Source: Hungatella sp. (GTDB lineage Bacteria; Bacillota; Clostridia; Lachnospirales; Lachnospiraceae). Taken from it: a DNA stretch of 33,008 bases. The position numbers and the translations under genes were made by a program. This document shows, one piece after another, positions 1 to 33,008 of this stretch. The notes below the pieces were generated by a model. That model did no database searches and was not told the DNA's origin. It saw only the letters and a list, made by a program, of their open reading frames with translations. The first letter of the stretch is position 1, and every line of letters begins with the position of its first letter. The stretch covers positions 1-33,008 of the forward strand of contig JAAWLV010000006.1 of the NCBI GenBank assembly GCA_022798105.1, written 5' to 3'.

Positions 1-147
1 CATATCTGAACACGAACGGCACACAGCCTGCCTTCACTCCCTGGCCCCACGACCAAATCCGCCCCATTTGCCCACTCAATAATACAGCAATTTAATAATA
101 TTGCTATTTTGCGCAAGAAATCGTTCTTAACACTTAACTTAAATGAC

Positions 148-237
148 ATGATGCTGAGGTCAAAAGGTCATGACATTGGCCTTGGAACCGTAACGAAGCT
201 GTCCGGAATGTACGGAAGATGGGCGAGAGAGCATTGA
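148..237 (+). pseudogene. Possible remnant of a GHKL-type kinase ATPase end
   Basis: A short open frame starts at ATG 148 or 151 and ends at TGA 235-237. The frame stays open upstream to about position 10 but without a start codon. The peptide contains GHDIGLGTVTKLSGMYG, which resembles the glycine-rich G box (GxGIGL...) near the end of GHKL ATPase domains of sensor kinases. I see no rest of the domain in the window and no good ribosome site. It may be the decayed 3' end of a kinase gene lying to the left, or chance. The identification rests on one motif only. Confidence 0.22.
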
Positions 238-263
238 CAAAAGGGTTCCCTGAGTCATATAAT
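234..263 (+). promoter_or_regulatory. Sigma-A-type promoter, TTGACA-18-TATAAT
   Basis: TTGACA at 234-239 and TATAAT at 258-263 with an 18-bp spacer, both hexamers perfect consensus. Transcription would start near 270 and run through about 230 bases of leader before the gene at 501. Confidence 0.65.
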
Positions 264-495
264 ATACTTCGGAAATAGGCTAAAACCAATCCGCAAGCCG
301 GCTATCTGCCTGCGGTGCGCATAAATGTACGCCCGGAATCTCTCTTGCACCTGCCTTTGCGGTTGATTTTCCGCCATATGCACATAAATTTAATCATCGT
401 ACGCTTCATAAAATTATGCGCATCCGGCAAAAATCATCTCACAAAATCAGGCACCAAAAGACTCCGACAGTACATATAAAGAAAAGGGAGAGATA
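264..495 (+). other. Long AT-rich leader without a gene
   Basis: About 230 bases between the promoter and the first gene hold no convincing open frame. I see a 9-bp inverted repeat, TGCGCATAA at 316-324 and TTATGCGCA at 414-422, and a small CCGCA/TGCGG hairpin at 291-315. Neither matches a riboswitch or RNA family I recognise. The ribosome site AAAAGGGAGAG sits at about 482-492. Confidence 0.3.
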
Positions 496-500
496 ATGTC

Positions 501-842
501 ATGAGCAATTATTCCTACAGCAAAGAGATTAACCGAAGCAGTGTGGTACTCTGCGAATTTGATATGAGTACGGTCAGAGAAATCTTCAAGAACCTGTTTG
601 AGTTTTATGACCCGAAAGTAAAAGCGGAAATTTTTGATTCCTTTTGCGAGGATTTTTACGACCTTGCCAAGAGCATTCCCGCTTCCAGTGAACGGATATG
701 GCGCATGATCATAACGGACATGCTTTTTAACTATGACGAGAAGGGGTATCTGGAGGCCAACACCACAGACAACTCCATCAAAAGAAAGCAGTTTGCCATT
801 ATGGCAAATGTGATTATAGGAAAATTGCGGGCCAACCAATAG
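501..842 (+). CDS. Hypothetical protein, 113 aa
   Basis: I do not recognise this protein. It is predicted soluble, without a signal peptide or membrane segment, and of mixed charge with many aromatic residues (FEFYDPKVKAEIFDSFCEDFYDLAK), suggesting a small helical protein. The ATG at 501 has an AAAAGGGAGAG ribosome site about 9-13 bases upstream; ATG 496 is ruled out because its frame stops at once. The gene at 885 follows after 42 bases with its own ribosome site, so the two probably form one transcript from the promoter at 234-263. Its reality rests on codon content, ribosome site and co-direction rather than on a family match. Confidence 0.6.
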   Translation: MSNYSYSKEINRSSVVLCEFDMSTVREIFKNLFEFYDPKVKAEIFDSFCEDFYDLAKSIPASSERIWRMIITDMLFNYDEKGYLEANTTDNSIKRKQFAIMANVIIGKLRANQ

Positions 843-884
843 CCTGGCGGATTATATGTTTTGGATAGTTCAGGAGGATGAAAA

Positions 885-1712
885 ATGCGGTTCTTAAATC
901 AGGTGACAGATCAGTTAAACAAGATGACCGAGCAGGAGAAGGACGAGTGGATTTTGGCACAGGCAAGGCTGACAGAGGATAATAGCCAGCAGGATTTTCT
1001 CATGTCCCTTTCCGGTGAAAAGAAGATCATGTACATGCCGGAGCTTAAGGATATTGAAAGTTTTTGTAAGAAGATAGAAAGCGGCCATATCTATCTGGAG
1101 TACGTGGCCAAATATTACGAGTTTGACGACGACGGCAGGTATATGGACGACTGGGAAGTGTGGTACAAGGATCCGGCAGGCGTTATGCCCTTTCTCAACA
1201 GGGTGTTCAGAGGCTGCCACGATCTGCTTTTGTTAAATGAAAATAAGATAGTGGCCGATATTCTTGACAGGGTATGCCGTCTGGAATTTCGAATGGAGGA
1301 ATCGGACGAATCGGAGAGTTTTGATTATGAGGCAACCTTTACCATGGAGGATGTGATAAACGAGGGCAATCTGGCCATGAAGAGCCGGGATGTGGGGACT
1401 GACTGGGTCACTTCCGTTGTCAGGCTCACACCTCAGTGGGACGGAACGGAACTGGCCGGCGTTCTCCTGCGGATACTGGAACAGCCTGTGTGCCGGGAGG
1501 TCATGCCCAGTATCTTAGCCAAAGAGGTGATCCCGGAGGATCTGTTCTCCCATATGCTGGCTGAACTGGAGGCGGAGATCATGAGCGAGAAACTGACGTT
1601 CAATAAGATGTTCGACAGCCAGACAGATTCCATGGAGAAGATAGAGGCTGAGGAAAAACTGAAGAGAAAGATAGAACTGGCGGAGGATATCCGTCTCAAC
1701 TGCCACGTATAA
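885..1712 (+). CDS. Hypothetical acidic protein, 275 aa
   Basis: A perfect AGGAGG at 872-877 sits 7 bases before the ATG. The product is soluble and very acidic in its middle (for example EFRMEESDESESFDYEATF) with a basic, helical, probably coiled-coil C-terminus (MEKIEAEEKLKRKIELAEDIRL). No catalytic motif, signal peptide or membrane helix is visible and I do not recognise the family. It is probably co-transcribed with the 113-aa gene before it and ends just before a strong hairpin terminator, so the pair makes a closed two-gene unit. Nothing in the sequence ties it to the recombinase or polysaccharide genes downstream. Confidence 0.75.
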   Translation: MRFLNQVTDQLNKMTEQEKDEWILAQARLTEDNSQQDFLMSLSGEKKIMYMPELKDIESFCKKIESGHIYLEYVAKYYEFDDDGRYMDDWEVWYKDPAGVMPFLNRVFRGCHDLLLLNENKIVADILDRVCRLEFRMEESDESESFDYEATFTMEDVINEGNLAMKSRDVGTDWVTSVVRLTPQWDGTELAGVLLRILEQPVCREVMPSILAKEVIPEDLFSHMLAELEAEIMSEKLTFNKMFDSQTDSMEKIEAEEKLKRKIELAEDIRLNCHV

Positions 1713-1717
1713 AACCC

Positions 1718-1758
1718 GAAAGGCGATTTTGGAATTTATGTTTCCGGAATCGTCTTTC
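1718..1758 (+). terminator. Hairpin terminator after the two-gene unit
   Basis: Arms 1718-1734 and 1742-1758 pair over all 17 positions, with three G-U pairs, around a 7-base loop. It starts 6 bases after the stop codon. The tail is ATAAATTT rather than a pure T run, so termination strength is uncertain. Confidence 0.65.
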
Positions 1759-1779
1759 ATAAATTTGAGGAGGTTTCGA

Positions 1780-1808
1780 CGTTACCCGGCTCTGAAAAGT
1801 GGTACAAT
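1780..1808 (+). promoter_or_regulatory. Possible extended -10 promoter for the recombinase
   Basis: TACAAT at 1803-1808 is preceded by TG at 1800-1801 (TGG-TACAAT), an extended -10. The -35 region is poor (GTTACC at 1781-1786, 16 bp away). A GGCAGCACTGCC dyad lies in the 90-base leader. A weak promoter would fit a recombinase expressed at low level, but that is inference. Confidence 0.4.
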
Positions 1809-1899
1809 AGGATGTGCGCCGGCGCCAAGGCAGCACTGCCGCATGCAGGCTTAAGACCAATCACAACCGCTCCATTACATTTCCAGGAGGCACAAACCT

Positions 1900-2745
1900 A
1901 TGAAAACTTATACACTGACCCAGGCTCATATCCGTTCTTATGTCCGTTCCCTGAAAGAGGAGGAGAAGGCACAAGCCACTATTGAAAAATATTCAGGAAC
2001 CCTCCGGGGCTTTTTCATATGGCTGGAGGGCAGACAGGTGACCAGGGAGGCCGTTGCCCAGTGGAAGGCCTATTTGCTGGAGAAGGGCCAGGCCCCGTCC
2101 ACAGTCAACGCCAAGCTTTCCGCCGCCAACAGCCTGTTCCGTTTTCTCGGATGGAAAAACTGCCAGGTAAAATTTTTAAAACTTCAAAAACGCGCCTTCC
2201 GCGATTCTTCAAAGGATCTGACCCGGGAGGAATACAGCCGTCTTCTAAAAACCGCAAATGCCATGCAGGCAGAGTGGCTGGCCCTTTTGATGGAAACTAT
2301 ATGCGCCACCGGCATCCGGGTATCGGAGGTAAAATACATAACGGTGGAGGCGATCCGTTCCAGGCGGGCGGAGGTTTATCTGAAAGGCAAAATCCGGACA
2401 ATCCTGATCCCCGAAAAGCTCTGCCGCAAACTAAAAAAATACGCCGGAAAGAAAAAAATCGTCTGCGGCGAAATCTTTCGATCCGAAGACGGAAAGAACT
2501 TATCACGATATCAAATCTGGAAAGCCATGAAAGCTATCTGCGCAAACGCCGGGGTGGAGGCTTCAAAAGTATTTCCGCACAATCTGCGCCACCTGTTTGC
2601 AGCCACCTTTTATCGGGTTACCCGGGATATTGTAAAGCTGGCAGATATACTGGGCCACAGCTGCGTGGAAACCACCCGCATCTACCTTATGGCTACCGGC
2701 GCGGAGCATGCCCGCCAGTTAGAACAGCTGGGGCTTGTCAATTAA
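1900..2745 (+). CDS. Tyrosine recombinase, likely DNA invertase of the adjacent switch
   Basis: Tyrosine site-specific recombinase of 281 aa (XerC/D, phage-integrase superfamily). An N-terminal SAM-like core-binding domain covers about residues 5-90 and the catalytic domain about 105-275. The full catalytic set is visible: R140 in ATGIRVSE, K164 in the LKGKIR beta-hairpin, H227 and R230 in HNLRH, H253 in LGHSCVETT and nucleophile Y262 in RIYL. AGGAGG at 1885-1890 sits 9 bases before the ATG. No excisionase, phage gene or tRNA attachment site lies next to it. Instead its stop codon is 5 bp from a perfect 19-bp inverted repeat whose partner lies 251 bp further on. Known invertases of this family (Bacteroides Mpi, C. 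difficile RecV) act on such sites, so I infer it flips the segment 2751-3039. The promoter inside that segment currently points into this gene in antisense. Confidence 0.93.
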   Translation: MKTYTLTQAHIRSYVRSLKEEEKAQATIEKYSGTLRGFFIWLEGRQVTREAVAQWKAYLLEKGQAPSTVNAKLSAANSLFRFLGWKNCQVKFLKLQKRAFRDSSKDLTREEYSRLLKTANAMQAEWLALLMETICATGIRVSEVKYITVEAIRSRRAEVYLKGKIRTILIPEKLCRKLKKYAGKKKIVCGEIFRSEDGKNLSRYQIWKAMKAICANAGVEASKVFPHNLRHLFAATFYRVTRDIVKLADILGHSCVETTRIYLMATGAEHARQLEQLGLVN

Positions 2746-2750
2746 TGGAT

Positions 2751-2769
2751 ACGGAATCCGTATTCTGTT
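2751..2769 (+). repeat. Left inverted repeat of the invertible promoter
   Basis: ACGGAATCCGTATTCTGTT, an exact reverse complement of 3021-3039. The site has internal dyad symmetry (ACGGAAT and ATTCTGT flanking CCGT, one mismatch), as expected for two recombinase subunits binding around a short crossover region. It begins 5 bp after the recombinase stop codon. Confidence 0.9.
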
Positions 2770-2803
2770 CCAAGGCAGAAAGACGTCCGCAAATTTTTAG
2801 ATA

Positions 2804-2833
2804 ATTATAACATATTGCAACTTGTAAATGCAA
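2804..2833 (-). promoter_or_regulatory. Strong promoter inside the invertible segment, pointing left
   Basis: On the - strand TTGCAT (2828-2833) and TATAAT (2804-2809) are separated by 18 bp, with TG in the extended -10 position (TGT-TATAAT). The start would be near 2797, giving antisense RNA into the 3' end of the recombinase gene in the present orientation. It is the only strong promoter I see in the segment. Confidence 0.75.
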
Positions 2834-2911
2834 CAGGAAGTTACAAATTAGTACAGAAAACAGAGGCCACAGAATCGTTTTATGCGGTCTTTTTTTGTCG
2901 TGGCTTATATC

Positions 2912-2941
2912 CGCCTGCCCGTACCGGGGCAGGCGTTTTTT
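2912..2941 (+). terminator. Rho-independent terminator inside the invertible segment
   Basis: CGCCTGCCC at 2912-2920 pairs perfectly with GGGCAGGCG at 2927-2935 around a 6-base loop, followed by six T (2936-2941). It is oriented to stop rightward transcription from the recombinase gene before the polysaccharide operon. Confidence 0.85.
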
Positions 2942-3020
2942 ATGCTTATTTAACGCTCATTCATTTGTTTGGGAAACTTCCGTTTTTTCAGTACCCGTGT
3001 GGTTTCCATGGGTTCTATTT

Positions 3021-3039
3021 AACAGAATACGGATTCCGT
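3021..3039 (-). repeat. Right inverted repeat of the invertible promoter
   Basis: AACAGAATACGGATTCCGT, the exact reverse complement of 2751-2769. The match stops abruptly at both ends: the flanking bases differ. It lies 33 bp before the start codon of the first operon gene. Confidence 0.9.
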
Positions 3040-3072
3040 GGCAAAAAGACGGCATGGGGGAGGGGAGATGGA

Positions 3073-3564
3073 ATGGGACATTCCACGAAAAAGCTGAACC
3101 TGGCCGGCCAGATATTCGGTAAATTAACGGTTCTTGAACCGGCCGGGAATATCGGCACCAAAACAGCATGGCTGTGCCGGTGCCAGTGCGGAAAGGAGCT
3201 GGTTGTGAAAACCTGCTATCTGCGCAACGGCCATGTGGTCAGCTGCGGATGCGCGCAGTCGGAAAGCCGCCGCTGCGGGCTGGCCAGCTTAACTTATGTG
3301 GACGGCACCTGTGTGGAGATGCTGCGGGCCAGGACAATCCGCCGCAACAACACCAGCGGAGTGCCGGGGGTGGACTGGCGGCCGTCCAAGGGCACGTGGC
3401 GGGCATCTATCTGCTTTAAAGGCAAACGGTACTATCTGGGAAGCTTTCGCCGGTTTGAGGATGCGGTAGAGGCCAGAAAGCATGCCGAGCAGGAGATGCA
3501 CGACGGATTCCTCAGTGAATTTGCCACGGCACAGGCAGAAAAAATAAAACAGACCGCGGGATAA
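3073..3564 (+). CDS. Zinc-ribbon / AP2-domain DNA-binding protein, first gene of the polysaccharide operon
   Basis: 163 aa starting at ATG 3073, preceded by a GGAGGGGAG ribosome site. The frame is open further upstream across the inverted repeat, but that part is not protein-like and lacks a better start. Residues 8-62 hold the cysteine-rich N-terminal module common in phage HNH/AP2 proteins (GQIFGKLTVLE..., then CRCQCG at 35-40 and SCGC at 57-60, likely metal ligands). Residues about 92-142 match an AP2/ERF-type DNA-binding fold (TSGVPGVDW...GTWRAS...KRYYLGSF...EDAVEARKHAE). No HNH nuclease residues are visible, so I infer a DNA-binding regulator rather than a homing enzyme. It is the first gene reached from the invertible promoter. 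A role in controlling the operon or recombination is plausible but unproven. Confidence 0.82.
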   Translation: MGHSTKKLNLAGQIFGKLTVLEPAGNIGTKTAWLCRCQCGKELVVKTCYLRNGHVVSCGCAQSESRRCGLASLTYVDGTCVEMLRARTIRRNNTSGVPGVDWRPSKGTWRASICFKGKRYYLGSFRRFEDAVEARKHAEQEMHDGFLSEFATAQAEKIKQTAG

Positions 3565-3613
3565 AGCAGGCCCGCAGCTGCAGTACGGAAGGAAGGCAGA
3601 AAGATCCGGGGGG

Positions 3614-4654
3614 ATGGATATGATATGCCACAGAAAGAAGAGTAAATCTCTGGTTATCGTAACCGTGGAGGAGACGGCCGCCACGGTTATAGAGAATGTA
3701 AAACGAAGCAGTTACGGCAGGCAGTATATGCTCAAAAGCGTCCTTATGGATCCAGGCGGAGCCTCAAAAGCCGGCAGCAGGATCGACGGCGTGGAAGTAG
3801 TGGCGGGAAGCGACACGGTGATGGAGTTTGTCTGCCGTGAATGGGTGGATGAAGTCCTCATAGCCCTCCCGAAAGGAACTCCCTTTCCCGAGACATTTTA
3901 CAGCTATCTTCTGGAGATGGGGGTTACGGTCCACTTAAACCTTCTAAAAGCAGCCAAGCTGGAGGGCCGCAGACAGAATGTAAAACAGATTGGCGACTAT
4001 ACCCTTTTAAGCAACAGCTTCTACAGGACATCCTTAAAACAGACAATGTGCAAAAGGCTGATGGATATTGCCGGCGGCATCGCAGGATGTTTTTTTACCG
4101 CGATTCTGTACATATTGATAGGTCCGCTTATTTACATCCATTCGCCAGGCCCCATTTTTTTTGCCCAGGAACGGGTGGGAAAAAATGGAAAACGGTTCCG
4201 CATGTACAAGTTTCGGAGCATGTATCCGGACGCGGAGGAGAGAAAGAAAGAGCTGATGGCCAAAAACCAGGTGAAAGACGGAATGATGTTTAAGATCGAA
4301 AACGATCCCAGGATTATCGGAGGGGAGAAGGGAATCGGAGGATTTATCAGAAGATTTTCCCTGGATGAATTTCCTCAGTTCTGGAACGTGTTAAAAGGGG
4401 ATATGAGCCTGATAGGCAGCAGACCGCCTACGGTGGACGAGTGGATGAAGTATGAGCGGCGCCACAGGATCCGGCTGGCCACAAAGCCTGGTATCACAGG
4501 GCTGTGGCAGATAAGCGGCAGAAGCAAAATTAAAGATTTTGAGGAAGTGGTAAGGCTGGATAAAGAGTATGTGGACAATTGGAGCATTAAAGAGGACATC
4601 CGGATTCTTTTAAAGACGGTAAAGGTGGTCCTTTCAAAGGACGGCGCATGGTAG
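3614..4654 (+). CDS. Initiating phosphosugar transferase, polyprenyl-phosphate (bacterial sugar transferase family)
   Basis: Transfers a sugar-1-phosphate from a nucleotide sugar to undecaprenyl phosphate at the inner face of the membrane, starting repeat-unit assembly. The catalytic domain (about 143-346) is typical: KRLMDIAGG, one hydrophobic re-entrant segment about 155-176, PGPIFFAQERVGKNG, FRMYKFRSM, FIRRFSLDEFPQFWNVLKGDMSLIGSRP with the catalytic Asp-Glu at 251-252, and KPGITGLWQISGRS. Residues 1-140 are a soluble Rossmann-like region. The four-helix membrane bundle of full-length WbaP/CpsE-type enzymes is absent. ATG 3620 is in frame and better spaced from the GGGGGG at 3608-3613, so the start may be two codons later. 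The sugar cannot be told from sequence. Confidence 0.93.
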   Translation: MDMICHRKKSKSLVIVTVEETAATVIENVKRSSYGRQYMLKSVLMDPGGASKAGSRIDGVEVVAGSDTVMEFVCREWVDEVLIALPKGTPFPETFYSYLLEMGVTVHLNLLKAAKLEGRRQNVKQIGDYTLLSNSFYRTSLKQTMCKRLMDIAGGIAGCFFTAILYILIGPLIYIHSPGPIFFAQERVGKNGKRFRMYKFRSMYPDAEERKKELMAKNQVKDGMMFKIENDPRIIGGEKGIGGFIRRFSLDEFPQFWNVLKGDMSLIGSRPPTVDEWMKYERRHRIRLATKPGITGLWQISGRSKIKDFEEVVRLDKEYVDNWSIKEDIRILLKTVKVVLSKDGAW

Positions 4655-4682
4655 GAAACAGGACGCAGAGGGGAGGCGGCAT

Positions 4683-5621
4683 ATGCAGAAGAAGAAACAA
4701 GCAGATGGAAAGGGAAGAGAGCCGGAAACAAGCGGCATATCAGATGCACGGCCCGAAAAGACAGGGATACGCAAGAAGCCCGCAGGAGCCGTGCTTTGGA
4801 TTGTGTTAACGGTCTTTGTCCTGGTTTTGGGCGCCCGTTATGCACTGTCGGATGAGCTGGAGATAACCTTCCACCATCTTTACTCCGGCAAGATGGCATG
4901 CGGGGAGACAGCCCGGGTGGTGGTTTTATCGGACCTGCACAACCGGGAGTTCGGCCCGGGCAATGAACAGCTGGCGGCGCAGATTGCCTCTTTAAAGCCT
5001 GATATCATCGCCATTGTGGGGGATATGGTCAACGCGGACGACGACAATCTGGAGGTCATTCTGACCCTGTGCGATAAACTGGTGAAGATTGCCCCTGTAT
5101 ACTACAGCCCGGGCAACCACGAGAACAATCTCCTCTATGAAAAAGGGAGCCCTCTTGAGGAGCTTCTTTTGGACAAAGGCGTCCACGTCATGGTCAACCG
5201 GGCCGAAAGGGTAACCATACATAAAACCCCCTTCCTCATCGGCAGCCTGACCACGGCACCGGAAGGGTATGAGGAGTACGGCGCCGTATTTTTCGACGAA
5301 TATGAAACAAGTACGGATTTCAAACTCCTCCTTGCCCACTATCCAAGCCTTTACTATGACGCCCTGGCAGACGCCCGGATCGATCTGGGCATCTGCGGGC
5401 ACTACCACGGAGGACAGGTAAGGCTTCCCTTTATCGGAGGCTTATACCATGGGGATGCAGGCCTCTTCCCCAAATATAACGGCGGGATGTACAGCCTGCC
5501 AAAGAGCACGATTTTTGTTTCCAGAGGCATGGGCGGCCACAGCGGCCTTCCGCGGATCAATAACCGGCCTGAGCTGGCCGTCATTGATATCAACGGCAGA
5601 CAGGAAACAGAAATTCCGTGA
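4683..5621 (+). CDS. Membrane-anchored metallophosphoesterase (calcineurin-like)
   Basis: 312 aa. A basic N-terminus and one membrane helix (about 35-53) anchor a phosphoesterase domain, probably outside the cell. All metal-binding motifs are present: SDLHN (D84, H86), VGDMVN (D114), SPGNHE (N145, H146), AHYPS (H219) and GHYHGGQ (H240, H242). This arrangement is that of the YkuE/YaeI-like phosphodiesterases. It sits 28 bases behind the sugar transferase and 24 bases before the next gene, so it belongs to the polysaccharide operon. A role in trimming lipid-linked or phosphodiester-containing glycan is possible; its substrate cannot be read from the sequence. GGGGAGG lies about 7 bases before the ATG. 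Confidence 0.9.
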   Translation: MQKKKQADGKGREPETSGISDARPEKTGIRKKPAGAVLWIVLTVFVLVLGARYALSDELEITFHHLYSGKMACGETARVVVLSDLHNREFGPGNEQLAAQIASLKPDIIAIVGDMVNADDDNLEVILTLCDKLVKIAPVYYSPGNHENNLLYEKGSPLEELLLDKGVHVMVNRAERVTIHKTPFLIGSLTTAPEGYEEYGAVFFDEYETSTDFKLLLAHYPSLYYDALADARIDLGICGHYHGGQVRLPFIGGLYHGDAGLFPKYNGGMYSLPKSTIFVSRGMGGHSGLPRINNRPELAVIDINGRQETEIP

Positions 5622-5645
5622 CTATGAAAAAGGAGTGAGTGCAAC

Positions 5646-7145
5646 ATGATATTAGTAAGCGCAATCGTGCCGGTTTTGACGGTATGCCTGGTTCTCTTGT
5701 TCATCATCCTCATCCGGCGTTTTCTCAGCGTAAGGTCAAAGCTGCCGGTTTTAGGTCTTCAAAACGGGATCAGCCACCTGACCGGAAAGCGGAGATGGCT
5801 GGCGGTGGCGGGAGTCCTGATCTTTCTGGCCTCCTTCGGCGCCCGGGTGAGCACCAAGCTGTGGTCGCCCAATATGCTGATGGTATTTAACTATGAGGAG
5901 GCGGCCAGAGGGCAGAACCCCAATACCACCCGGTTCAATGAGTCCGACATCCTCTCCGACCGCGTTCTGGAGGCGGTTATCCAGAGGGGCGGTCTGCAAA
6001 TAAGCCCGGAGCGGCTGGCCGAAATGCTGACCCTGTCCACCCGCCTGGATGCGGAGAAGCTGGACGTTACCCAGGAATCAAGTTTAAAGATATCGACGGA
6101 GTACTGGGTGCACTGTTCTGAGAAGGTGTCTCTGTACCACACGAACCCAAAGACGGTGCTGAACCTTTTGGCGGACGTGTACTGGGAAGACTTTATCCAG
6201 AATTATGCGGAAAACGACAGCGTCCTGGATTTGTCCTTTGACGAGCTGGAAGGGATGGAGTATCTGGACGTCAAGGATTATCTGCAGATGCATGCCTACA
6301 AGCTGAAAAATTATCTTCCCATGTACAGCAGCGCCAGCAGCAGCTTCCGCGCGGCGGCCGACGGGGAGACCTTTGCCTCCCTGTCCCAGAAGATCGACAA
6401 TTTCATCAAGATTGAGCTGGAACGCTATGAGGCCTTTGTCCTGGAAAACAGCCTTTCCATAGACAAAACCACCTATCAGTCCAGAATGCAGTACGCCAAC
6501 CGGCTGCTGGATATTTCCAGAAAACAGGACATGGCCTCCTACGACGTGCGCATAGAGACCATCAATATGTACAATGCCTTTATGACCCGTTTCGTCCTTA
6601 TTCCCACCTACGACACGGACAAGGAATTTTACATGTCCAAAACCAAAGTCGGAGTGGACTACTTTGCAGACGAGGCCAAGGAACACTTAGAATCCGCCAC
6701 AAAACTGGTGGAGGAGATGGAACACAATTCCTATGCTTCCGACCAGATAGGCAAAAACCTGTCTTCCTCCAATGCATACGCCCAGGCCGATGAACGGATT
6801 GAGGAACTGAAAAATGAGCTCATCAACCTGTCCGCCCAGTGCAGGCAGCTGTGCTCCGCCTACGTAAAAGAGAAACGGGACGGGTATATCCAGGTCAGCT
6901 TCTCCTCGCCCTCCATGGCCGGGGAGGCAGGGAGAGCCTTTTTGTTCACCCTTCTCTTTGTGGCGGCCCTGGGCGGGATCGCCATACTGGATCCCTTCTA
7001 TAAAGCCTGCCGTGAAGACATCCCCGTGGGCGGCGCAGTAAAACAGGCGCTGCAGGGCAAAACCCGGAAAAAATCTAAAAAATCCGGAAAAGGGGCCGTG
7101 AAACCGGAAGGCAAAAACGCGGACAGGGAGGAGGTATCGCCATGA
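5646..7145 (+). CDS. Membrane protein of unknown function, paired with the Wzz-like protein
   Basis: 499 aa, family not recognised. Two hydrophobic segments near the N-terminus (about 3-23 and 52-70), a long extracytoplasmic, helix-rich region with coiled-coil character (about 75-425), a third membrane helix (AFLFTLLFVAALGGIAIL, about 430-450) and a short very basic cytoplasmic tail (KTRKKSKKSGKG...). AAAGGAG lies about 11 bases before the ATG. The stop overlaps the start of the next gene by 4 bases (ATGA at 7142-7145), implying translational coupling with the Wzz-like protein. The layout (membrane helix, long periplasm-side coil, membrane helix) resembles polysaccharide co-polymerases, so it may be a partner or divergent relative of Wzz; this is inference. 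Confidence 0.85.
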   Translation: MILVSAIVPVLTVCLVLLFIILIRRFLSVRSKLPVLGLQNGISHLTGKRRWLAVAGVLIFLASFGARVSTKLWSPNMLMVFNYEEAARGQNPNTTRFNESDILSDRVLEAVIQRGGLQISPERLAEMLTLSTRLDAEKLDVTQESSLKISTEYWVHCSEKVSLYHTNPKTVLNLLADVYWEDFIQNYAENDSVLDLSFDELEGMEYLDVKDYLQMHAYKLKNYLPMYSSASSSFRAAADGETFASLSQKIDNFIKIELERYEAFVLENSLSIDKTTYQSRMQYANRLLDISRKQDMASYDVRIETINMYNAFMTRFVLIPTYDTDKEFYMSKTKVGVDYFADEAKEHLESATKLVEEMEHNSYASDQIGKNLSSSNAYAQADERIEELKNELINLSAQCRQLCSAYVKEKRDGYIQVSFSSPSMAGEAGRAFLFTLLFVAALGGIAILDPFYKACREDIPVGGAVKQALQGKTRKKSKKSGKGAVKPEGKNADREEVSP

Positions 7146-9013
7146 AAGAGCTTGATGTTTTTCGTTATCTGAAAAAGTACCGTGGGTTTATTGCCGGCAT
7201 ATCCGTTTTGGCCGGTGTCGTATTTTTTCTTATCGCCCAGTTTTATATTCAGCAGTACACGGCGGCCACAGTGATTGAGTACACCGGAGCACAGGCCGAG
7301 GACGGGCTTTCCCCGGACGGAACGAAGATCGACACAACGGAGATTTATGCCACCAACCTGGTGGCCCAGGCCATGAAAAAGCTGGATATCCCCTACACCG
7401 AGGCCACAACGGATGATATCCGCATGAACATCCATGTGGAGCCGATTATTACGGAAGAGGATCTTCTGGTGCAGCAGGCAAAACTTGACAACAACGAGAA
7501 GGACTACGAGATAAAGCCCACCAGGCATCTGATAACCTTTAACTGCGGCGTCAAGGCAGGCAAGGACTATCCGCGTAAGGTTTTAAACCAGATCCTTCAG
7601 GAATACGCAAGCTACTACGGAAAGACCCACGTAAACACCTCCCTGGCAGCCAATCCGGTCAGCGACATCACCTCCAAAGGCTACGACTACCTGGAGATGG
7701 CCGAGGTTATGGACGACACCCTCTTAAACATCACAGACCATCTTTCGGACAAGGTCAACTGGAACGGCGAGTTCCGCTCCAGCAAGACGGGAAGAAGCTT
7801 CCAGGATCTGTACGACGAATTTAAGTTTATCAAACAGGTGGAGATCCGCCAGCTGTTCTCCGAGATTCTGGCCGGCAGGATTACGAAAAACCGGGATGTG
7901 CTTTTAGACAAGTACCAGAACCGGAACAACAACCTGGACATATCCAACAAAGCCGCAACCTTTGAGATCGACCGGATTCGGGGGATTATCGGGGCTTACG
8001 AGGGCGCCATGGGCGATTTCGGAACCCCTTCTGTCACGGACGAGGACGGCGAAACCGTTGAGGGCACTCTGCAAAACAGCGTGCTGCCGGATGTGTACGA
8101 CGACTGGAACCGGGATGAGGACGGCAACTGGCAGCCTGTGGATCGGACCGCGGAATACGACCAGCTTCTGATGCGCTACATTGAGGATCGGACTCTTTTT
8201 GAGCACAACCTTATTGAGAAAGAGTACAACGACTACATACTCAGCGTATTTAACGGTGCGGCCTCTGTCTCCTCCCAGGACGATCAGGTCCGGATCCAGC
8301 AGGAGATTGAGCGTTTGGCTCAGAAGATAAATGCCCTGCAGACCGTATATTACGAGACCAACGACGAGTACAATGACTACCTGGGAGCGCAGAATATTGT
8401 GATGCTCTCCAGCGTCAGGGTGACGGAGCGTTTCCCTATCTTTGTGTTTACCATTCTCATTGTGGTGATTTTCGGCGCGCTGGGATGTGCGGGCGCAGCC
8501 CTCTTCGGCAGGATCGAAGACTTTATCGAATACTACGCCTTTACAAACAAAGTGGACGGCCTTCCCAACAGGGCCAAGTGCGACCAGTTTATTACATCCA
8601 GGGAGAGCCGGCCCATTCCCGAAAGCTTTGCCTGTATCGTGTTCAAGCTTGCCAATCTCCAGTCGGAGAACGCCAGGCTTGGAAGAGAGGCCGGCGACAG
8701 GATGATCAAAGATTTCGTCGCGGTGATGACATCGGTTTTTGCACCCTCCGACAAGATGTTCGTGGGCAACAACGGAGCCGGCCAGTATCTGATATTTGCA
8801 GAGTCGCTGGGTAAAGATCAGGTGAATGCAGCCATTCTCCAGCTTTCCATTGTACTTGAGGAGAAGTCCAAGGACTGCGGTTACCATATAGAACTTCAAA
8901 ACGGCTTTGCCTGTGCAGGTGAGGAGCAGTGTTACTATATCCGCCAGCTTCTGTCCACTGCCATGAAACGGGTTCACGGGGCCGGAACCGAAAAAACGGC
9001 CGATACCAGATAA
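7142..9013 (+). CDS. Wzz-like chain-length protein with C-terminal degenerate GGDEF domain
   Basis: 623 aa. Membrane helix 1 (about 17-38), a long outside region with coiled-coil stretches (about 40-428), membrane helix 2 (about 430-456) and a cytoplasmic C-terminal domain from about 467. The two-helix plan is that of polysaccharide co-polymerases, which set glycan length. The C-terminal part keeps a GGDEF-domain outline (NKVDGLPNRAKCDQF, then REAGDRMIKDF, then the signature strand) but the active site reads GAGQY at 545-549 instead of GG(D/E)EF, the metal-binding FDID motif is FKLAN, and no RxxD inhibitory site precedes it. It is therefore probably not a cyclase, but may be a nucleotide- or protein-binding regulatory domain. 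It occupies the position taken by the tyrosine kinase domain in Wzc proteins. Its start overlaps the stop of the preceding gene. Confidence 0.85.
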   Translation: MKELDVFRYLKKYRGFIAGISVLAGVVFFLIAQFYIQQYTAATVIEYTGAQAEDGLSPDGTKIDTTEIYATNLVAQAMKKLDIPYTEATTDDIRMNIHVEPIITEEDLLVQQAKLDNNEKDYEIKPTRHLITFNCGVKAGKDYPRKVLNQILQEYASYYGKTHVNTSLAANPVSDITSKGYDYLEMAEVMDDTLLNITDHLSDKVNWNGEFRSSKTGRSFQDLYDEFKFIKQVEIRQLFSEILAGRITKNRDVLLDKYQNRNNNLDISNKAATFEIDRIRGIIGAYEGAMGDFGTPSVTDEDGETVEGTLQNSVLPDVYDDWNRDEDGNWQPVDRTAEYDQLLMRYIEDRTLFEHNLIEKEYNDYILSVFNGAASVSSQDDQVRIQQEIERLAQKINALQTVYYETNDEYNDYLGAQNIVMLSSVRVTERFPIFVFTILIVVIFGALGCAGAALFGRIEDFIEYYAFTNKVDGLPNRAKCDQFITSRESRPIPESFACIVFKLANLQSENARLGREAGDRMIKDFVAVMTSVFAPSDKMFVGNNGAGQYLIFAESLGKDQVNAAILQLSIVLEEKSKDCGYHIELQNGFACAGEEQCYYIRQLLSTAMKRVHGAGTEKTADTR

Positions 9014-9034
9014 AAACGTGGGGAGGGTTGGAGC

Positions 9035-10315
9035 TTGGTTTCCATCATTTACATGCTACTGGCAACTGCAATGTTTTTTCTGCAGGACACCTATTTTTTG
9101 CTGGGCGGCGTTGAATTCAGCCTGAAAAATCCCTGCATTATAGGGATCCTGTTCCTTGCGCTTTTGAATTTTACCGTGACGGTCAGGCTGGATCGGGTTA
9201 TCATCCTGGCGCGCCACGGGGTGACCCAGATGCTCCCCCTTGTGATCCCCTTTCTCTTCTCGTCCGTCATCTGGGTGGCCCAGAAGGCGGACGGGGTCAC
9301 GATTATAAACGGCATCGGCATGATAATCCCCCAGATACTGTCAATCTTCGTGGCAGCGTCAACCTTGTACCTGTTTGGGGAAAAGGGGATCTGGTACTGC
9401 CTGGGCGCCATGTGCCTGGCCAATTTCCTGCGAGTATTGGCAGTCATCGCACAGGGAGGCGCATCAGCTTTTTTCCAGGAATTTATCACCCTTTTAGCAT
9501 CGTTCAGCGGGGAAACCGGCCCTCTGATGCTGGCCCTGGAAATCAATGACCTGACCTTTGCCTTCGGCCCCTTTTTGATCTATCTGCTCCTGAACCGGAA
9601 GGAGACGTCCCACTGGCTTTTCTGGCTTGTGTGCTCGTCGGTTTTCTTTCTGATCGGCCTGAAGCGGATTGCCATTCCGGCCGTGGCCCTGGGTTTTTTT
9701 GTGGCCTGGCTTGTGCGCAGGATGCCTGAAAAGGCGGCAAGACAGACGGCTCTGTGTCTGGGGGCGGGGATGATATTCTGCAGTTTCATGTACATTGTGG
9801 GGATACGGATGGGGCTCTTTCAGTATCTGCAGGAACGGCTTGGAATCAATGCCATGGGCCGGGTGGAGATGTTTACCAACCTGGAACCCTACTATGACAT
9901 AAGCATTACCTTTATGGGCCGGGGCACAGGTTTTGAAAGGTTTGTGGACTGGGCTTCCGGGGTCGTATACGATACTCCCCGGCGCACCATCATGCAGATC
10001 CACAATGATTTTCTCAGGATGTACCTGAACATCGGGTTTATCGGGTATCTGGTATGGCTCTGGGGGTATCTGATTGTGCGGCTCCGCTACTGGTTCTGGC
10101 AGGGCGGCAAAGACGCAGGGTGCCTGTTTCTCGGCATCTGCATCTACTGCTTTGTCCTCTATGCCACGGACAACACCATCTACTATCCCTACACCATGCT
10201 TGCCTGTGCCCTGGTGCCCATGTCCTGCCGCTTCCATGACATGGCGGCAGATATCTTTGAAGAGCACTGTGTTCGGTGGAGCAAAATGGGAGGGAATGAT
10301 TTCTTTGAGGGATAA
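9035..10315 (+). CDS. Polysaccharide polymerase, Wzy-like
   Basis: 426 aa integral membrane protein with about ten predicted helices, starting at TTG 9035, 8 bases after GGGAGG (9021-9026). The long loop around residues 270-325 and the following LRMYLNIGFIGYLVWLWGYL segment fit the Wzy/O-antigen polymerase group, whose sequences are very divergent. Position supports the call: it lies between a Wzz-like protein and the glycosyltransferases, and no other gene in the operon could polymerise the repeat unit. It would join flipped repeat units on the outer face of the membrane. The gene overlaps the next start by 20 bases, so translation is probably coupled. Confidence 0.8.
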   Translation: MVSIIYMLLATAMFFLQDTYFLLGGVEFSLKNPCIIGILFLALLNFTVTVRLDRVIILARHGVTQMLPLVIPFLFSSVIWVAQKADGVTIINGIGMIIPQILSIFVAASTLYLFGEKGIWYCLGAMCLANFLRVLAVIAQGGASAFFQEFITLLASFSGETGPLMLALEINDLTFAFGPFLIYLLLNRKETSHWLFWLVCSSVFFLIGLKRIAIPAVALGFFVAWLVRRMPEKAARQTALCLGAGMIFCSFMYIVGIRMGLFQYLQERLGINAMGRVEMFTNLEPYYDISITFMGRGTGFERFVDWASGVVYDTPRRTIMQIHNDFLRMYLNIGFIGYLVWLWGYLIVRLRYWFWQGGKDAGCLFLGICIYCFVLYATDNTIYYPYTMLACALVPMSCRFHDMAADIFEEHCVRWSKMGGNDFFEG

Positions 10316-10775
10316 ACGAATAAAATTGTGTTTTGCGGCGTCCTCCGGCGGCCATCTGGATGAGCTTCTCAGGTTAAGGCCTCTCATGGAGCGCTGCGAC
10401 AGCTTTCTCGTCACCGAGAAGACAGCCTACAGGCCGGCCGGACTCAACGTAACGTGCTATTACCTGCTTCAGGTCAACCGGCGGGAACCATCCTGTTTCT
10501 TAAGGCTGATTGCCAACGGATGGCTTTCCCTGAGGATTTTCCTTAAGGAACGGCCCGACGTGGTTATCTCCACCGGGGTCCTTGCTGTCATACCCCTCTG
10601 CCTTTTGTGCAGAGTCTTCCGGAAAAAGCTTATCTTTATCGAGACCTTTGCCAACGTAAAGACGCCTACCATGACCGGAAGGCTTCTCTACCGCTTTGCG
10701 GACCGCTTTTATATCCAGTGGCCCCAGCTGCAGAAATACTATCCCAAAGCCGTGTACAAGGGCGGCGTTTACTGA
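10296..10775 (+). CDS. Alg14/PssD-like glycosyltransferase membrane subunit
   Basis: 159 aa. The N-terminus KLCFAASSGGHLDELLRL is the hallmark of the Alg14/PssD/Cps14F family, which anchors and activates an Alg13/PssE-type catalytic partner to form a two-part glycosyltransferase. PDVVISTGVLAVIPLCLLCR is the conserved acceptor-side segment. The first codons overlap the end of the polymerase gene. ATG 10296 has GGGAGG only 2 bases upstream; an in-frame TTG at 10305 would have better spacing, so the start is uncertain by three codons. The Alg13-like partner follows after 10 bases, but as part of a larger fused protein. Confidence 0.85.
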   Translation: MISLRDKRIKLCFAASSGGHLDELLRLRPLMERCDSFLVTEKTAYRPAGLNVTCYYLLQVNRREPSCFLRLIANGWLSLRIFLKERPDVVISTGVLAVIPLCLLCRVFRKKLIFIETFANVKTPTMTGRLLYRFADRFYIQWPQLQKYYPKAVYKGGVY

Positions 10776-10785
10776 GGTGAACATC

Positions 10786-12360
10786 ATGATATTTGTGACA
10801 GTCGGTTCCCAGAAATTTCCCTTTAACCGCCTGATTAAAAAGGTGGATCAGCTGGTCAGGGAGGGAGGTATCCTGGAGGAAGTCTGTATTCAGACAGGCA
10901 CCAGCGATTACACCCCCCGCAGCTGCCGTTATAAGGCGTTCTATGACCAGGAGACATTTAAACAGATGGTCGGCGCATGCAGTGTCCTCATCACCCACGG
11001 AGGCGTAGGGACGGTAATTGACGCCGTAAGGCGGGGGAAAAAGGTGGTGGCAGTGCCGCGTCTTTTCAGATACGGGGAGCATGTGGACGATCACCAGCTG
11101 CAGATTCTGGAGCGCTTCCATGAGATGAATCTTATTGAGTACTGTTTGGATATAGAAAAGCTTGGGGAGGCTGTTAAGAGGGCTCAAACCCGGGAATACG
11201 CCGCATACCCGTCCAACACCGGGACCTTTGTGGAGTCCGTTGACAGATACATCCGCTCACTGAACGGAGGGGCCCCTGTAAACGTAAAGCCAAAAAGGCG
11301 GCTGAGAGTTCTGGTAATCGGCCCCAGCCACATCCGTTCTCTGGGAGGCATGGCCGCAGTCATCAGGGATATAAAAGAAAGCCGTCTGCTTAACAGGGAG
11401 TTTGACATCCGCATATTTCCCTCTTACATAGACGGCAATCTGGCTCTGCGCCTTTTGTACTCCGGCTGGGGGTATCTGCGGTTTCTGACCTGTTTCAGGC
11501 AATACGACCTGTTCCACATCCACACTGCTGAAAGAGGCAGCACCTTCCGGAAAAATTTCTATTTGCGGAAAATAAAAAAGGCGGGGAAACGGGCAATCGT
11601 GCACATCCACGGCGCGGAGTACCTGACTTTTTACGACGGTCTCGGACCTTTTGGCAGGAGAATTGTGGATCGGTTTTTTTGCCGTGCGGATTTGGTGCTG
11701 GCTTTGTCGGACAGCTGGCGAAGGGAACTGGAGGCCCGCTTTCACACCGGCACCTGCCGGACGCTGAACAACGGAATTGACACCGTTTATTTTAAAGCGG
11801 CAGCAGGAGATGTAAAAAACCTTAGAAATTCGTTTCTGATGCTTGGAAGGCTGGGAAAGCGCAAAGGGACTTACGATCTGATTGACGCCGTGGAGCTTGC
11901 GGTCCGCAAAAACCCGGAAATTTCCGTCTGCCTGGCAGGGGACGGGGAGGTGGAGAAGGTGCGCAGGCTGGTTGAGGAAAAAGGGCTTAAAAAGTATATC
12001 CATGTTCCCGGCTGGGTAGATGGCAGGCAAAAGCTTGAGTACCTGAAAAGGGCCGCAACCCTGGTCCTTCCGTCTTACTATGAGGGGCTGCCCATGGCGG
12101 TTTTGGAGGGGATGGCCGGCGGAAAAGCCATCCTGAGCACCTGTGTGGGCGCAATCCCGGAGGTGGTTTCGGAGGAAAACGGCATCCTGGTACAGCCTGG
12201 GGATGTGGCCGGGCTGGCAGAGGGCCTTCTGCGCTTAAGCAGTGACACAGGCCTCCTTGAAACCATGTCGCGGAACAATATGGAAAAAGCCGGACACTGC
12301 TTCAGCGTCAGTCAGATACACAGACAGCTGGCCGGGTATTACAGGCAGGCCATGAAATAA
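10786..12360 (+). CDS. Fusion of an Alg13/PssE-like domain and a GT4 glycosyltransferase
   Basis: 524 aa in one frame. Residues 1-160 are a complete Alg13/PssE-like domain: MIFVTVGSQKFPFNRLIKKVD at the start and LITHGGVGTVIDAVRRGKK with a later GEHVDDHQLQI segment, the donor nucleotide-sugar site. After a linker, residues about 175-520 form a GT-B fold GT4 enzyme: VLVIGPSHIRSLGGMAAVI, VLALSDSWRRE, LNNGIDTVYF, LMLGRLGKRKG, and EGLPMAVLE with the E433/E441 pair of the EX7E motif. One polypeptide could thus add two sugars, the first together with the Alg14-like protein encoded just before. ATG 10786 is chosen because Alg13-like proteins begin MIFVTVG; in-frame GTG 10777 is the alternative. No frameshift is needed to explain the fusion. 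Confidence 0.9.
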   Translation: MIFVTVGSQKFPFNRLIKKVDQLVREGGILEEVCIQTGTSDYTPRSCRYKAFYDQETFKQMVGACSVLITHGGVGTVIDAVRRGKKVVAVPRLFRYGEHVDDHQLQILERFHEMNLIEYCLDIEKLGEAVKRAQTREYAAYPSNTGTFVESVDRYIRSLNGGAPVNVKPKRRLRVLVIGPSHIRSLGGMAAVIRDIKESRLLNREFDIRIFPSYIDGNLALRLLYSGWGYLRFLTCFRQYDLFHIHTAERGSTFRKNFYLRKIKKAGKRAIVHIHGAEYLTFYDGLGPFGRRIVDRFFCRADLVLALSDSWRRELEARFHTGTCRTLNNGIDTVYFKAAAGDVKNLRNSFLMLGRLGKRKGTYDLIDAVELAVRKNPEISVCLAGDGEVEKVRRLVEEKGLKKYIHVPGWVDGRQKLEYLKRAATLVLPSYYEGLPMAVLEGMAGGKAILSTCVGAIPEVVSEENGILVQPGDVAGLAEGLLRLSSDTGLLETMSRNNMEKAGHCFSVSQIHRQLAGYYRQAMK

Positions 12361-12378
12361 GGGGGAGGGCAAACTAAG

Positions 12379-13368
12379 ATGGGAGGGGACAAACCCGTTA
12401 TCAGCGTCATTGTGCCGGTGTACAATGTGGAGGCGTGGTTGAAAACATGCCTTGACTCCATAAGGGCGCAGACCTATGAAAATTTTGAACTTATCCTTGT
12501 AAACGACGCCTCCACGGACAGCAGCGGTGCTGTCTGCGACGCTTACGCCCTGGAGGATAAAAGGCTGTCGGTCGTGCATTTTCCCGTAAACCGGGGGCCG
12601 TCCGCAGCCAGAAATGAGGGCATAAGAAGGGCGGCCGGTAAATTTATCTCCTTTATAGACGCGGACGACTATGTGGAACCGGATATGCTGGAAAGGCTGT
12701 ACGTATGCCTGAGAAAAACCAGGGCTGACATTGCCGCCTGCGGGGCTGACGGCATCAAAATAACCGGCGGGCCTGCCGCTTCTTACTCCCGCAAGGAAGC
12801 AATGGGCTGCCTGGCCAGGGGCACCCCCTTTAACCATGTTCCCTGGGGAAAGCTTTACGCCGCAGAACCCGTAAAAAAACATCTGTTTGACGAGGGGATC
12901 TTTTTCAGCGAGGACCTTCTGTTTCTGTATTATGTGCTGAAAGAAACCGACAGGGTCAGTTACATACCGGATAAGCTGTACCATTACGTCTGCCGCCAGG
13001 GAAGCCAGGTGCACAGCGGCGTCAGCAAACGCAAATGTACCGCCCTCCCTGTTTATGACAGGATATGCCGGGACGCCAAACTAAATTTCCCCGGCACCGT
13101 GCCTGATTTTCAGCAGCAGGCGCTGGATGTGGATTCGCGGCAGGCCATGCTGGCGGTGGAAAGCTGTGCCGGCGCCGGGGAGGCCTTCAGATACGTAAAA
13201 AGGTTCAGCCGGCATACCCGCAGGCATTTTACCTGGAAGGCCTGGCGGCTGTGCCGCGGCAAAAAAAACAAGGCGGCCCCGCTGCTTCTCTATATCAGCC
13301 CGTCGCTTTTCTGGGGAGCTGCCACGGCCTACAAACATATAAAGCGGTTAAAGGACAGACTGGGATGA
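12379..13368 (+). CDS. Family 2 glycosyltransferase (first of tandem pair)
   Basis: 329 aa, GT-A fold. ISVIVPVYNVEAWLKTCLDS at the N-terminus, NDASTDSS with the nucleotide-binding D43, GPSAARNEGI, and DADD at 94-97 for metal and UDP-sugar binding. The C-terminal 100 residues are basic and probably sit on the membrane surface. GGGGAGGG at 12361-12368 precedes the ATG by about 10 bases. Its stop overlaps the start of the next gene (ATGA, 13365-13368), and the two proteins are alike over their whole length. It adds one sugar to the lipid-linked repeat; donor and linkage are not readable. Confidence 0.92.
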   Translation: MGGDKPVISVIVPVYNVEAWLKTCLDSIRAQTYENFELILVNDASTDSSGAVCDAYALEDKRLSVVHFPVNRGPSAARNEGIRRAAGKFISFIDADDYVEPDMLERLYVCLRKTRADIAACGADGIKITGGPAASYSRKEAMGCLARGTPFNHVPWGKLYAAEPVKKHLFDEGIFFSEDLLFLYYVLKETDRVSYIPDKLYHYVCRQGSQVHSGVSKRKCTALPVYDRICRDAKLNFPGTVPDFQQQALDVDSRQAMLAVESCAGAGEAFRYVKRFSRHTRRHFTWKAWRLCRGKKNKAAPLLLYISPSLFWGAATAYKHIKRLKDRLG

Positions 13369-14363
13369 AGAGAGAGCTACCATTAATCAGCGTGATTGTA
13401 CCTGTGTACAATGTAAAACCCTATGTAGAAAAATGCCTGGATTCCCTCCGGGCACAGACATACGATAACCTTGAGATTATTGCGGTGGACGACGCCTCCA
13501 CAGACGGAAGCGGCAGTATCTGCGATGCCAAGGCTTCTGAGGACTGCCGGCTGCAGGTCGTCCATTTTCCTGCAAACCGCGGATTGTCCGCCGCCAGAAA
13601 TGAAGGAGTATTAAGGGCTAAGGGAGAATATACCGCATTTGTGGATTCGGACGACTATGTTAAACCCGATATGCTTTTGAAACTGTACCGCAGTCTGCGG
13701 GAAAACAGAGCGGATGTAAGCGTCTGCGCCAATATTGGGCTGAAGGTGAAGAAGGCGCCGGCCGGCGTCTATTCTGCAGCAGAGGCAGTTGCCTGTATGG
13801 CCAGGCGCAGGCCTTTCCTCTGGACGGCGTGGGGAAAACTTTATCCCACAGAACTTGTAAAACGACACCCCTTTCATGAGAAGGCGCTCTGCTGTGAGGA
13901 TCTGCTGTTTTTTTATGAGATTCTTAAAGAGGTAAAAAACTTAAGCTACATACCGGATGAGCTGTACAACTATGTCTACAGGCAGGGAAGCCTGATAAAC
14001 AGCAGAATTGGCAAAAAGAGGTGCACCGTTCTCGCTGTCGCAGGCAGCATCTGCAGGGATGCCCGCGTGAATTTCCCTCAGGCGCTGCCGGGCTTTCTGC
14101 AGATAGCCCTGGCCGTAAATGCGCGTCTGGCCATGGAGGCCGTGGAGTACGGCACAAAAGAAGGGAGTCTTACCGCCTATCTGACCCTGTTCCAGAAACA
14201 TATCAGGCGCCATTTTACATGGAAGGCCCTGGCTGTCAACCCTGACCTAAAAACCATGGCCGCAATTCTCACCCTTTCTGTCAGCCGGAGGGCCTTCTTC
14301 TTTTTTGCCTCCGTCTACGGATGCCTAAAACGTCTGAGAGCCAAAAGACCAAATACGGAGTGA
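13365..14363 (+). CDS. Family 2 glycosyltransferase (second of tandem pair)
   Basis: 332 aa, GT-A fold, start ATG 13365 overlapping the preceding stop by 4 bases. Motifs are at the same positions as in its neighbour: D43 in VDDASTDGSG, GLSAARNEG, DSDD at 94-97. The two proteins remain clearly similar through the C-terminal basic region (KHIRRHFTWKA here, RHTRRHFTWKA there), so they arose by tandem duplication; divergence suggests different acceptor or donor. The frame is open further upstream inside the neighbour, but a start there would overlap it by more than 100 bases and lacks a ribosome site. Confidence 0.92.
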   Translation: MKRELPLISVIVPVYNVKPYVEKCLDSLRAQTYDNLEIIAVDDASTDGSGSICDAKASEDCRLQVVHFPANRGLSAARNEGVLRAKGEYTAFVDSDDYVKPDMLLKLYRSLRENRADVSVCANIGLKVKKAPAGVYSAAEAVACMARRRPFLWTAWGKLYPTELVKRHPFHEKALCCEDLLFFYEILKEVKNLSYIPDELYNYVYRQGSLINSRIGKKRCTVLAVAGSICRDARVNFPQALPGFLQIALAVNARLAMEAVEYGTKEGSLTAYLTLFQKHIRRHFTWKALAVNPDLKTMAAILTLSVSRRAFFFFASVYGCLKRLRAKRPNTE

Positions 14364-14368
14364 AGCCA

Positions 14369-15904
14369 ATGGAGCACGCAAAGCATGTGGTGAAAAATTT
14401 GAAGTTTACGGCAGTCAGCGAACTGACCCTGGCCGTGCTGAAATTTTTGTCCCGCCGGGTATTCGTCCTTCTTCTGGGGAAAGAATATCTGGGAATCAAC
14501 GGGCTTTTTACGGATATTCTCTCCATGCTGTCCCTGGCGGAGCTGGGATTCGGAGTCTCCATCACCTACAGCCTGTACCAGCCGGTGGCTAAGGGGGACG
14601 AGGAACTGATAAAATCGCTGATGGCCCTGTACGGCCGTTTTTACCGGGCAGTGGGCATGGTGGTTTTAGCCGCCGGGCTGTGCCTGCTGCCCTTTCTTGA
14701 TTTCTTTGTAAAGGAAATGCCGGAACATATCCCCCACATATCCCTTATCTATATCCTGAATGTGGCAAATGTCAGTGTTTCCTATTTCTGTTCCTACAAA
14801 TCCACGCTTCTGTTTGTGTGTCAGAAAAAATATGTGGACTCCTTGATACGGGCCGCAGCCGGGCTCCTTGCCACAGCGGCCCAGATTGGGGTGCTTTTAT
14901 TGACGGGAAATTATCTCTGCTATCTGTGCATTGCCATTTTATCCACAATCCTGCAGAATGGAGCCGTTTCTGCAGCGGCAGATAACCTCTACCCTTATCT
15001 GAAAAGGGGGAAGGAGAAAGGGAGGGGGCAGATACAGCCTGTTCCCGCCAATATTTTAGCGGATATCCGCCGCAATGTCAGTGCCATGATCCTTCACCGC
15101 GTCGGCAGCGTGGCGGTTTTCGGCACGGACAACGTACTGATTTCGAAGTTTGTGGGCATTGGCATCACAGGACTGTACTCCAACTACATAATGATACGGA
15201 ATTTTTTAAATGTCATCACCAACACGGTGTTCAATGCCATCACCCCGGCCATGGGGAACTTAAACGTGACGGGGACTGTGGAAGAAAAGAGAAGGACCTT
15301 TTCCCGTCTCAATTTTTTTGCGGCCTGGCTGTTCGGGTGGATGAGCATCTGCCTTCTGTGGCTCTACGACCCGTTTATTACCCTCTGGCTGGGGGAGGGA
15401 TTTCTGCTTCCCAGGCCGGTGGTGGCGCTGATTGTGGCTAATTTCTATCTTAACAGCATGCGTGTCCCTGTGGCAAACACCAAAAGCATCATGGGGCTGT
15501 TCTGGGATGAGCGGTACAAGTCGGTTTTGGAGGCTTTTATGAATCTGGCAGTATCCGTCGCGCTGGCCCGGCGGTGGGGCATCAGCGGGATTCTTTTGGG
15601 GACGTTTATAAGCACGGCCTCGCTGCCTTTTTGGATTGAGCCTCTGGGGCTTTACCGGCACGGCCTGAAAGAGCCTGTGAGACGGTATTTTTCCCGCTAT
15701 TTCTGTTATTTGTCAGTGACCGCCGCTGCCGGGGCAATCACGGGCCTTCTGTGCAGCCTGGCCCAAGGGTCGGTTTTCGGCTTTTTTCTTAAACTTTTCT
15801 TCTGCACGGTGATCCCCAACAGCATATACCTGGCTGTCTACGGACGAATGGAGGAATTTCGTTTTATGAAAAGCCTGGTACATTGCAGAAATAACGGTGA
15901 ATAA
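14369..15904 (+). CDS. Wzx-like lipid-linked oligosaccharide flippase
   Basis: 511 aa with 12-14 predicted membrane helices, of the polysaccharide-specific MOP exporter group (Wzx/RfbX). KFTAVSELTLAVLKFLSRRVFVLLLGKEYLGINGLF and the downstream YSLYQP region are typical of Gram-positive Wzx proteins. It moves the undecaprenyl-linked repeat unit across the membrane to the polymerase. ATG 14369 lies 8 bases after GGAG (14357-14360); an upstream in-frame ATG at 14321 would overlap the previous gene by 43 bases and is less likely. It is the last gene of the operon, followed by a disrupted hairpin and a T run. Confidence 0.92.
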   Translation: MEHAKHVVKNLKFTAVSELTLAVLKFLSRRVFVLLLGKEYLGINGLFTDILSMLSLAELGFGVSITYSLYQPVAKGDEELIKSLMALYGRFYRAVGMVVLAAGLCLLPFLDFFVKEMPEHIPHISLIYILNVANVSVSYFCSYKSTLLFVCQKKYVDSLIRAAAGLLATAAQIGVLLLTGNYLCYLCIAILSTILQNGAVSAAADNLYPYLKRGKEKGRGQIQPVPANILADIRRNVSAMILHRVGSVAVFGTDNVLISKFVGIGITGLYSNYIMIRNFLNVITNTVFNAITPAMGNLNVTGTVEEKRRTFSRLNFFAAWLFGWMSICLLWLYDPFITLWLGEGFLLPRPVVALIVANFYLNSMRVPVANTKSIMGLFWDERYKSVLEAFMNLAVSVALARRWGISGILLGTFISTASLPFWIEPLGLYRHGLKEPVRRYFSRYFCYLSVTAAAGAITGLLCSLAQGSVFGFFLKLFFCTVIPNSIYLAVYGRMEEFRFMKSLVHCRNNGE

Positions 15905-15907
15905 AGT

Positions 15908-15987
15908 GCCAGATGTCTGCGTCATCTGTGGGTTACTGTTCACTGGGTACCAGTGAACAGTAACATCTGTGGCAGGAAAGGTTTTTT
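15908..15987 (+). terminator. Probable operon terminator split by a small palindromic insertion
   Basis: TGCCAGATG just after the flippase stop can pair, with one 2-base bulge, with CATCTGTGGCA ending at 15974, followed by GGAAAGG and six T (15982-15987). Without the 33-bp element and its 8-bp duplication the loop would be only 7 bases. The T run is 7 bases from the stem, so strength is uncertain. Confidence 0.4.
15932..15964. mobile_element. 33-bp palindromic element with 8-bp target duplication (MITE-like, short copy)
   Basis: Nearly perfect palindrome with 15-base arms and a 3-base centre, beginning GTTACTGTTCAC and ending GTGAACAGTAAC. It is flanked by exact direct repeats ATCTGTGG (15924-15931 and 15965-15972). 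The same 12-bp termini bound the longer element at 19244-19387. It seems to be a minimal, internally deleted copy of the same mobile family. The parent transposase is not in this window. Confidence 0.55.
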
Positions 15988-16003
15988 AATTGTTGAGATT
16001 TTA

Positions 16004-16032
16004 TTGACACAAACATGAGCTTTGTCTATAAT
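16004..16032 (+). promoter_or_regulatory. Consensus sigma-A promoter of the diguanylate cyclase gene
   Basis: TTGACA at 16004-16009, TATAAT at 16027-16032, spacer 17 bp: both hexamers and spacing are ideal. The start near 16039 gives a leader of about 80 bases. Confidence 0.88.
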
Positions 16033-16118
16033 AAAATTACCAATTGATTACCATAAATTTCAGGCTTAATTTATAAAAAAGCTGTATTTATAAAACCAAA
16101 CCGCACAGGGGAGTAGAC

Positions 16119-17036
16119 ATGGAAAAAATATTGATTGTTGACGACAGTTCCACACAGGCGCTGCAATTAAAATCTATTTTAGACGATGATTATGACATAA
16201 CCGTTGCCCAGACAGCAGAAACGGGCCTTTCCTACGCCAGTTCCGAGGATTTCTCGCTGATTCTTCTGGATGTGGTTATGCCCGGGATGGATGGATTTAC
16301 GCTGTTAAAGAAACTGCAGGAGGAGATTATCACCCAGAGTGTGCCGGTGATCCTGATTACGAGCCTTTCCGATATTCAGCACGAACAGCTGGGGCTGACC
16401 CTTGGGGCGGTGGACTACATATCCAAGCCTTTCCATCCGCTGATTGTAAAGGCCAGGGTTAACACCCACATCAAGCTCTACAGGTACAGAAAGCAGGTAG
16501 AGCGCCAGTCCATGACCGACCAGCTGACCGGTATCGCCAACCGGCGGCAGCACGACTGCTACAGCATCATAAAATGGAACGAGGCTATCCGCTTAAAGGT
16601 TCCCTTTTCCGTCTGCATGTTTGATATTGACTATTTTAAAGTGTACAACGACACCTTCGGCCACCCGGCCGGCGACAAGGTCATTGCCAGCGTGGCAAAG
16701 GTGATAGCCTCCCATCTGCAGCGCAGCACTGACTTTCTGGCCCGGTACGGGGGAGAAGAATTCGTGGCTTTCTTTTTGGGTGACAGCGCGGTCTCGGCAT
16801 TTGAGTATCTGAAAAAAATCCGCAAGGCGGTGGAGGATCTGCACATTCCCCACAACCCGTCCAAATCCCAGTGGGTAACGGTCAGCATCGGCGGCATAAC
16901 CCTGATTCCCCTGCGGGAGAACTCCTACGAGGTCTACTTAAAGCTTGCGGACACTATGCTGTACGATGCCAAAAAGCTTGGCCGCAACCGGGTAGTGTGG
17001 GCCAACGAAAAGATGAATCAGTGGTATGAGGAGTGA
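16119..17036 (+). CDS. Response regulator with GGDEF output (PleD/WspR-like diguanylate cyclase)
   Basis: 305 aa. Receiver domain 1-120 with the acidic pocket IVDDS, phospho-acceptor D51 in LILLDVVMPGMDG, switch T81 and K103 in SKPF. A short linker leads to a GGDEF domain (about 130-300) with all catalytic features: MTDQLTGIANRR, FDIDYFKVYNDTFGHPAGD, and GGEEF at 211-215. RSTD at 202-205, five residues before GGEEF, is the RxxD inhibitory site, so product feedback by c-di-GMP is expected. It makes c-di-GMP from GTP when phosphorylated. AGGGGAG at 16107-16113 precedes the ATG. No kinase is adjacent; the hybrid kinase at 20340 is a possible partner. It lies directly behind the polysaccharide operon but has its own strong promoter. 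Confidence 0.95.
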   Translation: MEKILIVDDSSTQALQLKSILDDDYDITVAQTAETGLSYASSEDFSLILLDVVMPGMDGFTLLKKLQEEIITQSVPVILITSLSDIQHEQLGLTLGAVDYISKPFHPLIVKARVNTHIKLYRYRKQVERQSMTDQLTGIANRRQHDCYSIIKWNEAIRLKVPFSVCMFDIDYFKVYNDTFGHPAGDKVIASVAKVIASHLQRSTDFLARYGGEEFVAFFLGDSAVSAFEYLKKIRKAVEDLHIPHNPSKSQWVTVSIGGITLIPLRENSYEVYLKLADTMLYDAKKLGRNRVVWANEKMNQWYEE

Positions 17037-17059
17037 GCTGTAAAAACTAAAAGTTCCGG

Positions 17060-17088
17060 TTGAATGTAGAACATATGTTTGTTATAAT
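17060..17088 (+). promoter_or_regulatory. SOS-controlled promoter with a LexA box in the spacer
   Basis: TTGAAT at 17060-17065 and TATAAT at 17083-17088, spacer 17 bp. GAACATATGTTT at 17069-17080 matches the Gram-positive LexA box (GAACN4GTTY) and fills the spacer, so bound LexA would block RNA polymerase. It precedes a Y-family polymerase, a classic SOS gene. Confidence 0.85.
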
Positions 17089-17160
17089 AGATGTAACAGG
17101 AGAAAACGTATGGTTATTTAAGGCCGGCCGCCCTGTGGGCGGAGATGATTGATGCCGAAG

Positions 17161-17191
17161 CAGCCTTCCTGGGGGAGGCTGTTTTGCTTTT
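17161..17191 (+). terminator. Hairpin with T-rich tail in the polymerase leader (possible attenuator)
   Basis: CAGCCTTCC (17161-17169) pairs with GGGAGGCTG (17173-17181), 9 bp with one G-U, loop TGG, followed by TTTTGCTTTT. It lies between the SOS promoter and the gene, 44 bases before the start codon. A GC-rich hairpin (CCGCCC/GGGCGG) lies upstream of it, and a palindrome CCGGCTGCAGCCGG sits just before the ribosome site. Confidence 0.6.
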
Positions 17192-17234
17192 CGATCCGTA
17201 AAAGGCCGGCTGCAGCCGGAAGGAGGAGTTTTTC

Positions 17235-18788
17235 GTGGAGGCAGGGCAGGAGAGGAATACGTCAGAGAAAGAGCGCAGCTTTATTGCCATTGACCTGAAA
17301 TCATTTTACGCGTCGGTGGAGTGTGTGGAGCGGGGGTTAAATCCCCTGACCACCCATCTGGTGGTGGCGGATAAAAAGCGGACGGAAAAGACCATCTGCC
17401 TTGCGGTGAGCCCGTCCCTTAAGGAGTACGGGATTCCGGGGCGGCCCAGGCTGTTTCAGGTGGTGCAGAAAGTGGAGGAGGCCAACTGCCTGCGCCAAAG
17501 GCACGCGCCGTCGGGAACCTTTTCGGGGGCGTCGTCGGACGCCCTGGAACTGAAGGCCGACCCGGCTCTGGCCATCGACTATGTGGTCGCCGTCCCCCGC
17601 ATGGCCCACTATATGGAGTGGAGCATGCGGATCTACCAGGTTTATCTGGATTTCGTGGCGCCGGAGGACATCCATGTGTATTCCGTTGACGAGGTGTTTG
17701 TGGATGTGACCGGCTATCTGGGAATATACGGGGGCACGGCAAGAGAGCTGGCGGCAGCGATGATCCTGGCGGTTTTTGATGCCACAGGCATCACGGCCAC
17801 GGCAGGAGTGGGAACCAATCTGTACCTTGCCAAGGTGGCCATGGATATTGTGGCAAAGCACATTGCCCCGGATGAGAACGGGGTGAGGATTGCCTGTTTG
17901 GACGAGACAGAGTACCGGCGCCGCCTGTGGACTCACCGTCCCTTGACGGATTTCTGGCGGGTAGGGCGGGGATACCGGGACAAGCTGGAGGAGCACGGGC
18001 TTTTTACCATGGGCGACATTGCCAGATGTTCTCTGGGAAAGGAAGGCGAGTACCACAGCGAGGAGCTGCTCTACCGCCTGTTCGGCGTCAACGCGGAGCT
18101 GCTTATTGATCACGCCTGGGGGTGGGAGCCCTGCAGGATGGAGGATATCAAAGCTTATAAGCCCCAGTCCGGCAGCATGGGCTCCGGCCAGGTTCTGCCC
18201 TGCGCCTATCCCTTTGACAAGGCAAAGCTGGTGGTCCGGGAGATGGCCGATTCGGTAGCTCTGGAACTGACGGACAAAGGGCTGGTGACGGATCAGATGG
18301 TCCTGACCGTGGGATATGACAGGGAGAATCTGACCAAGGGGCAGAGGGCTGAAACCTACAGAGGGGCCGTGACCTCTGACCGGTATGGAAGAACCGTCCC
18401 CAGGCACGACCACGGCACGGCAAACCTCACCGCCCCCACATCCTCCTCCAGGCTTATTACGGAGGCTGTTACAGAGCTTTTTGACCGGGTTGTATCCCCG
18501 GATCTGCTGATCCGCAGAATCTACCTTACCGCCTGCCGGGTGACGGACGAGGCCCTGGCCGCCCGCCGGGATACGCCGGAACAGCTTACCATGTTTACGG
18601 ACTACCAGGCCCTGGAGCGGGAGCGCAGAGAAGAGAAGGAACGGCTGGATCGGGAGAAGCGGATGCAGAAGGCCATGGCGGATATTAAGAAAAAGTACGG
18701 CAAAAACGCCATTTTAAAGGGCTTAAACCTCAGGGAGGGAGCCACGGCCAGGGAGAGAAACGGCCAGATAGGAGGACACAAAGCGTAG
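17235..18788 (+). CDS. Y-family DNA polymerase, UvrX/DinB-like translesion polymerase
   Basis: 517 aa, starting at GTG 17235, 8 bases after AAGGAGGAG. The palm has FIAIDLKSFYASVE (catalytic D20) and YSVDEVFVDVT (D152, E153), followed by thumb helix-hairpin-helix (TDFWRVGRGYRDKLEEHGLFTMGDIA) and little-finger domains. The basic C-terminal extension (REEKERLDREKRMQKAMADIKKKYGKNAILKG) is typical of the Firmicute UvrX-like branch. It copies damaged DNA with low fidelity. An SOS box lies in its promoter, and the YolD-like gene follows after 32 bases, as in Bacillus and clostridial uvrX-yolD pairs. Confidence 0.93.
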   Translation: MEAGQERNTSEKERSFIAIDLKSFYASVECVERGLNPLTTHLVVADKKRTEKTICLAVSPSLKEYGIPGRPRLFQVVQKVEEANCLRQRHAPSGTFSGASSDALELKADPALAIDYVVAVPRMAHYMEWSMRIYQVYLDFVAPEDIHVYSVDEVFVDVTGYLGIYGGTARELAAAMILAVFDATGITATAGVGTNLYLAKVAMDIVAKHIAPDENGVRIACLDETEYRRRLWTHRPLTDFWRVGRGYRDKLEEHGLFTMGDIARCSLGKEGEYHSEELLYRLFGVNAELLIDHAWGWEPCRMEDIKAYKPQSGSMGSGQVLPCAYPFDKAKLVVREMADSVALELTDKGLVTDQMVLTVGYDRENLTKGQRAETYRGAVTSDRYGRTVPRHDHGTANLTAPTSSSRLITEAVTELFDRVVSPDLLIRRIYLTACRVTDEALAARRDTPEQLTMFTDYQALERERREEKERLDREKRMQKAMADIKKKYGKNAILKGLNLREGATARERNGQIGGHKA

Positions 18789-18820
18789 GTGCCCGTCTGG
18801 CGGAAGACAGGAGGAAAAAC

Positions 18821-19282
18821 GTGGATAATGACCAGTATGGAACCGGACGGGCGGGCCGGTATGATGACATAATACACCTGCCTCACCATGTTTCGGCGGT
18901 TCACCCGCAGATGCCCCTGGAGGAGCGGGCGGCCCAGTTTTCGCCTTTTGCCGCCCTGACCGGGTTTGGTGACGCCCTGCGGGAGACGGCCCGGGTCACG
19001 GACGAGTTTGTCCGGCCGGATGAGGATAACCGGACAAGCCTGGACGGAAAGCTGTGTATGCTTAAGGAGCATATAAAGGAGCGCCCGGAAGTGACGGTGA
19101 CGTATTTTAAGCCGGACGCAAGAAAAGCCGGCGGGGCTTATGAGACGATGACGGGAAATCTCAAGAAGATCGATACCTATGGCAGGAGACTGGTGATGGC
19201 GGACGGGACGGAGATTCCTGTGGAGTACATCGTCCGGATAGAGGTTACTGTTCACACCATGGCTAATCACTCCGCTGATTAG
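18821..19282 (+). CDS. YolD-like protein with a C-terminus rewritten by an insertion
   Basis: 153 aa from GTG 18821, with AGGAGG at 18809-18814. The core (MPLEERAAQFSPFAALTGFGDALRETAR, then VTVTYFKPD, then IDTYGRRLVMADGTEIPVEYIVRIE) is the YolD-like family that accompanies UvrX-type polymerases; its biochemical role is not settled. The last 12 residues, VTVHTMANHSAD, are encoded entirely within the small repeat element that begins exactly at 19244. Removing the element and one 8-bp duplication restores an ending ...RIEDGS with a stop, which suits this family, whose members usually end shortly after this point. The change probably leaves the fold intact. Confidence 0.88.
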   Translation: MDNDQYGTGRAGRYDDIIHLPHHVSAVHPQMPLEERAAQFSPFAALTGFGDALRETARVTDEFVRPDEDNRTSLDGKLCMLKEHIKERPEVTVTYFKPDARKAGGAYETMTGNLKKIDTYGRRLVMADGTEIPVEYIVRIEVTVHTMANHSAD

Positions 19283-19387
19283 CCATGGGCCAGTACCGTT
19301 ACGGGGGCAAAGCATATGCCCCATCGCCGCAGGCGATTTTAAGTGGGCATATGCGGTTACGTTCACGGGGTACCTGTGAACAGTAAC
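19244..19387. mobile_element. 144-bp palindromic element (MITE-like, long copy)
   Basis: Bounded by GTTACTGTTCAC (19244-19255) and its exact inverse (19376-19387). Flanking 8-bp direct repeats GGATAGAG (19236-19243) and GGATGGAG (19388-19395) differ at one base. Inside are three nested dyads: a 13-bp perfect stem (19257-19269 with 19276-19288), GCATATGCCC (19312-19321) with GGGCATATGC (19345-19354) enclosing ATCGCC/GGCGAT, and GTTCAC/GTGAAC at the right end. It carries no gene of its own. The first 39 bases now encode the tail and stop of the YolD-like gene. Confidence 0.6.
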
Positions 19388-19425
19388 GGATGGAGGACGG
19401 ATCGTGAAGATAGAAAAGATAATTG

Positions 19426-19455
19426 TTGCAGATTCACAGGAAACTGTGGTAGAAT
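19426..19455 (+). promoter_or_regulatory. Probable extended -10 promoter for the DUF554 gene
   Basis: TTGCAG (19426-19431) and TAGAAT (19450-19455) with an 18-bp spacer and TG at 19447-19448 in the extended -10 position. The ATG at 19493 is about 30 bases past the expected start. Confidence 0.5.
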
Positions 19456-19492
19456 AATTCGGCGTATATCAGAATCGGGGGAGAACATCGGT

Positions 19493-20209
19493 ATGGCGGG
19501 ACTTGGAACCCTTATGAATGTGGCCGGTATCCTGGCCGGCGGCCTGGCCGGCCTTATTTTCGGAAAATTCATGACACAGCGGTATCAGGACACTCTGACC
19601 ATGGCCTGCGGTGTCAGCGTCATGTTTATCGGCATTGCCGGAACCATGGAAAAAATGATGTCCGTCGCAGGGCAGAGCCTGACAAGCGGCGGAACGATGA
19701 TGATGATCGGAAGTTTTATGATCGGCTCCCTGCTTGGAGAATGGATGAATATTGAACACTACCTGGAAGAACTGGGACGCTGGCTGAAAGCCAAGACCGG
19801 AAGCAGCGGCGATAAGCTGTTTGTGGACGGGTTTGTCACCGCTTCCTTAACGGTCTGCATAGGAGCCATGGCCGTGGTGGGCGCCATTCAGGACGGGATC
19901 TACGGCAATTATTCCATTCTGGCGGCCAAAGCGGTTTTGGATCTCATTATCATCCTGGTGATGACCGCCTCCATGGGAAAGGGCTGCCTGTTCTGTGCTA
20001 TCCCGGTAGGTGTTTTTCAGGGTTTTATTACCTTCCTGGCCAGGCTCATTGAGCCCTTTATGACGGAGGCCGCCCTGAACAATCTTTCTCTCACAGGCTC
20101 CATGCTGATCTTCTGCGTGGGAGTAAATCTGATATGGGGGAAAAAGATTAAAGTGGCCAATATGCTCCCCACCCTTTTGATTGCCGTAATATGGGCGGGG
20201 ACAGGCTGA
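19493..20209 (+). CDS. DUF554 family membrane protein
   Basis: 238 aa, six to seven predicted membrane helices. GTLMNVAGILAGGLAGLIFGKFM at the start, followed by a helix with the conserved GVSVMFIGIAGTM, is typical of DUF554, a family of inner-membrane proteins with no established function (often suggested to be transporters). ATG 19493 follows GGGGGAG by 9 bases; an earlier frame start at 19343 lies within the repeat element and is not credible. The gene stands alone, with its own promoter and a gap of 130 bases before the kinase gene. Confidence 0.88.
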   Translation: MAGLGTLMNVAGILAGGLAGLIFGKFMTQRYQDTLTMACGVSVMFIGIAGTMEKMMSVAGQSLTSGGTMMMIGSFMIGSLLGEWMNIEHYLEELGRWLKAKTGSSGDKLFVDGFVTASLTVCIGAMAVVGAIQDGIYGNYSILAAKAVLDLIIILVMTASMGKGCLFCAIPVGVFQGFITFLARLIEPFMTEAALNNLSLTGSMLIFCVGVNLIWGKKIKVANMLPTLLIAVIWAGTG

Positions 20210-20291
20210 TACATATCTGCCGAAAAACCATAGCAATCTTTTCAAATTTATGATATATTTATCCACATGCAGAATGTAAATAACTAATCGG

Positions 20292-20313
20292 GGGTGAATC
20301 CTTATATTCACCC
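20292..20313 (+). other. Leader hairpin before the hybrid kinase gene
   Basis: GGGTGAAT (20292-20299) and ATTCACCC (20306-20313), 8-bp perfect stem with a 6-base loop, 13 bases before the ribosome site. There is no T run, so it is not a terminator; it may be a leader stem or an operator. Confidence 0.35.
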
Positions 20314-20339
20314 AGGCGGAATATACGGAGGTCAGATTT

Positions 20340-22925
20340 ATGGGTTATTCAAGGGAGCCCTTTAAACAGGCCGGCGAAGGTGCGCCGGATGTCACGGGAC
20401 ATGAGCAGCAGGGCTATATCAAGAGCGTTCAGGACCTGGAGGCTGTTATCAATGAAGGACTCCGCGCCGCCCTGCTGGAGGAGACCCCGGATCAGTCGCT
20501 GAACGTGTTGTTAGAGCACCTTGGAAAAGCGCTGAACGGGGAACGGACTTACATATTTGAGAAAAATGAGACCGGCGGCGACGACAACACCTATGAGTGG
20601 GTGGCTGAAGGGGTAAAACCGGAACAGGACAGTCTTCAAAATGTCCCCCGGGAAGTGTGCGCCGTCTGGTACCGGAATTTCAGCGTGGGCAGACATATCA
20701 TCATCAAGGATCTGGAAGACACCCGTGAGACTGATCCTCTGATGTATGACACCCTGAAACGGCAGAACATCCACTCTCTCGTGGTGGTTCCCCTGTACGA
20801 TAACAAAAAGCCCATAGGCTTTTTCGGCGTGGACAATCCGCCGGTAAAGTCACTGGAATTCACGTCAAACATGCTCCAGACCACGGCATATTTTATCGTG
20901 TCCTCCTTAAAACGGCGCAACCTGGTCCGTGAGCTCCAAAAGCGGAGCTACAACGTCCTCCACGCTTTGAGTGTGGACTATCTGGGTATCTATCAGGTAA
21001 ACTTTGACACGGACGAATGCCAGATATACCGGGACAACGAGCGGCTGAGGATGGATTGGGCCGTCAACTTTGAGGAAGGCTATGAGACGGCTATGGAGCG
21101 GTATATCGCCCGGTATGTGATCCCGCGGGATCAAAAGCGGCTGCAGACCGTGACGAAAAAAGACTATGTGCTGTCCCAGCTTAAGACCAATAAGAAGTTC
21201 TACATCCGCTATCAGGTCAACGACAATTCCTACGGGCTGAAACATTTGGAGATCCATTTTTCCGCCACCGGCAAAGCGGGGGAGGAGAACCAGGTTATTT
21301 TTGCCCAGCGGGATGTAAACGCCGTGGTGGAGCAGGAGGAGAAGTACAAGCTGGAGGCCAGACAGAGCCTGGAGGATATCCTGGAGGGCGCCAGAACCGG
21401 TATTTGGACCATTGAACTGGAGGAAGGCTGCCAGCCCCGGATGTACCCGGACCGGACGATGCGCATACTTCTGGGAGTATCGGAGGAGATCGGGCCGGAG
21501 GAGTGCTACCGGCGCTGGTTTGAAAACATTGAGCCCGACTATGTGGAGATGGTCCAGGAATCGGTGAAGGAAATGCTGGAAAACGGGCGCTGCGAGGTGA
21601 TCTACCCCTGGAATCACCCCCAGCTTGGAAGGATTTATGTCCGCTGCGGCGGTGTTCCCGACAAGAAGTTCAAAAAGCCGGGCGCATGTCTCAACGGCTA
21701 CCATCAGGACATCACGGAGACCATGATGACGCGGAAAAAGCAGGAACAGGCTATCATGGAGCTTCTGGAGAAAGTCCGCCGGGCAAACTCGGCAAAGAGC
21801 GAGTTCCTCTCCCACATGTCCCACGATCTCCGCACGCCTATTAACGGAATCCTGGGAATGCTGGCCGTCATGGAGAAGAGCCAGGATGATCAAAAGCGCC
21901 AGAGCCAGTGCCGGGAAAATATCCGTGTGTCGGCGCAGCACCTTCTGTCCCTGGTCAACGACGTTCTCGAGATCAGCAAGCTGGAAAGCGGAAGGCCCAC
22001 GGTCAAGGAGGAACCCTTTGATCTTCAAAAGACCCTGAAAAACTGCATCACCATCCTGTCCGCCCAGGCCCAGGAGGCCGGGATCCGGCTGGAGTTTGAG
22101 GCCGGCGCCCTGCATCACACCAGGCTTCTGGGCAATCCTCTGCACATAAAGCAGATCCTGATGAATATTATAGACAATGCCATCAAGTACAACCAGTCCG
22201 GCGGCTCCGTGTTTGTCCGAGCCGCGGAGACTGCCTGCAAAAACGGGATTGCAGATTACCGGTTTGTGATTGAAGACACCGGTATCGGTATCGGGGAAGA
22301 TTTCAAAAAACACATTTTCGAACCCTTTTCCCAGGAGCACCAGGGCGCCAGAACCCATTACAACGGCGTTGGGCTTGGCATGTTCATCGTAAAGAAACTG
22401 GTGGATCAGATGAAGGGGACCATAGAGGTTGACAGCCGGGTCGGCACGGGAAGCGTAATCAGCATTACCCTGCCAATCCAAGTGGACGGGGCGTTAAACG
22501 AGCCTTCCAAGGAAGAAGAGAACCTTGTGCCAGGCGATGTTTCGGGAATGTGTGTCCTTTTGGTGGAGGACAATGAGATTAACTGTGAGATCGTGGAATT
22601 TATGCTGGGGCAGGCAGGCGCCAAGGTGGTGACTGCCAACGACGGAAAAGCGGCTGTAGACGCCTTTTCGGCATCCGCTCCGGGAACCTTCCACTGCGTG
22701 CTTATGGATTTGATGATGCCGGTTATGAGCGGATATGAGGCGTCCCGCGTGATCCGCGGCCTGGACCGCCCTGACGCCAAAACCGTGCCCATCATAGCCC
22801 TGTCGGCCAACGCATTTGAAGAGGACGTGGCAATGGCAAAGGCCGCCGGGATGAATGAGCATCTGGCAAAACCCATGGATATCAACAAACTGTTCAAGGT
22901 CATGCAGCGGCTGAACGGCCGCTGA
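20340..22925 (+). CDS. Hybrid sensor histidine kinase with GAF domain and C-terminal receiver
   Basis: 861 aa, predicted soluble. A GAF domain covers about 35-195 (LNVLLEHLGKALNGERTYIFEK...HSLVVVPLYDNKKPIGFFGVDNP), then two PAS-like regions (about 205-340 and 345-460), a short coiled coil, HisKA with H495 in SHMSHDLRTPINGIL, an HATPase domain (NIIDNAIKYNQSGG, EDTGIGIGEDF, YNGVGLGMFIVKKL) and a receiver with D790 in VLMDLMMPVMSG and K in AKPMD. CGGAGG at 20326-20331 is 8 bases before the ATG. The lack of membrane helices points to an intracellular signal or ligand. Phosphotransfer from its receiver would need an Hpt partner, not seen here. The GAF type resembles those in Lachnospiraceae kinase/diguanylate cyclase sets, and the nearby PleD-like protein is a candidate target. 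Confidence 0.93.
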   Translation: MGYSREPFKQAGEGAPDVTGHEQQGYIKSVQDLEAVINEGLRAALLEETPDQSLNVLLEHLGKALNGERTYIFEKNETGGDDNTYEWVAEGVKPEQDSLQNVPREVCAVWYRNFSVGRHIIIKDLEDTRETDPLMYDTLKRQNIHSLVVVPLYDNKKPIGFFGVDNPPVKSLEFTSNMLQTTAYFIVSSLKRRNLVRELQKRSYNVLHALSVDYLGIYQVNFDTDECQIYRDNERLRMDWAVNFEEGYETAMERYIARYVIPRDQKRLQTVTKKDYVLSQLKTNKKFYIRYQVNDNSYGLKHLEIHFSATGKAGEENQVIFAQRDVNAVVEQEEKYKLEARQSLEDILEGARTGIWTIELEEGCQPRMYPDRTMRILLGVSEEIGPEECYRRWFENIEPDYVEMVQESVKEMLENGRCEVIYPWNHPQLGRIYVRCGGVPDKKFKKPGACLNGYHQDITETMMTRKKQEQAIMELLEKVRRANSAKSEFLSHMSHDLRTPINGILGMLAVMEKSQDDQKRQSQCRENIRVSAQHLLSLVNDVLEISKLESGRPTVKEEPFDLQKTLKNCITILSAQAQEAGIRLEFEAGALHHTRLLGNPLHIKQILMNIIDNAIKYNQSGGSVFVRAAETACKNGIADYRFVIEDTGIGIGEDFKKHIFEPFSQEHQGARTHYNGVGLGMFIVKKLVDQMKGTIEVDSRVGTGSVISITLPIQVDGALNEPSKEEENLVPGDVSGMCVLLVEDNEINCEIVEFMLGQAGAKVVTANDGKAAVDAFSASAPGTFHCVLMDLMMPVMSGYEASRVIRGLDRPDAKTVPIIALSANAFEEDVAMAKAAGMNEHLAKPMDINKLFKVMQRLNGR

Positions 22926-22929
22926 AACT

Positions 22930-22961
22930 GGGCGGGAAACCTTTTTAAGGCTTTCCCGCCC
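22930..22961 (+). terminator. Hairpin after the kinase gene
   Basis: GGGCGGGAAA (22930-22939) and TTTCCCGCCC (22952-22961), 10-bp perfect stem with an inner CCTT/AAGG, 4 bases after the stop codon. No T run follows, so it may be a weak terminator or an RNA-stabilising stem. Confidence 0.55.
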
Positions 22962-23107
22962 TGATTGTATGCCGGCAGAGACGAAAAAAAGATTTTTACA
23001 TATTTCATTTATTTTTCCTGTCACACGCCGGGCTTTCGGTTGTCTAATAGGATGCAGGGGATAAATCCCTGACAAAAGGCTGTCTGAAAACAGCAGAAAG
23101 AGAGGAA

Positions 23108-23965
23108 ATGATGAACCACTCAACAGACAACGAACTCCTGGTATTGATTGACCAGGCTGTGGCGGGGGACAAGCATTCTCTGGAAATCGTCCTTGGGGGC
23201 ATACAGGATCTGGTGTTTAACCTGTCCCTTCGGATGCTGGGAACCTTTTCCGACGCGGAGGACGCTTCCCAGGATATTTTGCTGAAGGTTATGACCCACC
23301 TGTCATCGTTTAAGAAGGAGAGCCGTTTTTCCACCTGGGTATTTGCCATCGCGGTAAACCATCTGAAAAACTATAAGAAACACATGTTCGCCCAATATCC
23401 GTTAAACTTTGAATACTATGGAGATGATATTCTCCACGCAAAGATAGAGGAGGTGCCGGATCTGACTCAGGATGTGGAGAAGGCGGTTCTGGCTCAGGAG
23501 CTGAAGCTGTCCTGCACCAATGTGATGCTCCAGTGCCTGGACACGGAAAGCAGATGTATCTTTATTCTGGGAACCATGTTTCAGGTTGACAGCCGCATTG
23601 CCGGAGATATCTTAGGAATCACGCCCCAGGCCTACCGGCAGAGACTGTCCAGGGTGCGAAAGAAGATGGCGGATTTTTTGAGGGAATACTGCGGTGAGTA
23701 CGGGACCGGAAACTGCCGCTGCGAAAAAAGGGTCAACTACGCCATCCAAAACCACCGGATCCATCCTTCCAGCCTGGATTTTCACAATGCCGTTCCCAAA
23801 AAAGTGGTCCTTGACGTAACCGCTGCCATGGAGGAGATCGATGACATTTCCCAGGAATTCTCCTTCTGCCGGACCTATGAATCCCCGGAAAGGCTGAAGC
23901 GGTTTGTGGAAGACTTTTTAAATGGAGCACCTTTTTCGGTTGTGGAAAACGGGCAGAAAGGATAA
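23108..23965 (+). CDS. ECF-like sigma-70 family factor with C-terminal extension
   Basis: 285 aa. Region 2 (about 25-90) has the ECF-like LVFNLSLRMLGTFSDAEDASQDILLKVMTHLSSFKKESRFSTWVFAIAVNHLKNYKK. Region 4 (about 135-200) has CLDTESRCIFILGTMFQVDSRIAGDILGITPQAYRQRLSRVRKKM, a helix-turn-helix for the -35 element. About 85 residues follow, starting with a small cysteine cluster (CGEYGTGNCRCEKR), which is longer than a plain ECF factor and may be a sensing or self-inhibiting tail. No membrane anti-sigma gene is adjacent. Two consecutive ATG codons are possible; 23111 is better spaced from GAGG (23102-23105). The DUF2461 gene follows after 10 bases and is likely co-transcribed. Confidence 0.85.
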   Translation: MMNHSTDNELLVLIDQAVAGDKHSLEIVLGGIQDLVFNLSLRMLGTFSDAEDASQDILLKVMTHLSSFKKESRFSTWVFAIAVNHLKNYKKHMFAQYPLNFEYYGDDILHAKIEEVPDLTQDVEKAVLAQELKLSCTNVMLQCLDTESRCIFILGTMFQVDSRIAGDILGITPQAYRQRLSRVRKKMADFLREYCGEYGTGNCRCEKRVNYAIQNHRIHPSSLDFHNAVPKKVVLDVTAAMEEIDDISQEFSFCRTYESPERLKRFVEDFLNGAPFSVVENGQKG

Positions 23966-23975
23966 GGGAGAGAAC

Positions 23976-24659
23976 ATGGACACCAAAAAAATATTGACGT
24001 ATCTTGAAAATCTGAGGGAGAACAATAACCGGGAGTGGTATCACGCCCACAAGCAGGAATACAGGGAAGCCAACGGGGAATTTGAAGCCCTGATACAGGA
24101 ACTGATCGAAGGAATCGGGGAATTTGACCCAGCCATCCTTCACAATGAACCGAAAAACCTGACCTTTAAACTGGTGAGAGATACCAGGTTCAGCCACGAC
24201 AAATCCCCCTACAATCCCACATTCCGGGCTCATATCTCCGCCATGGGCAAGCTTCCGGTGCCGGTAGGGTATTACCTGATGATCAAACCGGGAAACGGAT
24301 CTTTTCTGGGAGGCGGGCTGTTTGCGGATATGTTTAAGGACGCCACTGCCATGGTTCGGAATTTTATCGCCGCAAACGGCAGGGAGTGGGAGGAGCTTAT
24401 ACAGGCGCCGGATTTTCAAACCCTGTTTACCGTGCAGGGAACGGCACTGAAAAATGTCCCGGCCGGCTTTGACAAAGAACACCCCCAGGCTTCCTACTTA
24501 AAGTTTAAAAGCTGGTACCTGGAATACCCGGTTTCCGATGAGGAGATCTTGGCGGGGGTGGCGTTTGCCGGACAGGCGGTAAAGATTTTTAAGGCAATGA
24601 AGCCGTTTAATGACTATTTAAACCGGGCCCTTGAAGGGTTTTCGATGCCTTCAAGATAG
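23976..24659 (+). CDS. DUF2461 family protein (TIGR02453)
   Basis: 227 aa soluble protein. The family signature is plain: LENLRENNNREWYHAHKQEY near the N-terminus, LVRDTRFSHDKSPYNPTFRAHIS in the middle, then GYYLMIKPGNGSFLGGGLF. Function in bacteria is not established. ATG 23976 follows an AAGGGAGAG site, and the gene sits 10 bases after the sigma factor, suggesting one transcript. An in-frame start further left would overlap the sigma gene. No membrane segment or signal peptide. Confidence 0.88.
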   Translation: MDTKKILTYLENLRENNNREWYHAHKQEYREANGEFEALIQELIEGIGEFDPAILHNEPKNLTFKLVRDTRFSHDKSPYNPTFRAHISAMGKLPVPVGYYLMIKPGNGSFLGGGLFADMFKDATAMVRNFIAANGREWEELIQAPDFQTLFTVQGTALKNVPAGFDKEHPQASYLKFKSWYLEYPVSDEEILAGVAFAGQAVKIFKAMKPFNDYLNRALEGFSMPSR

Positions 24660-24668
24660 GAGCATGAC

Positions 24669-24712
24669 GGGGGCACCGCTTATCATCTGATTTGATGCTT
24701 TGCGGCGCCCCC
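24669..24712 (-). terminator. Long hairpin between the converging DUF2461 and tRNA-Val genes
   Basis: Arms 24669-24679 and 24702-24712, 11 bp. On the - strand all positions pair (one G-U); on the + strand one is an A-C mismatch, so the RNA from the tRNA side folds better. It may serve both converging transcripts. No T run on either side. Confidence 0.5.
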
Positions 24713-24730
24713 TGCAATAAACAATCTGCG

Positions 24731-24803
24731 TGGAGACAACAGGGCTCGAACCTGCGACCCTTTACACGTCAAGCAAATGCTCTCCCAGCTGAGCTATGTC
24801 TCC
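24731..24803 (-). tRNA. tRNA-Val (anticodon GAC)
   Basis: 73-nt cloverleaf on the - strand. Acceptor arm GGAGACA/TGTCTCC, D arm AGCTCAGCTGGGAGAGC, anticodon stem TTTGC/GTAAA with loop TTGACGT giving GAC at 34-36, variable region, and T arm with GGTTCGAGCC. The discriminator is A; the 3' CCA is not encoded. No integrase or attachment duplication lies next to it. Confidence 0.95.
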
Positions 24804-24812
24804 AATACCTTT

Positions 24813-24840
24813 ATTTTATCATGTTATTTCAGATAGTCAA
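24813..24840 (-). promoter_or_regulatory. Promoter of tRNA-Val
   Basis: On the - strand TTGACT (24835-24840) and TAAAAT (24813-24818), 16-bp spacer, ending 10 bases before the first tRNA base. It stands back to back with the antiterminator promoter. Confidence 0.6.
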
Positions 24841-24905
24841 GCTGTTAATTATAAATTTTGAATTGACGGAATTTTTTGACGGAATTTTTTGACAGCTAAT
24901 GGGGC

Positions 24906-24934
24906 TTGACATCTCGTCCGTTTCATGGTAGTAT
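24906..24934 (+). promoter_or_regulatory. Promoter of the antiterminator/PTS operon
   Basis: TTGACA (24906-24911) and TAGTAT (24929-24934), 17-bp spacer. The expected start near 24941 puts the RNA antiterminator site at the very 5' end of the transcript, as in other bgl/lic leaders. Confidence 0.7.
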
Positions 24935-24945
24935 TTTTTTAACTT

Positions 24946-24975
24946 GGATTGTAACTGTAGGAAGCAGGCAAGACC
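24946..24975 (+). promoter_or_regulatory. RNA antiterminator (RAT) site 1
   Basis: GGATTGTAACTGTAGGAAGC followed by AGGCAAGACC matches the LicT/BglG-family target (GGATTGTTACTG...GCAGGCAAAACC). Its 3' end overlaps the 5' arm of the terminator that follows, so protein binding would prevent the terminator from forming. It precedes the antiterminator's own gene, giving self-regulation. Confidence 0.88.
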
Positions 24976-25018
24976 AGAATGACATAGAATTATTTCTATG
25001 TTCTTTTGGTCTTTTTTT
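24970..25018 (+). terminator. Conditional terminator overlapping RAT 1
   Basis: AAGACCA (24970-24976) pairs with TGGTCTT (25007-25013); inside, ACATAGAA pairs with TTCTATGT. A run of T ends at 25018. The overlap with RAT 1 makes the two structures mutually exclusive. Confidence 0.88.
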
Positions 25019-25083
25019 GTTCCATAAAAAGGTGTTCGAAAGGTGTTTGTCAAGACGTATAAACAGATAAGGTGGAAGGGCGA

Positions 25084-25929
25084 ATGAAAATAAAAAAGGT
25101 CTACAATAACAATATCGTCCTGGTAGAAGATGAGAAACAGCTGGAGATGATTCTTTTAGGCGTGGGGATCGCATTTAAAAAGAAGGCCGGGGAAGAGGTG
25201 AATCCTGAACTGGCTGAAAAACGATTTGTCATCGATTCCCCTTCACGCACCAATCAGTTTGTAGAATTGATGAATGAGATTCCGCCGAATCATCTGGAAT
25301 TGTCTCATCGAATTATCGAGGACGCACAGAAACGCCTGAATGTACAGTTTTCAGACATGATTTATATTGGCCTGACAGATCATATTAACTATGCATTGCA
25401 CCGATATAAGCAGAATCTGACGCTGAAGAATCAGCTTCTCTGGGAGATTAAGAGATTTTATCCAAGGGAGTTTGAGGCTGCGAAAGCGGCGCTGAAAATC
25501 ATCGGCTACTATGAGAATATCTATCTTCCGGAGGATGAAGCCGGTTATATTGCGCTTCACTTTGTAAACGCCTCTCAGGACGGCGAAGAGATGGAGACAA
25601 CCATTCTTGTAACACAGACCGTGCAGGATGTTGTGAAACTGATCCAGGATTATTTTTCCATTGTCCTGGACGAAACCGGTCTGGACTATGAAAGGCTGGT
25701 AACACATATCCGTTATTTTGCACACCGCCTGCTGGCAAAAGAGATACCGGACGGAAACGGCGATGTTCTGTTTGACCAGGTGAGGGGGATCTACCCCCAA
25801 AGTTTTGGCTGTGTGCTCAAGATCAATGAGTATTTTCAGGAGTATTTCCATACGGAGATAACAAGAGAAGAGCAGACATACCTTATGCTGCATATTGGCA
25901 GGGCGGTTGCGCGGGGAAAACGCAAATAA
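25084..25929 (+). CDS. licT: PRD-containing transcription antiterminator (LicT/BglG family)
   Basis: 281 aa: RNA-binding CAT domain (1-55, MKIKKVYNNNIVLVEDE...), PRD1 (about 65-170) and PRD2 (about 175-281). The regulatory histidines are all present at the usual places: H100 and H159 in PRD1, H208 and H270 in PRD2. In the family, phosphorylation by the sugar-specific EII inhibits through PRD1, and HPr phosphorylation activates through PRD2. Active dimers bind RAT RNA and allow read-through. RAT sites occur before this gene and before the PTS genes, so it controls both. ATG 25084 is chosen because family members begin MxIKKVxNNN. The symbol is by family resemblance to Bacillus licT. Confidence 0.93.
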   Translation: MKIKKVYNNNIVLVEDEKQLEMILLGVGIAFKKKAGEEVNPELAEKRFVIDSPSRTNQFVELMNEIPPNHLELSHRIIEDAQKRLNVQFSDMIYIGLTDHINYALHRYKQNLTLKNQLLWEIKRFYPREFEAAKAALKIIGYYENIYLPEDEAGYIALHFVNASQDGEEMETTILVTQTVQDVVKLIQDYFSIVLDETGLDYERLVTHIRYFAHRLLAKEIPDGNGDVLFDQVRGIYPQSFGCVLKINEYFQEYFHTEITREEQTYLMLHIGRAVARGKRK

Positions 25930-25940
25930 CAGAATACTTT

Positions 25941-25971
25941 GGATTGTAACCGCATAAATGCGGGCAAGACC
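25941..25971 (+). promoter_or_regulatory. RNA antiterminator (RAT) site 2
   Basis: GGATTGTAACCGCATAAATG followed by CGGGCAAGACC, a second LicT-type target with the same conserved ends as RAT 1 but a compensated stem (CCGCA/TGCGG). It starts 11 bases after the antiterminator stop and controls entry into the PTS genes. I see no separate promoter in front of it. Confidence 0.88.
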
Positions 25972-26018
25972 GGAAGCTTGGGCGGCCTGTGGCGTCCGGC
26001 TGTTTTCCGGTCTTTTTT
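25966..26018 (+). terminator. Conditional terminator overlapping RAT 2
   Basis: AAGACCGGAA (25966-25975) pairs perfectly with TTCCGGTCTT (26005-26014), followed by T's to 26018. The 5' arm shares bases with RAT 2. The remaining 115 bases up to the EIIB gene hold only a small CTGCC/GGCAG hairpin and the ribosome site. Confidence 0.9.
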
Positions 26019-26133
26019 ATTCCAAGGGCGCATCAGTCCCCGCACGTTTGTCACAATGTACAACCAATCTGCCACAAAGGCAGGTGCAGGAGAGATTCCG
26101 AGAGTACATCACAAACAATAGGAGGATTTAAAC

Positions 26134-26388
26134 ATGAATGAACGGAAAATGGCGGAACAGATTTTATATTATGCGGGAGGGGCAGAAAATATTGTTTTTA
26201 TGACCACCTGTACCATTCGGCTTCGCCTGGTTTTAAAGGATGCAGAAAAAATGGATGTGGAGGGGGTAAAGAAGGTTGAGGGCATCAGCGATGTTATCAT
26301 CCGCCAGGGGATGCATCAGCTGGTCATTGGTTTGAATGCAGGGAAGGTTCTTGCCGAGATTAAAAAACTACAGGAAACCATTTCATAA
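26134..26388 (+). CDS. Free-standing PTS EIIB domain (glucose/beta-glucoside superfamily)
   Basis: 84 aa, one complete EIIB domain. C26 in TTCTIRLRL corresponds to the phosphocysteine of the HCATRLR motif; the usual preceding His is Thr here. GISDVIIRQGMHQLVIGLNAGKV matches the conserved second half. TAGGAGG precedes the ATG by 8 bases. The next gene, 17 bases on, encodes an EIIBCA with its own EIIB, so the operon carries two EIIB units. The free unit could serve another EIIC, substitute for or regulate the fused one, or phosphorylate the antiterminator; the sequence does not decide. Confidence 0.88.
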   Translation: MNERKMAEQILYYAGGAENIVFMTTCTIRLRLVLKDAEKMDVEGVKKVEGISDVIIRQGMHQLVIGLNAGKVLAEIKKLQETIS

Positions 26389-26405
26389 AAAAGGAGGGTG
26401 TAACT

Positions 26406-28022
26406 ATGAAGTACGAAACGCTTGCAAAAGCACTGGTCGCAGCAGTCGGCGGCAAAGAAAATATTGCCGGCCTGGAGCACTGTATGACGAGGCTGAGATT
26501 TACCTTAAGGGAGCCGTCAAAAGCCGATGATGAGGCAGTTGAGAAGCTGGAAGGCGTTATACAGCTGATTAAGAAAGGCGGCCAGCATCAGGTTGTCATC
26601 GGCCAGCATGTCCGTGATGTTTATCTGGATGTATGCAGGGCTGCAGGAATCAGCGAAGAGGAGGGCGCGGTTAAAAAGGCGGGAAAAATGATGATGGCGG
26701 CCCTGATGGCCTGTGCGCTGGTTCATCCCAACTGGAATGCGGTGGCTCAGACAGCGCCCCAGATAATCGGAAGCTTCTGGTATTTGCCGGTATTCGGAAT
26801 TAAGTATACCTCTTCCCTGATTCCGTCTATTCTGGTTGTATATGTATTGAGCAGGGTAGAACATTTCCTGAAAACCCGCCTGCCGGGGGTTATCGAAGGC
26901 ATTATGACGCCATTTTTAACGTTGCTGATTATGACCCCGCTGACCTTTGTCGTGCTGGCTCCGATTATGGGCATTCTGTCTATTTACTTGGGAGATGCGT
27001 TATTGTGGATCTACAATACCTTCGGTATGTTTGGCATTGCCATCATGAGCATTATCTATCCGTGGATTGTGGCAACCGGCACACACGCGCCTCTGGCTCT
27101 GGCAGGTATGCAGATCCTGTCTCAAAGCGGATATGACCCGTTCTCCAGGACTCTGACCCTGACCGCCAACATGGCACAGGGCTCTGCTGCCATAGCCTGC
27201 GCAGTAAAAACAAAGGATAAAGCGTTCCGAAATACCGCAATGTCCGCAGCCTTCACCGCTTTCTTTGCCGGTATAACCGAACCCTGTATTTACGGTGTAA
27301 CCCTGAAAAAGAAGAAGCCTATGTATGCGGTTATGATCGGCTGCGCGGCCGGCGGTTTATATGCAGGTTACGCAGGTCTGAAGGCATTTGCCTTTATGAC
27401 GCCCAGTATCATCAACTTCCCCATGTGGATCGGCGAAGGAAGCTACAGGAACCTGATCCACGCAGGAATCACGGCTCTGATCAGCATCGTTGTAACCTTT
27501 GCGGCTACCTGGCTGTTAGGTTTCGATGATACGCCCGAAGGTCAGACAGTGGGCCGTGAAATCATTCAGACTCCCGTAGAGGGTCAGGTTGTTGCACTAA
27601 AGGATGTGGACGACGACGCTTTTTCTTCTGAAAAGCTGGGAAGGGGTGCTGCAGTCATTCCCGCTGACGGAAACGTGTACGCTCCTGCAGACGGTACGGT
27701 TTCCGCGGTATTTGACAGCAAGCACGCAATCGGAATGATAACTGACAGCGGGATTGAGCTATTGATCCATATCGGAATTGACACTGTAACCCTGGAGGGC
27801 AAACCTTTCAGGCAGTATGTTAAAAAGGGCGACGCCGTAAAGAAAGGCGATCTGCTCATTGAATTTGACAAAGATGAAATTGCCAAAGAGGGGCTCAATG
27901 ATATTACCATGGTAGTTGTGCTCAATACCGGAGCATTTGAATCGGTAACACCTGCCAAAGAGCAGCTGGTGATGAAGGGCAGTGAACTGATTACGGTGAC
28001 GTTTGCCGACAAAAAAGCTTGA
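26406..28022 (+). CDS. PTS beta-glucoside-type EIIBCA with a shortened EIIC
   Basis: 538 aa. EIIB 1-90 with phosphocysteine C26 in EHCMTRLRF; EIIC about 100-380 with GITEP at 289-293; EIIA about 395-535 with KHAIGM (H440) and the phosphohistidine H455 in ELLIHIGIDTV. The order is that of BglF/BglP permeases, which import and phosphorylate beta-glucosides. Family members are usually about 610-640 aa. Here the first EIIC helices, with the conserved GIFxPILPALxGAGxxKG stretch, are missing: EIIB's linker (EEEGAVKKAGK) runs straight into what is normally the third membrane segment (MMMAALMACALVHPNW). The frame is intact and the domain ends are clean, so this is an in-frame deletion or an unusual subtype. 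AAGGAGGG lies 8 bases before the ATG. Confidence 0.9.
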   Translation: MKYETLAKALVAAVGGKENIAGLEHCMTRLRFTLREPSKADDEAVEKLEGVIQLIKKGGQHQVVIGQHVRDVYLDVCRAAGISEEEGAVKKAGKMMMAALMACALVHPNWNAVAQTAPQIIGSFWYLPVFGIKYTSSLIPSILVVYVLSRVEHFLKTRLPGVIEGIMTPFLTLLIMTPLTFVVLAPIMGILSIYLGDALLWIYNTFGMFGIAIMSIIYPWIVATGTHAPLALAGMQILSQSGYDPFSRTLTLTANMAQGSAAIACAVKTKDKAFRNTAMSAAFTAFFAGITEPCIYGVTLKKKKPMYAVMIGCAAGGLYAGYAGLKAFAFMTPSIINFPMWIGEGSYRNLIHAGITALISIVVTFAATWLLGFDDTPEGQTVGREIIQTPVEGQVVALKDVDDDAFSSEKLGRGAAVIPADGNVYAPADGTVSAVFDSKHAIGMITDSGIELLIHIGIDTVTLEGKPFRQYVKKGDAVKKGDLLIEFDKDEIAKEGLNDITMVVVLNTGAFESVTPAKEQLVMKGSELITVTFADKKA

Positions 28023-28042
28023 CAATTCAGGAGGAATCTGCA

Positions 28043-28870
28043 ATGATATATGCGGATCTGCATGTTCATACCATCTACAGCGACGGTGTGCATGAAATTG
28101 AGGACGTGATTCAGAGAGTGAAAGAGTGCAAAATCCAGGCAGTATCTGTCTGTGATCACGATACGGTTTTTCACTATGACCTGGTCAAAAAAGCCTGCCG
28201 GTCACAGGGGATTGAATGTATCCGCGGTGTGGAGTTGAGCTGTTATGACCGGAATGTGTATAAAAAGGTCCATGTGTTAGGGCTGTGGCTCAACGACAAT
28301 CCGATCCATGTGGAGCAATTATGCCGAAATACGCTTAAGTGCCGCGATGCCTACCATCGCAGCCTGATCCATAAACTAAACGAAAAAGGTCTTGATATTA
28401 CGTATGAGGAGGCCAAAGCATATGCCCCTTATAACATCGTTTTCAAGATGCATCTGTTTATGGCCATTACCGCCAAGTATCCCCAGTACAATGACCTTAA
28501 AACATACAAAGCCCTGTTTGCCGGAAAGACAAACGCAGAGACGGATGCTCAGATGGGCTATATAGATGTCAGGGAAGGGATTGAGGCGATTTTAAAAGAC
28601 GGCGGCGTTCCGGTTCTGGCCCATCCGTGCGAGTACGGCAATTATGATGAGATTGGAACGTATGTGGAATACGGTCTTAAAGGGATCGAAATAAGCCATT
28701 TCTGTATGAAGGAAAAGGATTATCGCCTTACACAGCAGTATGCCCAAACCTATCACCTGTTACAAACAGGAGGCAGTGATTTCCATAATATTCATCTGAC
28801 AGGCTTAGGTACATTCGGGCTGACCCGGGAACAGTTTGCAGCTTTGAAGGAAGGGGTAAAAAGGAATTAG
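28043..28870 (+). CDS. PHP-domain phosphoesterase
   Basis: 275 aa. Metal-binding motifs of the PHP family occur in order: DLHVHTIYSDG (H7, H9), CDHD, GVELS, LAHPCEYG and GGSDFHN. This arrangement is that of small stand-alone PHP enzymes of the YciV/RNase AM type, which hydrolyse phosphate esters of nucleotides or small RNAs. The ATG at 28043 is 8 bases after CAGGAGGA; 20 bases separate it from the PTS stop. Placed in a PTS operon, it could act on a phosphorylated sugar or be a housekeeping passenger; the substrate is unknown. Confidence 0.9.
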   Translation: MIYADLHVHTIYSDGVHEIEDVIQRVKECKIQAVSVCDHDTVFHYDLVKKACRSQGIECIRGVELSCYDRNVYKKVHVLGLWLNDNPIHVEQLCRNTLKCRDAYHRSLIHKLNEKGLDITYEEAKAYAPYNIVFKMHLFMAITAKYPQYNDLKTYKALFAGKTNAETDAQMGYIDVREGIEAILKDGGVPVLAHPCEYGNYDEIGTYVEYGLKGIEISHFCMKEKDYRLTQQYAQTYHLLQTGGSDFHNIHLTGLGTFGLTREQFAALKEGVKRN

Positions 28871-28871
28871 T

Positions 28872-29627
28872 ATGAGGCAATTACCAATCAGCAATTTCCG
28901 GTCTGTCAGCGGTTATCGCAATAAAGACGGCCTTGCGATGAAGCCCGGCAGGATTTTCCGCGGAGCTTCTCTGGACAGGCTTTCTATGGAAGATGCCGTT
29001 TACATGAAACAGGAACTGGGAATCCGCTATATTTTGGATTACCGCGACGCAAAGGAAGCAGAATTAAAAAAGGATGTTCTGGCAGACGGCATGGTCTATG
29101 AGCGCATTTCGGCCCTGATTGTCTCCTCCGGTCAGCAGGGTTTTGATTTTGGAGAACTGCTGCAGCAGAATTTGTCGGCAGCCCATGTGCAGATGCTGTT
29201 TTCCTATTTACTGGACGGCTATCGGCATATGCCTTTTCATAATCCGGCATATCACCGGTTGTTTGAACTGCTGCAAAAAAATGACGGAAATATCTATTTT
29301 CACTGCAGTGCCGGAAAAGACCGTACGGGGATCGGAGCCTTTTTAATCATGATGGCATTGGGCATGAGGGAAGAGGACGGAGTGAAGGAATATCTGCTGT
29401 CCAATCAGTATCTGAAAGACTTTGCAGCCGGATTTTACCGTGAACATCCGATGAGTGAAGAGGATAAAATCTACAGCGACAAGCTTTTGTACGTTGCGGA
29501 GGAATCCCTGATGACTTCGATTAAAGCCATTAAGGGCAGGTACGGCAGTTATGAAGAATTTTTTGAGCGGGAATACGGAATCGGCGCTGAGAAACGAGCG
29601 GTTCTGCGGTCAATATATTGTGAATAA
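28872..29627 (+). CDS. Tyrosine-type protein phosphatase (IphP-like)
   Basis: 251 aa. The N-terminus (NFRSVSGYRNKDGLAMKPGRIFRGASLDRL) and the P-loop HCSAGKDRTGIGAFL, with nucleophile C145 and R151 (CX5R), identify the Y_phosphatase3/IphP group. D54 in LDYRDAKE is a conserved early position. Members hydrolyse phosphotyrosine, phosphoserine or phosphoinositides. It begins one base after the preceding stop codon, so it is translationally coupled with the PHP gene, and ends at a strong terminator: this is the last gene of the PTS operon. Why a phosphatase belongs to sugar uptake is unclear. Confidence 0.9.
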   Translation: MRQLPISNFRSVSGYRNKDGLAMKPGRIFRGASLDRLSMEDAVYMKQELGIRYILDYRDAKEAELKKDVLADGMVYERISALIVSSGQQGFDFGELLQQNLSAAHVQMLFSYLLDGYRHMPFHNPAYHRLFELLQKNDGNIYFHCSAGKDRTGIGAFLIMMALGMREEDGVKEYLLSNQYLKDFAAGFYREHPMSEEDKIYSDKLLYVAEESLMTSIKAIKGRYGSYEEFFEREYGIGAEKRAVLRSIYCE

Positions 29628-29628
29628 A

Positions 29629-29664
29629 AACCTTGTCCGGGGATTTTCCCCGGACGAGGTTTTT
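29629..29664 (+). terminator. Rho-independent terminator of the PTS operon
   Basis: AACCTTGTCCGGGG (29629-29642) pairs with CCCCGGACGAGGTT (29648-29661), one internal mismatch, loop ATTTT, then a T-rich tail. It begins 1 base after the phosphatase stop. Confidence 0.93.
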
Positions 29665-29703
29665 ATTTTGGGATTCTTTTATTCCCAAACAAGGAAAAAA
29701 TAG

Positions 29704-29732
29704 TTGCGAAACAGAAGCAGGCCATGTATAGT
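29704..29732 (+). promoter_or_regulatory. Promoter of the first RpiR regulator gene
   Basis: TTGCGA (29704-29709) and TATAGT (29727-29732), 17-bp spacer. The expected start is near 29739, with a leader of about 50 bases. Confidence 0.55.
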
Positions 29733-29789
29733 AAAGTTAAAAGCGTATGTAGTAAATAGTCTGCCAATTGCTCATGGGGGTGACAAACC

Positions 29790-30518
29790 GTGTTTACAAA
29801 AGAGGTAATGGAAAGTTTTACGGAACTTGATTTTGCAGTTTACGACTGTATTGTAAAATCAAAAAAACAGATCGGTAAACTAACCATCAAGGAATTAGCC
29901 GCCATGGCCCACGTCTCCACGGCCACGGTTCTGCGGTTCTGCAAAAAATGCGGAGCCCAGGGGTACAGTGAGTTTAAGCTCAGGTATAAAGAATATCTTG
30001 AAGGGCAGCAGGAGATATTTAAAGACGATGAAGAAACCCAGCTGCAGAGTTTCATCTCCAGGATCCGCTGCCAGGACTTTCAGGAAAGCCTCGACAAAGC
30101 ACTCAGCTATCTTGTCAGGGCAAAGTGCATCCTGTTCATCGGAATAGGCACCTCCGGAATGCTGGGGAAATACGGCGCAAGGTATTTTTCCAATGTAGGG
30201 TATTTCAGCCTGTTTATCGACGATCCGTGGCTGCCCATCCTTCAGAATCCGTCCGAAGACACGGTTTTGATCGTCCTGTCAGAATCAGGAACCACCAGGC
30301 AGACGCTCTACATCGCATCCCATCTCCAGCAGAGAGGCTGCCCCCTCATATCCGTTACCAACAATGCCAACTCCGTCCTCGCCAAAATGTCTGACTGCAA
30401 CATTTCCTATCATGTCACCGCAAAGATGGTCAACGAGCGAAACGTGACCACCCAGGTTCCTGTGCTCTATATTATCGAAACACTGGCAAAAAAACTGTAC
30501 TCAAAGACCACACCGTAA
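29790..30518 (+). CDS. MurR/RpiR family transcriptional regulator (first)
   Basis: 242 aa from GTG 29790, with GGGGGTG 8 bases before. The N-terminal helix-turn-helix (about 10-75) has TIKELAAMAHVSTATVLRFCKKCGAQGYSEFK, the RpiR signature. The C-terminal SIS domain (about 100-235, with LFIGIGTSGMLGKYGARYF and VLSESGTTRQTLYIA) binds a phosphosugar. Members repress or activate sugar-use genes in response to phosphosugars. A second, similar gene follows after 100 bases. Its neighbours suggest a phospho-beta-glucoside or its product as effector. Confidence 0.92.
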   Translation: MFTKEVMESFTELDFAVYDCIVKSKKQIGKLTIKELAAMAHVSTATVLRFCKKCGAQGYSEFKLRYKEYLEGQQEIFKDDEETQLQSFISRIRCQDFQESLDKALSYLVRAKCILFIGIGTSGMLGKYGARYFSNVGYFSLFIDDPWLPILQNPSEDTVLIVLSESGTTRQTLYIASHLQQRGCPLISVTNNANSVLAKMSDCNISYHVTAKMVNERNVTTQVPVLYIIETLAKKLYSKTTP

Positions 30519-30618
30519 TCCCCGCTCCCCGGCAGCAGGGGACAATCGTGCATACTCATGAATCTGGCCTTGCGCCGCCAAGCACCGGAAACCATCACCC
30601 AGAAAATGGAGGTATCCC

Positions 30619-31365
30619 ATGCCTGTTTTCTCCTATGAACAGCTCAGGAACATGAATCCCGGCGAATTCAGGGTTTACAATTTTATTGTGTCCCACCTGG
30701 AAGCCGTGCCGGCAATGAATATCCGGCAGATTGCGGGAAGCGTGGGGGTATCCACCACAACCGTCCTCCGGTTCTGTGAAAAAGCCGGATGTTCCGGCTA
30801 TACCGAACTGAAATACCGGATCCGCCAGGAACTTGCCAGTCCCAGCCGAACCGGAAGCCTTGATGCCGAACCGGCCATACAGTACATGAAAACATCCCCA
30901 AAGGACGGCGTATTTGCAGAGAAAATGGCACAGGCCGCAAAGATTTGTGCGGATGCAGGCCAGATCATCCTTTCGGGGAACAGGGAGAGCAAACCCCTGA
31001 TCCGCTACGGGGCATATTTATTTTCCGGCATCGGCAAACCGGCTTTCACCGCGGAGGACGGATGGGGAATCGTCTCTCCTAAAGAAGACTCCCGGCCCGC
31101 GCTTCTTATTCTCTCCACCTGGGGAGGCGGTGAGGATATCCTTTTCTTGATCAATCGCTACAAGAAAGCAGGCGCCCCCCTGATCAGCGTGACAAATACC
31201 GGCCATTGTCCCGCGGCACAGATGTCTGATGTGAATTTTTCCTGCTATATGCCGGAAATTTCCAGGACTTCCGGACATGGACATATTGAACTGGTTTCCC
31301 AGATCCCCGTGGTATATCTGCTGGAAACGCTGACCGGCGAAATTCAGAGATTCCAAACTCAATAA
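30619..31365 (+). CDS. MurR/RpiR family transcriptional regulator (second)
   Basis: 248 aa, ATG 30619 preceded by TGGAGG. The helix-turn-helix part (NIRQIAGSVGVSTTTVLRFCEKAGCSGYTELK) is clearly related to the first regulator; the SIS part (about 105-240) is more divergent, and its GSES-type phosphosugar loop reads STWGGG rather than SESGTT. It may therefore sense a different ligand, or none. The 100 bases between the genes show no strong promoter, so both may be on one transcript. A strong terminator follows. Confidence 0.9.
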   Translation: MPVFSYEQLRNMNPGEFRVYNFIVSHLEAVPAMNIRQIAGSVGVSTTTVLRFCEKAGCSGYTELKYRIRQELASPSRTGSLDAEPAIQYMKTSPKDGVFAEKMAQAAKICADAGQIILSGNRESKPLIRYGAYLFSGIGKPAFTAEDGWGIVSPKEDSRPALLILSTWGGGEDILFLINRYKKAGAPLISVTNTGHCPAAQMSDVNFSCYMPEISRTSGHGHIELVSQIPVVYLLETLTGEIQRFQTQ

Positions 31366-31377
31366 GAAACCGACCCA

Positions 31378-31405
31378 ACAGACAGGGCTCCTGTCTGTTT
31401 TTTTT
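31378..31405 (+). terminator. Rho-independent terminator after the regulator genes
   Basis: ACAGACAGG (31378-31386) pairs with CCTGTCTGT (31390-31398), loop GCT, followed by a run of T to 31405. Confidence 0.95.
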
Positions 31406-31418
31406 ATGTAACAAATGA

Positions 31419-32987
<1,569 letters not shown>

Positions 32988-32998
32988 CCGTCAGGAAG

Positions 32999-33005
32999 AA
33001 GGAGG
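32999..33005 (+). promoter_or_regulatory. Ribosome site of a gene beyond the right edge
   Basis: AAGGAGG, 12 bases after the hydrolase stop, with no terminator between. A further co-transcribed gene probably starts just outside the window. Confidence 0.6.
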
Positions 33006-33008
33006 TAA

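Follow-up and report, generated by a model that had tools for sequence, protein, structure and literature searches.

A predicted invertible promoter beside a tyrosine recombinase gene and a polysaccharide gene cluster in Hungatella sp.

Judged from sequence, the short segment between a tyrosine recombinase gene and a polysaccharide gene cluster of Hungatella sp. is an invertible promoter and belongs to a large family of such cassettes in gut Clostridia. The neighbouring enzyme very probably flips the segment, turning the sugar-coat gene cluster on and off, and we hold with high confidence that the locus is a phase-variation switch operated by this recombinase. The features are listed in Table 1. 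The window is the whole stretch of DNA that was analysed, 33,008 nucleotides long, and is contig C126 of a 2.6-Mb assembly (73% complete). A preliminary description had proposed that the polysaccharide cluster is governed by an invertible promoter with its own tyrosine recombinase and that the promoter is OFF as sequenced; comparison with relatives supports this proposal.

Table 1 Features of the predicted switch and its target cluster in the window.
Feature	Position	Strand	Basis
Tyrosine recombinase, 281 aa, proposed invertase of the switch	1900-2745	+	PF00589 2.1e-25; N-terminal SAM-like PF02899
Inverted repeat arm 1	2751-2769	+	Recombination site ACGGAAT-CCGT-ATTCTGT
Invertible segment (predicted), 251 bp	2770-3020	No strand	Repeat search; comparison with relatives
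Promoter TTGCAT-18-TATAAT, facing the recombinase, OFF for the cluster	2804-2833	-	Weighted score, by sequence
Intrinsic terminator, hairpin then six T, facing the cluster at present	2912-2935	+	Strong; hairpin z -2.9
Inverted repeat arm 2	3021-3039	-	Arm comparison; site pattern
First switched gene, 163-aa zinc-ribbon/AP2 predicted DNA-binding protein	3073-3564	+	
Polyprenyl-phosphate sugar-1-phosphate transferase (initiating enzyme)	3614-4654	+	PF02397; TIGR03025 over cut-off
Calcineurin-like phosphoesterase	4683-5621	+	PF00149
ORF without Pfam or NCBIfam match at 0.001	5646-7145	+	
Large protein with C-terminal GGDEF-like domain	7142-9013	+	PF00990 1.6e-5
Polymerase-like protein (Wzy_C, sub-cut-off)	9035-10315	+	PF04932 1e-5, 25.8 bits vs 31.7
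Alg14-like glycosyltransferase subunit, start codon approximate	10311-10775	+	PF08660
Fusion of GT28 C-terminal (Alg13-like) domain and GT4 glycosyltransferase	10786-12360	+	PF04101, PF00534
Family 2 glycosyltransferase	12379-13368	+	PF00535
Family 2 glycosyltransferase	13365-14363	+	PF00535
Flippase-like protein (Wzx), last cluster gene	14321-15904	+	NF041503 WZX_like 9.8e-5, 21.6 bits vs cut-off 300

The two arms are complementary at 19/19 positions and enclose 251 nt. The recombinase ORF ends such that arm 1 follows the gene by 5 bp, and 33 bp separate arm 2 from the first downstream gene; these distances, given in the preliminary description, are exact by coordinates. By our own arithmetic, an exact 19-bp inverted repeat within 700 bp has a chance expectation of about 1e-5 per 3.5 kb. 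Each arm is a two-sided recombination site by itself, with half-sites ACGGAAT and ATTCTGT on either side of the core CCGT. In the mechanism that we propose, the recombinase would bind both 18-19-bp sites and exchange strands inside the common 4-nt core, and this exchange would reversibly invert the segment. In the OFF orientation, which is the one sequenced, the only strong promoter would be directed across arm 1 and antisense into the 3'-terminal part of the recombinase gene, and the terminator would block transcription coming from the recombinase toward the cluster. After inversion to ON, the promoter would lie immediately upstream of arm 2 and drive the AP2 gene, followed by the ten polysaccharide genes.

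Residues R140, K164, H227, R230, H253, and Y262 of the recombinase, which we take to be catalytic by motif, are invariant among seven aligned recombinase sequences. The nearest named relatives, among the best 80 of 530, are Hungatella sp. metagenome bins, in which the recombinase is 80% identical. The best NCBIfam matches are Xer-type and far under their cut-offs. A weak, sub-cut-off likeness to integron integrases and Xer enzymes could be taken to mean that the protein is an integron-like enzyme or a mobile-element integrase, with the repeat as a part of its attachment site. However, the two sites are located on the same side of the gene, most family members have arm 1 close to the stop codon, and relatives carry the segment in inverted form. 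We therefore reject the integrase reading, which can hardly be correct.

The weighted promoter score within the segment is 12.8 bits on the minus strand versus 5.3 bits on the other strand, so that the predicted promoter faces away from the cluster. A scan with the stock consensus yields one weak 9/12 site, also on the minus strand; with 1 site found versus 2.6 expected it stays at or under chance and therefore lends the promoter no support. The earlier claim of one strong promoter inside the repeat thus holds by weighted score and by conservation, but not by the consensus scan. The element TTGCA(A/T)-18-TATAAT faces the recombinase in six loci (the window, L016, L040, L038, L042, and L019), one of the other five being the copy on contig C49 of the same genome, and in the same six loci a hairpin with a T run faces the cluster. 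The terminator is absent from the preliminary description.

Across the family, the best promoter score is at least 12 in 78 of 110 interiors versus 40 of 550 shuffles. By promoter direction, 87 of the 110 interiors are OFF, 12 are ON, and 11 are unclear; the contig of locus L114 is excluded from these counts because its end is palindromic. The OFF excess has a p of about 3e-15, which is overstated, the loci being related. It indicates that assemblies mostly catch the OFF state, and in part it could reflect switches that are locked or seldom flip. We expect cells of the window strain to be mostly OFF.

The orientation of the terminator bears on a switch of another type, in which transcription starts upstream, for example at the recombinase promoter, inversion decides read-through, and the inner promoter is minor. 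Such a switch has a precedent in C. difficile cwpV (in the part of PMC2784873 used here); when the segment is OFF, its strong terminator, which is conserved in the window's clade, is turned toward the cluster, and terminator and promoter are opposed in 44 of the 57 OFF interiors that could be scored. Yet the window's clade also conserves a strong promoter of definite direction within the segment, inner promoters score far over shuffles family-wide, and the called promoter direction is opposite in L093 and L095, in L148 and L186, in L158 versus L155 and L160, and in L030 versus L044. A terminator-type switch is thus improbable, and an invertible promoter remains our reading of the segment. The terminators do not fit this reading throughout: they oppose the promoter in only 3 of 7 scorable ON interiors, and the stronger terminator in L093 and L095 runs with the promoter, not against it.

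A relative of the recombinase is found at E <= 1e-30 in 16 of 26 genus genomes, with at least 56% identity in 10 of 26, and at E <= 1e-60 in 78 of 397 sampled family genomes (counted by recombinase, not by repeat). A named-genome scan yielded 530 relatives, and the titles of the best 80 of them include, among others, Hungatella, Oscillibacter, Pseudoflavonifractor, Parablautia, Lachnospiraceae, and Oscillospiraceae. We pooled these 80 loci with 26 from the genus, 30 from the family search, and 40 regions hand-chosen from the family match list, which gives 170 recombinase ORFs and 157 unique loci, 135 of them with at least 500 bp downstream. Near the recombinase stop of these 135 loci, a repeat scores at least 14 in 108 and at least 12 in 115; none of score 14 is found in 27, and none of score 12 in 20. 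In 99 of the 108, the repeat starts no more than 27 bp before or 35 bp past the end of the stop codon. With the same scoring, 62 of 90 recombinase loci reach score 14 (duplicates and the assembly palindrome L114 included) versus 8 of 1438 control regions taken from these loci.

Almost all of these repeats (106 of 108) fit the pattern ACNNAAT-N4-ATTNNGT, and exactly 4 nt separate the half-sites in every one, with spacings of 3-7 allowed. Both arms carry the same core in 106/106, a result partly favoured by the method, since repeats are detected by comparing arms and those with agreeing centres are picked up more readily. The arms agree less often in the half-sites, in 74 repeats for the left one and in 84 for the right one. 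The family has 63 distinct cores, and only 70 of 5565 between-cassette pairs have a common core. This pattern fits strand exchange by a tyrosine recombinase that would need matching, not particular, cores. Comparison of the loci shows that the anatomy of the predicted site, the promoter, and the terminator are conserved.

Comparison with relatives also documents inversion exactly at such repeats. In L093 and L095, which come from different bins, the 245-bp interiors are 99.6% identical and reversed exactly at the repeats, and the preceding 1.8 kb are 94.6% identical and collinear. The interiors of L148 and L186, paralogues on one contig, are reversed over 173 bp at 80%; L158 is reversed versus L155 and L160 (55 bp at 80%), and, as a weaker case, so is the C8 copy of the window genome versus L031 and L044 (66 bp, 74%). 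Most homologous interiors that align have the same orientation. Minus-strand matches in L070/L083 (38 bp) and L078/L115 (58 bp) are not counted because these pairs match far better in the same orientation. The preliminary description had suggested that orientation be compared in related genomes, and both orientations are found there (L093/L095, L148/L186, and L158 versus L155/L160), though OFF prevails. L093 and L095 each have three site copies after the recombinase stop, at about +6, +81, and +347, so more than one segment could invert.

The contig of L114 runs from the recombinase through an arm, the segment, and another arm into the reverse complement of the same recombinase end. Different segment ends are present at its two junctions, both joined to one recombinase flank, a sign of both orientations within one sample. 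Contig ends are unevenly placed as well: of 80 contigs, 10 end at most 120 bp after the recombinase stop and 0 at most 120 bp before the ORF, the corresponding numbers being 11 versus 2 within 200 bp and 16 versus 6 within 400 bp. In L061, L065, L097, L109, and L138, the contig ends at or within a few bases of arm 1. A contig end beside such a recombinase may be a marker of an active inverton. As the relatives are for the most part metagenome bins and assemblers are misled by repeats, it could be argued that the inverted pairs and contig breaks are assembly artefacts. This is very unlikely: the inversion between L093 and L095, whose bins differ, coincides exactly with the repeats, L065 and L109 do not carry MAG titles, the inverted paralogues L148 and L186 have diverged to 80%, and a 19-bp repeat is shorter than the usual assembly words.

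The window strain's own locus is represented by one sequence in one orientation. The five other loci aligned with the window all have that orientation, which, together with the 87 to 12 excess of OFF, would also be expected of a fossil repeat, a former switch now locked OFF in this strain. We consider a fossil unlikely, as both arms are perfect, the recombinase is intact with all expected residues, and the sister cassette on contig C8 of the same genome reads ON. We infer that the segment flips in the window strain and that the enzyme encoded beside it is responsible; the cluster would be silent when OFF.

The layout of recombinase, repeat, and AP2 gene is found on contigs C49 and C8 of the window genome as well, where the repeats measure 18 nt and 22 nt and match at 94% and 95%, respectively. 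The promoter is OFF in the window and on C49 and ON on C8. The half-site pattern occurs six times in this genome, at three loci that each have a recombinase of their own, so a single master recombinase for the genome is unsupported. Three more single half-site matches, with 2-3 mismatches and no partner in the match list, lie on contigs C147, C171, and C208. The window repeat (2751-3039) and the C49 repeat (L002 1597-1863) have the same 4-nt core and nearly the same half-sites. Because the cores are identical, cross-talk is possible, with one enzyme acting on the other's sites or joining both loci. The two sister cassettes, the AP2 leader gene, and the family-wide site pattern do not appear in the preliminary description.

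The cluster (3073-15904) comprises eleven ORFs, all on the plus strand, and neighbours overlap slightly or lie no more than 49 bp apart. The number given for the proposed eleven-gene polysaccharide operon is therefore right, but its first gene encodes the AP2 protein and is no polysaccharide gene. From gene order, the protein at 7142-9013 may be guessed to be a chain-length regulator. The signature motif of its GGDEF-like domain looks degenerate; a c-di-GMP link to polysaccharide export is possible. The flippase-like protein has no Pfam match. Immediately past the cluster, the window encodes a response regulator with a strong GGDEF domain (16119-17036).

To type the first genes of other cassettes, we took the same-strand ORF starting at most 200 bp past arm 2, which is available in 76 of 105 loci with enough downstream sequence. 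The AP2 profile matches 18 of the 76, of which 14 are single-domain and 4 multi-domain proteins; Pfam's AP2 model matches 11. By Pfam, 8 of the 76 are signal peptidase S26-like, and others include regulators, sugar transferases, and surface proteins. The N-terminal tyrosine recombinase domain is matched by 9 of the 76 and the catalytic domain by 3. In our own reading of the sequences, the first ORF carries the N-terminal domain in L055, L057, L060, L066, L085, L098, L100, L108, and L183. Where the first switched gene matches this domain, the ON state might yield an enzyme that alters flipping. Behind the family switch in L044, the AP2 gene is followed by a 1599-aa serine-rich protein (9962-14761) with an LPXTG-anchor likeness just under the cut-off.

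The same AP2 leader also stands behind a serine recombinase gene and a short invertible-type segment, at L193 1309-1465 and L200 1297-1447 (same-genus genome G004). The enzyme class there is unrelated and the position of the switch equivalent. The AP2 protein is most likely a DNA-binding regulator that belongs to the switch and not to sugar synthesis.

The window contains an intact tyrosine recombinase with its domains and expected residues, perfect inverted repeats around a short segment (19/19 bp, 251 bp), and a directional promoter called from sequence inside it, as in fim-like invertons. In E. coli, the fimB/fimE recombinase genes lie close beside the invertible promoter (fimS) and its operon, and orientation-dependent termination after fimE biases the switch OFF, according to the portion of PMC2784873 considered. 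The window resembles fim in that the recombinase gene adjoins the invertible promoter and the target operon. It differs in having polysaccharide instead of fimbriae genes, one recombinase, an AP2 leader gene, and a terminator of intrinsic type, whereas the fim terminator is Rho-dependent.

RecV of C. difficile is an XerC/XerD-type tyrosine recombinase of the cwpV and flagellar switches (PMC2784873, PMC5903667, both in part). In the cwpV switch, which is predominantly OFF, 195 bp separate two imperfect inverted repeats of 21 bp (same part of PMC2784873). The likeness to the window, a tyrosine recombinase in Clostridia, is by description and not by recombinase sequence; unlike the window enzyme, RecV acts on several switches, and cwpV transcription starts outside the segment (PMC2784873, PMC5903667, as far as these extracts go). 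Also close by description is the hCom2 catalogue of 2025 (extracts of PMC11892184), in which inverton group 139 comprises 33 invertons, 32 of them of Clostridia, with a tyrosine invertase (group 35) near almost all. Both there and in the window, a Clostridia inverton is paired with a nearby tyrosine invertase, and read data in the same extracts record orientation shifts in culture for Clostridium sp. D5 and Intestinimonas butyriciproducens. The description of groups 139 and 35 in these extracts (PMC11892184) contains no AP2 protein, whereas the window has an AP2 leader. The compact cassette of recombinase, switch, and operon in a Firmicute is thus borne out as a layout, but the pairing of inverton and invertase in Clostridia was already in print (PMC11892184, extracts). 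With fim, RecV, and the group 139 switches known, the window switch is of a known kind.

Bacteroides Mpi is a serine recombinase that acts on many capsule loci, which have UpxY/UpxZ leaders. Invertible promoters before polysaccharide operons and a leader gene in first position are common to the Mpi-controlled capsule promoters and the window. In contrast to the Mpi system, the window genome has a tyrosine recombinase at each of its three loci, and the leader is AP2. The window genome (73% complete) contains nothing that matches a set of two serine recombinase sequences (A4) at 1e-20, and a UpxY-type antiterminator is absent as leader of the window cluster, where the AP2 gene is first and the sugar transferase gene second. 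The match with the Mpi layout suggested in the preliminary description therefore fails, the adjacent enzyme being of PF00589, and membership in the Mpi system is rejected on account of this enzyme, the AP2 leader, and the lack of an A4 match at 1e-20. The layout is nearer to that of the E. coli fim switch.

A literature search by term, in which absence is weak evidence, found no mention of the AP2 leader, whether at these switches or as first gene behind those of the serine recombinase type, of the site rule with its N4 core, or of the antisense promoter geometry of the OFF state. The window locus would be a self-contained module of enzyme, defined sites, promoter, terminator, and target cluster, and the site rule is simple enough for predicting switches from sequence. 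The AP2 leader behind tyrosine- and serine-type switches is a concrete, unstudied protein whose role is testable. Tentatively, and as less likely than not, we suggest a joint reading in which AP2 serves phase-variable operons of Clostridia as their dedicated leader regulator and the antisense transcript of the OFF state lowers the recombinase. If so, AP2 would be made only when the switch is ON, in a role like that of UpxY/UpxZ in Bacteroides, and would have been acquired behind switches of two unrelated recombinase classes. It would bind DNA at its own or at sister switches, of which the genome has three, and this binding would favour one surface operon at a time or set the inversion bias. 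The lowered recombinase would make OFF stable and would explain the 87:12 excess.

Switchable surface sugars decide the encounters of gut bacteria with phages, immunity, and mucus. To our knowledge, they are well worked out in Bacteroides and hardly in Lachnospiraceae and Oscillospiraceae. The cassettes described here suggest that many related gut bacteria have switches of this kind, often with the gene of the same small AP2 protein as the first to be driven.
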